From assembly GCA_020445605.1 (NCBI GenBank), contig JAGRGH010000037.1:1-64000 (forward strand): a stretch of 64,000 nucleotides of DNA, given 5' to 3'. How positions within the stretch are numbered: position 1 is the first letter of the stretch; every line of letters begins with the position of its first letter. A program made the position numbers and the translations under genes. Of the stretch, positions 1 to 64,000 are shown one piece after another. This stretch comes from Chromatiales bacterium (GTDB lineage: Bacteria; Pseudomonadota; Gammaproteobacteria; JAGRGH01). The notes beneath the pieces were generated by a model. That model was given only the letters and a program-made list of their open reading frames with translations, ran no database searches and was not told where the DNA came from.

Positions 1-180
1 CGGCTGGCGGCTGGCGGCTGGCGGCTGGCGGCTGGCGGCTGGCGGCTGGCGGCTGGCGGCTGGCGGCTGGCGGCTGGCGGCTGGCGGCTGGCGGCTGGCG
101 GCTGGCGGCTGGCGGCTGGGAGCTGGCGGCTGGGAGCTGGGAGCTGGGAGCTGGGAGCTGGGAGCTGGGAGCTGGGAGCG
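1..180. repeat. 7-bp tandem repeat (about 25 units), cut by window start
   Basis: The first 180 bases are a head-to-tail array of a 7-bp unit. Roughly the first 17 units read CGGCTGG. After a short mixed zone (GAGCTGG, CGGCTGG) the last units are uniformly GAGCTGG. The array starts before the window, so its true length is unknown. A 7-bp unit would shift reading frame if translated, and no ORF uses it. It ends 63 bp before the glutaminase start, so copy-number change could alter the distance to upstream promoter elements. That regulatory role is inference. Confidence 0.97.
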
Positions 181-243
181 TCTTGGTACGGGACTTGCCT
201 AGGTTGTGGAACCCCCCGCGGCCCACAACCACAACGACCGGCC

Positions 244-2067
244 ATGCAATCCCCGATTCAGACCTACCTTGAGGCCCTGCGCGAGGAGCTTTCCGCGCGG
301 ACCGACGGTGAACTCGCGAGCTACATCCCCGAACTGACCCGCGCCGACCCCGGCTGGTTCGGCATCTGCATGGTCACGATGGACGGCGTCGCCTACTGCG
401 CGGGCGATACGGATCAATCATTTACGATCCAGTCCATCTCCAAGCCGTTTGCCTACGGTACGGCGCTGGCCGACCGCGGCCGCGAGTTCGTCGCCGCGCG
501 GGTCGGGGTGGAGCCCAGCGGCGATGCGTTCAACTCCATCAGTCTCGATCCCCAGACTGGTGCACCGATGAACCCGATGATCAATGCTGGTGCAATCGCG
601 ACCTCCGGCCTGGTCGCGGGCGACACGGCCGGGGTCCAGTGGCAGCGCATCGAATCCGCCCTGGGCGCCTTCATCGGCCGGCCGGTCACGGTCGACGAGT
701 CGGTCTACCGCTCGGAGAGCGCCACGGGGTTCCGCAACCGCGCCATCGCCTGGATGCTGAAGAACTTCGGCATCATCGACGGCGACCCCATGGCCGTACT
801 GGAGAACTACTTCCGCCAGTGCTCGGTGCTCGTGACCTGCCGCGACCTCGCCTACATGGCCGCGACGCTCGCCAACGGCGGGCGGCATCCGCTGACCGGC
901 GAGCGGGCGTTGCCCGTGGAGCAGGTCGAGCGGGTGCTGAGCGTCATGTCCACCTGCGGCATGTACGACTACGCGGGCGGCTGGCTCTACGACGTCGGCA
1001 TGCCGGCCAAGAGCGGCGTGGGCGGCGGCATCATCGCGGTGCTGCCGGGCCGGTTCGGAATCGGCATCTTTTCACCGCCGCTGGACGCGCGTGGCAACAG
1101 CGTGCGCGGCATCGAGGTCTGCAAGCGGCTGTCGAAGGATTTCGGCATGCACGTATTCACGCGCACCGGTTCGGCAACCACCGCCATCAGCCGAATCTAC
1201 ACGGGCGCGGACGCACCCTCGCGCCGCCAGCCCGGCGCGCATATGCGCGACTATCTGACCGAGCACGCGCACCGCATCACCTATATCGCGCTGCACGGCC
1301 ATCTCGCGGTCGACGGCGTGGAATACGTCATTCGCAAGATGCGCGAACTCGCGCCCGATCGCCACAGCTACATCCTCGACATGCACCAGGTTGCGGGGCT
1401 TTCAGAAGCCGCGGGACGACTGCTGAACCAGGCCCGCCAGCTTTTTGTCGCCGAAGGCATTGCGGTGGTGCTGTCGCGGGTACATGGTCGCGCGGCGATC
1501 CTCGATTCGCTGAGCAGGACGACGGCCAAGGGCGATCGCGGCTTTCTGAATTTCGAGGACAACGACATCGCCGTGGAGTGGTGCGAAAACCGGCTCTATT
1601 GCGAGGTGCCGCAGCCGCCCGAGACGGTGGTGTCGATCGCGCACTCGCCGCTGCTCGACGGCCTGCCGGAGTCGCTGACCGCGCAGCTCGACGCCGCGAC
1701 GCGCACCGAGCGCTACCAGGCCGGGGACTGGATTCTGGTCACGGGACAGGCGGGTGACGGGCGGGTGTTTTTCGTCGAATCCGGCCACGTCAGCGTGCTC
1801 GTGCCGCTGGCCGACGGTGCGCACCAGCGGGTCGCCTCGCTGGGGCCGGGTATGAACTTCGGCGAAATGGCGCTGCTCGGCCAGGACAGACGCAGTGCAT
1901 CCGTGCACGCCGACACCGATGTCGTATGTCGCATCCTGGACGCGGCCGACCTGAACCGGCTCGCCGAAAACACCCCGGAGCTGAAGATCCGGCTGCTCGA
2001 AAACCTCGCCTGCGACATGGCCAACACCCTGCGCCGCGCGACGAACTGGATCACCGCGCTGGCCTGA
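244..2067 (+). CDS. glsA: Glutaminase A fused to STAS and cyclic-nucleotide-binding domains
   Basis: Hydrolyses L-glutamine to glutamate and ammonia in the cytoplasm. Residues 1 to about 305 are the serine-dependent glutaminase domain of beta-lactamase-like fold; the S64-x-x-K67 motif (SISK) is visible, followed by family blocks NPMINAGAI and KSGVGGGI. Residues about 330-440 look like a STAS domain (ITYIALHGHLAVDG). Residues about 470-590 form a cNMP-binding domain with the phosphate-binding cassette FGEMALLGQDRRSAS. Plain bacterial glutaminases are about 310 aa, so this 607-aa protein is the long regulatory form. The extra domains suggest control by a cyclic nucleotide or by a STAS partner; that is inference. 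The ATG is the first in frame and gives a full N-terminus. It stands alone between the tandem repeat and rtcB. Confidence 0.93.
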   Translation: MQSPIQTYLEALREELSARTDGELASYIPELTRADPGWFGICMVTMDGVAYCAGDTDQSFTIQSISKPFAYGTALADRGREFVAARVGVEPSGDAFNSISLDPQTGAPMNPMINAGAIATSGLVAGDTAGVQWQRIESALGAFIGRPVTVDESVYRSESATGFRNRAIAWMLKNFGIIDGDPMAVLENYFRQCSVLVTCRDLAYMAATLANGGRHPLTGERALPVEQVERVLSVMSTCGMYDYAGGWLYDVGMPAKSGVGGGIIAVLPGRFGIGIFSPPLDARGNSVRGIEVCKRLSKDFGMHVFTRTGSATTAISRIYTGADAPSRRQPGAHMRDYLTEHAHRITYIALHGHLAVDGVEYVIRKMRELAPDRHSYILDMHQVAGLSEAAGRLLNQARQLFVAEGIAVVLSRVHGRAAILDSLSRTTAKGDRGFLNFEDNDIAVEWCENRLYCEVPQPPETVVSIAHSPLLDGLPESLTAQLDAATRTERYQAGDWILVTGQAGDGRVFFVESGHVSVLVPLADGAHQRVASLGPGMNFGEMALLGQDRRSASVHADTDVVCRILDAADLNRLAENTPELKIRLLENLACDMANTLRRATNWITALA

Positions 2068-2138
2068 GTTTCCCTTGCGGGCGGGCTGCGGACGGTGGGC
2101 GCATACTGGCGTGGTCACCACCGCGCCGAGTTGCCCGC

Positions 2139-3338
2139 ATGCCCGTTCGCGTTGAAATCCATTCCGGTCGTGTGCCCGTGAAGGTGTACACCGACGAGAT
2201 CGAGCCCGCTGCGCGCACCCAGCTCGAGAACCTCGCACGCCTGCCCATCGTGCATGGCCACATCGCCGCGATGCCCGACGTGCATCTGGGCATCGGCGCC
2301 ACGGTCGGTTCCGTGATCCCGACCCGCGGCGCGATCATCCCGGCCGCGGTCGGCGTCGACATCGGCTGTGGCATGAACGCCGTGCGCCTGAGTCTGACGG
2401 CGAATGAACTGCCGGACAGCCTGCACCGCGTGCGCTCCGCGATCGAGGCGGCCGTGCCGGCCGGTTTCGACCAGCATGCGAAAGACCCGGTGCCGCGCTC
2501 GACGATCAAGGCACTGGATGTGCGGCTGGAACGCATCATGGATCGTCACCCGGCGATTGCACGCATGCATGCGAAGAAGGGTTTCCGACCGTGGGTGCGA
2601 CAGCTCGGCACACTCGGTGGAGGGAATCATTTCATCGAGCTTTGTCTCGATGAATCGGACGCGGTGTGGATCATGCTGCACTCCGGTTCGCGCGGCATCG
2701 GCAACCAGATCGGCCGCTATTTCATCTCGCTTGCGCAGGGCGACATGCGCGCGCAGCTTGGCAATCTTCCGGACCGCGATCTGGCGTATTTCACTGAAGG
2801 CGCCGAACACTTCGATGATTACGTGGAGGCCGTGAACTGGGCGCAGGACTACGCGATGGAAAATCGCCGGCAGATGTTGCGGCTGATTGTCGAATCGCTT
2901 ACGCGCGTGCTGCCGTCGTTCACCGCCACGAAAGAGGCCATCAACTGCCACCACAACTATGTCGCGCGCGAACGGCACTTCGGCGCCGATCTGTACGTGA
3001 CGCGCAAGGGTGCGATCCGCGCCGGCGCAGGCGAACTCGGCATCATCCCGGGCTCGATGGGCGCGAAGTCGTACATCGTGCGCGGACTGGGCAATGTCGA
3101 AAGCCTCTGCTCCTGCGCACACGGGGCGGGCCGGCGCATGAGCCGTAACGAGGCAAAACGGCGCTTCGACGCAGGCGATGTCGAAGACCAGACGCGCGGG
3201 GTCGAATGCCGCAAGGATCACGGCGTGGTCGACGAAATCCCCGCCGCCTACAAGGACATCGACACCGTCATGGCGAACCAGAGTGATCTGGTCGAGGTCG
3301 TGCACACGCTCAAGCAGGTGGTGTGCGTCAAGGGCTGA
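2139..3338 (+). CDS. rtcB: RNA-splicing ligase RtcB
   Basis: GTP- and Mn2+-dependent ligase that joins RNA 2',3'-cyclic phosphate or 3'-phosphate ends to 5'-OH ends, used in RNA repair. The 399-aa length matches the short bacterial RtcB form. Family motifs are in order: DVHLGIGATVGSV, GVDIGCGMNAV with the metal-binding Cys, GGGNHFIE, HSGSRGIGNQIG, CHHNYV, and SCAHGAGRRMSR, where His328 is the predicted guanylylated residue. The reading frame is open upstream to 1926, but the ATG at 2139 begins exactly at the family N-terminus (MPVRVEI), so the longer form is rejected. No rtcA or rtcR neighbour is visible; the gene lies between glsA and a convergent small gene. Confidence 0.96.
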   Translation: MPVRVEIHSGRVPVKVYTDEIEPAARTQLENLARLPIVHGHIAAMPDVHLGIGATVGSVIPTRGAIIPAAVGVDIGCGMNAVRLSLTANELPDSLHRVRSAIEAAVPAGFDQHAKDPVPRSTIKALDVRLERIMDRHPAIARMHAKKGFRPWVRQLGTLGGGNHFIELCLDESDAVWIMLHSGSRGIGNQIGRYFISLAQGDMRAQLGNLPDRDLAYFTEGAEHFDDYVEAVNWAQDYAMENRRQMLRLIVESLTRVLPSFTATKEAINCHHNYVARERHFGADLYVTRKGAIRAGAGELGIIPGSMGAKSYIVRGLGNVESLCSCAHGAGRRMSRNEAKRRFDAGDVEDQTRGVECRKDHGVVDEIPAAYKDIDTVMANQSDLVEVVHTLKQVVCVKG

Positions 3339-3356
3339 GCGTCCGGCCGGCAGCGT

Positions 3357-3737
3357 TCAGCGATTCGGCGCATTCGTATTTCGGTGCTGCATCCAGTCGC
3401 CGTTCGCGATGCGCGGGCCGCGCCGGTCGCGCGTGAGATACACGAACGCCTGCCCCCAGGGTGTGCTCAGCAGGGCGCGCCGATAGCGGCGTGGGACCTG
3501 CTCAAGCCGGTCGAGGCGCGCGAGCGTGGCGCGGTCGACCGCATACACCTCGCCGGTGATGCGGTCGCGGCCACCGACGCGCAGCCCCGGCCACGCCCCG
3601 AAGTCATGCAGGGTGTAGCGCGCCGCCGTGCGGCAGGTGCCTAGCCGTCGCGCCGTGCCGAGCAGCGCGTGGTTGTAGTCGCCGCTCCTTAACGTCCCAT
3701 AGACGAACACCCGCCACGGCGCGCGCCGCGCGCTCAT
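3357..3737 (-). CDS. Gamma-glutamylcyclotransferase-like (AIG2/GGCT fold) protein
   Basis: 126-aa protein of the GGCT/AIG2 superfamily. The signature FVYGTLR, which forms the substrate-binding loop, lies near residue 10, and a Glu in the DRLEQVP segment occupies the usual position of the catalytic acid. Members release 5-oxoproline from gamma-glutamyl peptides or amines; the substrate here cannot be told. Its ATG overlaps the stop of the upstream BNR-repeat gene by 4 bp, so the two are probably translated together. It converges on rtcB with only 18 bp between stops and no clear terminator. Confidence 0.88.
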   Translation of the reverse strand: MSARRAPWRVFVYGTLRSGDYNHALLGTARRLGTCRTAARYTLHDFGAWPGLRVGGRDRITGEVYAVDRATLARLDRLEQVPRRYRRALLSTPWGQAFVYLTRDRRGPRIANGDWMQHRNTNAPNR

Positions 3738-4819
3738 GCAAAACGCAGAGCGTGGACCGGCGGCAGGTTTGACGACAGGCTTTGCCAGTGGTCGCCCTGG
3801 TCCTCGGTGATCCAGAGACTTCCGGTCGTCGAACCCATCGCCAGACGCTTGCCGCTGGTGTCGATCGCGAGCGCGTGGCGATAGACCAGGTCATAGGCAT
3901 GCGACTGCGGCAGGCCGTTGCGCAGGGTCTCGAAGCTTGCGCCGCCATCGCGGGTGCGCGTGACGACCACGGCTCCGTTGGCCGGTACTCGGCATTCGTC
4001 CTTGACCGCGGGCACGAACCAGGCGCTGTGCGGATCGTCCGGGTGCGCGGCGACCGCAAAGCCGAAGGTCGATGGTTCGATGTGTTCGATCTCGGTCCAG
4101 TGCCGACCGCCGTCGGTACTCGTGAACACACCGTTGTGGTGCTGGATCCACATCCGCTCGGGCTCAGCCGCGCACTGCACCAGCCGGTGCGGATCCTGAA
4201 GTATCGGGTCGTGGGCCATCTCCGGCGGTAGATACGCCGCGCGCAGTCCATCGCTGGTCACGTTCCAGGACTCGCCGCCATCGTGGCTCTGCCACACGCC
4301 ACCGCAGGAGACGGCCACCGTCAGGTGGTTCGCATTGCGAGGATCGATGGCGATGGAGTGGATGCCCGGTCGGTCGTAGCCGCCACCCACCCAGCGGTTG
4401 CGTTCGGGCCGGTCCCAAAGCGATCGCACCAGCGTCCAGGTTTCGCCGCGGTCGTCCGAACGGAACAGACCTCCGGGGATCGTCCCGGCCCACAGCCGGC
4501 CCGGTTGGTCCGGACCGCCGGCCTCCAGGCACCAGATCTGCTCCAGCGTCCAATCGGGGCCGTCGTCAGGCGCCGGCCTGGCGGGATACACCGGCACTGC
4601 GACCTCGTGCCACTGCGCGCCGGCGGCCTCCAGCCGATGCAGCTTCACGCCGAAATGACCAAGGTTCAGCGCACAGTAAATGGTCCCATCGCGCGGATCG
4701 GGCAGGACCGCGCTGACCGGCTCGCCAACAAACGCGACATCGGCGATGCGCCAGCCGGCGGTGTCGCGCTCGTAGCGGAACAGCCCCTTGCGCGTGGCAA
4801 CGTACAGAAGATCGCTCAT
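3734..4819 (-). CDS. BNR/Asp-box beta-propeller protein
   Basis: 361-aa predicted cytoplasmic propeller. Asp-box motifs of the type S-x-D-x-G-x-x-W recur along the chain: SDDRGETW, SHDGGESW, STDGGRHW, TRDGGASF and TEDQGDHW, about one per blade. Sialidase-like and sortilin-like propellers share these boxes, but the catalytic arginine triad and Asp/Tyr of true sialidases are not evident, so an enzymatic call is not supported. No signal peptide is seen (start MSDLLYVATRKGLF). The gene begins immediately after the stop of the MoaD-like gene and overlaps the GGCT gene by 4 bp, forming a three-gene unit. Confidence 0.82.
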   Translation of the reverse strand: MSDLLYVATRKGLFRYERDTAGWRIADVAFVGEPVSAVLPDPRDGTIYCALNLGHFGVKLHRLEAAGAQWHEVAVPVYPARPAPDDGPDWTLEQIWCLEAGGPDQPGRLWAGTIPGGLFRSDDRGETWTLVRSLWDRPERNRWVGGGYDRPGIHSIAIDPRNANHLTVAVSCGGVWQSHDGGESWNVTSDGLRAAYLPPEMAHDPILQDPHRLVQCAAEPERMWIQHHNGVFTSTDGGRHWTEIEHIEPSTFGFAVAAHPDDPHSAWFVPAVKDECRVPANGAVVVTRTRDGGASFETLRNGLPQSHAYDLVYRHALAIDTSGKRLAMGSTTGSLWITEDQGDHWQSLSSNLPPVHALRFA

Positions 4820-5089
4820 TCAACCTCCGGACAGGGCCTGCATCACGAACACGCGGCTGTCGCGGTTCAGGCGGTGATTCAGTGCGTCGCGGGCGCAGAT
4901 CAGTGTGCCGTCCACGAATACGTTGATGTGTCGGCGCAGCCGCTCCTGGTCATCGAGGAGGTAGCCCCTGAGCTTTGGCGCCAGCGCAAAAATCGCTTCG
5001 AGCGCGGCGCCCACGGAGTCGGCAGCAACGTCCGCTTCCGGCGCCGGAAGATGGCGCAACAGGTTGGGTGTGAACTCGACGTGGGCCAT
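4820..5089 (-). CDS. MoaD/ThiS-family ubiquitin-like protein
   Basis: 89-aa beta-grasp protein ending in Gly-Gly (ALSGG), the hallmark of MoaD/ThiS sulfur carriers and other prokaryotic ubiquitin-like proteins, whose C-terminus is adenylated and thiocarboxylated by an E1-like enzyme. The family segment INVFVDGTLI is present. The ATG at 5089 (MAHVEFTP) is chosen over a start at 5116, because the first nine residues of the longer form do not fit the fold. No moaE, thiG, moeB or other E1-like gene is nearby. The neighbour is a BNR propeller translated directly after it, so the carrier role is inferred from the family and the partner is unknown. Confidence 0.85.
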   Translation of the reverse strand: MAHVEFTPNLLRHLPAPEADVAADSVGAALEAIFALAPKLRGYLLDDQERLRRHINVFVDGTLICARDALNHRLNRDSRVFVMQALSGG

Positions 5090-5229
5090 TTCGGCGAGTG
5101 TAGCAGTGGCAAACATCCCGCAAACTGTGCGCCGGGTCGCTTGGGTCTGGTGGGCATTCGTACTAAAATTTGTCAGATGCGAACCGCTGGGCGGTTTTCC
5201 TCAAACTCGGGAATCACAGGCAAAGCCTC

Positions 5230-5952
5230 ATGAATCTGCGCAACTCCATCGCCGGGCTGGTCGCGGCGGCCTCGCTGGGTACCGGCGTTCCGACTCTGGC
5301 CGAGTTCCAGGTCGGACTTTATGGCGGCTACAGCTGGAACCACAATTCCGATGTCGATCTGCAGCAGGGTGCGGCGACGGACATCACCCATGACAGCGTT
5401 CACTGGGACAGTGAGCCCTGGCAGATGCCGCCGTACTGGGGCGTGCGTGCACTGTATCGACCCATGCGCGAGTCGCGCTGGGGGCTGATGCTCGACTACA
5501 CGCATGCGAAGACGATCGCCGATCGTGATCGCGCGGTTTCCGTCAGCGGCACCCTCGACGGCGTGCCCGTGGCGGGCGAACTGGCGCCGAGCACCGTGTA
5601 CGACAGGCTCGAGTTCACCAACGGCCTGAACACCATGACCCTGAACGCGATCTATCGCTTTCCGCTGAACAGCACCTGGACCCCGTACGTGGGCGCGGGC
5701 ATCGGCGTCGCCGTGCCGCATGTCGAGGTGCGCAAGGTCGGCGGGGGCATCGACAAGTACGGCTACGAGATCGGCGGCATGGCCGCGCAGTTCATGGCCG
5801 GCATCGAGTACGAGATCAGCCCACGTTGGTCGCTGTTCGGCGAATACAAGGCGAACTGGAGCGACATCGATGTGGACCTGGGTGACGATGCCACGCTGCA
5901 GACGCAGATCATGACCCATCAGCTGCTGTTCGGCGCGTCGGTGAATTTTTGA
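5230..5952 (+). CDS. Outer-membrane beta-barrel protein (OmpA/OmpW-like small porin fold)
   Basis: 240-aa secreted protein. The first 25 residues form a signal peptide (MNLRNSIAGLVAAASLGTG, then TLAEF). The rest alternates hydrophobic and polar residues with aromatic belts (FQVGLYGGYSWNHNSD) and ends in VNF, the terminal Phe expected for BAM-assembled barrels. It resembles the eight-stranded outer-membrane beta-barrel (OMP_b-brl) group, and the exact function is unknown. The ATG at 5230 is chosen because it starts the signal peptide; an upstream in-frame ATG at 5170 would put 20 hydrophilic residues before it. A dispersed hairpin repeat follows the stop. Confidence 0.82.
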   Translation: MNLRNSIAGLVAAASLGTGVPTLAEFQVGLYGGYSWNHNSDVDLQQGAATDITHDSVHWDSEPWQMPPYWGVRALYRPMRESRWGLMLDYTHAKTIADRDRAVSVSGTLDGVPVAGELAPSTVYDRLEFTNGLNTMTLNAIYRFPLNSTWTPYVGAGIGVAVPHVEVRKVGGGIDKYGYEIGGMAAQFMAGIEYEISPRWSLFGEYKANWSDIDVDLGDDATLQTQIMTHQLLFGASVNF

Positions 5953-6020
5953 TCGGACCCCGATCGATCCATCCACGATCGCCCGGATAGCATAGAAAAA
6001 CACCTGCGGTTGTTCATGTA

Positions 6021-6161
6021 GGGAAGCTCTGATCAATCCGTCCCGGATTGTCAGAGCAGCAAAAACGAAAAAGTGTGATTTTTCGTTTTCTTTCATTTCC
6101 AACGGCTTGCAGCCGTCGAAAATGGCGGCACATCCATGTGCCGCGGGAAACTCTGATTTTT
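6021..6161 (+). repeat. Dispersed hairpin repeat, copy A
   Basis: About 140 bp that align at roughly 70 percent by eye with 51306-51445 in the opposite orientation. The 5' part folds as a long stem: GCTCTGA, one unpaired T, CAATCCG, loop TCC, CGGATTG, TCAGAGC. A second smaller stem (ACGGCT/AGCCGT) lies near 6097, followed by the shared block GAAAATGGCGGCAC. Stem bases that differ between copies change on both sides. No gene is carried. With its flanks it fills the 309-bp gap between the barrel gene and the convergent hydrolase. Confidence 0.8.
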
Positions 6162-6173
6162 CAGAGTTTCCTT
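6148..6173 (+). terminator. Possible terminator hairpin after the barrel gene
   Basis: A near-perfect stem GGAAACTCTGA / TCAGAGTTTCC with a T-rich loop overlaps the end of repeat copy A, about 200 bp after the barrel gene stop. The tract after the stem is only CTTGG, not a T-run, so termination is plausible but not strong. It could serve either of the convergent genes. Confidence 0.4.
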
Positions 6174-6261
6174 GGCTCGCCCGGCGGCACCATCCGGGCC
6201 GACGCCGCGTGACGGCGGCGGGCCGTGTCTTCCTGATAGATCCGTCCCTTTCACGGTTGAT

Positions 6262-7782
6262 TCACTGCAGCGGCGTGATCTCGATCGCCTCGTAGTTCTG
6301 GGTCTGGCGCGTCCATTTCAGGCGCACGCGGTAGCGCCGACCGTCGTGCAGCAGGTTTTGGATCGTAATGGTGTCATCGGAGTCATGCGTGATCGTCGCA
6401 CCCGAAAGACTGACCAGGCCATCGTCGAAGACAAACGGGGTGTTGAAGCTGTCGACCGTGAAAGGGACGAATGCTTCGACGACACCGCCGTTGCTGTCCT
6501 CGGCCACCAGCTGAATCGTATGCGATCCAGGCCCGATGTTGTCGCCGTAGTTCAGCACGATGTTGAAGCCGGACTCGTCGGAATTCGGATACTGGGGGAA
6601 TGCATTACCCACGTCCGGGCGTGGACCATGATGTTCCAACTCGCCATACGGCACGCCATCGACGAACAGAGACAGCGATGTCGGCGGATTCAGCGCGACA
6701 AGATAACCCCTGAGGTTGCGCACGCCAGCCTTGATCGATCCCGAAAAAGGGTCTTCAACGCTCAGTCGCATCGGTGGATTGCTGACACCCGAGGGTGGGG
6801 CGCCAATCTGTGACCAGGTCTGGAACCACTCATGCAGCAGGTCCGCCACCCGGTCCAGCGCGGTGAAGTGATCGCCACTGGTAATCACGAACTCACTTTG
6901 GGGATTGTCCGGTAGTTTGCTGATCTGCCGCTGGTTGAAGTCCCGGTTCGGATCGGCGTCTCCGACGATCCACAGCCAGCGCGGCTTGATCGCCGGCAGC
7001 ACGAAGTTGAAGTCGGGAGTGATGTTCGTGTCGTGGTACGACAGGTAGATGTTCGGGGTGGTCGGCTGCATCTCTCGCAGACCGCCGTCATAGGTGTAGA
7101 AGGTCGCCAGCTCGTCGCCGCGACCCTGCGCGACCATGCGGCGGGCCTCCTCCACATAGGGCTGCGTGGCGTTGACGACCGTTGTCGACAGGGGCAGCAT
7201 GTGCCCCGGCGCCACCGGAATCACCGCTTCCAGGCCGTGACCGGTATGCATCGCGTACAGCAGGGAATGCATGCCGCCCATGCTGTGCCCGATCAGCAGC
7301 ACGCGCATGCCGCGTGCCCGTTCCGCATCCACGAGCGCCTTCAGGTAGTTCAGTCCCTGACACTGGGTGCCGTCCCACTCGCGCCACCAGGTCATGTTGG
7401 GGATCACGACGTTGAAACCGTGGTCGGCCAGATCGGTAATCAGATTCGTGTACTGCGGCGCGAACTTGCTGCCGCTCTTGCCGTGCAGGAGGATGACGCT
7501 GACGTCGCCCTGATCGCGTTCGGGCAGGCGTGTGGGCGGATAAGCCGGCGTGTAGGTTGCCGCGCCGGCACAGCCGGGGACCGTCGCCGCCGGCACCAGG
7601 CTTGGCGCGAACAACACCGCCAGCAGGACAACGATCGGGCCGCGGCGTCGTGGTGCGCGACGGCACGCTACAGCGTTCTGGGTTGGCGCCCTTCGCAGAG
7701 CGCGGTCACGGAGGCCGGTTGCCGTGCCGCCCGATGAATCGCACGTCATCGGGGTGGATCTGATGCCCTGTGCCGCTTTCAT
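6262..7782 (-). CDS. Secreted alpha/beta hydrolase with C-terminal Ig-like segment
   Basis: 506 aa. A hydrophobic segment near residues 47-65 (IVVLLAVLFAPSLVPAA) looks like a signal peptide, so the true start may be one of the later in-frame codons; the ATG at 7782 is the first plausible one. The hydrolase core has the first strand and oxyanion region VILLHGKSGS, the nucleophile elbow GHSMGG, an acid candidate in GDADPN and a late His in GDHF. Residues about 350-506 look like an extracellular beta-sandwich with a stretch VDGVPYGELEHHG. Lipase, esterase or depolymerase activity is possible; the substrate cannot be told. The frame stays open far upstream only because it lies antisense to parE. 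Confidence 0.78.
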   Translation of the reverse strand: MKAAQGIRSTPMTCDSSGGTATGLRDRALRRAPTQNAVACRRAPRRRGPIVVLLAVLFAPSLVPAATVPGCAGAATYTPAYPPTRLPERDQGDVSVILLHGKSGSKFAPQYTNLITDLADHGFNVVIPNMTWWREWDGTQCQGLNYLKALVDAERARGMRVLLIGHSMGGMHSLLYAMHTGHGLEAVIPVAPGHMLPLSTTVVNATQPYVEEARRMVAQGRGDELATFYTYDGGLREMQPTTPNIYLSYHDTNITPDFNFVLPAIKPRWLWIVGDADPNRDFNQRQISKLPDNPQSEFVITSGDHFTALDRVADLLHEWFQTWSQIGAPPSGVSNPPMRLSVEDPFSGSIKAGVRNLRGYLVALNPPTSLSLFVDGVPYGELEHHGPRPDVGNAFPQYPNSDESGFNIVLNYGDNIGPGSHTIQLVAEDSNGGVVEAFVPFTVDSFNTPFVFDDGLVSLSGATITHDSDDTITIQNLLHDGRRYRVRLKWTRQTQNYEAIEITPLQ

Positions 7783-8237
7783 GCCCTGCCCCGTATGACA
7801 CGTCGGATTGATGTTGCCGGGGAAGCTAGCACGCTGATCGGGCCCTCTCAAGCCTGCCCTCGTGCGCTGCCCGATGCCCGGCTCGACCAACGCCAGCGCC
7901 ACGCATTGCGCGAGTCGTCGTGCGGCAGATTCGACGCGCGCTGCCAAGGGCATGCGCCGCATCGCAGGTCTCGGCAGGCGCCGATCGATCCATCGAAGGA
8001 TTGCCGGGGATAACGAAAAGGAGCTGCACGATTTTCTGGGTGCTTTCATCGTGTCTGCCGCATCCTGAGCGCCTCGCCGTTGCGCGGCCAAAAGCGAAAC
8101 CTTGCTTCTGGAAAAGCTTTCCACCGCCTGTAGGGACGGAAACCGGCGGCACGGTCGGGTGTCGCGAAGACCCTGACTCGATCGGAAGTTTCGTGATCCT
8201 GATTTGGGCTTGCCGCCATACGGCGAGGGGGCGGGCG
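7783..8237. other. Intergenic region, 455 bp, with a possible degenerate copy of the hairpin repeat
   Basis: No convincing gene. A 108-aa minus-strand ORF inside has no family features. Around 7980-8045 the sequence resembles the hairpin repeat: GATCCATC, then GGATTGCCGGGG, AACGAAAAGG, later ATTTTC and CTTTCAT in the same order and spacing as copy A. The match is weak enough that it is only a candidate third copy. The region lies downstream of parE and upstream of the hydrolase, so it may hold the hydrolase promoter. Confidence 0.4.
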
Positions 8238-10127
8238 CTACACGTCGGCGAGATCGCCGCGGGTTTCCAGCCAGGCGCGCCGGTCCGGCGCGCGGCGTTT
8301 GGCGAGCAGCATGTCGAGCATCTGTGCCGTCTCGTCGATATCTTCGACCGCCAGCTGCACGAGCCGCCGCGTTTCCGGCGCGATGGTCGTTTCGCGCAAC
8401 TGCATCGGGTTCATTTCCCCGAGCCCCTTGAAGCGCTGCACGTGAATCTTGCCGCGGTATTTCTCCGCCGCCAGCCGCTCCTCGATGCCCTTTCGTTCCG
8501 CCTCGTCCAGCGCGTAATAGACCTGCTTGCCCGCATCGATGCGGTACAGCGGTGGCATCGCGACGTAGACGTGACCCGCGGCGACCAGCGCCGGGAAGTG
8601 CCGCTGGAACAGCGCGCAGAGCAGGGTGGCGATATGGGCGCCGTCGGAGTCCGCGTCGGCGAGGATGCAGACCTTGCCGTAGCGCAGCCCGCCGAGATCG
8701 CTCGACGCCGGGCTGAGACCGATCGCCACGGAGATGTCGTGTACTTCCTGTGAGCCCAGCACCTGCGCGGGTTCGACCTCCCAGGTGTTCAGAATCTTGC
8801 CGCGCAGCGGCATCACGGCTTGGAACTCGCGGTCGCGCGCCTGCTTGGCCGATCCGCCCGCCGAGTCGCCCTCGACCAGAAACAGTTCCGTGCGCTCGAG
8901 GTCCTGCGCCGTGCAGTCGGCGAGCTTGCCGGGCAGGGCCGGACCGCTGGTGATCTTCTTGCGCTCGACGGTGCGCGATTTGCGGATGCGCCGCTGGGCA
9001 TTCGCGATGGCACGCTGCGCGATCGCCTCGCCTTCGGCGATGTGCCGGTTCAGCCACAGCCCCAGAGCGTCCTTGACGACGCCGGAGACGAACGCTGCGG
9101 TCTCGCGCGAACCCAGCCGCTCCTTGGTCTGGCCGGCGAACTGCGGGTCATGCAGGCGCACGGAAAGCACATACGCGACGCCGTCCCAGACGTCCTCGGG
9201 CGCGATGCGCACCCCGCGCGGGGTCAGGCTGCGGAACTCGCAGAACTCGCGCACGGCGTCGGCCAGTCCCGCGCGCAGGCCGTTGACGTGCGTACCGCCG
9301 GCCGGCGTCGGGATCAGGTTCACGTAGCTCTCGGCGAGTGTCTCGTCGCCGGAGTCCACCCAGCACAGCGCCCATTCGGCGGCTTCCTCGTTGCCGCTGA
9401 AATCGCCGGTGAACGGTGGGTCCGGCATGCCCTTGTGGTCGCCGAGTGACTCGCGCAGGTAATCCGCCAGCCCGGTCGCATAACGCCATTCCAGGCGCTC
9501 GTCGGCGGCCTCGTCGTACCAGCGCACGGTCAGGCCCGGGCACAGCACGGCCTTTGCGCGCAGCAGATGCTTCAGGCGGGCCGGCGCGAACTTCGGGCTG
9601 TCGAAGTATTTCGGGTCAGGCCAGAAACGCAGTTCCGTACCCGTATTCGTGCGCCCGACCTTGCCGGTTGTTTCGAGCTTCGAGGCCGGTTCGCCGCCGG
9701 CAAACTGCATGACGTGTTCGGCCCCGTCGCGCCGCACCTTCACCTCGAGCCGCTGTGACAGTGCATTGACCACCGATACGCCAACGCCGTGCAGGCCGCC
9801 GGAGAACCGGTAGTTGCGATCGTTGAACTTGCCGCCGGCGTGCAGCCGCGTGAGGATCAGTTCGATGCCGCTGATCCTGTGTTCGGGGTGAATATCCACG
9901 GGCATGCCGCGGCCGTCGTCGCGAACCTCGCAGGAGCCGTCGCGATACAGCATCACCTCGATCGTGCGGGCGTGGCCGGCGAGTGCCTCGTCGACACTGT
10001 TGTCGATGACTTCCTGGGCGAGATGGTTCGGCCGGCTGGTATCGGTGTACATGCCCGGGCGCTTGCGCACCGGGTCCAGCCCGGACAGGACATCGATGTC
10101 CCGGGCGGTATAGGAGCCGCCCGCCAT
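8238..10127 (-). CDS. parE: DNA topoisomerase IV subunit B
   Basis: ATPase subunit of topoisomerase IV, which decatenates sister chromosomes with ParC. The 629-aa length is typical of ParE rather than GyrB. GHKL ATPase motifs are present: EVIDNSVDEALAG with the catalytic Glu, DDGRGMPVDIH and GGLHGVGVSVVNALS. The TOPRIM motifs follow: EGDSAGGSAKQARDR, PLRGKILN and DADSDGAH; the C-terminus has FKGLGEMNPMQL. The ATG at 10127 shares its A with the TAA of the upstream CNP1-like gene. parC is not in the window. It is the last gene of the minus-strand run that begins with moxR. Confidence 0.96.
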   Translation of the reverse strand: MAGGSYTARDIDVLSGLDPVRKRPGMYTDTSRPNHLAQEVIDNSVDEALAGHARTIEVMLYRDGSCEVRDDGRGMPVDIHPEHRISGIELILTRLHAGGKFNDRNYRFSGGLHGVGVSVVNALSQRLEVKVRRDGAEHVMQFAGGEPASKLETTGKVGRTNTGTELRFWPDPKYFDSPKFAPARLKHLLRAKAVLCPGLTVRWYDEAADERLEWRYATGLADYLRESLGDHKGMPDPPFTGDFSGNEEAAEWALCWVDSGDETLAESYVNLIPTPAGGTHVNGLRAGLADAVREFCEFRSLTPRGVRIAPEDVWDGVAYVLSVRLHDPQFAGQTKERLGSRETAAFVSGVVKDALGLWLNRHIAEGEAIAQRAIANAQRRIRKSRTVERKKITSGPALPGKLADCTAQDLERTELFLVEGDSAGGSAKQARDREFQAVMPLRGKILNTWEVEPAQVLGSQEVHDISVAIGLSPASSDLGGLRYGKVCILADADSDGAHIATLLCALFQRHFPALVAAGHVYVAMPPLYRIDAGKQVYYALDEAERKGIEERLAAEKYRGKIHVQRFKGLGEMNPMQLRETTIAPETRRLVQLAVEDIDETAQMLDMLLAKRRAPDRRAWLETRGDLADV

Positions 10128-10711
10128 TACCAGTCGAACAGCTTCGTGTTGGCCGGTTCGCGCGGGATTCGGCCGCTGTCGCTGCGCAGCGAATGGCGGG
10201 CCTGTTCGATACGACGTGGCTGTGAGCGGAAACACAGCAGGCCATCGGCGATCAACGCCTTGCGGCCGTAGGCATTGCTCAGTGGCCGACGCCACTCGCT
10301 GTTGGCGCGCTCATACCACTGGCCGCTGCGCTTGAGCCAGCCGTACTCGCGCATTTCACTGGACGAACAGCGGATGCCGAGATACTCCGCGTTGTCGAAC
10401 CCCGAGCGCGAACGCGATACCAGCGTGAGCCGGTAGACGTAGTCCGAATCGAGGCTCAACGACGCCAGATCGACGAAATAGCGGAAGTCCGGATCGTTCT
10501 CCAGCGGGACGATCTCGACCAGGTTTTCCTCGCGAGGCGCTTCGGGCATTACGCCCGGCGTGCGCTCGCGCCAGGGCTCGGGATCTTCGAACTTGTCCGA
10601 GCCGTGGCTTGGTGCGTCGAGTTCGAATGCGCCGCGCGACTGCGCCCACGCGAGCGGCGCAATAGCCGCCGTGGCAAGGATCAGCACGAAACCGGAAATC
10701 AGTGGGCGCAT
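10127..10711 (-). CDS. CNP1-like family exported protein
   Basis: 194-aa protein with a signal peptide (MRPLISGFVLILATAAIAPLAWA). The mature part matches the pattern of the CNP1-like family seen in beta- and gammaproteobacteria, with NDPDFRYFVDLASLSL and a late block LSNAYGRKALIADGLLC. Function is unknown; periplasmic location is predicted. The ATG at 10711 is chosen because the signal peptide starts there, although the frame is open to 10894. A 46-bp gap separates it from batD and its stop touches the parE start, so it is probably co-expressed with parE. Confidence 0.8.
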   Translation of the reverse strand: MRPLISGFVLILATAAIAPLAWAQSRGAFELDAPSHGSDKFEDPEPWRERTPGVMPEAPREENLVEIVPLENDPDFRYFVDLASLSLDSDYVYRLTLVSRSRSGFDNAEYLGIRCSSSEMREYGWLKRSGQWYERANSEWRRPLSNAYGRKALIADGLLCFRSQPRRIEQARHSLRSDSGRIPREPANTKLFDW

Positions 10712-10757
10712 GGCTACGCGGGCGATTTTGCGAGAGCCCGCTGCGGACTGTCCAGCC

Positions 10758-12464
10758 TCAGCCATTGGGGTAGAGCCGCGGCAGCCATTCGCTGCGCTTG
10801 GACGCGGGACGGTCGGCCGGGGCGACCGAACGCACGGCGCGCCAGTGCGCGGCGCCGTCCCAGCGGTCGCCGGCCGGCCCATAGCGCAAACCATCGAGCG
10901 CGATCAGGGCCGCGGCGGCGCGGGTATCGTCGAGGCGCGCGGCCAGCGCGCGCAGATTGCGCGGCGGGTCCTGCGGCCAGCGCGCGGCGGCCCAGTCGAG
11001 CCAGGCGGTCTGCGCGGCGCCCGGATCGTTGTCGCGGGCCGCGCGTGCGATGCGCTCCAGACTGACGCGGCCGGTCGTGGCGGCGACCGGTCGGGCGCGG
11101 CCCGTCGCCGCGCGCGACCGCCGTGCGCGCCACCAGCCCCAGAGCGCGAGCAGCCACAGCGCAAAGCCAACGGCGGCCAGTACACGCCACAGCCTCAGAT
11201 CGTCCAGCCAAGCGCGGACCCGATCGAGCGGGGCGTCCGACCGGGCGCTGGCGGCTTCGGCGGTCGGGCGTTCCGCGACCGCCACTGGCGCCGGCGGCGC
11301 CGCGCCGCTTGCAATCGCGGCGGGTTCGACCGTGATCGTTCGCGCCGGCAGGTTGGCCTCGCGCCACGCCTTGTCGCCGGCATCCCACCAGCGCAGCGCG
11401 ATCGGCGGCAGCCGATATTGACCGGCCGCGTTGGCGATGTAGGCAATCGAACGGCGGGCCTCAACGGCGATGCCGTCGCGGGTCGCACGCTGTTCGGTCT
11501 GCACCGGCTCGGCGAAGGCGCGGACGCCATCCGGCGCGTCGGCCGTCAGGTCGGGAATCAGCAGCGGCGACAGGCCCGTCGCACGCAGCGTCACCGTGCG
11601 GGTGACGGGGCGGCCCACGGCGATCGGCTCGCCGGCCGCCGGTTCCCAGCGTTCCTCGAGCGCGAGTTCCTCCGCCGGCAGCCAGCCCGCGCCGACCGGT
11701 GCCGGCCGCACCTCCAGCGCCACCGGCTCGCTGCGTCGGCGCAGGCGGCGGGTCTGATCGAAAAAGCCCGGGATGCCCCAGCCGCTGCTCGGCCGCTGGG
11801 CCGGCGCGACGACGCTGCCGTCGAACACGGCGGGGCCGATCTCGATCCGGCCTGGCGTACGTGGGAACAGTGCGAACCGCCGTTCGATGACGGCGTAGTT
11901 CTGCTCGCCGCGGCGGGTCTGGTAATGCAGGTCCTCGCCGAGCGACTCGAGCGTCGCACCGCTGACCGGCGGATCGCTCAGCTCGCCACCGCTGATCCGT
12001 CGCAACGTGAAGATGCGCACGGCGACGATGACCTGTTCGCCGACGTGGGGGTTCGTGCGATCGACGACCGTCTCCACCCAGACCTCGTCGCTGCGCTGGT
12101 CCGCCGGGGCGTCGCGCACCGTCAGCACGATCGGCGCGGTCTGCTGGCTGCCCAGTGCGAGTGCCGGAATGGTCAGCTGACCGGCCCGCCGCGGTGCCAG
12201 CGTGTATTGCCAGCGCAGTCCGCGCTGGGTGCGGCCGTTGATGCTCTGCATGTACTGCTGGGTCGCACTGCCGAGGATCTCGAAATCCTGTTCCAGCGCG
12301 CGCAGATCGGGCTCGCCGCCGACCTGCCCGTCGCGCAGGTCCACGACCAGCGTGAGGGTGTCCCCGAACGCGAGCTCGCGGCGGTCGACCTCGGCCGTGA
12401 GCGCGGCCGCGGCGAGGTTCGCCGACAGCCACAACAGCAGACCGAACAGCAGGCGTTTCACCAT
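10758..12464 (-). CDS. batD: BatD-like oxygen-tolerance protein
   Basis: 568-aa membrane-anchored periplasmic protein of the BatD family, the last component of the MoxR/Bat system. A signal peptide (MVKRLLFGLLLWLSANLAAAA) is followed by two beta-sandwich regions (TAEVDRRELAFGDTLTLVVD; QYTLAPRRAGQLTIP). A transmembrane helix near residue 430 (VLAAVGFALWLLALWGWW) precedes a basic helical tail. The ATG overlaps the end of the batB-C gene by 7 bp. The frame continues upstream, but the signal peptide fixes this start. Bat proteins are linked to stress tolerance and folding of periplasmic or metal-containing proteins; the exact role is not settled. Confidence 0.9.
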   Translation of the reverse strand: MVKRLLFGLLLWLSANLAAAALTAEVDRRELAFGDTLTLVVDLRDGQVGGEPDLRALEQDFEILGSATQQYMQSINGRTQRGLRWQYTLAPRRAGQLTIPALALGSQQTAPIVLTVRDAPADQRSDEVWVETVVDRTNPHVGEQVIVAVRIFTLRRISGGELSDPPVSGATLESLGEDLHYQTRRGEQNYAVIERRFALFPRTPGRIEIGPAVFDGSVVAPAQRPSSGWGIPGFFDQTRRLRRRSEPVALEVRPAPVGAGWLPAEELALEERWEPAAGEPIAVGRPVTRTVTLRATGLSPLLIPDLTADAPDGVRAFAEPVQTEQRATRDGIAVEARRSIAYIANAAGQYRLPPIALRWWDAGDKAWREANLPARTITVEPAAIASGAAPPAPVAVAERPTAEAASARSDAPLDRVRAWLDDLRLWRVLAAVGFALWLLALWGWWRARRSRAATGRARPVAATTGRVSLERIARAARDNDPGAAQTAWLDWAAARWPQDPPRNLRALAARLDDTRAAAALIALDGLRYGPAGDRWDGAAHWRAVRSVAPADRPASKRSEWLPRLYPNG

Positions 12465-14338
12465 GGTTGCAATTCCCGGGTCTCCAGACCGTGGGCTTCG
12501 AGCTGACGCCGACGTACGGTCTGGCGGCGGAATTTTTCGCGCAGCAGGCCGCCGGGGTCGTCCGGCAGGCTGCGGTAGAGCGGCTCGCCGCCGCTGGCAT
12601 CGCCTCGGTCCGCGGAGCGGCTGCCCCCGGTCGGCGGCTCGTTCGACGGATCCGTGCCGGCGGATTGCTGTGCGCCGTGCGCAGGGTCGCCGTCCGCGCT
12701 TGACTGGGCCGCGGCAGGCTGTGATTCGTCCTGCCCGGATTGCGGCTGGCCCGGCGGTTGTTCCTGCGCCGCGCCCGCTGACGACGCGTCCTGGCCCTTG
12801 GATCGGTCGGTGTCTGTCCCGCGCTGGGCGTCCGCGCCCGATGCCTGCCCTTGCTGCCCCTGCTGGTCGGAGGGCTGCTGCGGTTTGCCCTGATCGCCAG
12901 AACCGGTGCCGGCTTCGTCCGGCTGGCCCTGCGGGTCGTTCTGGTCGGGCTGTTGCTGGCGCAGCAGCTCGTCGACGATCAACCGGTTGTGCAGGGCGTC
13001 CTGCATGTCGGGGTTGAGCTTGAGCGCCTCGTCGTAGGCACCCAGCGCCTCGCGATAGCGCCCCAGATGGGCAAGCGTGTTGCCGGCGTTGTAGTGGCGG
13101 TCCGCGCTGGGCTCGCCTTCGCGCCGAAAACCTTTCAGGGCTTCGTCGAAGTTCTCGCCGCGGTAGTTCGCCGCGGCGCGCCAGTCCGGATCCCTGAATA
13201 CCTCGGGGGCGGCCGGGTCGCCCTCGAGCAGCGCGGCTGCGGCGCGCTGGTCCGCTCGGGAGAACCAGTCCACCCAGTCGAAGGCCAGTGACTCGCGCGG
13301 GCCCGCGCAGAGGACCATGATCGCGATTGCCGGCAACAGGCCGCGGCGGAACCGCGCCAGCGCGAACGGCAGCAGCACGAGCACCAGCCAGGCACCGGCA
13401 TCGTCCCAGCGGTCGATCTGGCGTTCGGCGACGGCACGCCACTCGGCCCGCCGCGCATCCGGGGCCAGCCACTGCGCGAGCCGGCGCACATCGCTGTCGT
13501 CGGCGCTGATCGGCAGGTACGGACCGCCGCCGATACCGGCCAGACTCGCGAGCCCCGCCGAATCCAGACCCGGCACGACCACGGCGCCCGCGGCGTCTTT
13601 CAGAAATCCGCCGCCACCGTCCGGGATCGGCGCGCCGGCCTCGGTGCCGACACCGAGGATCGCGACTCGATGGCCGTTGGCCGCAAGCGCCTCGATCTGC
13701 TCCTGCGCCGCGGCGCCGTTGGCAACGCCGTCGGTGATCACGACCACCCGCCCCGGGCCGCCGCTGCGTTCGAGCAGGGTCGCGGCGAGTTTCAGGCCCG
13801 CGTCGAGCTCGCTGCCGCCGAGCGGCATGATGCCGGGTTCGAGCACGGGCACGATCGCGCGGATCGTCTCGACGTCATCGGTCAGTGGCACGGCGACGTG
13901 GGCGTCGCCCGAAAACACCACCAGGGCGACCTGGCCTTCGGCCGTGCGTTCGAGCAGGTCGAGCAGTTTGTAGCGCGCGCGGATCAGCCGGTCCGGCGCA
14001 AGGTCGCCGGCGCGCATCGACGGCGACAGGTCCAGCACGATCACGCGCGCCTCGTCGAGCCGCAGGGCCGGCGCGGGCAGCCGTGTCCACGTCGGCCCGG
14101 CCGCCGCCAGCACCCCGAGCAGCCAGACGATCGCGAGCAGGGCGATGGACAGTCCGCCGCTGGCACGACCGCGTGTGCCGCCGAGCAGGATGTGGCCGAG
14201 CAGATGGGATTCGACCACGCGCGACCAGTCGCCGCTCAGCCGCATGACCCGCCAGCGGTTGACGATCAGCCAGCCCAGCGGCAGCAGCGCGAGTAGCCAC
14301 GCCGGGCGCAGAAAGTGGAAATCGTCGGGCACGATCAT
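12458..14338 (-). CDS. BatB-BatC fusion: VWA domain membrane protein with TPR tail
   Basis: 626 aa. The N-terminus has two membrane helices (LLALLPLGWLIV and LLAIVWLLGVLAAAG), followed by a von Willebrand A domain with MIDAS motif DLSPS and VVITDGVANG. A third helix (LVLVLLPFALARF) ends the BatB part. From about residue 355 the protein continues as BatC: TPR repeats (ADRHYNAGNTLAHLGRYREA, then DEALKLNPDMQDAL) and a long Gln/Pro/Ser/Asp-rich low-complexity tail. In many genomes batB and batC are separate genes; here they share one frame without a break. It overlaps batA by 4 bp and batD by 7 bp. Confidence 0.9.
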   Translation of the reverse strand: MIVPDDFHFLRPAWLLALLPLGWLIVNRWRVMRLSGDWSRVVESHLLGHILLGGTRGRASGGLSIALLAIVWLLGVLAAAGPTWTRLPAPALRLDEARVIVLDLSPSMRAGDLAPDRLIRARYKLLDLLERTAEGQVALVVFSGDAHVAVPLTDDVETIRAIVPVLEPGIMPLGGSELDAGLKLAATLLERSGGPGRVVVITDGVANGAAAQEQIEALAANGHRVAILGVGTEAGAPIPDGGGGFLKDAAGAVVVPGLDSAGLASLAGIGGGPYLPISADDSDVRRLAQWLAPDARRAEWRAVAERQIDRWDDAGAWLVLVLLPFALARFRRGLLPAIAIMVLCAGPRESLAFDWVDWFSRADQRAAAALLEGDPAAPEVFRDPDWRAAANYRGENFDEALKGFRREGEPSADRHYNAGNTLAHLGRYREALGAYDEALKLNPDMQDALHNRLIVDELLRQQQPDQNDPQGQPDEAGTGSGDQGKPQQPSDQQGQQGQASGADAQRGTDTDRSKGQDASSAGAAQEQPPGQPQSGQDESQPAAAQSSADGDPAHGAQQSAGTDPSNEPPTGGSRSADRGDASGGEPLYRSLPDDPGGLLREKFRRQTVRRRQLEAHGLETRELQPW

Positions 14339-15360
14339 GTCGGCTGGGCTGCGTTCGGCGCGCGCAGCACATGGCGCCGGCGGCGCACCAGCCAGGCCTG
14401 CTGCGCCCCCGCGAGCGCGAGCGCCACGCCGAGCGGCCAGACATACAGCTCGTCGACGGGCCGGAACACGGCATCGTCACCGGCACGCGGTTCCAGGCGG
14501 TCGATCTCGGCGTACACCTCGCGCAGGGCGCCGGCATCCCGGGCGCGGAAATAGCGACCGGACGTCATCTGGGCGATGCGCTCGAGCAGTTCCTCGTCGA
14601 GGTCGCGTGACGGGTCGACGATGCGCCGGCCGAGAAAGCCGTCGACCAGCATGCGTTCGGCGCCGAGCCCGACGGTGTAGATGCGCACGCCATGATCGCG
14701 CGCGAGTTCGCCCGCCGTTTCGGGTTCGATCGCGCCGGCGGTGCTGCGGCCGTCGGTCAGCAGCACGAGCACGCGTTCGCCGCTTGGCACGGCATCGAGG
14801 TGTTTGACGCCGAGCGCGATGGCATCGCCGATCGCGGTCGCGTCCCCGGCCAGGCCGATTTCGGCTTCGTCGAGCAGCTGGCGCACGGTGATCCGGTCGA
14901 AGGTCAGCGGCGCCTGCAGGTAGGCGCGGCTGCCGAACAGGATCAGCCCCACGCGGTCGCCGCTGCGGGCCTCGATGAACGAGCGCGCGACGCGCTTGAC
15001 GATCTCCAGGCGGTTCAGCGGTTCGCCTTCCTCCTCGAAGTCCGCGCGCTTCATGCTCGCCGAGAGGTCGACGGCCAGCATCAGGTCGCGACCGGCCTGG
15101 GCCGTCGGCAGGGGCTCGCCGAGCCACTGCGGCCGGGCGGCCGCCAGCACCAGCAGCGCCCAGACCAGCAGGGCTGCGGCCAGCACGCGGCGCGGCCCGG
15201 CCGCGCGACGGGCGGCATCACCGGCGATGCGTGCGACCGGATCGAACGCGGGCATGCGCACCACCGCGCCCTCCGCGCCGCTGGCCGGCGGCAGGATCAC
15301 CCAGACCAGCGCCGGCAGCGGCAGCAGCCCGAACATCCACGGCCAGGCGAACTCAATCAT
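14335..15360 (-). CDS. batA: BatA-like VWA domain membrane protein
   Basis: 341 aa. Two N-terminal membrane segments (WPWMFGLLPLPALVWVI; VLAAALLVWALLVLAA) lead into a von Willebrand A domain with MIDAS residues DLSAS, a downstream Thr region (GSRAYLQAPLTF) and LLTDGRS. A C-terminal helix (LYVWPLGVALALAGAQQAWL) returns to the membrane. This is the BatA arrangement, and together with BatB it is thought to form a membrane complex acted on by MoxR. The ATG at 15360 overlaps the DUF4381 stop by 4 bp; the longer frame to 15519 lacks the membrane N-terminus. Confidence 0.92.
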   Translation of the reverse strand: MIEFAWPWMFGLLPLPALVWVILPPASGAEGAVVRMPAFDPVARIAGDAARRAAGPRRVLAAALLVWALLVLAAARPQWLGEPLPTAQAGRDLMLAVDLSASMKRADFEEEGEPLNRLEIVKRVARSFIEARSGDRVGLILFGSRAYLQAPLTFDRITVRQLLDEAEIGLAGDATAIGDAIALGVKHLDAVPSGERVLVLLTDGRSTAGAIEPETAGELARDHGVRIYTVGLGAERMLVDGFLGRRIVDPSRDLDEELLERIAQMTSGRYFRARDAGALREVYAEIDRLEPRAGDDAVFRPVDELYVWPLGVALALAGAQQAWLVRRRRHVLRAPNAAQPT

Positions 15361-15833
15361 CGCGCGCGCCCCGCGTTGCGTTTCACCCAGCGGTAGGCGG
15401 CGGCATACAGCGCGCGGGCGTCGATGTCGCCACTTGGCCTGGCGTACGGGGCATGCGCAATGGCGGCCGCGCCGGCCTGACTGAATCCGCCGCCGGTCGC
15501 ATCCAGAAAGGCGATCCACTGCGCGCCGCTCAGGCTTGCGACCCGTTCCCGTGGCCAGCGTGCCAGCGCGAAGCGGCGAAGCAGTCGCGATACGCCGGTT
15601 GCGAAGGCCTGTGCATCGCCACGACGCTCGTATCGGTGCAGCATCACGCGCAGTTCATGACGCGCAAAGCGCGCCTGCCAGCGCGCCCGGACCGAAAACC
15701 GCCAGGCTGCCCAGACCGCCAGCGCGAGCACGACGAGCGCGACGAACCACCAGCCGGGCGGCGGTGGCCACCAGCCCGGCGGGGTGGGCAGATGGATGTC
15801 GCGCAGTCCGGCGAGCGCATCGGTCGGATTCAT
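15357..15833 (-). CDS. DUF4381 membrane protein of the MoxR/Bat operon
   Basis: 158 aa with a Pro-rich N-terminus (HLPTPPGWWPPPPGWW), then one transmembrane helix (FVALVVLALAVWAAW) and a helical cytoplasmic domain (RWQARFARHELRVMLHRYE). This is the DUF4381 pattern, a family found almost only between DUF58 and batA genes. Its function is unknown; a scaffold role in the Bat complex is inferred from position. It overlaps both neighbours by 4 bp. Confidence 0.87.
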   Translation of the reverse strand: MNPTDALAGLRDIHLPTPPGWWPPPPGWWFVALVVLALAVWAAWRFSVRARWQARFARHELRVMLHRYERRGDAQAFATGVSRLLRRFALARWPRERVASLSGAQWIAFLDATGGGFSQAGAAAIAHAPYARPSGDIDARALYAAAYRWVKRNAGRAR

Positions 15834-16786
15834 GCCGCGCGCCAGGTCGATGCCAGCGGACAGGCCAGCCCGCTACGCAGGGCCACGGAGACGTCGGCGC
15901 CGGTCTCCAGCGTCACAAACCGCGCGCCGAACTTGCGGCACAGGCCGACCAGCGCGCGCTGGCGGGCCGCGAACAGCGCCTCGTAGTCGCGCACCACTGA
16001 GCGATCCGTGGTGTCCAGCACGATGCGCCGGTCGTCATCGCCGATGCAGTACATGCCCGGTCGCGGCGCGCGTGCCTCGACCGGATCGTAGACCTGCACT
16101 AGCACCGGGTCGGTGTGTTCGGCGAGCCGGGCGAGCCAGCGGTCCAGGTCGCCGAGGTTCAGGAAGTCGCTGAGGATCACGCTCAGGCTGCCCGGTCGTG
16201 CAATGCGGGCGAAACGTTCGAGCGGCGCGACGGCGCGTCCGCCGGTGTTGGCGAGGGGCGCTTCGTGCACGTCGACGAGCGCGCGGATCCACGCAATCGC
16301 CCCGCGGGTGCGCGGGCGCGGTGACAGTTCGCGATGCACCCCGTCACTGGCGACGATGCCGCCGACCCGGTCACCGAGCGCGACGGCCGACCAGGCCAGA
16401 AACGCCGCGGCCTCGGCGGCGGCGACGGACTTGAACGCGCGGCGTGTGCCAAAGCGCATGGAGCGGCCGACGTCCACGAAAAACAGCACCGGGCGCTCGC
16501 GTTCCTCGCGATACAGCTTGGTATGCGGAATGCCGCTGCGCGCGGTCACGCGCCAGTCGATGTGGCGCACGTCGTCGCCGGCCTGGTAGACGCGCGTCTC
16601 CTCGAAGTCCATGCCGCGTCCGCGAAACGGCGAGGCGTAGTTGCCGGACTGGCCGGCGTCCGGACAGGCGCGCGGCCGGGTCAGCACCACGCCCGCGCGG
16701 CGTCGCAGCGCGATCAGGCGGGCGTTGTCGAGGTGTACGCCGTCGTTGACCGGCGTGGGCGCGGCGGGAAGCGGACCCGGACTCAC
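15830..16786 (-). CDS. DUF58 protein, MoxR partner
   Basis: 318-aa cytoplasmic DUF58 protein. The family core is clear: FRGRGMDFEETRVYQAGDD, then HIDWRVTARSG, and a VWA-like strand VLFFVDVGRSM followed by AAFLAWSAVALGDRVGGI. DUF58 proteins are the usual partners of MoxR AAA ATPases. The GTG at 16786 overlaps the moxR stop (GTGA) and gives the expected length; the ORF is open to 17029 only because of high GC. It overlaps the DUF4381 start by 4 bp. Confidence 0.9.
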   Translation of the reverse strand: MSPGPLPAAPTPVNDGVHLDNARLIALRRRAGVVLTRPRACPDAGQSGNYASPFRGRGMDFEETRVYQAGDDVRHIDWRVTARSGIPHTKLYREERERPVLFFVDVGRSMRFGTRRAFKSVAAAEAAAFLAWSAVALGDRVGGIVASDGVHRELSPRPRTRGAIAWIRALVDVHEAPLANTGGRAVAPLERFARIARPGSLSVILSDFLNLGDLDRWLARLAEHTDPVLVQVYDPVEARAPRPGMYCIGDDDRRIVLDTTDRSVVRDYEALFAARQRALVGLCRKFGARFVTLETGADVSVALRSGLACPLASTWRAA

Positions 16787-17802
16787 GGCACCGGCACGCG
16801 GCGCACCAGTTCGGCGACCAGCGTATCGGAGCTGACGCCGTCGGCCTCGGCCTCGAAGGTCAGCAGGATGCGGTGGCGCAGCACGTCCGGGGCGAGCGCC
16901 TGGATGTCCTCCGGCGATACGTAGTCGCGGCCGGCGAGCCAGGCGCGGGCCCGCGCACAGCGCTCCAGCGCGATGCATGCGCGTGGCGATGCGCCGAAGC
17001 GCACCCAGCGCGCGAGGTCTTCGCCCCACTCGCCGGGGCTGCGCGTCGCGAGCACGAGCTGCAGCAGGTATTCCTCGAGTGCGTCCGACACATGCAGGCC
17101 GAGCACGGCCTTGCGTGCGGCGAAGATCGTGCGCTGGTCGACGCGCACGCCGGAGGCCTGGCCGCCTTTGCCGTCGAGCTGGCCGTTGGCCTCCTCGCGG
17201 GCCAGGCGCAGGATCTCGCGCTCGGCATCCAGCGCCGGATAGCCGATGCGCACGTACATCAGGAAGCGGTCGAGCTGCGCTTCCGGCAGCGGATAGGTGC
17301 CTTCCTGCTCGATCGGGTTCTGCGTCGCCATGACCAGGAACAGCTCGGGCAGCGCGTAGCTGTGCGCACCCACGGTGATCTGGCGCTCGGCCATCGCTTC
17401 GAGCAGGGCGGACTGCACCTTGGCCGGCGCGCGGTTGATCTCGTCGGCCAGCATCAGGTTGTGGAACAGCGGCCCGTGCTGGAACTCGAACGCGCCGGTC
17501 TGCGGCCGGAATACGTCCGTGCCGGTCAGGTCGGCCGGCAGCAGGTCCGGGGTGAACTGCACGCGGTGGAAGTCGGCCTCCAGATGCTCGCCGAGCACCT
17601 TGATGGCGGTGGTTTTTGCCAGGCCCGGCGCGCCCTCGACCAGCAGGTGGCCGTCGGCGAGCAGCGCGATCAGCAGGCGCTCGATCAGCAGCGGCTGACC
17701 GACGACGCGGGCCGACAGCGCGGCGCCGAGTTCGGCGAAGGCGGTCTGCTCGGGGCTGACCGAGACGGACTCAGCCTTCTCGACGTTGGATCGTTTCGCC
17801 AT
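16783..17802 (-). CDS. moxR: MoxR-family AAA+ ATPase
   Basis: 339-aa AAA+ ATPase proposed to act as a chaperone for VWA-domain proteins. Walker A is VEGAPGLAKTTAIK, Walker B LMLADEINRAP, and sensor 1 VMATQNPIEQEGTYPLPEAQ with the arginine region LDRFLMYVRIGYP. It is the first gene of the moxR-DUF58-DUF4381-batA-batBC-batD operon, where every junction overlaps by 4 to 7 bp. The ATG at 17802 (MAKRSNVEKAE) is preferred to an upstream one at 17859, which would add 19 residues with no family match. Confidence 0.94.
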   Translation of the reverse strand: MAKRSNVEKAESVSVSPEQTAFAELGAALSARVVGQPLLIERLLIALLADGHLLVEGAPGLAKTTAIKVLGEHLEADFHRVQFTPDLLPADLTGTDVFRPQTGAFEFQHGPLFHNLMLADEINRAPAKVQSALLEAMAERQITVGAHSYALPELFLVMATQNPIEQEGTYPLPEAQLDRFLMYVRIGYPALDAEREILRLAREEANGQLDGKGGQASGVRVDQRTIFAARKAVLGLHVSDALEEYLLQLVLATRSPGEWGEDLARWVRFGASPRACIALERCARARAWLAGRDYVSPEDIQALAPDVLRHRILLTFEAEADGVSSDTLVAELVRRVPVP

Positions 17803-18005
17803 CGTGTCTCGGGTTCTCGGGAGGGGGGGCCATTGTAGTGCCGGGCGCGGAGGCTGCAAGCGCTGTGACCGGAACTACGCCGCGAGGTTCTGTCATCGGG
17901 AATTCATTGCGTCGTAACGGCGGCTTCACTGCATGCCCCGATCCTCTGCCACATGCTGAGACTGGATGTGTCCGGCCGTGATGCGGCGGGTCAAGGGGCT
18001 GGCGA

Positions 18006-19742
18006 ATGATCGACGTCGAACAGGCGCTGGCCGAGAAATTTCCGCGCACCTTCGGGCGCGCCTCGGGCGGCCTGCGGGTGCCTTTCGTCGCCGTCCTGCG
18101 CCGCGTTCTGCGCGAGCGCGAGGTCAACGCCTTGATGGCCGACAACGGCCACCTGCAGGGCTTCGAGTTCGTCGAGCGCGTGCTCGACCATTTCGACTTC
18201 TCCTACTCGGTAACCGACGCCGACCGGCGCAACGTGCCGGCGCAGGGGCGGGTGGTCATCGTGGCGAATCACCCGCTCGGTGGTCTCGATGCGCTGGGTC
18301 TGCTGCGCATGGTCGGCGAGGTGCGCCGTGACGTGCGCGTGCTCGCCAACGACATGCTCTGGCAGCTCGAGCCGATGCGGCGCTTGCTGATTCCGGTCGA
18401 CAACATGGGCGGGCGCATCGGTCGTGGCGCGATTGGCGCGGTCAGCGAGGCGCTTGGGAACGAGCAGGCCGTCATCGTGTTTCCGGCCGGGGAGGTCTCC
18501 CGCCTGCGACCGCAGGGCCTGCGCGATGCGCGCTGGCGCGCCGGATTCCTGCGCTTTGCCCGCAAGGCACGCGCGCCGGTGTTGCCCGTCTATCTGCAGG
18601 CCCGCAATTCGGCACTGTTCTACACGGCATCCATGCTCGCGCGGCCGCTGTCCACCGCGCTGCTGGTGCGCGAGATGTTCTACAACCGCACCGGCCACAT
18701 GCCGATCCGCGTCGGCGAACTGATTCCCGCCGAGGCACTGGAGCCGCGCGGCCTGTCGACCAAGGCGCAGTGTGCGTTGGTGCGCAAGCACGTCTACCGG
18801 ATTGGCGCGGGACGCAAGGGCCTGCTCCGGACCGAGAAGGCGATCGCCCATCCGGAAAGCCGCCAGGCGCTGAAATCGGAGCTGCGTGCCGCCGCCGTGC
18901 TCGGTCAGACCGGCGATGGCAAGCGCATCCTGCTCTTTGAGCCCACACCCGATTCCGCCGTGCTGCGCGAGATCGGCCGGCTGCGCGAGATCAGCTTCCG
19001 CAAGGTCGGCGAGGGCACCGGCAGGCGGCGCGATCTGGATGTCTTCGACACTTGGTATCGCCACATCGTGCTGTGGGATGAGGAAGCGCTCGAGATCGTC
19101 GGCGCCTATCGCATCGGCGAGAGCCGATCGATCATGAGCGAGCACGGCCGCGAAGGTTTCTATACGAATTCGCTGTTTCCGTTCACCGACCGGTTCGGTG
19201 CCTATCTCGGCCATGCGATCGAGCTGGGGCGTAGCTTCGTGCAGCCGCGTTACTGGGGCAGTCGCGCGCTGGACTATCTGTGGCAGGGTATCGGCGCATA
19301 TCTGGCTCGGCATCCCGAGGTCGAGTATCTGTTCGGGCCGCTGACGATTCCGAACAGTTTCCCGGCCGGCGCGCGCGCCCTGCTGATGCGGTTTTATTCC
19401 CTGTACTTCGGCGACGACACTGGGCTGGTCGCGACAACCCGCCCGTACCGCCTGACGAGCGAAGAACATCTGCACGCGGCACAGGCCTTCGGCGGCGGCG
19501 ACTACGCAGCTGATTTCAGACGCCTGAAGGAACAGCTTGGTCACTACGGCCTGCAGGTGCCGACGCTGTTCAAGCAATACAGTGAACTGTGCGAAGCGGG
19601 TGGCGTGCGCTTCCTGGACTTTGGTGTGGACCCGGACTTCGGCGACTGCGTCGACGCGTTCATCCTGGTCGAGACCGCGCGCATCCGTGCACAGAAACGC
19701 GAGCGTTACATCGAGCCGGCGCGTACTCCGGTTGCCGCCTGA
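18006..19742 (+). CDS. Bifunctional acyltransferase: PlsC-like plus OlsB-like GNAT domain (OlsF-type)
   Basis: 578 aa. Residues about 60-270 are a lysophospholipid acyltransferase-like domain with the NHPLGGLD block and the Pro/Glu motif VIVFPAGEVSR. Residues about 300-560 are a GNAT-fold N-acyltransferase resembling OlsB and hemolysin-like proteins (REISFRKVGEGTGRRRDLD, then WDEEALEIVGAYRIGES and FGPLTIPNSF). A PlsC-like domain joined to an OlsB-like domain is the architecture of the ornithine-lipid synthase OlsF, which makes phosphate-free aminolipids from ornithine. Ornithine-lipid synthesis is therefore the favoured role, but another acyl acceptor is possible. It is monocistronic, with 203 bp before it and a convergent gene after it. 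Confidence 0.82.
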   Translation: MIDVEQALAEKFPRTFGRASGGLRVPFVAVLRRVLREREVNALMADNGHLQGFEFVERVLDHFDFSYSVTDADRRNVPAQGRVVIVANHPLGGLDALGLLRMVGEVRRDVRVLANDMLWQLEPMRRLLIPVDNMGGRIGRGAIGAVSEALGNEQAVIVFPAGEVSRLRPQGLRDARWRAGFLRFARKARAPVLPVYLQARNSALFYTASMLARPLSTALLVREMFYNRTGHMPIRVGELIPAEALEPRGLSTKAQCALVRKHVYRIGAGRKGLLRTEKAIAHPESRQALKSELRAAAVLGQTGDGKRILLFEPTPDSAVLREIGRLREISFRKVGEGTGRRRDLDVFDTWYRHIVLWDEEALEIVGAYRIGESRSIMSEHGREGFYTNSLFPFTDRFGAYLGHAIELGRSFVQPRYWGSRALDYLWQGIGAYLARHPEVEYLFGPLTIPNSFPAGARALLMRFYSLYFGDDTGLVATTRPYRLTSEEHLHAAQAFGGGDYAADFRRLKEQLGHYGLQVPTLFKQYSELCEAGGVRFLDFGVDPDFGDCVDAFILVETARIRAQKRERYIEPARTPVAA

Positions 19743-19758
19743 CAGCCTGCTGAACGCG

Positions 19759-20385
19759 TCAGTTCACTCGAAAGCGGTAGTGCCCCGTCACCGGATAGGC
19801 GAACAGCACATCGGCCAGCGCCGGGCCCGATCCGATGTTGTGGACGATCAGCGGGCGTCGTTTATCGTCTGATCGTTGCTCGACCACCACGCCGATATGC
19901 GGCAGATTGCCGGGCAACATCCACGTGACGAGATCGCCGGGCAGGTAGTCCGTTGCGCTGTTGCTCGCCGGCAGCGCAGCGCCGGCCCGCCTGAAGAACG
20001 CCTGTAGATTCGGCACGCGCCGGTGATCGATGTTCGGATCCGGTCGCGTCAGGCCCCAGATGCGGCGCGACGGATACGCGTCAAAGTTCGACCGCATGTC
20101 CTCGTGCACGAGTTGTTGCAGATCGATGCCGAGCGCGCGATACGAACGGATGACCACATCCGTGCACACACCGGTGTGGCCGGGCACATCGCCGTTCGGA
20201 TAATCGATCCGGCGATAGCTGCCGTCATAAGCGACCGAATGCCGCGTGCGTTCCATCGCGGCGGCGACGAGAGCGCTTGTGAACGCTTCGTCCAGGTCCG
20301 CGCGGGCGGTCGCGGCCAGCGTGAACACTGCGCAAGCCAATGCCCGGCGTGATGCCCGACGCAAGACGCCGCGCGGGCCGCTCAT
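19759..20385 (-). CDS. DUF1287 exported protein, NlpC/P60-like
   Basis: 208 aa with an N-terminal Arg-rich signal segment (RRALACAVFTLAATARA). The DUF1287 family features are present: GVCTDVVIRSYRALG with the conserved Cys, HEDM, DYLPGDLVTW and LPHIGVVVE with a conserved His. The Cys and His blocks resemble the catalytic layout of papain-like NlpC/P60 hydrolases, so a cell-wall or amidase role is plausible though unproven for the family. The start overlaps the stop of the M48 gene by 4 bp, so the two exported proteins are coupled. Confidence 0.82.
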   Translation of the reverse strand: MSGPRGVLRRASRRALACAVFTLAATARADLDEAFTSALVAAAMERTRHSVAYDGSYRRIDYPNGDVPGHTGVCTDVVIRSYRALGIDLQQLVHEDMRSNFDAYPSRRIWGLTRPDPNIDHRRVPNLQAFFRRAGAALPASNSATDYLPGDLVTWMLPGNLPHIGVVVEQRSDDKRRPLIVHNIGSGPALADVLFAYPVTGHYRFRVN

Positions 20386-21203
20386 TCGAGTGGATGGATC
20401 GGGTGCGGTTTGCGTTCCTGGTAGAAGGGCATCATCTTCGGCGCGAGCTTGCCCAGCCGTTCCTGACGATTCTCGGGCGCCGGATGCGTGCTGACGAATT
20501 CGGGAACCCGCTTGCCGCCGACCTTGCCCATCTTCTCCCAGAGCGTCACGGCCGAACGCGGATCGTAGCCGGCGCGCGCGGCGAGTTCGATGCCGATCTC
20601 GTCGGCCTCGGTCTCGGCGGTACGCGAATTCGGCAACTTGATCGCCAGCGCCGCGGCCAGCGAGGCCCCCGCGAGTGCCGCACCCGCATAGCGCGAATCG
20701 CTCGCGGCAATCGCAACGCCCGCGACCGCCGCAGACGAGGCCAGCGCAACCGACATCTTCTCTGCCGTGTGATTCGCCAACGCGTGCGCGATCTCGTGGC
20801 CCATGACCTGCGCGAGTTCGTCGTCGGTGGGTTTCACCTTCTCAAGCAGCCCGGTGTAGACGGCCATCTTGCCGCCGGCCATGCACCATGCGTTGACGGT
20901 CTCCGGATCGTCGATCACCTTCACGCTCCACGCCCAGTCGCGCGTGTTCGGAAACTTGGCAACGGCTTCGGTCACGATGCGCCCGGTGATCGTGCGCACG
21001 CGCTCGCTGGTCACCGCATTCGAATCGACCTTGCCCTGTTTCTCGAGGGGCGCGAGCGTCTGCACGTAGGCCTCGGCGCTCGACGAGATCGCCTGTTCCG
21101 GCGAAATCAGCATGAACTGCTGGCGACCGGTCGGGCTGGTCGCACAGCCCGTGGCGAGTGCCGACAGAAGAACGAACGCAGCGCGATTCAGGCTCGTGAT
21201 CAT
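20382..21203 (-). CDS. M48-family metalloprotease lipoprotein
   Basis: 273 aa. A lipoprotein signal ends in the lipobox LATGC near residue 20, so it is probably anchored in the outer membrane facing the periplasm, like LoiP/YggG. The zinc site is VMGHEIAHALANH, with the third ligand in ETEADEIG further on. A block STHPAPENRQERL near the end is typical of M48 proteases. It probably degrades or helps assemble outer-membrane proteins, by analogy with the family. The ATG at 21203 is chosen because the lipoprotein signal starts there. Confidence 0.91.
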   Translation of the reverse strand: MITSLNRAAFVLLSALATGCATSPTGRQQFMLISPEQAISSSAEAYVQTLAPLEKQGKVDSNAVTSERVRTITGRIVTEAVAKFPNTRDWAWSVKVIDDPETVNAWCMAGGKMAVYTGLLEKVKPTDDELAQVMGHEIAHALANHTAEKMSVALASSAAVAGVAIAASDSRYAGAALAGASLAAALAIKLPNSRTAETEADEIGIELAARAGYDPRSAVTLWEKMGKVGGKRVPEFVSTHPAPENRQERLGKLAPKMMPFYQERKPHPIHPLE

Positions 21204-21440
21204 CGGGGCGGATACTCCTTGGCCGAGAGCAACAAATGATACGCCCGCGCGCTGCCGGGCGTGGTCCCGCATGTGTGGCCGAGGCCGGGCTCAGACCTTG
21301 GCCGGTAAGCGCTGCCGTACACCACGGGCGACGGCGTTAAGCCTGGCTCTGGCGTTGATTGCCGGCGGGCCCCCCAATCACTTGACGCAACTCAAGCGCG
21401 ACCTCTGGGGGGGGCTTGTCGTGTTCGTTCGGGGAAGGCT
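21204..21440. other. Intergenic region, no gene seen
   Basis: 237 bp between the M48 protease start and the end of the tracrRNA terminator. It should contain the promoter of the protease-DUF1287 pair. No ORF or strong repeat is visible; a G-run and C-run near 21370 and 21408 are the only low-complexity spots. Confidence 0.6.
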
Positions 21441-21472
21441 ATAAAGACAGAAGCCGGCGCGAGGCCGGCTTC
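21441..21472 (-). terminator. Intrinsic terminator of the tracrRNA
   Basis: Stem AAGCCGGC / GCCGGCTT (21451-21458 with 21464-21471), extended by one G-C pair at the base, loop of five bases. On the minus strand it is followed by CTGTCTTTAT. It doubles as the last hairpin of the tracrRNA. Confidence 0.85.
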
Positions 21473-21493
21473 CGGATTTGATGCATTTAGCCT

Positions 21494-21522
21494 TTAACAG
21501 CATCAGCTTGTTATCGGATAAA
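21494..21522 (+). promoter_or_regulatory. Predicted cas9 promoter inside the tracrRNA gene
   Basis: On the plus strand TTAACA (21494-21499, five of six to TTGACA) and GATAAA (21517-21522, four of six to TATAAT) are 17 bp apart. Transcription would start near 21529, giving a cas9 leader of about 68 nt whose first 18 nt are antisense to the 5' end of the tracrRNA. This is a pattern match only. Confidence 0.45.
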
Positions 21523-21552
21523 GCGCACTTCCTGATCTGCTAGTGCGATTTC

Positions 21553-21582
21553 AGCCTAGCGCAGGCGTTGTTATTTGGTCAA
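21553..21582 (-). promoter_or_regulatory. Predicted tracrRNA promoter
   Basis: On the minus strand TTGACC (21577-21582) is a good -35 box. TAGGCT (21553-21558), 18 bp away, is a modest -10 with the key T, A and final T. The expected start is near 21546, exactly at the 5' edge of the anti-repeat. The -35 box directly abuts the cas9 ribosome-binding site. Confidence 0.6.
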
Positions 21583-21596
21583 TAGGGAGGCACGGA

Positions 21597-24500
21597 GTGG
21601 CAAGAATCAACTACAGACTGGGATTGGACCTCGGGGTCACATCATTAGGCTGGTGTGTGTACAGGCTTGCTGACAGCGGCGAGCCTGAGTCCATCCGACG
21701 GGCGGGCGTGCGGATCTTTTCCGACGGCCGTCAGGCTAAAACACTCGCATCCAAGGCAGCGGATCGTCGCCTGGCGCGGCAGGCGCGGCGTCGACGCGAC
21801 CGCGTCCTGAAACGCCGCAAACGACTGCTGGAGCATCTGGTTCGACATGGGCTCATGCCGGCAGACGAACCCGACCGCAAGGAGCTCCAGAAGCTTGACC
21901 CCTACGAGCTTCGCGCGCGGGGTCTGGATGAGCAGCTGAGCCCGCACGAGCTTGGCCGGGCGATCTACCATCTTGCGCGCAAGCGCGGGTTTCGAAGCAG
22001 CCGCAAGGATCGCGGCGATACCGAGCGGGAAAAGGAAACTGGCAAGGTCACCGAGGCAATCAAGGCGCTGGAGGACCGGATACGTACGGCAGGTTGCCGA
22101 ACGGTGGGTGAGTACCTGGCCCAGCAACATGCCGAGCGATCGCCGGTACGGGCGCGGCGCTCTTCGGATGGCGGCTACGTGCTCTATCTGCAAAGGGCCA
22201 TGGTGGAGCGCGAATTCGACTCGCTTTGGGAGGCCCAACGCAAACACCACCCTGAGCTATTGACGGATCAACTGCAACGAACCCTTCGAGAGACCATCCT
22301 GTTCCAGCGCAGGCTTCGCCCGGTGATGCCTGGCCGTTGCCAGTTCGAGCGGGATGAATATCGTGCGCCACTGTGTTCGCCGCTTCAGCAACGGTTCCGC
22401 ATGTTGCAGGAACTGAATAACCTTCGTGTCCGCGAGGGGATAGGGCAACGTCCGCTTACCTTGGGTGAACGCAACGCGATGCTTGAATTGCTCGGCGCCG
22501 AGGCGAAGCAGGCCAGCTTCTCGGCGCTGGCGAAGGCGGCGGGCCTGCGAAACGCCAAATCCTTCAACCTGGAGTCGGAGAAGCGTAAAGGGCTCAAAGG
22601 CGATGCTGTGGCTGCTTCGTTCGCTGATCCAGATGCGCTTGGAGATCAGTGGTTTGAATTAACGCCCGAGCAGCAGGAGGGGCTTGCGCTTCTTGTCCAA
22701 AGGGCCGATCAGCATGATCGCCTTGTTGAGGCCCTCCTCGCATTGCCAGAAAACCTGAGCGAGGTGGAGTATCTGGCTCGGCCGCACCCGCATGAGCGTG
22801 AGTTCATCGCCGGCATGGCGAAATTGCCATTCAAACTGTCCAGCGCGCAGGCCGAGCGTATTGCCGGTATCGTCCTGCCCGATGACTATGGGAGTCTGAG
22901 CCGAAAGGCTTTGCAGAAGATCATTCCTGCATTGGAGGCCGATGTCGTTACCTACGACGTGGCGGTTCAAAACGCGGGATATGCGCACCACTCGGCGTTC
23001 CATACCGGCGAAATCTTTGACCGTCTTCCGTACTACGGCGAGATCTTGCAGGGCTACACCTCACCCACCCCAACCGCCAAAAATGACGACGAACGGCTGT
23101 GGGGAAAGATCGCGAATCCCACCGTCCACATTGGCCTGAACCAGCTGCGCCAGCTCGTGAATGCGCTCGCGAAGCGGTTTGGACCGCCCGCTGAAATCAT
23201 CGTGGAACTCGCTCGAGAGTTTGGTCTTTCCGGCCAACGTCGCCGCGAAATCCAACGCGAACAGGCCGATAACCAGGCGCGAAACGAGGAGTACGGCGCG
23301 GAACTACGGCGGCTAGGTAGAACGCCGACCCGCGTGAACCGCGAGAAGCTCCGACTTTGGGAGGAGCTCGGCGCTGACGATGCCATGGTGCGCGACTGCG
23401 TCTACAGTGGCACACAGATCAGCAAGGCCATGTTGTTCAGCGATGAGATTGAGATGGACCACATCCTGCCGTTTTCGAAGTCGCTGCACGATGGAATTGG
23501 CAACAAGGTGCTGTGTACACGTGCGGCAAATCGGGCAAAGGGCAACAAGACGCCGTTCGAAGCCTTCGGTCACTCCCCCTCAGGCTACAGCTGGGAAGCG
23601 ATCGAGGAACGCGCCGCGCACCTGCCGGGCCGTAAGGCGCTGTTGTTCCGCGAAAACGCGCTCGATGAGTTTTTGGGCGAACGCAGTTTTCTCGATCGGC
23701 ACATCACGGACACGGCGTATCTGAGCAGGGTTGCCAAGCAATACCTGAGCTACATCTGCCACAAGGACAAGGTCTGGGTGTCCAGCGGCCGGCTGACGGC
23801 AATGTTGCGCGGGCGCTGGGGGCTGAACTCGCTGCTGTCCGATGACAATCGCAAGAACCGGGACGACCACCGTCATCATGCGCTGGATGCAGCAGTGGTT
23901 GGGCAATGCAGTCGCAGCACCATCCAGCGACTGGCGACTGCGGCTTCGAGGGCCGAGTCCATGGGCGAGAATCGTCTGCTGGCGGAGTTGGAACCGCCGT
24001 GGCCGACCTTTCGCGAGGATCTGGGCGCCGTACTGAACAAGGTTGTGGTTTCACATCGCCCGGACCATGGGACCGAGGGCAGCCTGCACAATGAGACTAA
24101 CTACGGCCTGCGCGGGCCGGAGGACAAACGCGGCAATCCGCTGCTTGCCCACTTCGTTCCGATCGAGAGCCTTTCGTCCGTCGCCGATCTCCAGAAACTC
24201 GCAGATGCGAATCTTCAGAGCCGGCTGACGACACTGCTCTCGCCGCTTTCCAGCGGCAAAGAGGTCAAGGCCGCGCTGTTGGCGTATTCACAGCAGACCG
24301 GCATCCGGCGTGTCCAGCTTCACGAAAGGCTTAAGGCCATCGCGATTCACGATCGTCGCACGGGAGCGGCCTATCGCTACGTCAAGGGCGACGCGAACTA
24401 CTGTTACGACATTTTCGAGTTGGAAAACGGCAAGTGGACCGGCGAAATCGTGACCGTTTTCGAGGCCAATCAGCCGGGGTTCGATTTGCGCAGGGCGCCG

Positions 24501-24785
24501 GATGTGCAGGGGCGCAGGTTCATGTTTCGGCTCAGGAAGGACGATCTGTTGGCGCTGGAGATCGATCAAAACCGGGTGGTCTATCGCGTGGTAAAAATTT
24601 CAGCCGGCATTATTGCGCTGGCCCCACACTGTGAGAGTAACGTAGATGCGCGTGATCGAGCCAAGGCCGACCCGTTTAACTATCTAAGGGTCGCGCCAAG
24701 TCGGCTCGGACCTTTGAGAGCGAGGGTTGTAGGGGTCGATGTCCTCGGCTACGTGAATGACCCTGGCTTCAAGGGCCAATCGTGA
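21597..24785 (+). CDS. cas9: Cas9 endonuclease, compact type II-C
   Basis: 1062-aa RNA-guided DNA endonuclease. RuvC-I is YRLGLDLGVTSLGW with D11. An Arg-rich bridge helix follows (ADRRLARQARRRRDR). RuvC-II is EIIVELARE with E537. The HNH domain has MDHILPFS with D621 and H622, then N636 and N645 (counterparts of SpCas9 N854 and N863). RuvC-III is HRHHALDAAV with H761 and D764. All catalytic positions are intact, so it should cut both strands. The size matches Neisseria-type II-C Cas9 and there is no cas4 or csn2. The GTG at 21597 is chosen because AGGGAGG lies 6 bp upstream; an ATG at 21543 falls inside the anti-repeat and lacks a binding site. The C-terminal PAM-interacting region (about 860-1062) is divergent, and the PAM cannot be read from sequence. 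Confidence 0.97.
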   Translation: MARINYRLGLDLGVTSLGWCVYRLADSGEPESIRRAGVRIFSDGRQAKTLASKAADRRLARQARRRRDRVLKRRKRLLEHLVRHGLMPADEPDRKELQKLDPYELRARGLDEQLSPHELGRAIYHLARKRGFRSSRKDRGDTEREKETGKVTEAIKALEDRIRTAGCRTVGEYLAQQHAERSPVRARRSSDGGYVLYLQRAMVEREFDSLWEAQRKHHPELLTDQLQRTLRETILFQRRLRPVMPGRCQFERDEYRAPLCSPLQQRFRMLQELNNLRVREGIGQRPLTLGERNAMLELLGAEAKQASFSALAKAAGLRNAKSFNLESEKRKGLKGDAVAASFADPDALGDQWFELTPEQQEGLALLVQRADQHDRLVEALLALPENLSEVEYLARPHPHEREFIAGMAKLPFKLSSAQAERIAGIVLPDDYGSLSRKALQKIIPALEADVVTYDVAVQNAGYAHHSAFHTGEIFDRLPYYGEILQGYTSPTPTAKNDDERLWGKIANPTVHIGLNQLRQLVNALAKRFGPPAEIIVELAREFGLSGQRRREIQREQADNQARNEEYGAELRRLGRTPTRVNREKLRLWEELGADDAMVRDCVYSGTQISKAMLFSDEIEMDHILPFSKSLHDGIGNKVLCTRAANRAKGNKTPFEAFGHSPSGYSWEAIEERAAHLPGRKALLFRENALDEFLGERSFLDRHITDTAYLSRVAKQYLSYICHKDKVWVSSGRLTAMLRGRWGLNSLLSDDNRKNRDDHRHHALDAAVVGQCSRSTIQRLATAASRAESMGENRLLAELEPPWPTFREDLGAVLNKVVVSHRPDHGTEGSLHNETNYGLRGPEDKRGNPLLAHFVPIESLSSVADLQKLADANLQSRLTTLLSPLSSGKEVKAALLAYSQQTGIRRVQLHERLKAIAIHDRRTGAAYRYVKGDANYCYDIFELENGKWTGEIVTVFEANQPGFDLRRAPDVQGRRFMFRLRKDDLLALEIDQNRVVYRVVKISAGIIALAPHCESNVDARDRAKADPFNYLRVAPSRLGPLRARVVGVDVLGYVNDPGFKGQS

Positions 24786-25732
24786 TCGGTCGCGTCGTCG
24801 AGGTCGCGGGGGCGGGGCGTTACCTGTCGCTGGATCGTGGCTTTCTGGTCGTCAATCACGGTGGCGGAGAGGTTGCCCGCACGCCGATCGACGACATTGC
24901 CGCGCTGATCGGCAATGGCCACGGGCTCAGCTACAGCAACAACTTGCTGGTGGCGCTGGCTGAACGCGGCTGCCCGTTCGTGCTTTGCGGGGCGAATCAT
25001 CGCCCGGTGGCGATGTTGTGGCCGGTCGAAAGCCATCATCGCCAAGCTGCGCGTATGGACGCACAATTGGCCGCCTCGCTGCCCATGCGCAAACGCTTAT
25101 GGAAGCAGGTCGTACAGGCAAAGATCGGCATGCAGGCTGCGGTCGTGGACCTGTTCGACGGGCCGCCGGCGCCCCTGTTAAGAATGGTCCGAGCCGTGCG
25201 TGCCGGCGACCCCTCCAATGTGGAAGGCCAGGCCGCACGGCTTTACTGGTCTCAGCTGTTCGGTGGCGATTTCCGCCGCAGGCGCCACGGTGGTGACCAG
25301 AATCTGTTGCTGAACTACGGCTATACGATCCTTCGGGCGACGGTCGCCCGACAGCTCATGGCGGCTGGGCTGCACCCCGGAATTCCCTTGCACCACGCGA
25401 ACGAGGGCAATTCCATGCGATTGGTCGATGACCTCATGGAACCCTTCCGGCCGTTGGTGGATGCCTGGGTGCGCAGGCTTTGGGATGGCGGTCAGCGCGA
25501 CCTCACCCCGCTGGTCAAGCGTGCATTGGCACGCCTGCCGGTGCGCAGCCTGCATGTCGTTCAGGGTGTCAGCCCGGTCACGATCGTGATTCAGCGGCTG
25601 TGCGTCTCGCTCGCGCAGTGTTACGAGGCGCAAGCAAAGGAGTTGGTCCTGCCGCCGCCTGGGCGGGATGTGATTGCATCGTTGTGGGACGACGAACATG
25701 ACGAAACCGAGCGGGACGCGGAAACCTCGTGA
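24782..25732 (+). CDS. cas1: Cas1 spacer-acquisition integrase, type II
   Basis: 316-aa integrase subunit that with Cas2 inserts new spacers into the array. The N-terminal beta domain begins with GRVVEVAGAGRYLSLDRGFL. The catalytic helical domain has NVEGQAARLYW with the metal-binding Glu, a His block GIPLHHANEGNSM, and the acidic block LVDDLMEPFRPLVD. The length and sequence are type II-like. The GTG start overlaps the cas9 TGA (GTGA), so translation is coupled to cas9. Confidence 0.95.
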   Translation: MIGRVVEVAGAGRYLSLDRGFLVVNHGGGEVARTPIDDIAALIGNGHGLSYSNNLLVALAERGCPFVLCGANHRPVAMLWPVESHHRQAARMDAQLAASLPMRKRLWKQVVQAKIGMQAAVVDLFDGPPAPLLRMVRAVRAGDPSNVEGQAARLYWSQLFGGDFRRRRHGGDQNLLLNYGYTILRATVARQLMAAGLHPGIPLHHANEGNSMRLVDDLMEPFRPLVDAWVRRLWDGGQRDLTPLVKRALARLPVRSLHVVQGVSPVTIVIQRLCVSLAQCYEAQAKELVLPPPGRDVIASLWDDEHDETERDAETS

Positions 25733-26078
25733 CGATCCGCGTGCGGCCCCGCCGCTGTGCGCCTATCGGCTGATGTGGATGCTGGTGATGTTCGACCTGC
25801 CGGTCGACACGGCGGAAAACCGCAAGGCGGCCAACGACTTTCGCAATGATCTGCTCGATTTTGGCTTCGAGCGTTGCCAGTTTTCCGTGTACCTGCGCTT
25901 TGTGGAGGGGCGCGAACAGGCCGACACCTGGACGCGAAGGGTAAAATCCGTACTACCGCCCGGTGGCAAGGTCTACTGCCTGTATTTCACCGACAAGCAG
26001 TATCAGGGCATCGTCCGGTTCGAGCGGCGAAAGCGCCAGAAACCGCTGAAAAACCCCGACCAGTTCCAGTTGTTCTGA
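25698..26078 (+). CDS. cas2: Cas2 spacer-acquisition protein
   Basis: 126-aa ferredoxin-fold partner of Cas1. The type II signature YRLMWMLVMFDLPVDT starts near residue 20, followed by GFERCQFSVYLRF and a C-terminal KNPDQFQLF. The ATG at 25698 overlaps cas1 by 35 bp; another ATG at 25674 is in frame, and starts as late as 25772 would still keep the core, so the first 15-25 residues are uncertain. It is the last cas gene; only 72 bp lie between its stop and the first repeat. Confidence 0.94.
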   Translation: MTKPSGTRKPRDDPRAAPPLCAYRLMWMLVMFDLPVDTAENRKAANDFRNDLLDFGFERCQFSVYLRFVEGREQADTWTRRVKSVLPPGGKVYCLYFTDKQYQGIVRFERRKRQKPLKNPDQFQLF

Positions 26079-26114
26079 GGCAAGTGACGCAGTTTTATCC
26101 CCGTCTCCGCGGCG

Positions 26115-26137
26115 AAAACCCCTGCCAGAACAGGGGC
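26115..26137 (-). terminator. Intrinsic terminator at the cas2-side end of the array
   Basis: On the minus strand a stem CCCCTG / CAGGGG (26131-26136 with 26119-26124, six-base loop) is followed directly by TTTTC. On the plus strand the same hairpin has no T-run. It lies 14 bp beyond the repeat at 26151, so it ends a minus-strand array transcript before cas2. Confidence 0.72.
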
Positions 26138-26150
26138 TTGCCGCGGGCCG

Positions 26151-28664
26151 GAGCGTAACAGATCAGGAAGTGCGCCTTAGCCGGAACTCGGCTGCCGGAC
26201 GACCACATCGGCATCCTGAGCGTAACAGATCAGGAAGTGCGCCTTAGCCGGAACTGCTCGCGCGCACGCTTCAACCTAGGCGATGAGCGTAACAGATCAG
26301 GAAGTGCGCCTTAGCCGGAACGAATGACCCGCTTCACAACGGGCATTCCCAGAGCGTAACAGATCAGGAAGTGCGCCTTAGCCGGAACTTATATCTCCAA
26401 TAGTATAATCGGCCATCTGAGCGTAACAGATCAGGAAGTGCGCCTTAGCCGGAACTGAATCACCAGCAACAGATCAAGTTTGTTCGAGCGTAACAGATCA
26501 GGAAGTGCGCCTTAGCCGGAACGTGGCGCAGCACCTTGCCAATGGCCTGCAAGAGCGTAACAGATCAGGAAGTGCGCCTTAGCCGGAACTTGGACGCATA
26601 CCAAGCCTTCTGCCTTTCCGAGCGTAACAGATCAGGAAGTGCGCCTTAGCCGGAACCCATCCGGGGCGTTGGAGATGGCGGGCGCGGAGCGTAACAGATC
26701 AGGAAGTGCGCCTTAGCCGGAACGTCGGAGCTTCTAACATGCGCCAGACTCGGAGCGTAACAGATCAGGAAGTGCGCCTTAGCCGGAACTGGGTCTGGAT
26801 CACACCATGGTCAAAGGATGAGCGTAACAGATCAGGAAGTGCGCCTTAGCCGGAACCTGGGCAAGTAGCCCTTGCAGCGGCGCATGGAGCGTAACAGATC
26901 AGGAAGTGCGCCTTAGCCGGAACGTAACTCCTTGCCGGGTTTCCGGCGAATGGGAGCGTAACAGATCAGGAAGTGCGCCTTAGCCGGAACTATTGGGTGC
27001 GCTTGACCGCCCGCAGCGCGAGCGTAACAGATCAGGAAGTGCGCCTTAGCCGGAACGGCGCGGGCACGCTTGACGTTTACGTGGCGGAGCGTAACAGATC
27101 AGGAAGTGCGCCTTAGCCGGAACAGGCGCCAGCCGTTGAGAACAAACTGGATTGAGCGTAACAGATCAGGAAGTGCGCCTTAGCCGGAACCGTCATCGAC
27201 CGCACGCCCGCGCAAAATTCGAGCGTAACAGATCAGGAAGTGCGCCTTAGCCGGAACGAGAGTGCTTTGTTTGTCGAGTATCTGAAGGAGCGTAACAGAT
27301 CAGGAAGTGCGCCTTAGCCGGAACCGCCGGAGACGTCCAGCAGCATCCGGAAATGAGCGTAACAGATCAGGAAGTGCGCCTTAGCCGGAACCTCGTCAGT
27401 AAAGCTCCATAGTTGAGGGTCTGAGCGTAACAGATCAGGAAGTGCGCCTTAGCCGGAACCTGCAATTCTTGCTTCGCAGCAGCCAGATGGAGCGTAACAG
27501 ATCAGGAAGTGCGCCTTAGCCGGAACTTACTCCGATTGTTGAATGGCCCGGACTGCGAGCGTAACAGATCAGGAAGTGCGCCTTAGCCGGAACTGGTCGG
27601 ATGGAGGCAGGTGTTCGCAAGCGGAGCGTAACAGATCAGGAAGTGCGCCTTAGCCGGAACACGATGCCGGGGGTATTGTGACGCGCATGAGAGCGTAACA
27701 GATCAGGAAGTGCGCCTTAGCCGGAACGCGTCGCTGCTCATCGTGTATGGCAGGTTCGAGCGTAACAGATCAGGAAATGCGCCTTAGCCGGAACATGATC
27801 GAGTTGAACTCTTCCGCGCGGACGGAGCGTAACAGATCAGGAAGTGCGCCTTAGCCGGAACTCAACTGCATCGAGCAGGTCAGCGAGCGGCGAGCGTAAC
27901 AGATCAGGAAGTGCGCCTTAGCCGGAACTTCCTGCACGATCGCGCGCCAGCGCTCGCGGAGCGTAACAGATCAGGAAGTGCGCCTTAGCCGGAACCATCG
28001 TCGTCAGTTACGATGGCGACACTCTGAGCGTAACAGATCAGGAAGTGCGCCTTAGCCGGAACCGTGGCGGCATCGGTGCATGTAACCGCGCAGAGCGTAA
28101 CAGATCAGGAAGTGCGCCTTAGCCGGAACTCCGGCATGATGATGCCGGCGTCGGTCTGGGAGCGTAACAGATCAGGAAGTGCGCCTTAGCCGGAACATAC
28201 ATGTGCACGAGTGTAGTGCAGAGCCTGAGCGTAACAGATCAGGAAGTGCGCCTTAGCCGGAACACCGACGGCTTGGCCCTCGTGACTGCCATCGAGCGTA
28301 ACAGATCAGGAAGTGCGCCTTAGCCGGAACAACGTCGTCGTAGAGGAAGAATTGCCTGCCGAGCGTAACAGATCAGGAAGTGCGCCTTAGCCGGAACTGG
28401 TCCTCGGTTGATGGGCCGGCGCATTGGAGCGTAACAGATCAGGAAGTGCGCCTTAGCCGGAACTTGTCGGCCGTGGGCATGGTGTTTCGTTGGGAGCGTA
28501 ACAGATCAGGAAGTGCGCCTTAGCCGGAACTCCCCATGGATTCTCCTCGTCGTTGTTGATGAGCGTAACAGATCAGGAAGTGCGCCTTAGCCGGAACGTG
28601 CCCGAGAATGCCCGCCGGAGCTGGAAAGAGCGTAACAGATCAGGAAGTGCGCCTTAGCCGGAAC
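26151..28664 (-). CRISPR. CRISPR array: 38 repeats of 37 bp, 37 spacers
   Basis: Repeats start at 26151 and recur every 67 bp up to 28628. On the plus strand they begin GAGCGTAACAGATC and end CCTTAGCCGGAAC. All copies are identical except the 25th (27758), which has A for G at position 20. Spacers are 30 nt, except three of 29 (following the repeats at 26687, 26954 and 28361) and one of 31 (following 27355). All 37 spacers differ from each other. The direction is called minus because the reverse complement starts with GTT, the tracrRNA anti-repeat pairs with that strand, and a terminator lies at the cas2 end. No degenerate end repeat is seen. The repeat sense 3' end TGTTACGCT resembles an extended -10, as in Neisseria arrays, so repeats may carry their own promoters. 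Confidence 0.99.
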
Positions 28665-28954
28665 TAATCTCGCGACCGTTTCTTCGGCAGGTCGGAAGTC
28701 GCCGCCAATATGGCGTCCAGGCGCGCAAGCATCTCGGTGGCGGAGACATAGTCGCAGCTCTCTAGTCCGGCCTTGTCGAGCGCAAGCCCGCGCGCAATAA
28801 ACTCGCGTTGCGCTTTGCGCCGGTCAATGTTCAGTCGCATGGACTCCCGCACAAAATCAGAGAGTGGTTCGCCTGCGTTCAATACGGGTTCTGCGCGATC
28901 GCGCAGTTCCATGAAAACGTGGAGTGGGTAAAGCGTCCAGTCTTTCACAGGCAA
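28664..28954 (-). CDS. Ribbon-helix-helix-like antitoxin/repressor family protein abutting the array
   Basis: 96 aa. The central part, LSDFVRESMRLNIDRRKAQREFIARGLA, followed by DYVSATEMLARLDAIL, resembles the small RHH (ParD or YlcI/YnfO-like) proteins that act as antitoxins or repressors. The start is a TTG at 28954; an ATG at 28912 would give 82 aa but remove the first predicted strand. Its TAG stop uses the last base of the adjacent CRISPR repeat (28664), so there is no spacer DNA between gene and array. It lies 14 bp after the PIN toxin gene on the same strand and would be transcribed with it into the array. No separate partner toxin is seen for it. Confidence 0.72.
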   Translation of the reverse strand: MPVKDWTLYPLHVFMELRDRAEPVLNAGEPLSDFVRESMRLNIDRRKAQREFIARGLALDKAGLESCDYVSATEMLARLDAILAATSDLPKKRSRD

Positions 28955-28968
28955 TTCCGAATGAGGCT

Positions 28969-29355
28969 CTAGACGATTCGCACATTCGCAGAATAGGCGC
29001 CCAGCCGTGCGTCGCTGGTCAGCAACAGCACGCCCGCGGTTTCGGCCTGCGCAACGAGCATGCGGTCAAATGGATCGCGGTGGACAGGCGCGAGTCGCCC
29101 AACCGCGATGGCGTGTGCACTTGTGACACCCAGCTCGGCGTAGCCATTGTCGAGAAGACATCTGCGCAGTACCCCGGTGTCGACCTGAAAGTCCGGCCGA
29201 CCGAGACCGTTTTTGATCACGATCTCCCAGATACTTGCGGCGCTGAAGTGCAAGGCATTGCTTTCATCTTCAATGAAGCCCCTCGCTTCGCCCGACAACC
29301 GTGCGGGATCGCCCGCCGACCAGAGCAGCAGATGGGTATCGAGCAGGAGGTTCAC
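28969..29355 (-). CDS. PIN-domain ribonuclease toxin (VapC-type)
   Basis: 128-aa PIN-domain protein. The acidic metal-binding residues are visible: LLDTHLLLW (first Asp), a conserved Glu in IWEIVIK, and HRDPFDRMLVAQA plus TSDARL (later Asps). Such toxins cleave tRNA, rRNA or mRNA when freed from their antitoxin. The GTG start overlaps the antitoxin stop (GTGA), the usual order of antitoxin first. It belongs to the subgroup paired with Phd/YefM-type antitoxins. Confidence 0.91.
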   Translation of the reverse strand: MNLLLDTHLLLWSAGDPARLSGEARGFIEDESNALHFSAASIWEIVIKNGLGRPDFQVDTGVLRRCLLDNGYAELGVTSAHAIAVGRLAPVHRDPFDRMLVAQAETAGVLLLTSDARLGAYSANVRIV

Positions 29356-29597
29356 GTGGAAGCGTTGAAGATATCTTCTATTTCGGACTCGCCCATGCGG
29401 TCGAAGTCGTCCGGCACCGAGATCTGCCCCGCCAGGAATCCGGTTCTCCGTTGCTCCGAGGCCGTCGGTGCATCGAGCGCCACCACCTTCACAAGTGGTT
29501 TGCCGGCCTTTGCGATCACGAACGGTTCGCCTTTCGCGGCTTTGTCGACCAGCCGTGAAAGGTGCGTTTTCGCGTCGTGAATGTTGAAGGTTTCCAT
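29352..29597 (-). CDS. Phd/YefM-family antitoxin
   Basis: 81 aa. The N-terminal DNA-binding half is typical: FNIHDAKTHLSRLVDKAAKGEPFVIA, then KAGKPLVKVVAL. The C-terminal tail (DDFDRMGESEIEDIF) should wrap and neutralise the PIN toxin encoded next. It starts the minus-strand unit that runs through the PIN and RHH-like genes toward the CRISPR array. It is expected to autorepress at the palindrome just upstream. Confidence 0.9.
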   Translation of the reverse strand: METFNIHDAKTHLSRLVDKAAKGEPFVIAKAGKPLVKVVALDAPTASEQRRTGFLAGQISVPDDFDRMGESEIEDIFNAST

Positions 29598-29610
29598 TGC
29601 CGGTCCAGTC

Positions 29611-29631
29611 AGACTAAGTCTTGTTAGTTTA
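29611..29631 (-). promoter_or_regulatory. Candidate toxin-antitoxin promoter and operator
   Basis: A perfect 5-bp inverted repeat AGACT-A-AGTCT lies at 29611-29621, 14 bp before the antitoxin start. On the minus strand TAAACT (29626-29631) could be its -10. A repressor bound to the palindrome would sit just downstream of it. Assignment is by position and symmetry only. Confidence 0.45.
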
Positions 29632-29670
29632 GTTCAATAGATCGGTTTTCGCCAAGGCTTTTGGATTGGC

Positions 29671-31661
<1,991 letters not shown>

Positions 31662-31665
<4 letters not shown>

Positions 31666-32981
31666 GCGCCGGCTCCCGTGATGACCCGCTCGACCAGCAC
31701 TGCGCCGCCCTGTCCGCCACCGATGCACAGGCTCGCGATACCGCGCCTGGCCTCGTTGCGCGCCAGGACCTGCAACAAATGCAGCACGATGCGCGCGCCG
31801 GTCGCGCCGACCGGATGGCCGAGCGCTATCGCGCCGCCGTCGACATTGAGTTTCGCAGGATCAATCGCGCCGGGCGGAGAATCGAGACCCAGTTCTGTCC
31901 TGCACCACTGGGCATCGTTCCACGCCGCCTGACAGGCGAGCACCTGGGCGGCGAAGGCCTCGTTGATCTCCCAGAAGTCGATGTCGTCGCGCGCGAGTGC
32001 GTGACGCGCGAGCAGCGGCGCCATCGCATACGCGGGGCCCAGGCCCATGATCGACGGGTCGAGCGCGGCCCATTGCACGTCGACAAGGCGACCGAGTACG
32101 GGCAGCCCGTGGCGGGCGACGGCCTCGGCGCTCGCGAGCAGCATCAGGCAGGCGCCGTCGGTGATCTGCGAGCTGTTGCCGGGGGTGACGTGGCCGGCGG
32201 GTTTGTCGAAAAACGGCTTGAGTTTCGCGAGCATCTCCACGCTGGAATCGCGACGCAGGCCGTCGTCGGCTGCGTAAAGATTGCCGCGGGTGTCGTAGAC
32301 CGGGGTGAGTTCGGCGTCGAAGTGTCCGCCGTCGGCCGCGGCCGCGACGCGCCCGTGGCTTTCGACCGAGAACTCGTCCATCTGCTGGCGCGTGATGCCG
32401 AACATCCAAGCGATCTTCTCGGCGGTCTGGCCCATGTTCAGCCCAACGACCGGATCGCGCAGCCCGCGTAACAGGCCGATGACGGGCGCGAGAAACGCCG
32501 GGCGCAGGCTGCCGATGGTCGCCACGCGCTGGCCGAACGAACGCGCGGTGTTCCAGCGACCGAGCCAGCTGACCATGCGTTCGCCCAGCACGACCGGTGC
32601 ATGGCTCATCGCCTCGGCACCGCCGGCGAGCACCAGATCGGCGCGGCCGGTGGCGATGTCCTTCGCGGCGGAATCGAGCGCCTGCATGCCCGAGGCGCAG
32701 TTGCGCGCCACGGTCCACGCCGGGGTTCGTTCACTCAGGCCGAGCCGCAGCGCCACGATGCGACCGATGTTGGCTTCGTCCACGGTCGGGCCGACGCAGC
32801 CGACGATGACTTCGTCGAACGCGTCGGGGGCCAGTTCGTGGCGCAACAGCAGGGCGCGTCCACAGGCGACGGCGAGGTCCGCGGCGTGGAAGGGTCCGGG
32901 CCCGGTACGGGCCTTCAGGAACGGCGTGCGTGCGCCGTCGACGATGAACACGTCGCGGCCGGAAAGCGCGCTCTCGGACAT
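31662..32981 (-). CDS. fadI: Acetyl-CoA C-acyltransferase (FadI-like thiolase)
   Basis: 439-aa beta subunit of the fatty acid oxidation complex, cleaving 3-ketoacyl-CoA. The nucleophile is in VARNCASGMQALDSA. The C-terminal His and Cys blocks are NEAFAAQVLACQ, GGAIALGHPVGATGAR and LCIGGGQGGA. The length is close to FadI rather than the shorter FadA. Thiolase is encoded first and its stop overlaps the FadJ-like start, so the two subunits are made together. A divergent TetR gene lies 110 bp upstream and could regulate it. Confidence 0.92.
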
Positions 32982-33056
32982 CGAGGCACTCCGTGGGGCG
33001 GGTGCGGAGACTCTAGCAGAAATGCCCGCGGTGTCCGGTCCCGGCCACTCGCGCGC

Positions 33057-33084
33057 TTGACTTGACTGAACGGTCCACTATACT
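33057..33084 (+). promoter_or_regulatory. tetR promoter with overlapping operator-like site
   Basis: TTGACT (33057-33062) and TATACT (33079-33084) are 16 bp apart, a good sigma-70 promoter ending 8 bp before the tetR ATG. Between the boxes, 33062-33077 reads TTGACT-GAAC-GGTCCA, a degenerate version of the exact NemR-type palindrome found upstream of the tusA gene. This suggests autorepression. Confidence 0.65.
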
Positions 33085-33091
33085 GGCGCCC

Positions 33092-33703
33092 ATGACGGCG
33101 AGCGGCGAAACACGTCAGCGCATCCTGGAGAGCGCGCGGGATCTGATCTACTCGCGCAGCTATGCCGATGTCGGCGTGGCCGAAATCTGCGAGCGCGCGG
33201 ACGTGCGCAAGGGCAGCTTCTATCACTTTTTCCCGTCGAAGCAGGAACTCACACTCGCGGTCATGGACGCGTTCTTCGCGGAGTTCAAGGAACGCATCCT
33301 GTCGCGCGCGTTCCAGCCCGACATCCCGCCGCTCGCGCGCATCGTGCGCCTGTTGCAGCTCGGCTATGAATTTCAGAAGGAACTCGCGGACGCGATGGGC
33401 CATACGCTGGGTTGTCCGTTCGGCAACCTGGCCAGCGAGCGCAGTACGCAGGATGAAGCGATTCGCGTGAAGGCCGACGCGATCTTCGCGCGTATGGAGC
33501 AGCAGCTGACCGCGACCCTGCACGAGGCCGCCGGGCGGGGCGAGATCGGTCCGGAGGTGGATGTCGAGTCCACGGCGCTGGCGATGTTCGCGATGATCGA
33601 GGGGCTGATGTTGCGTGCCAAGACGCGCAACGATCCGGAGCTGATTCGCCAGCTCGGGCCGACGGTCGCGGATATCCGCGTGCTGCGTGCGCCGCCCGCC
33701 TGA
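33092..33703 (+). CDS. TetR-family regulator, NemR/AcuR-like
   Basis: 203 aa. The N-terminal helix-turn-helix is clear (GVAEICERADVRKGSFYHFFPSKQEL). The ligand domain has a Cys in TLGCPFGNLASE at the position of the redox-sensing Cys106 of E. coli NemR, which reacts with electrophiles and chlorine species. NemR binds TAGACC-N4-GGTCTA, and exactly that sequence lies 36 bp after this gene, in front of tusA. The regulator thus probably represses itself and the downstream sulfur-transfer genes in the absence of an electrophile. The inducer is unknown. The ATG at 33092 follows the promoter closely; upstream in-frame codons would overlap the promoter. Confidence 0.88.
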   Translation: MTASGETRQRILESARDLIYSRSYADVGVAEICERADVRKGSFYHFFPSKQELTLAVMDAFFAEFKERILSRAFQPDIPPLARIVRLLQLGYEFQKELADAMGHTLGCPFGNLASERSTQDEAIRVKADAIFARMEQQLTATLHEAAGRGEIGPEVDVESTALAMFAMIEGLMLRAKTRNDPELIRQLGPTVADIRVLRAPPA

Positions 33704-33738
33704 GGGATGCGGGTACGAAAAAAAATTTTCCCCGAGGT

Positions 33739-33764
33739 TAGACCGACCGGTCTACTTGTATTTT
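33739..33764 (+). promoter_or_regulatory. Exact NemR-type operator in the tusA promoter
   Basis: TAGACC-GACC-GGTCTA at 33739-33754 matches the E. coli NemR box (TAGACC-N4-GGTCTA) at every fixed base. A possible -10, TATTTT, follows at 33759-33764. The ribosome-binding site GGAGG lies about 8 bp before the tusA ATG. Confidence 0.8.
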
Positions 33765-33784
33765 CGATCAACGGAGGCTGACCA

Positions 33785-34027
33785 ATGCAGACCACGACCC
33801 GAACCCTGGACGCGCGCGGACTGAACTGTCCGCTGCCGATCCTGCGCACGCGCAAGCTGCTGGCCCAACTTGCGGCGGGCGAGACGTTGACGATCCTCGC
33901 GACCGACCCCGGATCAGTCCGCGATATGGAGGCCTTCTGCGGCCAGACCGGCAACGCCCTGGTCAGCTCTGAATCGTCGGACGACGGCTTTCGTTTTGTG
34001 ATCCGCAAACCCGAGGTGTCGGCATGA
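33785..34027 (+). CDS. TusA-family sulfur carrier
   Basis: 80-aa TusA-like protein. The active-site motif C-P-L-P occurs in LDARGLNCPLPILRTRK; the Cys carries persulfide sulfur. A second Cys is in MEAFCGQTG. In E. coli TusA relays sulfur for tRNA thiolation and molybdopterin; in sulfur oxidisers TusA with DsrE-type proteins moves sulfane sulfur toward oxidation. The 4-bp overlap with a DsrE2-like gene favours the second type of role. It is the first gene of the unit controlled by the NemR-type operator. Confidence 0.92.
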   Translation: MQTTTRTLDARGLNCPLPILRTRKLLAQLAAGETLTILATDPGSVRDMEAFCGQTGNALVSSESSDDGFRFVIRKPEVSA

Positions 34028-34632
34028 ACGCGCCCGTGCAATTGCCCGACGGTATTGCGGTCGACGATCTCGAACAATGGTTCGATCGCCGCTTCGACGC
34101 GCGCATGGCCGAGCGCGACGCGGCCCGCGTGCCGTCGATGACGATCATTGCGACCAAGGGCACGCTGGATATGGCGTATCCGCCGCTGATTCTTGCTTCG
34201 ACCGCGGCCGCGCTGGGTTGGGAGGTGTCCATCTTCTGCACCTTCTACGGACTTTCACTGCTCAAGCGCGATCTGGACCTGAAGGTCACACCGCTCGGCA
34301 ATCCGGCCATGCCCATGAAGCTTCCCGTCGGACCGGCCTGGCTGCGCAATCGTGAGCTGAACATTCCGACCAGCGTCATGGCCGTGTTGCCCGGCTTCGA
34401 AAAGGCAGCGGGCGCTATGTTCCGCAAGGGGCTTGCCGCAAAGGGAGTCGCGAGTCTTGAGGAACTGCGCGAGCTGTCGATCGAGGCGGGCGTGCGCTTC
34501 GTGGCCTGTCAGATGACCGTCGATCTGTTCGGCTGGTCGCGCGGCGAGTTCATTGACGAGGTTGCGGACTGGATCGGTGCGGCGAGCTTTCTGCCCGTCG
34601 CGCTGACCGCCGACGTGAATCTCTTTGTATGA
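34024..34632 (+). CDS. DsrE/DsrF/DrsH-like protein (DsrE2-type)
   Basis: 202-aa protein of the DsrE superfamily. The core begins with MTIIATKGTLDMAYPPLILASTAAALG, then SIFCTFYGLSLL. A conserved Cys sits late in GVRFVACQMTVDLFGW, the position of the sulfur-binding Cys in DsrE-type proteins. Hydrophobic stretches around VSIFCTFYGLSLL fit the membrane-associated DsrE2 group. Such proteins are encoded with TusA and rhodanese in sulfur oxidisers; no rhodanese or hdr gene is in this window. It overlaps tusA and the next gene by 4 bp each. Confidence 0.88.
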   Translation: MNAPVQLPDGIAVDDLEQWFDRRFDARMAERDAARVPSMTIIATKGTLDMAYPPLILASTAAALGWEVSIFCTFYGLSLLKRDLDLKVTPLGNPAMPMKLPVGPAWLRNRELNIPTSVMAVLPGFEKAAGAMFRKGLAAKGVASLEELRELSIEAGVRFVACQMTVDLFGWSRGEFIDEVADWIGAASFLPVALTADVNLFV

Positions 34633-35123
34633 ACGCCGTATCCACCAACAACGAAACGCGTTTGCGCCTGCGCATGGTGCCGCCGGCGTGGCTGGCCTTG
34701 TTTGCAGCATCCGCGTACGTACTGAACCGCCTGCTGCCGATGCCGTTGGCATGGCAGATGTTCCTTGCGCAATGGCCGCTGCACGAGGCCGCCGTGGTCT
34801 TGTGGATCGGGGCCGGAACACTGGTCGCCTGGGCCGCGGGCCTGTTCCTGCGCGCGGGGACCACCATTCATCCGCATGGCGAGAGCGATGCCCTTGTGGT
34901 CAGTGGCCCTTACCGCTTTACGCGCAACCCGATGTACGTCGCGATGACGGCCGCCCTGACCGGGTGGGCGCTGTGGCTCGCCACACCGATGGCGTTGCCG
35001 CTGATTCCGGCGTTCATGTGGGTTCTCACACGGCGTCATATTCGTTTCGAGGAACAAAGACTCACAGAGCGTTTTGGTGCGGCGTATCGCGACTACCGCA
35101 GTCAGGTGCGCCGCTGGTTGTAA
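34629..35123 (+). CDS. ICMT-like integral membrane methyltransferase family protein
   Basis: 164 aa with four to five predicted membrane helices (LALFAASAYVLNRLL, VLWIGAGTLVAWAAGLFL, MTAALTGWALWLA, LPLIPAFMWVL). The family block VVSGPYRFTRNPMYVAM, followed by FEEQRLTERFGAAYRDY, is the SAM-binding signature of the isoprenylcysteine-carboxyl-methyltransferase-like superfamily. Bacterial members act on varied or unknown substrates. It is the third gene of the tusA unit, overlapping dsrE2 by 4 bp. Confidence 0.86.
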   Translation: MNAVSTNNETRLRLRMVPPAWLALFAASAYVLNRLLPMPLAWQMFLAQWPLHEAAVVLWIGAGTLVAWAAGLFLRAGTTIHPHGESDALVVSGPYRFTRNPMYVAMTAALTGWALWLATPMALPLIPAFMWVLTRRHIRFEEQRLTERFGAAYRDYRSQVRRWL

Positions 35124-35147
35124 TTTTCTTCCGAGGAGACCGCCAAC

Positions 35148-35684
35148 ATGGCATTGATCGAAACTGTGGACCCTGCCAGCGCCGATGGCCTGCTGGCTGA
35201 AATCTACGCCGACATTTCCGGCATGATCGGTTTCGTACCGAACGCCGTTCGTCTCGACAGCATCAACCCGGATCATCTCGCGCGGCACTGGGCCGAGATC
35301 AAGGAAGCGATGCAGCATCCGAGTCTATCGCAGCCGCTGTTCGCGACGATTCGGCTGCTGGCGTCGGAAATGGAGCGCTGCGAGTACTGCGTGGGGCTGA
35401 ACGCCGGCATGCTCATGCAGATGTGCAAGCTGGATGTGGACGCCGTCAACGCGATCAAGGCCGATCCGGATGCGGCGCCGCTGGACGGGAGGGAAAGCGC
35501 ATTGCTGCGTTTCGTGATGAAGGCGCTGAAGGATTCCAACTCGACCGATGCCGCCGATATTCAGGTGCTGCGCGATGCCGGGCTCAGCGATCGCGAGATC
35601 TTCGATGCACTGGCTCATGGCGCCCAGCAGATCGCGGCCGATATCATCCTGAACGCCTTCAAGGTCGATCCCGACCTGCACTGA
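35148..35684 (+). CDS. Carboxymuconolactone decarboxylase / AhpD-like protein
   Basis: 178-aa all-helical protein of the CMD family. The redox motif is CEYC in MERCEYCVGLNAGM, with a downstream His absent from the classic AhpD spacing, so peroxidase activity is likely but not certain. The region LSDREIFDALAHGAQQIAADIILNAF is the usual C-terminal helix pair. A 24-bp gap with AGGAG separates it from the methyltransferase, so it is the fourth gene of the NemR-box unit. A thiol peroxidase role would suit an electrophile-responsive regulator; that link is inference. Confidence 0.82.
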   Translation: MALIETVDPASADGLLAEIYADISGMIGFVPNAVRLDSINPDHLARHWAEIKEAMQHPSLSQPLFATIRLLASEMERCEYCVGLNAGMLMQMCKLDVDAVNAIKADPDAAPLDGRESALLRFVMKALKDSNSTDAADIQVLRDAGLSDREIFDALAHGAQQIAADIILNAFKVDPDLH

Positions 35685-35698
35685 GCCTTGTCGGTCGT

Positions 35699-35713
35699 GG
35701 GACAGGACACTAG
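35699..35713. mobile_element. Solitary remnant of the MITE terminal repeat with CTAG
   Basis: Fifteen bases, GGGACAGGACACTAG, are identical to the right end plus target duplication of the MITE at 48131-48390. No matching left end is found nearby, so this is probably a scar of a lost copy. It lies in the short gap between the CMD gene and the convergent permease. Confidence 0.55.
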
Positions 35714-35767
35714 GCATCTCGCAGCTCTGGCGAACCGCGCTGGTTTGATCCTAGGTTCCGTTATGGA

Positions 35768-37777
35768 TCAGAACACCAGGTTCATCATGATCAACATGAC
35801 GGTCAAGAACAGTATCGTCATGATGCCGCCGGCGCGCATGAAGTCCGGTACGCGGTAGCCGGCCGGGCCCATGATCAGGGCGTTGACCTGGTGGGTCGGG
35901 ATCAGGAACGAGTTCGAGGTCGCGATGGCCACGGTCAGCGCGAACACGGCCGGGTTGGCGCCGACCTGCAGCGCGATGTTCACCGCCAGCGGCACGAGCA
36001 GCACCGTCGCGCCGACGTTCGACATGACAAGCGTGAAGAAGGTCGCGAGCATGGCGATCGCGGCCTGGATCACCCACGGCGAGGCCCCGCCGATGCTCGA
36101 AACCACCTGTTCGGCGATCCACTTCGCGGTGCCGGTGGTTTCCACTGCGAGTCCGAGCGGAATCAGCGAGGCGAGCAGGAACACGGTCTTCCAGCTCACC
36201 GCCTGATAGGCCTCTTCGATCCTGAGCACGCCGGCCAGGATCATGCCCATGGCGCCAGTCAACAGCGCCACCGACAGACGCAGATCGGTGAACAGCACCA
36301 GGCCCAGGGCGATCGCGAAAAAGGTCGCCGCGTGGATGACCTTGTGTGGACGGCTTTCTTCGTGTGGGTACTCGGTCGTGACGACGACGAAGTTGCGGTC
36401 CTTGCGCAGGCGCGTGAGGTTGTCCCAGGCGGTGTGCACGACCAGCGTGTCGCCGGCATGGAACGGCATGTTGCGGATGTGGTCGCCTTCGCGCATGGTC
36501 TCGCCATTGCGGTGCAGGCCGATCATCGCGACGCCGTAGGTCTTGCGCATCCACACGTCGCGCGCGCTCTTGCCGATGAGTTGCGAGCTCGGCGGGATGA
36601 CCAGTTCGGCGATGCCGGACTTGGTCGCGGCCAGCGAGGTGGCGAAGGTGCGCAGTGCGGGGCGCTTGGTGAGCCCGAAGTCGTCGACGAACTTGTTCAG
36701 GTCGGACGGCGAGGCGACCACGCCGAGCACCATGCCGCGCATGACCTCGAGGTCACGGGCAATGGTGCCGGGGCCGATGCGCGATTCCTCGCCCGGCCGT
36801 TTGCTGGCGATGACGCGCACGCGGTGCTCGGTCTCGATCTCGTCCAGGGTGCGGCCGACCAGCGTGCTCTTGTCCGGCACGACGATCTCGTTGACCGAGT
36901 ACTCCAGCCCGTAGACATCGCGCAGGTATTTCACCGGATCGGTACCGACCGTGCTGCTCTCGCTCTTGGTCGCCGGCAGCACGAAGCGTCCGGCGAGCAC
37001 GAAATACAGGATGCCGGTGATGACCAGTGCGAGGCCGACCGGGGTCACGGAGAACAGCGACCAGGTGTCCATCTGCTGCTCGGCCGGCAGCGCCTTGTTC
37101 GAGGTCAGAATCAGATCATTGAGCAGGATCAGCGGGCTGGAGCCGACCATGGTCACCGTTCCGCCCAGAATCGCGCAGAAGCCCATGGGCATCAGCAGGC
37201 GCGACATGGGCAGGCCGGAACGCGCCGAAATACGCGAGACCACCGGCAGGAACAGCGCCGCGGCGCCGACGTTCTGCATGAACGAGGAGATGAAGCCGAC
37301 CGTGCCCGAGATGATCGGGATGATGCGCTTTTCGGTTGTGCCGCCGACCTTCAGGATGAAACCGGCGACCTTGCTCATGATGCCGGTGCGGTCCAGTCCC
37401 GCGCCGATGATCATGACCGCGATGATTGAAATGACCGCGTTCGAGGAGAAGCCGTCGAACAGGTGCTTGGTGTCGACCAGGCCATGTTCGAGCCCCATGA
37501 TCGGCGCGAACAGTGAGGTCAGCCCGATCAGCACCATGACCGTGGCGGCCGCGACATCCACGCCGACGACCTCGAACGCGAACAGGTAGATGGTCAGCAG
37601 CAGCAGGGCGCTCACCCAGGCGATCTGGATCGTCGGCACGATCGTGGCCATGTAAATGGCGATCAGCGCGAAGATCACGCCAGCGATCATCTGCTTGCGG
37701 GTGAGGATGGGTTTCCTGGGCGCCGGCTTCGTCTCGCTGGTGGCCAGTTCCATGATCGTGTTGGCGCTTTGCTGCAT
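35768..37777 (-). CDS. SLC13/DASS-type permease with two RCK_C domains
   Basis: 669-aa inner-membrane transporter. About 12 helices are arranged in two halves (AGVIFALIAIYMATIVPTI onwards, and AATFFAIALGLVLF onwards). Between them lies a cytoplasmic segment of about 200 residues with two TrkA-C/RCK_C-like domains (EIVVPDKSTLVGRTLDEIE; ELVIPPSSQLIGKSARDVW). DASS-like conserved loops are SSFMQNVGAAALFLP and TSNSFLIPTHQVNALI. This architecture occurs in permeases for sulfate, carboxylates or other anions, and the substrate cannot be told. The ATG at 37777 is preferred to 37837, which adds an Arg-rich 20-residue extension. Confidence 0.87.
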   Translation of the reverse strand: MQQSANTIMELATSETKPAPRKPILTRKQMIAGVIFALIAIYMATIVPTIQIAWVSALLLLTIYLFAFEVVGVDVAAATVMVLIGLTSLFAPIMGLEHGLVDTKHLFDGFSSNAVISIIAVMIIGAGLDRTGIMSKVAGFILKVGGTTEKRIIPIISGTVGFISSFMQNVGAAALFLPVVSRISARSGLPMSRLLMPMGFCAILGGTVTMVGSSPLILLNDLILTSNKALPAEQQMDTWSLFSVTPVGLALVITGILYFVLAGRFVLPATKSESSTVGTDPVKYLRDVYGLEYSVNEIVVPDKSTLVGRTLDEIETEHRVRVIASKRPGEESRIGPGTIARDLEVMRGMVLGVVASPSDLNKFVDDFGLTKRPALRTFATSLAATKSGIAELVIPPSSQLIGKSARDVWMRKTYGVAMIGLHRNGETMREGDHIRNMPFHAGDTLVVHTAWDNLTRLRKDRNFVVVTTEYPHEESRPHKVIHAATFFAIALGLVLFTDLRLSVALLTGAMGMILAGVLRIEEAYQAVSWKTVFLLASLIPLGLAVETTGTAKWIAEQVVSSIGGASPWVIQAAIAMLATFFTLVMSNVGATVLLVPLAVNIALQVGANPAVFALTVAIATSNSFLIPTHQVNALIMGPAGYRVPDFMRAGGIMTILFLTVMLIMMNLVF

Positions 37778-38009
37778 AGGTCTGTCGGTCTTTCGTGTGC
37801 GGCAGGCGTACGGCCACTGCTGCCGTCGTCGCGCCAATGGGCGCGAGATCGTCGCCTGAACCTTGTGAGTGAGTTCCTGCCCGTGCCGGGCGGACCGCCT
37901 GGCCGGAATGGCTGCCGGAGGCGGTCGATTCCGCCCGGTTCGCGCGCTGACCGCCAGATGCTGGCGGGCGTTTGGTCAAGGCGGAGCAAACCGCCAGTAT
38001 ATCAGGGCC

Positions 38010-38045
38010 GGCCCCCGCCACGCCTCAGCGCGGCGAGCGGGGGCC
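38010..38045 (-). terminator. GC-rich hairpin after the alpha-E gene
   Basis: A 9-bp stem GGCCCCCGC / GCGGGGGCC (38010-38018 with 38037-38045) lies 20 bp after the alpha-E stop. On the minus strand no T-run follows, so it may be a pause, a processing barrier or a weak terminator for the three-gene unit. The remaining 230 bp up to the permease start show no gene. Confidence 0.5.
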
Positions 38046-38064
38046 GGGCCGCGCTGGTCGGGCG

Positions 38065-39069
38065 TCAGGCGGCCGGCGCCGCTGCCGTCTGGGTCTGCTC
38101 CTGCGACTGCGCAGCGGGCTCGGGCGGCGCGGGCGGGTCGAACGGCACATCGAAGTAGGTGGCCGCGATGGCGTTGTGCACGTCGCCGAGGGCGATCTGG
38201 AATTCGTCGATGAACCGGTGCAGTTCTTCCTGCGACAGCTTGTGCACGTCTGCGGCATCGACCAGTCGACGGGCCCGCCCGACCTCGCGCAACGGCGCCT
38301 CGTTGTGCGGCAGCCGGTCCAGCCCGCCGGCGACGGCGGCGAGGCTGTAGTTGATCGCGCGCGGGAAGCTCGGGTCCTTCAGCAGGAACGCCAGCACGGC
38401 GCTGCGCTGTACGCGCGACTGCATGGTGCGCCGGTACATCTGGTAGGCGGTCAGCGACTTGAGCACGCTCATCCACTGCACGTTGTCGTAACTCTTGATC
38501 TCGCTGGGCGCGTTCGACAGCAGGGAGGCGGAACGCACGTCGATGATGCGGCTGGTCATGTCCGCGCGCTCGATGTGGCGACCGGAGCGCAGAAAGACGA
38601 AACCGCGGTCGTGGCTCATTGCCCCGCCGAGCAGGCCGGCGATGCCCTGGACCTGTTTGATGATCTGGTCCAGATACTCATGGCGCCCGTGTTTGCTCAG
38701 GCCATCCGGCAGCTTGTCGCGGGCATAGAGGTACAGCTCGTTGACCTGTTCCCAGGTCTCGCGCGGCAGATAGTCGCGCATGGTGCGCACGTTCTCGCGC
38801 GCCGCGCGGACGGACGACAGGATGGAACTCGAGTTCGTCGGTTCGCCGATCAGAAACCGCAGCGCATTGCGCTCCGTGCTGTCCTGGTAGCGGGCATCGA
38901 ATGCGTCGCGCGCGCCCATGATTTCGAGCAGCGGGCGCCAGCCCGGCGAAATGCCCTTGGGCAGGTCGAGCAGAAGTTGGGTGTTGACCCGGATCAGCCG
39001 GGCGGTGTCCTCGGTGCGTTCGGTATAGCGGCCGAACCAATACAGATTTGCGGCGACTCGTGAAAGCAT
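38065..39069 (-). CDS. Alpha-E domain protein (DUF403, COG2307)
   Basis: 334-aa all-helical protein. It starts with the family signature MLSRVAANLYWFGRYTERTEDTAR. The Asp/Glu/His-rich core includes MSHDRGFVFLRSGRHIERADMTSR. The tail (PAPPEPAAQSQEQTQ) is low complexity. Alpha-E proteins are almost always encoded with a circularly permuted ATP-grasp protein and a transglutaminase, and comparative genomics proposes they help make or attach a peptide-like product. The biochemical function is unproven. The ATG lies 2 bp after the ATP-grasp stop. Confidence 0.92.
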   Translation of the reverse strand: MLSRVAANLYWFGRYTERTEDTARLIRVNTQLLLDLPKGISPGWRPLLEIMGARDAFDARYQDSTERNALRFLIGEPTNSSSILSSVRAARENVRTMRDYLPRETWEQVNELYLYARDKLPDGLSKHGRHEYLDQIIKQVQGIAGLLGGAMSHDRGFVFLRSGRHIERADMTSRIIDVRSASLLSNAPSEIKSYDNVQWMSVLKSLTAYQMYRRTMQSRVQRSAVLAFLLKDPSFPRAINYSLAAVAGGLDRLPHNEAPLREVGRARRLVDAADVHKLSQEELHRFIDEFQIALGDVHNAIAATYFDVPFDPPAPPEPAAQSQEQTQTAAAPAA

Positions 39070-39071
39070 GC

Positions 39072-40523
39072 TCAGCGTCCTCCCGTTGCGACGATCCAGG
39101 TGTCCTTGCTGCCCCCGCCCTGGGAGGAATTTACGACCAGCGATCCACGCCTGAGGGCTACGCGCGTGAGCCCGCCCGTGGTGACGCGCACGCGGTCGGA
39201 CGACAGCGTGAACGGGCGCAGATCGAGATGACGCGGCTCGACGTTGTCTTCGACCAGGGTCGGGCAAACCGACAGCTTCAGCGCCGGCTGCGCGATGTAG
39301 TTGCGCGGGTCCTTGCGTACGAGCTTAGCGAACTCGGTGCGCTCCTTCTTCGTCGAGGCCGGCCCGACCAGCATGCCGTAGCCGCCGGATTCGTTGGCGG
39401 GTTTGACGACCATCTCCTCGAGGTTCGCAAGCGCATGTTCCATCGAGTCCGGATCGATGCAGCGCCAGGTCGGGACGTTCGGAATGATCGCGTCTTCGCC
39501 CAGGTAGTAGCGGATGATGTCCGGCACGTAGGTGTAGACGACCTTGTCGTCGGCCACGCCCGCGCCCGGCGCGTTGGCGAGCGCGACGTTGCCGGCCTTC
39601 CAGGCGCGCATCAGGCCGCGCACACCGAGCGTGGAATCCGGCCGGAACGCCTCCGGGTCCATGAACAGATCGTCGATGCGCCGGTAGATGACGTCCACGC
39701 GTTTCGGGCCGTCGATGGTGCGCATGTACACGCAGTCGTCGTCGGCCACGCAAAGATCGGAGCCTTCGACGAGTTCGCAACCCATCTGCTGCGCCAGATA
39801 GGCGTGCTCGAAGTAGGCCGAGTTGAATACGCCCGGCGTGAGGACCACGACCTCGGGGTAGTCGGCCGGACGCGGGGACAGCGCGGCGAGCGTGTCAAAG
39901 AGATCCGACGGGTAATCGTCGACCGGCAGGATCGACAGGTCCTCGAACAGTTCCGGAAACACACGCTTGGTGACCTGGCGATTTTCCAGCATGTAGGACA
40001 CGCCGGACGGCACACGCAGGTTGTCTTCGAGCACGTAGACCGTGCCGTCCGCGTCGCGAACAAGATCGGAACCGCAGATGTGGGCCCACACGCCATGCGG
40101 CGGACTGACACCGACGCATTGCGGTCTGAAGTTCACCGACTTCGTCAGCAGTTCCTTCGGAAACACGCCATCGGCGATGACGCGCTGGTCGTGATAGAGG
40201 TCATCGATGAACAGGTTCAGTGCATGCGCGCGCTGCTTGAGCCCGGCCTCGATGCGCTGCCACTCACGTTCCGGAATGATGCGCGGGATGATGTCGAACG
40301 GCCATGCACGATCGATCATGCCGGCCTCGGAATACACCGTGAAGGTGATGCCCATTTCCTTGATGGCGACCTCGCTGGCTGCCTGACGGGCGATGATTTC
40401 CTTGTCGCCGAGCTTTTTCAGGTGCGAGATGAGTTTGCGGGCCGAGGCGCGCGGGTGGCCGGCCGATGCGTACAGTTCGTCGTAAAAGTCGTTCGGGTCG
40501 TAGCCTCGCCAGTTCAGTGGCAT
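39072..40523 (-). CDS. Circularly permuted ATP-grasp type 2 protein (COG2308)
   Basis: 483 aa. Members have an ATP-grasp fold with permuted order and probably form an amide or peptide bond. Conserved blocks include YDELYASAGHPR, GVYVLEDNLRVPSGVSYMLENR-type sequence near residue 165, LTPGVFNSAYFEHAYLAQQ, and the nucleotide-binding loop KPANESGGYGMLVG. It is the middle gene of the set, 24 bp after the transglutaminase fusion gene. An amidoligase role is from comparative genomics of the family, not from direct evidence here. Confidence 0.92.
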   Translation of the reverse strand: MPLNWRGYDPNDFYDELYASAGHPRASARKLISHLKKLGDKEIIARQAASEVAIKEMGITFTVYSEAGMIDRAWPFDIIPRIIPEREWQRIEAGLKQRAHALNLFIDDLYHDQRVIADGVFPKELLTKSVNFRPQCVGVSPPHGVWAHICGSDLVRDADGTVYVLEDNLRVPSGVSYMLENRQVTKRVFPELFEDLSILPVDDYPSDLFDTLAALSPRPADYPEVVVLTPGVFNSAYFEHAYLAQQMGCELVEGSDLCVADDDCVYMRTIDGPKRVDVIYRRIDDLFMDPEAFRPDSTLGVRGLMRAWKAGNVALANAPGAGVADDKVVYTYVPDIIRYYLGEDAIIPNVPTWRCIDPDSMEHALANLEEMVVKPANESGGYGMLVGPASTKKERTEFAKLVRKDPRNYIAQPALKLSVCPTLVEDNVEPRHLDLRPFTLSSDRVRVTTGGLTRVALRRGSLVVNSSQGGGSKDTWIVATGGR

Positions 40524-40547
40524 GCAATCCTCCTCATGGGCGCGCGT

Positions 40548-43500
40548 TCAGCGCGGGCGGCGGCGCAGGTCGAGTGTGTAGGGAAAGTCCTCGCTCGGAC
40601 GTTCCGGTGGAGGCGACCATTCGCCTGGTGTGTGGCCGTGTTCGGCGAAGCGTGCCTGCCGGCGTGCCTCGGCCTCGTTGGCGTTGACCGGAAAGCTCTC
40701 GTAATTGCGCCCGGCGGGGTGTGCAACGAAATACGTGCAGCCGCCCAGCGAACGCCGGTTCCAGGTGTCGTGCAGATCGAACACCAGCCGGTCGGTCCGG
40801 CCGATCGTCGGATGCATCGCCGAGTACGGTGCCCAGGCCTTGAAGCGCACGCCGGCGACCGATTCGGCGCGCCGGCCGGTCGGATGCAGCGGCACACGCC
40901 GGCCGTTGCAGGTCACGACATGCCGGCCTTCGGTGATGCCCGTGGCGCGCATCTGCACGCGTTCGATCGACGAATCTACGAAACGCGCGGTGCCGCCGGA
41001 GCTCATTTCCTCGCCGAGCACATGCCAGGGCTCGATGGCAAAGCGCAGTTCGAGTTCCACGTCGTTGATCGAAACCGCGCCGTACTTCGGAAAGCGGAAT
41101 TCCACGAACGGGTCGATCCAGTGCGGATCGAACGCGATGCCGAACCGGCGCAGGTCGTCGACGACCTCGTGCACGTCGCGCTCGACGTAGTGCGGCAGCA
41201 GAAAACGGTCATGCAGTTCCGTGCCCCAGCGCACCGGGCGGCCGGTGTACGGCTGTGCCCAGAAGCGCGCGATCAGCGAACGCAGCAGCAGCATCTGCAC
41301 GGCGCTCATCTGCGCGTGCGGCGGCATCTCGAAGGCGCGGAACTCCACCAGGCCGCGGCGGCCGGTCGGACCGTCCGGGGAATACAGCTTGTCGATGCAG
41401 AATTCGCTGCGGTGCGTATTGCCGGTCAGGTCGACGAGCAGATTGCGGTACAGGCGGTCGACCAGCCAGGGCTGGGCGATCTCGCCGGCCGGGGTCTGTT
41501 CGAGTGCGATCTCGAACTCGTGCATCTGCGCGTCGCGCGCCTCGTCGATGCGCGGCGCCTGCGAGGTCGGGCCGATGAATGCGCCCGAGAACAGGTACGA
41601 CAGGCCCGGGTGGTGTTGCCAGTAGAGCACCAGGCTGGAAAGCAGGTCCGGCCGGCGCAGGATCGGGCTGTCCGCCGGCATGGCCGCGCCGATGGTGACG
41701 TGGTTGCCGCCGCCCGTGCCGGTGTGACGTCCGTCGAGATTGAACTTCTCGGTGCCGAGGCGCGCGAGCCGTGCCTCCTCGTACAGCGCCTCGGTGCGTG
41801 TGACGAGTTCGTCCCAGTTGTGCGCCGGATGGATGTTGACTTCGATGACGCCCGGGTCCGGCGTGATGTGGAAACGGCTCAGGCGCGAGTCATGCGGTGC
41901 CTCGTAGCCTTCCAGTACGACCGGCTGATGCAAAGTTGCGGCGACCTGCTCGATCGCCTGCATCAGGCCCAGCCAGGCATCGGCCGTGGCGAGCGGCGGC
42001 ATGAACACATGCAGACGGCCGTCGCGCGGTTCCACGCACAGGGCTGTGCGCACCAGCGACTCCGCCGCGGCGTTGCCCGCAAAGCGCGCCCGGTTCGGGT
42101 CCTGCACGCGCGGCGTGAGGTCGGCGATCGACGGCTCCGGCGCGAACGGATCGCGCTCCAGCCACTGCTGGCGGCGCGCCGGCGCTTCCCAGGGCAGGGC
42201 GTCGAGCGGCAGGCGCAGGCCCATCGGTGAATTGCCGGGCAGCAGAAACATGTGATTGCGCCGGAACCGCCAGGGTCCGGACTGCCAGCCGCCGTCGAAC
42301 ACGAGCGGCAGGGCGTAGCCGACGGTGTGGTCCAGGCCATGCTCGAAGACCTCGCGCAGCCGCGCGCGCTCGAGCGGGTTGGCCAGGCGGTTGTCCTTCG
42401 GATTCAGGTTGTCGGGCAGCGTCCCCTCTTTCCAGAGGTAGTAGAACGCGTCCTCGTAGCCCGGGGCGACGAAGTCCTCGGACAGGCCCAGGCGGCTCGC
42501 CAGCGCACGCGCGAAGCGCCCGGCGATGGCGGTGTCCGGGTTGCTGCGTGACTCCGGGGCCGCCAGCAGCGCGGGATTGCGCCACACCGGTAGGCCGTCG
42601 TTGCGCCATACGCAGTCCAGCGACCAGCGCGGCAGCGGCTCGCCGGGATACCACTTGCCCTGCGCCTGGTGCAGCGAGCCGCCGTCGGCAAAGCGTGCGT
42701 GCAGACGCCGCAGCAGGGCCTCGGCGCGTTCGAGCTTGTGCGCGCCGAGCGCTGCGGTGGTCCACTGCGGGCTGTCCATGTCGTCGATCGACACGAACGT
42801 CGGCTCGCCGCCCATGGTCAGCCGTACGCCGGCGCGTTCGAGCCTGGCATCCACGGTTTCGCCGAGCGCGCGGATCGCGTGCCACTGCGCCGCACCGTAG
42901 GGCTTGGTCGTACGCGGTTTTTCCTTGATGCGCGTGACGCGGTTGATGTAGTGAAACTCGACCTCGCAGGGGTCCGATGCACCCTCGACGGGCGCCGCGC
43001 TCTGCGGGTCCGGCGTGCAGGCCAGCGGGATGTGTCCCTCGCCTGCGAACAGGCCCGAGGTCGGGTCGAGCCCGATCCAGCCCGCGCCGGGCACGAACAC
43101 CTCGGCCCAGGCGTGCAGGTCGGTGAAATCGGCCTCTGCACCCGATGGCCCGTCCAGCGATTTCTGGTCCGGCGCCAGCTGAACGAGATAACCCGAGACG
43201 AAGCGCGCGGCCAGCCCCAGATGACGCAGGATCTGCACCAGCAGCCAGGCCGAATCGCGACACGAGCCGCGTGCGAGTTCGAGCGTCTCTTCGCAGGTCT
43301 GGATGCCCGGTTCGAGGCGAATCAGGTAGCCGATGTCCTGCTGCAGGCGCTGGTTCAGGTCGACCAGGAAGGAGACGATCTGGGTCGGCTTGCGCGGCAC
43401 CCGGGCGAGCCAGCGTTCGAGCCGTGGGCCGTGTTCGCGGATTTCGAAATACGGCGCGAGTTCATGCGCGAGGTGCCGTTCATAGTCGAATGGCCACGCC

Positions 43501-43799
43501 TCGGCCTCCGGCTCGACGAAGAAGTCGAACGGATTGATCGTCACCAGATCCGCGACGAGGTCGACGTCCACCACGAACTGTTCGACCGGGTCGGGAAACA
43601 CCACGCGTGCGACGAAATTGCCGAACGGGTCCTGTTGCCAGTTCAGGAAATGACCCGCGGGCTCGATGGTCAGCGCGTAGCGGTGCAGTGGGGTGCGCGT
43701 GTGCGGCGCGGGGCGCAGCCGGATCAGTTGCGGGGACAGGCCCACGCGGCGGTCGTAGCGGTATTCGGTGCGGTGGCGCAGGGCAACCTGAATGGACAT
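40548..43799 (-). CDS. Transglutaminase-like / DUF2126 fusion protein
   Basis: 1083 aa. Residues 1 to about 290 form a bacterial transglutaminase-like peptidase: N-terminal domain (MSIQVALRHRTEYRYDR), then the triad Cys in ARGSCRDSAWLLVQIL, His in TDLHAWAEVFVPGAGW and Asp in LDPTSG. From about residue 320 to the end is DUF2126, with RLTMGGEPTFVSIDDMD, KWYPGEPLPRWSL and FNLDGRHTGTGGGNH; parts resemble glutamate-cysteine-ligase-like folds. Transglutaminase-fold proteases of this group may cut or transfer amide bonds. The ATG at 43799 is the family N-terminus; the frame continues upstream without similarity. It heads the minus-strand trio and is divergent from Anbu. Confidence 0.92.
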   Translation of the reverse strand: MSIQVALRHRTEYRYDRRVGLSPQLIRLRPAPHTRTPLHRYALTIEPAGHFLNWQQDPFGNFVARVVFPDPVEQFVVDVDLVADLVTINPFDFFVEPEAEAWPFDYERHLAHELAPYFEIREHGPRLERWLARVPRKPTQIVSFLVDLNQRLQQDIGYLIRLEPGIQTCEETLELARGSCRDSAWLLVQILRHLGLAARFVSGYLVQLAPDQKSLDGPSGAEADFTDLHAWAEVFVPGAGWIGLDPTSGLFAGEGHIPLACTPDPQSAAPVEGASDPCEVEFHYINRVTRIKEKPRTTKPYGAAQWHAIRALGETVDARLERAGVRLTMGGEPTFVSIDDMDSPQWTTAALGAHKLERAEALLRRLHARFADGGSLHQAQGKWYPGEPLPRWSLDCVWRNDGLPVWRNPALLAAPESRSNPDTAIAGRFARALASRLGLSEDFVAPGYEDAFYYLWKEGTLPDNLNPKDNRLANPLERARLREVFEHGLDHTVGYALPLVFDGGWQSGPWRFRRNHMFLLPGNSPMGLRLPLDALPWEAPARRQQWLERDPFAPEPSIADLTPRVQDPNRARFAGNAAAESLVRTALCVEPRDGRLHVFMPPLATADAWLGLMQAIEQVAATLHQPVVLEGYEAPHDSRLSRFHITPDPGVIEVNIHPAHNWDELVTRTEALYEEARLARLGTEKFNLDGRHTGTGGGNHVTIGAAMPADSPILRRPDLLSSLVLYWQHHPGLSYLFSGAFIGPTSQAPRIDEARDAQMHEFEIALEQTPAGEIAQPWLVDRLYRNLLVDLTGNTHRSEFCIDKLYSPDGPTGRRGLVEFRAFEMPPHAQMSAVQMLLLRSLIARFWAQPYTGRPVRWGTELHDRFLLPHYVERDVHEVVDDLRRFGIAFDPHWIDPFVEFRFPKYGAVSINDVELELRFAIEPWHVLGEEMSSGGTARFVDSSIERVQMRATGITEGRHVVTCNGRRVPLHPTGRRAESVAGVRFKAWAPYSAMHPTIGRTDRLVFDLHDTWNRRSLGGCTYFVAHPAGRNYESFPVNANEAEARRQARFAEHGHTPGEWSPPPERPSEDFPYTLDLRRRPR

Positions 43800-43882
43800 T
43801 CTTTGGCGAGTTTGCTTCAGCGGCCCCGGAGCATAGCCCAATCGCAGTGCGGCTGTAATCTCCAATTCGCGCACCAATGCGG

Positions 43883-44072
43883 TGCTAGAATCAAATTCGG
43901 TGCGGAATCGACGGATGTCCGGTCGGCGTCGGCGGTGATGCGGCAGGAGCAGCAATTGCTGCCCCGGCGGGTGTACGATCACACCCCCGCAAGTGATCGA
44001 CGCGCCGCTCCCTGGTCTGTGGTGGAAGCGACCTGCACGATCCGTTTTGCTCTTGACTCCGGGGACCGTTGA
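43883..44072 (+). promoter_or_regulatory. Extended -10 promoter and structured leader before Anbu
   Basis: TGCTAGAAT (43883-43891) is a full extended -10 element on the plus strand. The predicted leader of about 170 nt contains a 14-bp perfect palindrome GCAGCAATTGCTGC (43949-43962) and a hairpin GGGTGT / ACACCC (43969-43986). The rest of the 273-bp divergent gap should hold the promoter of the minus-strand trio; none was clear. Confidence 0.5.
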
Positions 44073-44876
44073 ATGACCTATTGCGTGGGCCTCAAACTCG
44101 ATTCGGGCCTTGTTTTCGCATCCGACTCGCGCACCAATGCCGGCGTCGACTATGTGACGACGGTCAGCAAGATGCACGTGTTCGACAGCGCGCCGGACCG
44201 CATTTTCATAATTCTTTCGGCCGGTAATCTTGCGAACACCGGCGAACTGATGAATTACCTCAAGCGTGATCTTGCGGCCACGGACGGTCGGGTGAACCTG
44301 AATTCATGTCAGTTCGTATTCGAGGTTGCCGAATATGTCGGGCGCCTCAGCCAGCAGATCCAGCAGATGCATGCGCCGTCCCTTGCGCAGGCCGGCATCA
44401 GCGGCGAGGTGACCCTGATCCTCGGCGGTCAGATCCAGGGTCAGCCGCACGAGATGTACATGATTTACGCGCAGGGCAACTACATCTCGGCCGGTCCCGA
44501 GACCCCGTACCTGCAGATCGGCGAGAGCAAATACGGCAAGCCCGGACTGGACCGGATCGTCGACTACCACATGCCGCTGGATGCCGGTGCGCGTCTGGTG
44601 CTGGTTTCGCTGGACGCAACCGCGCGATCGAACATCACGGTTGGTCCGCCGTTCGAGGTCGCCGTGAGTGGCGCCGACACCATAGCGCTGACTCGCTACT
44701 GTCGCTTCGAGCAGACCGACCCGTACCTGGGCGCGATCCAGACCGCTTGGAACGAGGGCATTCGCCAGGCTTTTGCGAATCTGCCGGCCCTGCCGTGGGA
44801 GGCGGAAGGCATGGACAGCGCGGGTTGCTCGTACGTCCCTGAGCCGGTGGATCTCAAGAGCGTCGGTCAGGGCTGA
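44073..44876 (+). CDS. Anbu proteasome-like peptidase
   Basis: 267-aa member of the Ntn-hydrolase proteasome superfamily, the Anbu (ancestral beta subunit, also BPH) branch. After Met removal, Thr1 of MTYCVGLKL would be the nucleophile. Asp17 (in ASDSRTNAG) and Lys32 (in VTTVSKMHVF) complete the usual active site. There is no propeptide. Anbu proteins assemble into open helical rings and their proteolytic activity is uncertain. As in many proteobacteria, it sits beside genes for alpha-E, CP-ATP-grasp and transglutaminase proteins, here divergently transcribed. The ATG follows a long structured leader. Confidence 0.94.
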   Translation: MTYCVGLKLDSGLVFASDSRTNAGVDYVTTVSKMHVFDSAPDRIFIILSAGNLANTGELMNYLKRDLAATDGRVNLNSCQFVFEVAEYVGRLSQQIQQMHAPSLAQAGISGEVTLILGGQIQGQPHEMYMIYAQGNYISAGPETPYLQIGESKYGKPGLDRIVDYHMPLDAGARLVLVSLDATARSNITVGPPFEVAVSGADTIALTRYCRFEQTDPYLGAIQTAWNEGIRQAFANLPALPWEAEGMDSAGCSYVPEPVDLKSVGQG

Positions 44877-44904
44877 GCAGCCGCGCCGGTTCCCGGGCGC
44901 GGCG

Positions 44905-46041
44905 TCAACGCCGGGCCTGCGAAAGCGCCGCGAACGCGCGCTCGATATCGCTCCAGTCCTGGTAGAAATGCGGGGAGAATCGCAGGCCCCCGCCGCGCGC
45001 CGCACCGACCACGCCCGCTGCTGCGAGGTGCCTGCGCAGTACATCGTGGTCTGACGCCCCCTCCACCGCGAAGGTGACGCTGCCGCTGCGGCGTTCGGCC
45101 TGCGCGCGACTCATAAGACGCAGGCTCGAGGTGGCCTGCACGTGCTCCATGATCGCGCGCGTATTGTCGAGCACCCGCTGTTCGACGCGTGCCAGCCCGG
45201 TGTCGAGCAACAGCCCGACGGCGGCATCCAGCGCATGGATGCCGAGCAGGTTCGGGCTGCCCGGTTCGAAACGGCGCGCCGTTTTCGCGGGTTGCCAGGC
45301 GGTCGCGCTGAAGTCTTCCGCACGTTCGACCATGTGCCAGCCGTGCGCGTGCAGTGTCAGGCGTTCGCGCAGTTCGGGACGCATCCACAGCACGCCGATC
45401 CCTTCCGGTCCGAGCATCCACTTGTGTCCGTCGGCCGCAAGGAAGTCGATGTTCAATGCGCCGACATCCATCCGCAGCGCGCCGACCCACTGAATGGCAT
45501 CCACACAGAACAGGATGCCGCGCCGTTGTGTTTCTGCCCCGATGCGTTCCAGGTCGATGCGAAACCCATTGTGAAACTGCACGGCACTGACCGCGATCAG
45601 CCGCGTATTGCGATCGCAGGCCGAGAGCAGCTCATGCTCCGGATCGTCGCCGGAAAGCGAAACCAGCCGCAGTTCCACCCCCTGTTCGGCCAGCGCCTGC
45701 CAGACGATGCGGTTGGATGGAAATTCGCCGGCGAACGAGACGATGTTGTCTCCCGCGCGCCAGTCGAGTCCGCCGGCGATGATCGACAGTCCGGCCGAGG
45801 TGTTGGGCACCAGCGCGATGTCGTCCGCGCCGGCGGCGCCGATCAGCTGCGCAAGCCGGTCGCGCAGACGCTGTTCAACGGCAATCCAGCGCGGATAGTT
45901 CGCGGCGCCGGACGCGGCGTTCTCGCGCGCGAATGCAATAGCAGCATCACGCGCGCAGACCGGCCACGGCGCGACGCCGGCGTGGTTCAGGTAGACCAGA
46001 CCGTCATCGAGTGCAAAGGCCGCGGCAAATTCCGCGTTCAT
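44905..46041 (-). CDS. Class V aminotransferase (cysteine-desulfurase-like fold)
   Basis: 378-aa PLP enzyme. The Schiff-base Lys is in AADGHKWMLGPEGIGV, preceded by the cofactor Asp in FCVDAIQWVGAL and the phosphate-binding region VPNTSAGLSIIAGG. The segment GSVTFAVEGASDHDVLRRHL is the usual small-domain region. The active-site Cys loop of NifS/IscS desulfurases is not evident, so it may be a lyase or aminotransferase of this fold with unknown substrate. Its start overlaps the antiporter stop by 4 bp. It converges on Anbu with a 28-bp gap. Confidence 0.85.
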   Translation of the reverse strand: MNAEFAAAFALDDGLVYLNHAGVAPWPVCARDAAIAFARENAASGAANYPRWIAVEQRLRDRLAQLIGAAGADDIALVPNTSAGLSIIAGGLDWRAGDNIVSFAGEFPSNRIVWQALAEQGVELRLVSLSGDDPEHELLSACDRNTRLIAVSAVQFHNGFRIDLERIGAETQRRGILFCVDAIQWVGALRMDVGALNIDFLAADGHKWMLGPEGIGVLWMRPELRERLTLHAHGWHMVERAEDFSATAWQPAKTARRFEPGSPNLLGIHALDAAVGLLLDTGLARVEQRVLDNTRAIMEHVQATSSLRLMSRAQAERRSGSVTFAVEGASDHDVLRRHLAAAGVVGAARGGGLRFSPHFYQDWSDIERAFAALSQARR

Positions 46042-47996
46042 GGCGAGCGCAGCCGCTCTTCGACCTGGGTGAGGCCCTCGCTCGATCCCTCGAGGATGAG
46101 TACGTCACCGGCACGCAGGCGCAGCGCGCCGGTCGGGGCATAGCCACGGATACCGCCACGTTCGATGGCATGTACCCGCACGCCCTGCAGGTCGAGTTGC
46201 AGTTCGGCGAGCGACTGACCGCAGGCCGGCGAGCGCTCGTCGATGCCGAAGGGCACGAGATCGCCGGCGGCCTCGGCCGCGACGTCGTCGTCAAACGGCG
46301 CGAGCCTGGCCTGCAGGCGGCGCGCGCGCGCGAGTTCGACCATGGCCAGCACGTCGTCGGCCGGAAAGCCCAGGCGATGCAGCACATGGGTCGCCAGCGT
46401 CATGCTGCCCTCGATGTTCTCGGGCACGACCTCGTCGGCACCGAGCCGCGTCAGTTCGTCGATGTCGGCATCGTTGCGACTGCGCACGATGATGGGGATC
46501 GTCTGGTTCTCGCGCCGGACCGCGGCGATGATGCGCCGTGCGACGTCCAGCTCATCGCTGGTCAGCACCACGGCCGTCGCGCGATCGACACCGGCCGCCA
46601 TCAGCACCTCCGGATGGGTGTAGTCGGCGTAGAAGACCGGCTCGCCCGCGGTGCGCGCGGAGCGCACGCGCGCGGGGTCCAGATCCAGTGCGATGACCTC
46701 GATGCCCTCGCTCTCCAGAAACCGTGTCAGGTGCTGGCCGGTCCAGCCGTAGCGACAGACGATGACCGGCTGGGCGAGATTGTGTGTCGCCTCGTTGAGC
46801 TCCTCCAGCGCCTCGCGGCGGTGCTGGAGATAACTGCCGAACAGGCGTTTTGCGATCGCCCCGTTGTGGCGGATCAGAAACGGCGCGATCAGCATGCTGA
46901 TCAGGATGCTCGCGACCGCGATCTGCGCCTCGTCGTCGAAAAGCAGATCGAGTTGCAGGGCCAGGGCGAGCAGTGCGAAACCGAATTCCCCGCCCTGTGC
47001 GAGCACCAGCCCGGTGCGCACGGCAACCCCGCTTTCTTCGCCCATCATTCGGGCCAGCACTGAGATCAGAATGGCCTTGCCCAGGAGAATGCCCACGACG
47101 AGGACGGTGACCTCGCGCCAGATCGACGCCAGGCCGGGCACGTCGAGCTGCATGCCGACGGTGATGAAAAACACCGCCATCATGACGTCGCGAAACGGCC
47201 GGATATCCGTCTCGATCTGGTGTTGATAGGCGCTTTCGCCGAGCATCATGCCGGCGAGGAACGCGCCGAGCGCGAGCGACAGCCCGAACAGCTGCGTCGC
47301 CCAGGCGGCGGCGAGTGCGACCACCAGCGCGGCCAGCGTGAACAGTTCCGCGGAACGTGCGCTGGCGACCTGGTGCAGGAACGGCGGCAGCAGCCAGTGG
47401 CCGATGGCGAGCATCAGGGCGAACGCCGCGGCACCCTTGAGCAGGGCGATGCCGACCGGCCCCCACACGGCGGTATTCGCGTCGCCGGCCAGGATCGGCA
47501 GCACGACGAGGAACGGCACGACGGCGAGGTCCTGAAACAGCAGCACGCCGAGGGCCGCTCGACCGTGCCGCGATTGCAGCTCGAACTGCTCGCCGAGCTG
47601 GCGCACCGCGATGGCCGTCGACGACAGGGCCATCGCCCCGGCGACGATCAGCGCCGCGCGCCAGTCGAAACCGAGCAGGTGAATGACCACTGCGCCGACC
47701 AGTGTCGAGACAGCAACCTGTGCGCCGCCGAGGCCGAGTACCACGCGTCGCATCGCGATGAAGCGTGCGAGCGAGAATTCCATGCCGATCATGAACAGGA
47801 GCAGCACGACGCCGATCTCGGCGATCAGGCCCAGCGACTCGGATGGTCCGATCCAGCCCGCGGCATGCGGTCCGACCGCGACGCCGACGATCAGATAGCC
47901 GAGGATCGGCGGCAGGTGCGCGCGACGCAGCAGCCACACGAGGCCGATCGACAGCGCCAGCAGCAGCAGCACACTTTCGAGCACATGGTGCGCCAT
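46038..47996 (-). CDS. Monovalent cation:proton antiporter-2 with RCK domains (KefB-like)
   Basis: 652 aa. The first 380 residues form the CPA2 membrane domain with about 12 helices (HLPPILGYLIVGVAVGP; LLLFMIGMEFSLARF; LGAFLAGMMLGES). A TrkA-N nucleotide-binding domain follows at about 410-530 (VIVCRYGWTGQHLTRFLE, then IIVRSRNDADIDEL). A TrkA-C domain closes the protein (LRLRAGDVLILEGSSE). It probably exchanges K+ or Na+ for H+ under control of NAD(H) or a glutathione adduct, as in KefB/KefC. No KefF/KefG-like gene is adjacent. It is followed, with overlap, by the class V PLP enzyme. Confidence 0.9.
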   Translation of the reverse strand: MAHHVLESVLLLLALSIGLVWLLRRAHLPPILGYLIVGVAVGPHAAGWIGPSESLGLIAEIGVVLLLFMIGMEFSLARFIAMRRVVLGLGGAQVAVSTLVGAVVIHLLGFDWRAALIVAGAMALSSTAIAVRQLGEQFELQSRHGRAALGVLLFQDLAVVPFLVVLPILAGDANTAVWGPVGIALLKGAAAFALMLAIGHWLLPPFLHQVASARSAELFTLAALVVALAAAWATQLFGLSLALGAFLAGMMLGESAYQHQIETDIRPFRDVMMAVFFITVGMQLDVPGLASIWREVTVLVVGILLGKAILISVLARMMGEESGVAVRTGLVLAQGGEFGFALLALALQLDLLFDDEAQIAVASILISMLIAPFLIRHNGAIAKRLFGSYLQHRREALEELNEATHNLAQPVIVCRYGWTGQHLTRFLESEGIEVIALDLDPARVRSARTAGEPVFYADYTHPEVLMAAGVDRATAVVLTSDELDVARRIIAAVRRENQTIPIIVRSRNDADIDELTRLGADEVVPENIEGSMTLATHVLHRLGFPADDVLAMVELARARRLQARLAPFDDDVAAEAAGDLVPFGIDERSPACGQSLAELQLDLQGVRVHAIERGGIRGYAPTGALRLRAGDVLILEGSSEGLTQVEERLRSP

Positions 47997-48126
47997 GAGA
48001 ATCCGTACAGCGATGAGGGCGTATGAACGACCTCATGATCACACGTCGCGACCACGCGCCGCACGCATGATCGAGTGTCTGGCGTCGGACCGTGGTAGTG
48101 CGCTTTGCGCAGCGCGCGGAGCTTTG

Positions 48127-48394
48127 CTAGTGTCCTGTCCCGCAATGATCTGTCATTTCTGAGGGTTCCCACGGTTCGAGGGCAAGGCGCGTCGTGAAGG
48201 CAATGGTCATTCCATTGGCAAGCGGCGCAACACAGCCCTCGAACCGTAGGGGCCCTCCCTGCGGGCGCGGCTGGGCAGGGCTGACTCAGCGTTGGCGATC
48301 CTGTCCATAGCGCGCTATGGCTGCGAATCGCCGCCTTGATCCAGCCCTGCTCAGCCACGCAGAAACGATAGATAATTGCGGGACAGGACACTAG
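48127..48394. mobile_element. MITE with 16-bp terminal inverted repeats and CTAG target duplication
   Basis: The element occupies 48131-48390 (260 bp). Its ends are perfect 16-bp inverted repeats, TGTCCTGTCCCGCAAT and its complement. The similarity extends to about 29 bp with three mismatches. Both ends are flanked by CTAG (48127-48130 and 48391-48394), fitting insertion with a 4-bp duplication, as IS5-type elements do at YTAR sites. There is no transposase ORF inside. It interrupts the gap between the antiporter and the next exported protein. Confidence 0.85.
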
Positions 48395-48434
48395 GTTGGA
48401 CGGAATGTATGGGCCCCGCCCAGGAGACGATTGA

Positions 48435-49244
48435 ATGAAAGCGCTCGCCCGACTGTTGTCCGCCGTTGCGTTGTTGGCAGCACCTGTTGCGTGGGCCGAT
48501 TCCACGCTGGTCTTCACGCATCTGGACCAGAACGGCCAGTCCGCCGGGCAGAGCACGGTGCAGGTGGTCGGCGGACGGGCCCGGTTCGGTTCGTCGGACG
48601 GCCAGGGCTACAGCCTGTACAACGAAGCCGCGGGCAGCTTTGCGCTGGTTGCTCCGGAGCGGCAGGAATACACCGTCATGGATGAGAAAACGGCCGCGCA
48701 GATGAACCAGGCCGTCGACGCCGCGATGGCGCAGGCGCGCGCGCAGATGGAGCAGGCCCTGCGGGGTAAAAGCCCGGAGGAGCAGGCCCGCATGCGCGCG
48801 ATGATGCAGCGCTTCGGCGGTGGTCCGCCGGCCAGCGCGCCGAAAATCGAGCAGCGCAGGACCAGCCGTTTCGACCAGGTCGGGCCGGTGAAATGCCAGA
48901 TCGTCGAGGTCATTGCGGATGGCCAGCCGGCCGCGGAGCTGTGCGTCACGCCGATCGACCAGCTGGGCATCTCCACGGCCGAGTATCGAACCATGCGCAG
49001 CTTCTCCGACCGCATGGAGGCCATGTCGTCGAAGACGCGTGGCGGTGCCGGGCCGGGCCTGACCATGGGTGCCGCCTTTGAGGGGATGGTGCCGGTGCGC
49101 GTGCGTCGCTTCGGTCCAAGTGGCCAGAGCCTTGATCTGGTGCTGTCCGGTGTGCATCACGACGCGATCGACCCGGCGGACCTGTCGGTGCCGTCGGGCT
49201 TCCGGTCGCGGCCGCTGGAGATGCCTAGGGCGCCCGGGCGCTGA
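48435..49244 (+). CDS. Exported protein of unknown function (DUF4412-like)
   Basis: 269 aa. A signal peptide (MKALARLLSAVALLAAPVAWA) is followed by a beta-rich part (STLVFTHLDQNGQSAG; GRARFGSSDGQGYSLYN) that resembles DUF4412-type periplasmic proteins. A helical Met/Gln/Ala-rich segment (residues about 90-140) and a Cys pair (PVKCQIVEV, AELCVTP) come next. I do not recognise a specific family with confidence. The gene starts 45 bp after the MITE, whose end may supply or disrupt its promoter. It is 27 bp before the next gene and probably co-transcribed. Confidence 0.72.
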   Translation: MKALARLLSAVALLAAPVAWADSTLVFTHLDQNGQSAGQSTVQVVGGRARFGSSDGQGYSLYNEAAGSFALVAPERQEYTVMDEKTAAQMNQAVDAAMAQARAQMEQALRGKSPEEQARMRAMMQRFGGGPPASAPKIEQRRTSRFDQVGPVKCQIVEVIADGQPAAELCVTPIDQLGISTAEYRTMRSFSDRMEAMSSKTRGGAGPGLTMGAAFEGMVPVRVRRFGPSGQSLDLVLSGVHHDAIDPADLSVPSGFRSRPLEMPRAPGR

Positions 49245-49271
49245 CGGCGGTCGCCGCGCGGGTCTGACGCC

Positions 49272-50747
49272 GTGCCGCGCTACTCGGTCTGGCTGAAGAG
49301 CTGGCCGGCGGCGGCCGAGCCGCGGCTGGTGCGCCGGCTGGTGCGGCTGTTCGACCGGCCCGAGGAGCGGATCCGCCACTATCTGCGCAAGCGCCCGGTG
49401 CGCCTGGCGCGTGACCTCGACGAGGAGCGCGTGCGCAAGCTGCGCGCCTATCTGCTGGCCGCCGGGGTGGAACTCGAGATCGAGTCGAGCGGGGATTCCC
49501 TGAACGCCGGGATGGGCGAGTCCTCCAGCATGCTCGATAACCCGTCCGAGGAAACGGCCAGCTCCCTGGTCATGGGTTCGACCACCCAGGTGATGTCCAG
49601 CGAGTTGCAGGAACGCATGCTGGCGCGCGGCGCGCAGCGTCGGTTGCGGCCTGAGCTCGGCCTGCCGGTGTCGGCGGTACGCGAGCGCGATCTCGACGAC
49701 CCCGACCAGCCCCGGCCGCTCGGTCTGGGCGAGCGGCTGCGTCTGGGTCTGGCGCTGGCGAGCCGAAACCTCTGGGGACTGTGGCTGGCGCACGTCGCGC
49801 TCACCGTTGTCGTCGCGCTGGTGGTCGGCTCGATCCTGCTGGGTGTTTCCGGTGCCAGCCTTGACGCGATCGGCTCGGGGCAGGCCGGCGAAGTGCTGAT
49901 GTCGGCCGGCGGCAGTGTGGTCGCGCTGGCGGGGTTCGTCGCAATCTTGTTGGTCGGCGGATTTTCCGCCGCCGCTTCCGTCGCAATGTTCTTGCAGGCC
50001 CCGGGCCTGGCGCTGATGTCTGGCCGGCGGGCCGGGCCGGCCATGCTGATCGCGGCCGGCGTTCGTCGCCTGCCGGTCGTTTTCACTGCGATCGTCATCG
50101 TCGGACTGCCGATCTGGCTGATCGATGCAGCGGCGCTCGCCGGCGTCGGGGTGATCGGTGCCGGGCTCGGGCGCCTGATCCTGTTTGGGGTGACCCTGGG
50201 CCTGACCGCAATCTGGGGGCTGGTCGCGGCGCTGGTCCTGCCAGTGGCATCGCTGGAGCGGATCGGTCCGTTCGCGGCGTTCCGGCGTGGTCTGCGGCTG
50301 GGCACCGGGCGGCGTTTCTCGCTGTTGCTGGCCCTCGTCGTCTGGACCTCCGTTGCCGGCACGCTGGCCTATGGTCTGGGACTGGCGCTGGGATGGCTGG
50401 GGCAGACCGTCGGTGGTGCTTCCGGCGCTACCGCCGCGCTCGTCGTCGTGGTCGCATCGCTCGTGATCTGGTCCGTCTTTGTCACCTTCACGCTCGCGGT
50501 GTACGGGTTTCTGCTCGTGAGTTTTTATTTCGAGGCGCGGATCATCGATCAGCAATGGCATCCGGGCTGGCTCGAAACCCTGCATCCGACCTGGCCGCTC
50601 GCCGCGGTGCCCGACCCGCCCGCCGGCGCGGCCGGCCCGACGGACTGGATGCTCGCGCTGGGTGCCGTCGCGGTGCTGATTGCGGTGCTGGCCGGCGTGA
50701 CCCTGCTGGCCGGACTTGCGGGGCTCGCGATCCTCCCTGCTACCTGA
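49272..50747 (+). CDS. Polytopic membrane protein of unknown function
   Basis: 491 aa, GTG start. Residues 1-75 form a small charged domain (PRYSVWLKSWPAAAEPRL; ARDLDEERVRKLRAYLLAAG) that looks like a ferredoxin-like sensor module. A Ser/Asp-rich linker leads to six or seven membrane helices, from LWLAHVALTVVVALVVGSILL to ALGAVAVLIAVLAGVTLLAGL. No transporter or enzyme motif is recognised. The GTG is the only early start before the charged domain; no strong ribosome-binding site is visible. It follows the exported DUF4412-like gene closely. Confidence 0.7.
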   Translation: MPRYSVWLKSWPAAAEPRLVRRLVRLFDRPEERIRHYLRKRPVRLARDLDEERVRKLRAYLLAAGVELEIESSGDSLNAGMGESSSMLDNPSEETASSLVMGSTTQVMSSELQERMLARGAQRRLRPELGLPVSAVRERDLDDPDQPRPLGLGERLRLGLALASRNLWGLWLAHVALTVVVALVVGSILLGVSGASLDAIGSGQAGEVLMSAGGSVVALAGFVAILLVGGFSAAASVAMFLQAPGLALMSGRRAGPAMLIAAGVRRLPVVFTAIVIVGLPIWLIDAAALAGVGVIGAGLGRLILFGVTLGLTAIWGLVAALVLPVASLERIGPFAAFRRGLRLGTGRRFSLLLALVVWTSVAGTLAYGLGLALGWLGQTVGGASGATAALVVVVASLVIWSVFVTFTLAVYGFLLVSFYFEARIIDQQWHPGWLETLHPTWPLAAVPDPPAGAAGPTDWMLALGAVAVLIAVLAGVTLLAGLAGLAILPAT

Positions 50748-50795
50748 TCGAGGCTGGTTCAATACCGCCCCGATTGCCCCAACGGTGACCGTTCG

Positions 50796-51275
50796 CTACA
50801 AGGTCATCCGGCGCAAGTCCGGATGCTCATGGCTGAATTCCCAGATCTGATCGAACTGCCGGGCGAGGGTGCGCGCCTGTGGCGTTGCATGCGGGTGGCA
50901 ATAGGCGTTCCAGCCGTCGGCCTGGGTCAGATGCAGGAGTCCAGTACGGTCGGCGATCAGGTAGCGTTCGACGACCTCGTCGAAATCCGTGGCGATCACC
51001 CGTAGGGAGAACTTGCTGGGCAGGCGGTTGGAAAGCCGGAGCAGTGGGTGCGCATCGCCGACAATCGCTTCGACATCGCGCACGAGTGCGCGCATCTGCG
51101 TGCGCGGCGAGCGCAGCAGGAACTCGCGTGCGGCGGTGAGAAAGCCGGTTGACGCGAACAGTTCCGGGTCCAGCCGCGGTGCGAAGATCAGGACCTCGGT
51201 ACGCGCCCCGCGCACAAGGCCTTCTGCTTCACTCGCGCAGTCCGTCGCTCCGGTCAGGTGCTGGTACTCAGACAC
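50796..51275 (-). CDS. Conserved small protein with phospholipase-D-like fold features (DUF7931-like)
   Basis: About 159 aa. Blocks such as RTEVLIFAPRLDPELFAS, FLLRSPRTQMRALVRDVEAIVG, HPLLRLSNRLPSKFSLRV and YLIADRTGLLHL resemble a proteobacterial family often placed in or after GNAT genes. The pattern suggests a PLD-like fold without the HKD catalytic motif. The frame is open to 51575, but everything upstream of about 51306 is translated hairpin repeat. The start is therefore set at a GTG (51275), which just precedes the conserved part; it could also lie inside the repeat (ATG in AAPPCAAGN context). Function is unknown. Confidence 0.62.
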   Translation of the reverse strand: MSEYQHLTGATDCASEAEGLVRGARTEVLIFAPRLDPELFASTGFLTAAREFLLRSPRTQMRALVRDVEAIVGDAHPLLRLSNRLPSKFSLRVIATDFDEVVERYLIADRTGLLHLTQADGWNAYCHPHATPQARTLARQFDQIWEFSHEHPDLRRMTL

Positions 51276-51305
51276 GGGATGGTTCGTCAGAAAAACGCCG
51301 AACGA

Positions 51306-51445
51306 TTCCTGGTTTCCCGCAGCGCAAGGAGGTGCCGCCATTTTCAGCGGCTGCAAGTCGTTGAAAATGCGAGAAACCGGAAAACCGCGCTTTTTGGGTT
51401 TCGTTGCGCTGGCAATCCAGGATGGATTGATCAGCGTTTCCATGG
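51306..51445 (-). repeat. Dispersed hairpin repeat, copy B
   Basis: Reverse-strand counterpart of copy A at 6021-6161. Read on the minus strand, the long stem is CGCTG, CAATCCA, loop TCC, TGGATTG, CAGCG; the block TTGCAGCCG, then GAAAATGGCGGCAC, is shared. The stem keeps pairing while the bases differ from copy A (CCG/CGG against CCA/TGG). It lies directly upstream of the small DUF7931-like gene and extends its reading frame. Confidence 0.8.
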
Positions 51446-51458
51446 AAAACGCGGGCAG

Positions 51459-51498
51459 AAAAAAACCGGACTGCCTGTGTGGGTGGGACAGTCCGGTT
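51459..51498 (-). terminator. Intrinsic terminator of the acnA-purB transcript
   Basis: A perfect 10-bp stem AACCGGACTG / CAGTCCGGTT (51464-51473 with 51489-51498) is followed on the minus strand by seven T. It lies about 210 bp after the purB stop. The 200 bp between the stop and the terminator hold no recognisable gene. Confidence 0.85.
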
Positions 51499-51705
51499 CC
51501 AAAGCGAGTTGAGCTTAAGACGACACGTTGGGGGAACACAGGCGGGAGGGCCTGGCCATCTATGCTCGAGGCCAATTGTAGTAACCAGCACGCCCTTGGA
51601 TGTGACCCCCATCACAGATTCAAACATTCGCATCCTCGTGTCAACCAGGATCACTGGATTTTCTGCGCTTTCCGCGCAGGGTGTCGACTGCGGACGCAAT
51701 CGTTG

Positions 51706-55769
<4,064 letters not shown>

Positions 55770-55867
55770 GGGGCGGACCTCAGGTAATCGGTTGGCGTGC
55801 AATAGCGCCGGATTCTAGCAGACGCGCGCAGGGTTTGTGCGGCGCAGCAATAACGCTCCGGCACCGC

Positions 55868-58800
55868 TCAGATCGTTTCGCGCAGCGGCTGCCGACGGCG
55901 CAACAGGGCTTCGGTTTCCGGCGTGATGACCTCGGTCGTACCGAGTGCCCGGACCTCGCCGTCGATCCGTGCCGCGACCGGCAGTCCGTCGCGCAGCAGG
56001 ATGCGATTGCCGCTGCGCGCGGGCACGCGCTCGTCGGTGCCAATGAGCCCGGTCAGATTCAGCGGGTCGCAGCCGGAGATCACCAGTTTCGTATGGCCCG
56101 CGCGTTCCGTACCTGCCAGCGCCGTTGCGGCATCCGGCAGCGCAAACTGCTCGCCGGCAAGGCCCTGCACGAAGCGCCCGCCGTGGATCTGGCCGCGATC
56201 CTCCAGCCGGCGGTAGACCTCACGCAGCGTGCGCCACGACGGCGTGAGGCTTTCACGTTCCAGAAGACGCCGGCTCACGACGCCCCAGCGCCGCAGGTAC
56301 ACCCAGGCGATGGCCTCCAGGTCGGACGGCTCCGGCGCGGCCGCGGCGGTCGGCAGCGCGCTCCAGCGTCCGGCGTCCTCGAGTCCGAGCAGCGCCGGGC
56401 GCAGCGCACGCCAGCGCCGGCCGCGCTTGCGGTCTGCGGGCAGGGTCAGCGCGCGCAGGGCTTGGAAGCTGTCGGCCGTGATGCAGCCCAGCGTCACGAG
56501 TTCGCCGAGCGCGTCCTCAAGTTCGGCGCGCAACAGACCCGTGGCCTCGCCGAGTTCGTCGAAGAACAGCGCGCCGCTCTGCGCCAGCGCGTCGAGCACG
56601 CGCCGCGTCCGGGCCCCGGGCGCGGCTACCGGGCCGCCCGCGGCGATCGAGCGCCACGCCGCGAAGCGGCGCCGCGACAACAGTGCGATCGGCGTGGCAC
56701 GGATCGGTCCGCTCCCCGCGCCGCCGCTGGCGGGCGGTGTCAGACGCGCCCAGCGCAGGCGTCCGGCGAGGCACAGCTGATCGAGCCAGGTGGAGTCGTA
56801 ATCGACGATTCGCGCCGGCAGTACGTCGGACTCCCAGGCACCGGCCGCGGTTTCGAAGCCTTCGAGCTGCTCGACGACGGCGGCAAGGGCCTGCGGCCCG
56901 CGTCCCTGACTGCCGGGCGCGACGCGCTGCCATTCGAGCAGGAAGCGCAGGAAACGCGCCGGCGCCACGGGGCGAAACCGGCTGCGGCGCTGACCGACGC
57001 TCGCGCGATGGATCCGTTGCAACAGGCGGCGTTCGCACCATTCGTCGGTGTCCGCGCCGGCGCGGAAACGGCCGCGCAGCACGCCCCCCTCGACCTCCAG
57101 CGCGATCAGCGCCGTGGCGGCCGCGTCCGCCGCAAGACCGAGCGGCGCGACGAGTTCCGCCGCGGTCACGGGGCCCAGCGCGCCGATCCGCGCGCGCAGT
57201 ATCTCCACGAGGGCGGTTTCACGGTCGGCCGGGACGGGTGCGTCCGCGGGTGGTTCGATTGCGGGCTCGGGACGCGGGTCGGCGAAAAGCGGCCGGAAGG
57301 CCGGCAGCCACTCCGCCGCGATCCACAGCGTGCCGGCGGGGGGGTGCAGCGAGCACGCCCGGCGTTGTGCGCAGAGTTCGACAAACCAGGTTCGCCAGCC
57401 GCTGCGAATGCCTTCTTCTTCCGTCACGAAGGCCAGGGAGACCAGTGCGTCCTGCACCTCGTCGGCATTGCGCGCCTCGGGCCAGGCCTGCGCGCTGATC
57501 GTTGCGACGGCGTCCGGGTCGGGCTGCGCGAGCCGCGCGGCGTCCGCGCTGGTCAGACGCGGAGTCGTCACCGCACGGGTGCGGCGTTCCTCGGCCGGCG
57601 CATCATCAAGGAAGGTGTAGGGCCGCGCGTTGAGTATCGCTGCCGCCAGCGGCGAGGGCGCCGCGAGGTCGCAGGCCGTGAGCTGGATGCGCCCGGCGTG
57701 CAGGTCCGCGATCAGGCGCTCCAGTCCGTCGATGTCCATGGCATCGCTGAGTGCGTCGACGAGGCTCTGGTTGACCAGCGGATGATCGGGCACCGTGCGT
57801 GGACCGGCGATGTTCTCCTGGCAGGCGATCTGGTCGGGAAAGACCTGCGCGATCAGGTCCTCGGCCTGCATGCGCTGGAGCTGCGGCGGCGTTTTCCTGC
57901 CGTTGCGCATGCGCAGGATCGCCAGCGCCGTGGTCGCGACCCAGCGCCAGCGGTTGATATACAGGGGCGCGGTCAGAACGGCCTGGGTGAGGGTGTCGCG
58001 TACGCTCGCCGCATTCAAATAGTGTGCGACCTCGGCGAGTGGGAAACTGTGCCGGGTCGACAGTGACAGTACGATCGTGTCGTCGTCGGCGGCGGCCTGC
58101 AGCTCGAAGTTGAACTGCCGGCAGAACCGCTTGCGCAGCGCCAGCCCCCAGCCGCGATTGATGCGTGCGCCGAACGGCGAATGGATCACGAGCTGCATGC
58201 CGCCCGATTCGTCGAAGAAGCGCTCGAAAATCACATGATGCAGCGTTGGCAGCGCACCGAGCGCCGCATGCGCGGCGGCGAGATGATCGACGATCTGGGC
58301 GGCGGCCTCCGGCGTGAGCCGGTAATGCTCGACCACCCAGGCACGCACCGCCGCCTCGCCTTCGGCGAGCCGCGCGGCGACCCCGGCGCGCAGTTCGCTC
58401 AGATGCCGGGACAGCGCGTGGCTGCGCCCCGGCGCCTCGCCGAACCAGAACGGCATGGATGGCGGGAGGCCGCCGGCGTCCTCCACGCGCAGCCGGCCGG
58501 ATTCCGAGCCGAGCACCCGGTAGCTCTGGTTGCCGAGCTGGAAGATGTCGCCGGTCAGCGATTCGATGGCGAAGTCCTCGTTGACCGTGCCGACGAACAG
58601 CCCCTCGGGTTCCAGGATGACGTCGATGTCGGCCTGGTCCGGAATGGTGCCGCCGCTGGTCATCGCGGCGAGCCTTGCACCGCGCCGCGGTCGCAGCACC
58701 TGCTGTACGGCATCGCGATGCAGCCAGGCGCCGCGTACGCCGCGCTCGGTCGCGAATCCGCGTGCCAGCATCAGGACCACGGCATCGAAATCGGTCCGCG

Positions 58801-60199
58801 CGAGGTTTCGGTAGGGCCAGGCGACGCGCAGCCGTTCGTAGACCTCATGCTCGGCGAGTTCGCCACAGGCGGCGACTTCAGCGACGATCTGCTGCGCGAG
58901 CACGTCGAGCGCGCCGTTCGGAATCACCAGTTCGTCGAGATCGCCGGCACGTACGGCGGCGAGCAGCGCCGTGCACTCGATGAGTTCGTCACGTGTGGTC
59001 GGCACCAGCCGGCCGGTCGGCAGCCCGCCGATCCAGTGACCCGAGCGCCCCACGCGTTGCAGGAACGCATTGATGAGCCGGGGCGACCCGAGCTGGATCA
59101 CAAAGTCGACATGTCCGATGTCGATGCCGAGCTCCAGCGAGGCGGTCGCGACGATGCACTTGAGTGCGCCGGATTTCAGCCGCTGCTCTGCATTCAGGCG
59201 GTGCTCGCGCGACAGGCTGCCGTGGTGCGCGGTGACGCGATCGGCGCCGAGACGGCCGCTCAGCGCGTGCGCGACACGCTCGGCCATGCGCCGGGTGTTG
59301 ACGAACAGCACCGTCGCGCGATGCGCCTCAATCTGTTCGCAGAGCCGGTCGTAGAGCGTCTCCCAGACCTCGGTCGCCATCAGTGTTTCCAGCGGCGCCG
59401 GCGGCAGCAAGAGATCGATGTCCAGCGTCCGTCGGTGACCGTGGTCGACGATGATGCAGTCCGGCGTGCCGTCGTCGGCGACGTTGTGTGCACCGACCAG
59501 CAGCCGCGCGACGTCCTCGATCGGGCGCTGCGTTGCCGACAGCCCGATGCGCTGGACCGGTCTGCCGGTGAGCGCATCCAGACGTGCCAGCGACAGGGTC
59601 AGATGCGCGCCGCGCTTGGTCTGTGCGACGGCGTGGATTTCGTCAACGATCACGGTACGTACGCCGGCGAGCATCGTGCGGCCGGACGCCGAGGTCAGCA
59701 GGATGTACAGCGACTCCGGGGTCGTCACGAGAATATGCGGCGGCTGACGGCGCATGCGTTCGCGCTCGACCTGCGGGGTGTCGCCGGTACGCACCTGGGT
59801 GCGAATCGGGCTGCCGGGCAGACCCTGTTCGAGCAGCGCGTCGGCAATGCCCGCGAGCGGACGTTCGAGATTCAGCGCGATGTCGTTCGACAGCGCCTTG
59901 AGTGGGGAGATGTACAGCACGCGCACGGCGTCCGGCAGCGGCCGCCCCAGACCTTCCTGCACCAGCGCATCGATCGCTGCGAGGAACGCGGCCAGCGTCT
60001 TGCCCGAGCCGGTCGGCGCCGCAACGAGCGTGTGGCGGCCGGCCGCAATCGCCTGCCACGCCGCGGACTGGGCGGCGGTCGGTTCGCCGAGCGCCGCGCG
60101 AAACCAGTCCGCGACCGCGGGATGGAACTGCGCCAGGGCGCTCCAGTTGGCTTCGCTGTCTGTGGCGGTCGGCTGCAAGACGCCTGCTCGCGGTCGCAT
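55868..60199 (-). CDS. lhr: Lhr-type large ATP-dependent DNA helicase
   Basis: 1443-aa superfamily 2 helicase. RecA-like domain 1 has Walker A APTGSGKTLAAFL, the DExH box VIVDEIHAVAQTKRG and motif III LSATQRPIEDVA. Domain 2 has VLFVNTRRMAERVAH, HHGSLSREHRLNAEQ and motif VI QRVGRSGHWIGG. A winged-helix and Lhr core domain follow, and the last 500 residues are the long Lhr C-terminal region. Lhr unwinds 3'-tailed DNA and RNA-DNA hybrids and is tied to DNA repair. The ATG at 60199 gives the expected start; two further in-frame ATGs upstream (60247, 60277) cannot be excluded. It stands alone between acnA and the divergent RND genes. Confidence 0.94.
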   Translation of the reverse strand: MRPRAGVLQPTATDSEANWSALAQFHPAVADWFRAALGEPTAAQSAAWQAIAAGRHTLVAAPTGSGKTLAAFLAAIDALVQEGLGRPLPDAVRVLYISPLKALSNDIALNLERPLAGIADALLEQGLPGSPIRTQVRTGDTPQVERERMRRQPPHILVTTPESLYILLTSASGRTMLAGVRTVIVDEIHAVAQTKRGAHLTLSLARLDALTGRPVQRIGLSATQRPIEDVARLLVGAHNVADDGTPDCIIVDHGHRRTLDIDLLLPPAPLETLMATEVWETLYDRLCEQIEAHRATVLFVNTRRMAERVAHALSGRLGADRVTAHHGSLSREHRLNAEQRLKSGALKCIVATASLELGIDIGHVDFVIQLGSPRLINAFLQRVGRSGHWIGGLPTGRLVPTTRDELIECTALLAAVRAGDLDELVIPNGALDVLAQQIVAEVAACGELAEHEVYERLRVAWPYRNLARTDFDAVVLMLARGFATERGVRGAWLHRDAVQQVLRPRRGARLAAMTSGGTIPDQADIDVILEPEGLFVGTVNEDFAIESLTGDIFQLGNQSYRVLGSESGRLRVEDAGGLPPSMPFWFGEAPGRSHALSRHLSELRAGVAARLAEGEAAVRAWVVEHYRLTPEAAAQIVDHLAAAHAALGALPTLHHVIFERFFDESGGMQLVIHSPFGARINRGWGLALRKRFCRQFNFELQAAADDDTIVLSLSTRHSFPLAEVAHYLNAASVRDTLTQAVLTAPLYINRWRWVATTALAILRMRNGRKTPPQLQRMQAEDLIAQVFPDQIACQENIAGPRTVPDHPLVNQSLVDALSDAMDIDGLERLIADLHAGRIQLTACDLAAPSPLAAAILNARPYTFLDDAPAEERRTRAVTTPRLTSADAARLAQPDPDAVATISAQAWPEARNADEVQDALVSLAFVTEEEGIRSGWRTWFVELCAQRRACSLHPPAGTLWIAAEWLPAFRPLFADPRPEPAIEPPADAPVPADRETALVEILRARIGALGPVTAAELVAPLGLAADAAATALIALEVEGGVLRGRFRAGADTDEWCERRLLQRIHRASVGQRRSRFRPVAPARFLRFLLEWQRVAPGSQGRGPQALAAVVEQLEGFETAAGAWESDVLPARIVDYDSTWLDQLCLAGRLRWARLTPPASGGAGSGPIRATPIALLSRRRFAAWRSIAAGGPVAAPGARTRRVLDALAQSGALFFDELGEATGLLRAELEDALGELVTLGCITADSFQALRALTLPADRKRGRRWRALRPALLGLEDAGRWSALPTAAAAPEPSDLEAIAWVYLRRWGVVSRRLLERESLTPSWRTLREVYRRLEDRGQIHGGRFVQGLAGEQFALPDAATALAGTERAGHTKLVISGCDPLNLTGLIGTDERVPARSGNRILLRDGLPVAARIDGEVRALGTTEVITPETEALLRRRQPLRETI

Positions 60200-60348
60200 C
60201 AATGTCGTATGAATTCTAACGCCCTGATCGGCCGGCCTGTTCCGCATGGACGGAATGTCAATGGATTGACGATTCAACGCGGTATGCTATCGGGCACTTC
60301 GGCAGGCCCCGGCGGTCTACCGACACCTGGTCTGATTGGAACTCCGAG

Positions 60349-61515
60349 ATGAATCCCGCGCGCGTCGCACTCGTTGGGCTGATATTCGGCTTTGCACAGC
60401 TCGCCGGCTGCGAAAAGGCCAAGCCCGAGGACAAAACGGTCGCCGCGGCGCCGCCACCCGAGGTGACCGTCGTGACCGCCAGGGCCGGCGCCGAGCCGCT
60501 GACCCGCGAGCCGGTCGGACGCCTGGCGGCGACACGCATTGCCCAGGTGCGTGCAAGGGTCGCCGGCGTGATCCTCGCGCGTGCCTACACTGAGGGCACC
60601 GACGTCAAGGCGGGGCAGGTGCTGTTTCGCATCGATCCCGCGCCGCTGAAGGCCGATCTGCACGCCAAGGAAGCGACACTGGCGCGCGCCGAGGCAGACG
60701 CGACTAACGCGGTGCTGACGGCCAATCGTTACCGCGAACTCGCCGGCAGGAAGCTGCTTTCCACACAGGATCTGGATACGGCGCTCGCCAACGAACGCAC
60801 GACGGCCGCAGCGGTGAAAGAGGCGCAGGCGATCGTCGAAAAGGCGCAGCTGGATCTCAGCTACGCGACCGTGACCGCGCCGATCGCCGGGCGTGTCGGG
60901 CGAGCGCTCGTGACCGAGGGCGCCCTGGTCGGCCAGGGCGAGGCGACTGAGCTGACGACCATTGAGCAGATCGATCCGATCTACGTGAACTTCAGCCTTG
61001 CGGTGGCCGATCTTCAGTCCCTGCAACTGGTTGCGACGCCGCCCGCGCGCAGCAAGGGCGGCGGCCACAGCACGCCGGTCGAGGTGATGCTGCCCGACGG
61101 TTCGCCGTATCCGCACACCGGCAGTCTGGATTATTCCGACTCGGCCGTGGATCCGGGCACAGGCGCGGTTTCACTGCGCGCCGTGGTGGCGAATCCGGAT
61201 CGCAGACTGTTGCCGGGCATGTTCGTGAATCTGCGCCTGCGCGCCGGGCAGATCGACAACGCCTTCCGCCTGCCGCAGGCGGCTGTTTTGCGCGACGCCA
61301 GTGGCGCCTATGTGCTGGTGGTCGATGAGTCGGGCAAGGTTGCGCGCCGTGATGTGCAGACGCATTCGCTGCGGCGTTCGGACTGGATCGTGAGCGGCGC
61401 GCTCACCGACGGCGAGCAGGTCATCGTCGCGGGCTTGCAGAAGGTCAACCCGGGCGGCGAGGCAAAGGCCGTCCTGAAGGCCGCAGCGGACACGGCGTCA
61501 GCAGCGGGCCACTGA
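60349..61515 (+). CDS. RND efflux periplasmic adaptor lipoprotein (AcrA/MexA-like)
   Basis: 388-aa membrane fusion protein. A lipoprotein signal ends in LAGC at residue 20. The barrel-sandwich and hairpin parts are typical: RVAGVILARAYTEGTDVKAGQVLFRIDP, an Ala/Glu/Lys-rich coiled hairpin (residues about 95-165), and LDLSYATVTAPIAGRVG. A membrane-proximal domain ends the protein. It links the inner-membrane pump encoded 3 bp downstream to an outer-membrane channel, which is not in the window. Confidence 0.93.
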   Translation: MNPARVALVGLIFGFAQLAGCEKAKPEDKTVAAAPPPEVTVVTARAGAEPLTREPVGRLAATRIAQVRARVAGVILARAYTEGTDVKAGQVLFRIDPAPLKADLHAKEATLARAEADATNAVLTANRYRELAGRKLLSTQDLDTALANERTTAAAVKEAQAIVEKAQLDLSYATVTAPIAGRVGRALVTEGALVGQGEATELTTIEQIDPIYVNFSLAVADLQSLQLVATPPARSKGGGHSTPVEVMLPDGSPYPHTGSLDYSDSAVDPGTGAVSLRAVVANPDRRLLPGMFVNLRLRAGQIDNAFRLPQAAVLRDASGAYVLVVDESGKVARRDVQTHSLRRSDWIVSGALTDGEQVIVAGLQKVNPGGEAKAVLKAAADTASAAGH

Positions 61516-61518
61516 TCC

Positions 61519-64000
61519 ATGCCGCAGTTCTTTATAGATCGCCCGATCTTCGCCTGGGTCGTGGCGATCATGATCACGCTGGCGGGCACGGCGGCCATCT
61601 TTCGTCTGCCGGTTTCGGCCTATCCGCCGATCGCGCCGCCACAGGTCAGCGTCACCGCGTCCTATCCGGGCGCGAGCGCCGAGGTCGTCGAGAAGACCGT
61701 TACTGCCGTGATCGAGCAGCAGCTCACCGGCGTCGACAATCTGCTGTATTTCGATTCGGTCTCGCGTTCAAACGGCACCGCGCAGATTACGCTGACCTTT
61801 GTCAGCGGCACCAATGCGGACATTGCCGCGGTCCAGGTGCAGAACCGCCTCAGTGTTGCCCAGGCGCGCCTGCCGCAGGAGGTCGTTCAGAACGGGATCA
61901 CCGTCGCGAAGGCGAACAACGACTTCCTGATGGTCATTGCTCTGAAGTCGTCGGATCCCAGTCTGGATACCTATGCGCTGAACAACCTGCTGGCCGCGCA
62001 GGTGCTCGATCCGATCCAGCGACTGCCCGGGGTCGGCGGCGCACGCCTGTTCGGTGCGGCGTATGCCATGCGGATCTGGCTGAACCCGGACAAGCTGCGC
62101 GGCTATGGGCTGGGCGCGTCGGATGTTCTCGAGGAGATTCGCAACCAGAACATCCAGGTTGCCGCCGGCAACATCGGCGCCGAACCGGCGCCACCCGGGC
62201 AGGGCTTCACCGCGTCGGTCAGTGCGGCGACTCGGTTCACGAGTCCGGAAGAATTTCAGAGGATCATTTTGCGCACGAATCCGGACGGCAGCACGGTGCG
62301 CCTCGAAGACGTCGCGCGCATCGCTCTCGGCGCCGAAAGCTACGGCCATGACGTGCACGTCGACGGCGAGCCGATCGCCGGCTTTGCCACGCAGCTGGCA
62401 CCGGGTGCCAATGCCTTGGAGGTGGCTGCGGCAATCCGCGTGAAGATGGATCAGCTGCAGCCGTACTTCCCGCCAGGGGTGACGTGGTTTACGCCCTACG
62501 ACAGCACGAAGTTCATCAGCATCTCGATCCAGGAAGTGCTGAAAACCCTGGTCGAGGCCGTGGGGCTGGTGTTTCTCGTGATCCTGCTGTTCCTGCAAAA
62601 CCTTCGCGCGACGCTGATCCCCACGCTGGTTGTTCCGGTCGCACTCACCAGTGCGTTCGCCGGCATGTACCTGGCCGGTTTTTCGATCAACGTACTGAGT
62701 CTGTTCGGCCTGGTGCTGGCGATTGGTCTGGTCGTCGACGATGCGATTGTTGTTGTCGAGAACGTCGAACGCATCATGACCGAGGAAGGTCTGCCGCCGA
62801 AGGAGGCCGCGCGAAAGGCGATGGGCCAGATCACCGGCGCGGTCATCGCAATGACGACGGTGCTGGCCGCGGTGTTCCTGCCGATGGCGCTGGTCGGCGG
62901 CAGTGTCGGGGTCATCTACCGCCAATTTTCGTTGACCATCGCGATCTCGATGGGCATCTCGGCGTTGATGGCACTGAGTTTCACGCCCGCGCTGTGCGCC
63001 ACGCTCCTGAAACCGCAACACCAACGACCGAATTTGTTCTTGCGCGGATTCAACCGTGTCTACGGCTGGACCGCGGCGGCCTACCTGCGGCGCGTGTCGA
63101 AAGCCATCCGGCATACGCCGCGCTGGATGATCACCTTCATCGCGCTGGTCGGGCTGGCGGGGTATCTGTACGCGCGCCTGCCGACCAGTTTCCTGCCGGA
63201 AGAGGACCAGGGTTACGCGCTCATGCTCGTGCAGCTGCCCCCAGGCTCGAGCATGGAGCGCACCGGGCAGGTGCTGCGCGAGCTGGAAGGGGTGCTGCGC
63301 GAACATAAGGCGGTCGAGAAGGTACTCGACGTCGCGGGCTTCAGCTTTGTCGGGCAGGGTGAAAACGTGGGTCTCGGCTTCGTCCGCCTGAAGGACTGGT
63401 CCGAACGCACCCGGCCGGAAGACAACGTCAAGGCCTTCATCGAATGGGCGAATGGCGCGGTGCAGCGGATCAAGGGCGCGCGGATATTTGTTGTGAATCT
63501 GCCGACGATCCGCGGGCTTGGGCGTTTCGGCGGATTTGACTTCCGGCTAGAGGATCGTGCGGGTCTAGGACGCGAAAAGCTGCTCGAAGCAAACAATGCG
63601 CTGCTTGCGGCGGCGGGCGCCAATCCGGTGCTTGCCGGTGTGCGCCCGAACCAACTCGAGGACGCCAGCGAACTGCGGCTCGAGGTCGATCGCGTGCAGG
63701 CGCAGTCCATGAAAATCGACCTCGCGGACATCTACGAGGCGATCCGCCTGATGCTAGCCCCGGTCTATGCCAATGACTTCAATTATCAGGGTCGCGTGCT
63801 GAAGGTGCTGGTGCAGGCCGATGCGTCCTATCGCAGTCGACCGGAAGACCTTGCACGCTATTACCTGCCGGGCGAGCGCGGAGATATAGACCACATGATC
63901 CCGCTGTCCAGTGTCGTGACCTATTCCTGGGGACTCGCGCCACCGGCGATCGATCACTACAACGGCTACCCGGCCATTCAGATCAATGGCAGCGCCGCAC
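61519..64000 (+). CDS. RND multidrug efflux permease (AcrB-like), 3' end outside window
   Basis: At least 827 residues of a protein that usually has about 1040. The N-terminus MPQFFIDRPIFAWVVAIMI is the HAE1 signature. The first periplasmic loop (SAYPPIAPPQVSVTASYPGAS) and the proton-relay helix LVVDDAIVVVENVERIM with the two conserved Asp (counterparts of AcrB D407 and D408) are present. The reading frame stays open to the window edge. The ATG lies 3 bp after the adaptor stop, so the two form one operon. Substrate range cannot be predicted. Confidence 0.94.
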   Translation, partial: MPQFFIDRPIFAWVVAIMITLAGTAAIFRLPVSAYPPIAPPQVSVTASYPGASAEVVEKTVTAVIEQQLTGVDNLLYFDSVSRSNGTAQITLTFVSGTNADIAAVQVQNRLSVAQARLPQEVVQNGITVAKANNDFLMVIALKSSDPSLDTYALNNLLAAQVLDPIQRLPGVGGARLFGAAYAMRIWLNPDKLRGYGLGASDVLEEIRNQNIQVAAGNIGAEPAPPGQGFTASVSAATRFTSPEEFQRIILRTNPDGSTVRLEDVARIALGAESYGHDVHVDGEPIAGFATQLAPGANALEVAAAIRVKMDQLQPYFPPGVTWFTPYDSTKFISISIQEVLKTLVEAVGLVFLVILLFLQNLRATLIPTLVVPVALTSAFAGMYLAGFSINVLSLFGLVLAIGLVVDDAIVVVENVERIMTEEGLPPKEAARKAMGQITGAVIAMTTVLAAVFLPMALVGGSVGVIYRQFSLTIAISMGISALMALSFTPALCATLLKPQHQRPNLFLRGFNRVYGWTAAAYLRRVSKAIRHTPRWMITFIALVGLAGYLYARLPTSFLPEEDQGYALMLVQLPPGSSMERTGQVLRELEGVLREHKAVEKVLDVAGFSFVGQGENVGLGFVRLKDWSERTRPEDNVKAFIEWANGAVQRIKGARIFVVNLPTIRGLGRFGGFDFRLEDRAGLGREKLLEANNALLAAAGANPVLAGVRPNQLEDASELRLEVDRVQAQSMKIDLADIYEAIRLMLAPVYANDFNYQGRVLKVLVQADASYRSRPEDLARYYLPGERGDIDHMIPLSSVVTYSWGLAPPAIDHYNGYPAIQINGSAA

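Follow-up and report, generated by a model that had tools for sequence, protein, structure and literature searches.

The region at positions 21441–28664 of the analysed stretch of 64,000 nt (the window) is almost certainly a complete and apparently intact type II-C CRISPR-Cas9 adaptive immune locus. Its gene content, family matches and anti-repeat agree with the sequence-only reading, which had described the type II-C locus as complete and its tracrRNA as encoded on the reverse strand. Two features place it in type II, namely a Cas9 with a split RuvC, an HNH domain and the catalytic residues, and a tracrRNA that carries an anti-repeat to the CRISPR repeat. The assignment to II-C comes from an array that lies antisense to the cas operon with a leader adjoining cas2, as read from the anti-repeat strand, the repeat orientation and the conservation of the leader. 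The operon consists of cas9, cas1 and cas2 only, with neither csn2 nor cas4 in the locus or the scanned neighbours, and the same tracrRNA-cas9-cas1-cas2-array order occurs in 16 relatives. In its mode of working nothing looks new; it is an ordinary locus of a well-known kind, and its sequence indicates that it is probably functional.

The three cas genes run head to tail and overlap, as had been read earlier, by 4 nt between cas9 and cas1 and by 35 nt between cas1 and cas2. Specifically, cas9 (21597–24785, plus strand) starts with GTG downstream of a GGGAGG motif and encodes a type II-C protein of 1062 aa, cas1 (24782–25732, plus strand) encodes a type II protein of 316 aa, and cas2 (25698–26078, plus strand) encodes 126 aa counted from ATG. 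Family matches above the cut-off were obtained with TIGR01865 (604 bits), TIGR03639 and TIGR01573. The RuvC residues D11, E537, H761 and D764 and the HNH residues D621, H622 and N645, all named in the sequence-only reading, are present in Cas9 and conserved across 52 homologues, the position of D621 being occupied by D or E. The motifs E148, H204/H205 and E220 of Cas1 agree with E149, H206 and E221, which form the active site in the Riemerella II-C Cas1 (PMC6008519).

The Cas9 is a deep, lone and uncharacterised branch. The nearest relatives found share at most 45% identity with it, and its C-terminal WED/PAM-interacting region is at most 42–44% identical to that of any relative found, the best including L003 and L093 (42%). 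In trees of the N-terminal and of the C-terminal parts alike it stands alone and joins none of the supported clades, and no characterised close orthologue was found. A domain-swap origin of this C-terminal domain is unsupported, since the window protein falls in no supported clade of either tree. Elsewhere in the set, the sister proteins L087 and L091 are alike in their N-terminal parts to L086, L092 and L098 but differ strongly from them in the C-terminal domain, a contrast that resembles a swap of the PAM-reading domain. An identity as Cas9d was rejected, with NCBIfam NF049971 scoring 185.5 bits against a cut-off of 375.

The AlphaFold model of Cas9 (mean pLDDT 80, pTM 0.54) has its best Foldseek match in Nme1Cas9 (6jdv; E 1e-44, TM 0.62). 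The Neisseria-kind II-C system shares with the window the operon, a minus-strand array with a putative repeat-borne −10, the tracrRNA, the domain order and the overall fold, whereas the two Cas9 proteins are only about 23% identical in the structural alignment, the window repeat is 37 nt rather than 36 nt, and the window tracrRNA has an AACAAG-type tail. By sequence, the best PDB match is ThermoCas9 (9ar4). ThermoCas9/GeoCas9 (9ar4, 8jtr) are II-C Cas9 proteins with the same domains (244 bits, phmmer), but the alignment covers only residues 5–815 of the window protein and leaves the C-terminal domain unaligned. Uncharacterised proteobacterial II-C loci (L003 from Sphingomonas horti, L005 from Bradyrhizobium sp. 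BTAi1, and L086–L105) have the same layout as the window, including the place and tail of the tracrRNA, the 30-nt spacers and the leader element; their Cas9 proteins are 36–45% identical to that of the window, and their repeats measure 36 nt as against 37 nt.

The predicted tracrRNA of about 100 nt (21441–21546, minus strand) lies just upstream of cas9 on the opposite strand, as claimed before, and comprises an anti-repeat, an AACAAG tail motif and a terminator. The 28-nt anti-repeat (21515–21542, minus strand) pairs with the repeat with one mismatch and two G-U pairs, just as the sequence-only reading had counted, which corresponds to 25/28 identity at the DNA level (E = 1e-5 in 20 kb), and the repeat:tracrRNA duplex is stable at −49.8 kcal/mol. 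Directly after the anti-repeat stands the AACAAG motif (21507–21512, minus strand), which is common to the relatives, and an intrinsic terminator (21448–21474, minus strand) has an 11-bp stem and a T-rich tail, with 0.2 expected in shuffles. A weak putative promoter, TTGACC-18-TAGGCT, from which the start of the tracrRNA was estimated, is located at 21582–21553 on the minus strand. The reverse-strand tracrRNA is the standard layout in this branch and no peculiarity, because 16 relatives carry a same-strand anti-repeat in front of cas9, and almost every one of them also has the AACAAG tail and a GC-rich terminator-like hairpin. II-C groups differ in where the tracrRNA lies and which way it points (PMC3936727). 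An Rfam search with the tracrRNA gave no match.

The CRISPR array (26151–28664, crRNA sense minus, GTTCCGGCTAAGGCGCACTTCCTGATCTGTTACGCTC) contains 38 repeats, whose length of 37 nt corrects an earlier reading, and 37 spacers, with a length of 30 nt in 33 cases, 29 nt in three and 31 nt in one. The spacers are all distinct, as had been stated. The repeats had also been called identical, which applies to 37 of the 38; the sole differing copy (27758–27794, minus strand) has one substitution, and both end repeats are intact. Among the relatives checked, repeats are almost always 36 nt long and spacers mostly 30 nt, and the window repeat looks like such a 36-nt repeat with a fixed terminal C, which would give the period of 67 nt. 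In crRNA sense, TACGCT(C) closes the repeat, and a −10-like TANNNT is found at the same place in most relatives, where repeat-borne promoters of II-C would be expected to have it (PMC12080349). Searched in its own genome, the array matched at the locus itself only.

The neighbour genes scanned around the locus are toxin-antitoxin genes. A PIN-domain toxin-like gene and a Phd-family antitoxin gene (28969–29597, minus strand) adjoin the array. A small antitoxin-like ORF (28664–28954, minus strand) gave no Pfam or NCBIfam match, and the far-end repeat opens with the G of its TAG stop; transcription of this ORF would therefore enter the array without a gap. The host genome is the sole member of its family and order among the genomes compared, and its lineage is poorly sampled within the class.

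By homology, the array would grow at its cas2 side, where the leader (26079–26150, minus strand) contains the motif AA-N4-CTG (26139–26131) and a hairpin (26146–26107) that has its T-run on the crRNA strand. On the strand that runs out of the array on its cas2 side, we found AA-N4-YTG, starting 11–14 nt from the repeat, in 29/42 II-C loci, a count that includes the window and describes the motif rather than testing it independently, since the motif was set by eye on the same loci before counting. Nevertheless, the motif is not a chance product, because it occurs at the far side of the array in 0/41 loci and averages 0.4 in shuffled leaders. A cas2-side hairpin is present in all 18 near loci (z −1.9 to −6.7) and also in most distant loci by single-sequence folds; for the window leader, the dinucleotide-shuffle z is −3.3 versus 0.1 at the far side. 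Motif and hairpin (26107–26146 in the window) stand at the same place in a diverse range of II-C loci, L003, L086–L105 and L123–L150, and are absent from the far side. RNAalifold on the leader alignment gave no common structure, probably because the stems vary in length and register. One cited paper treats the cas2-side region just as an A/T-rich presumed leader, and a small literature check found no mention of the AA-N4-YTG motif, which we do not claim to be undescribed. We tentatively propose, while judging it rather unlikely, that the cas2-side flank of II-C arrays is an undescribed family-wide element, of which the window is one case, with AA-N4-YTG 11–14 nt from the repeat and in most cases enclosed by a hairpin that has a T-run in crRNA sense; it would serve both as a docking site for Cas1-Cas2 and as a terminator shielding the cas operon from array transcripts.

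Searches with the array covered phage and plasmid sequences as well as some 770 genome entries. Most of the matches near E 0.01 are no better than chance would give, several of them in housekeeping genes, and the protein context bears out spacers 25 and 30 only. Spacer 25 (27795–27824, minus strand) matches phage tape-measure genes. Identity is 27/30 for Xanthomonas phage DoCa3 as well as for the viral contigs L084 and L085, and two enterobacterial phage records reach 26/30; translated, the spacer gives RAEEFNSI, a peptide conserved in tail tape-measure proteins. Spacer 30 (28130–28159, minus strand) matches Mu-like portal genes, agreeing at 28/30 positions with viral contig L106 and at 26/30 with a pair of contigs from genome G273, and encodes the Mu portal peptide QTDAGIIMP. 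These matches to phage genes, holding also at the protein level, support an immune function. There was no perfect protospacer in the phages, plasmids or viral contigs scanned, so current targeting stays an inference. Spacer pairs merged into degenerate patterns had no match in viral contigs, patterns from spacers 14 and 36 yielded no protospacer, and searching with the arrays of two relatives brought up no phage match that could be used.

In the proposed mechanism, Cas1-Cas2 would extend the array with new spacers on its cas2 side, beside the conserved leader motif. The array would be transcribed on the minus strand toward the cas operon, probably from the −10-like elements ending each repeat, with the leader hairpin as its probable stop; a limit of this reading is that the repeat element TACGCT, like the tracrRNA promoter, matches the consensus weakly. 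The tracrRNA would then pair with each repeat, RNase III presumably trimming the duplex, and Cas9 with the dual RNA would cut phage DNA beside a PAM. The earlier suggestion that the locus is or was recently active is thus backed indirectly, by intact genes and RNA parts, a conserved leader and phage-matching spacers, while expression itself is presumed. The same intactness bears on the idea that the locus is a silenced remnant, unspoiled in sequence, in which expression and spacer uptake have ceased. The missing perfect protospacers and the 2–3 mismatches of the best spacer matches, as expected of old spacers, are consistent with it; however, with one genome in its order the host lineage is so poorly sampled that missing perfect matches say little, and the locus retains three open genes, all catalytic residues, 37/38 identical repeats with both end repeats intact, and an intact tracrRNA and leader. 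We consider such a remnant very improbable.

A second possibility, compatible with a functional II-C locus, is that the diverged C-terminal domain gives this Cas9 a previously unreported PAM, for which we see a chance somewhat below even. Of the 3' flanks of the spacer 25 matches (CGAAGGCG, CGAGGGCG, GGAAGGTG, TGAGCAGA) and of the spacer 30 matches (AGAGATGG, GGGAATGG), nearly all have a G as second base and purines as third and fourth, fitting N-G-R-R, which we offer as a weak prediction. The 42–44% ceiling on identity of the domain and these flanks speak for a new PAM, as does the finding that even close II-C Cas9 orthologues differ in PAM (PMC9433092), so that the PAMs of relatives would not settle that of the window. 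However, many II-C PAMs have already been reported, purine-rich ones included (PMC9433092), no perfect protospacer was found, and the two independent targets both lie inside codon-constrained motifs. Because there are only these two targets, which represent homologues and not the protospacers first acquired, with flank bases in conserved codons, no PAM is called.

Read as a functional II-C locus, the region provides a tool candidate, with a compact Cas9 (1062 aa), an uncharacterised PAM-reading domain and a readily predicted guide scaffold; a guide would join the spacer to GTTCCGGCTAAGGCGCACTTCC, followed by GAAA and by the tracrRNA segment that begins at GGAAGTGCGC and runs up to the terminator. 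A leader element across II-C loci would make II-C spacer insertion directly testable. Biologically, the locus adds one more intact II-C immune system, from an order represented by a single genome among the genomes compared.
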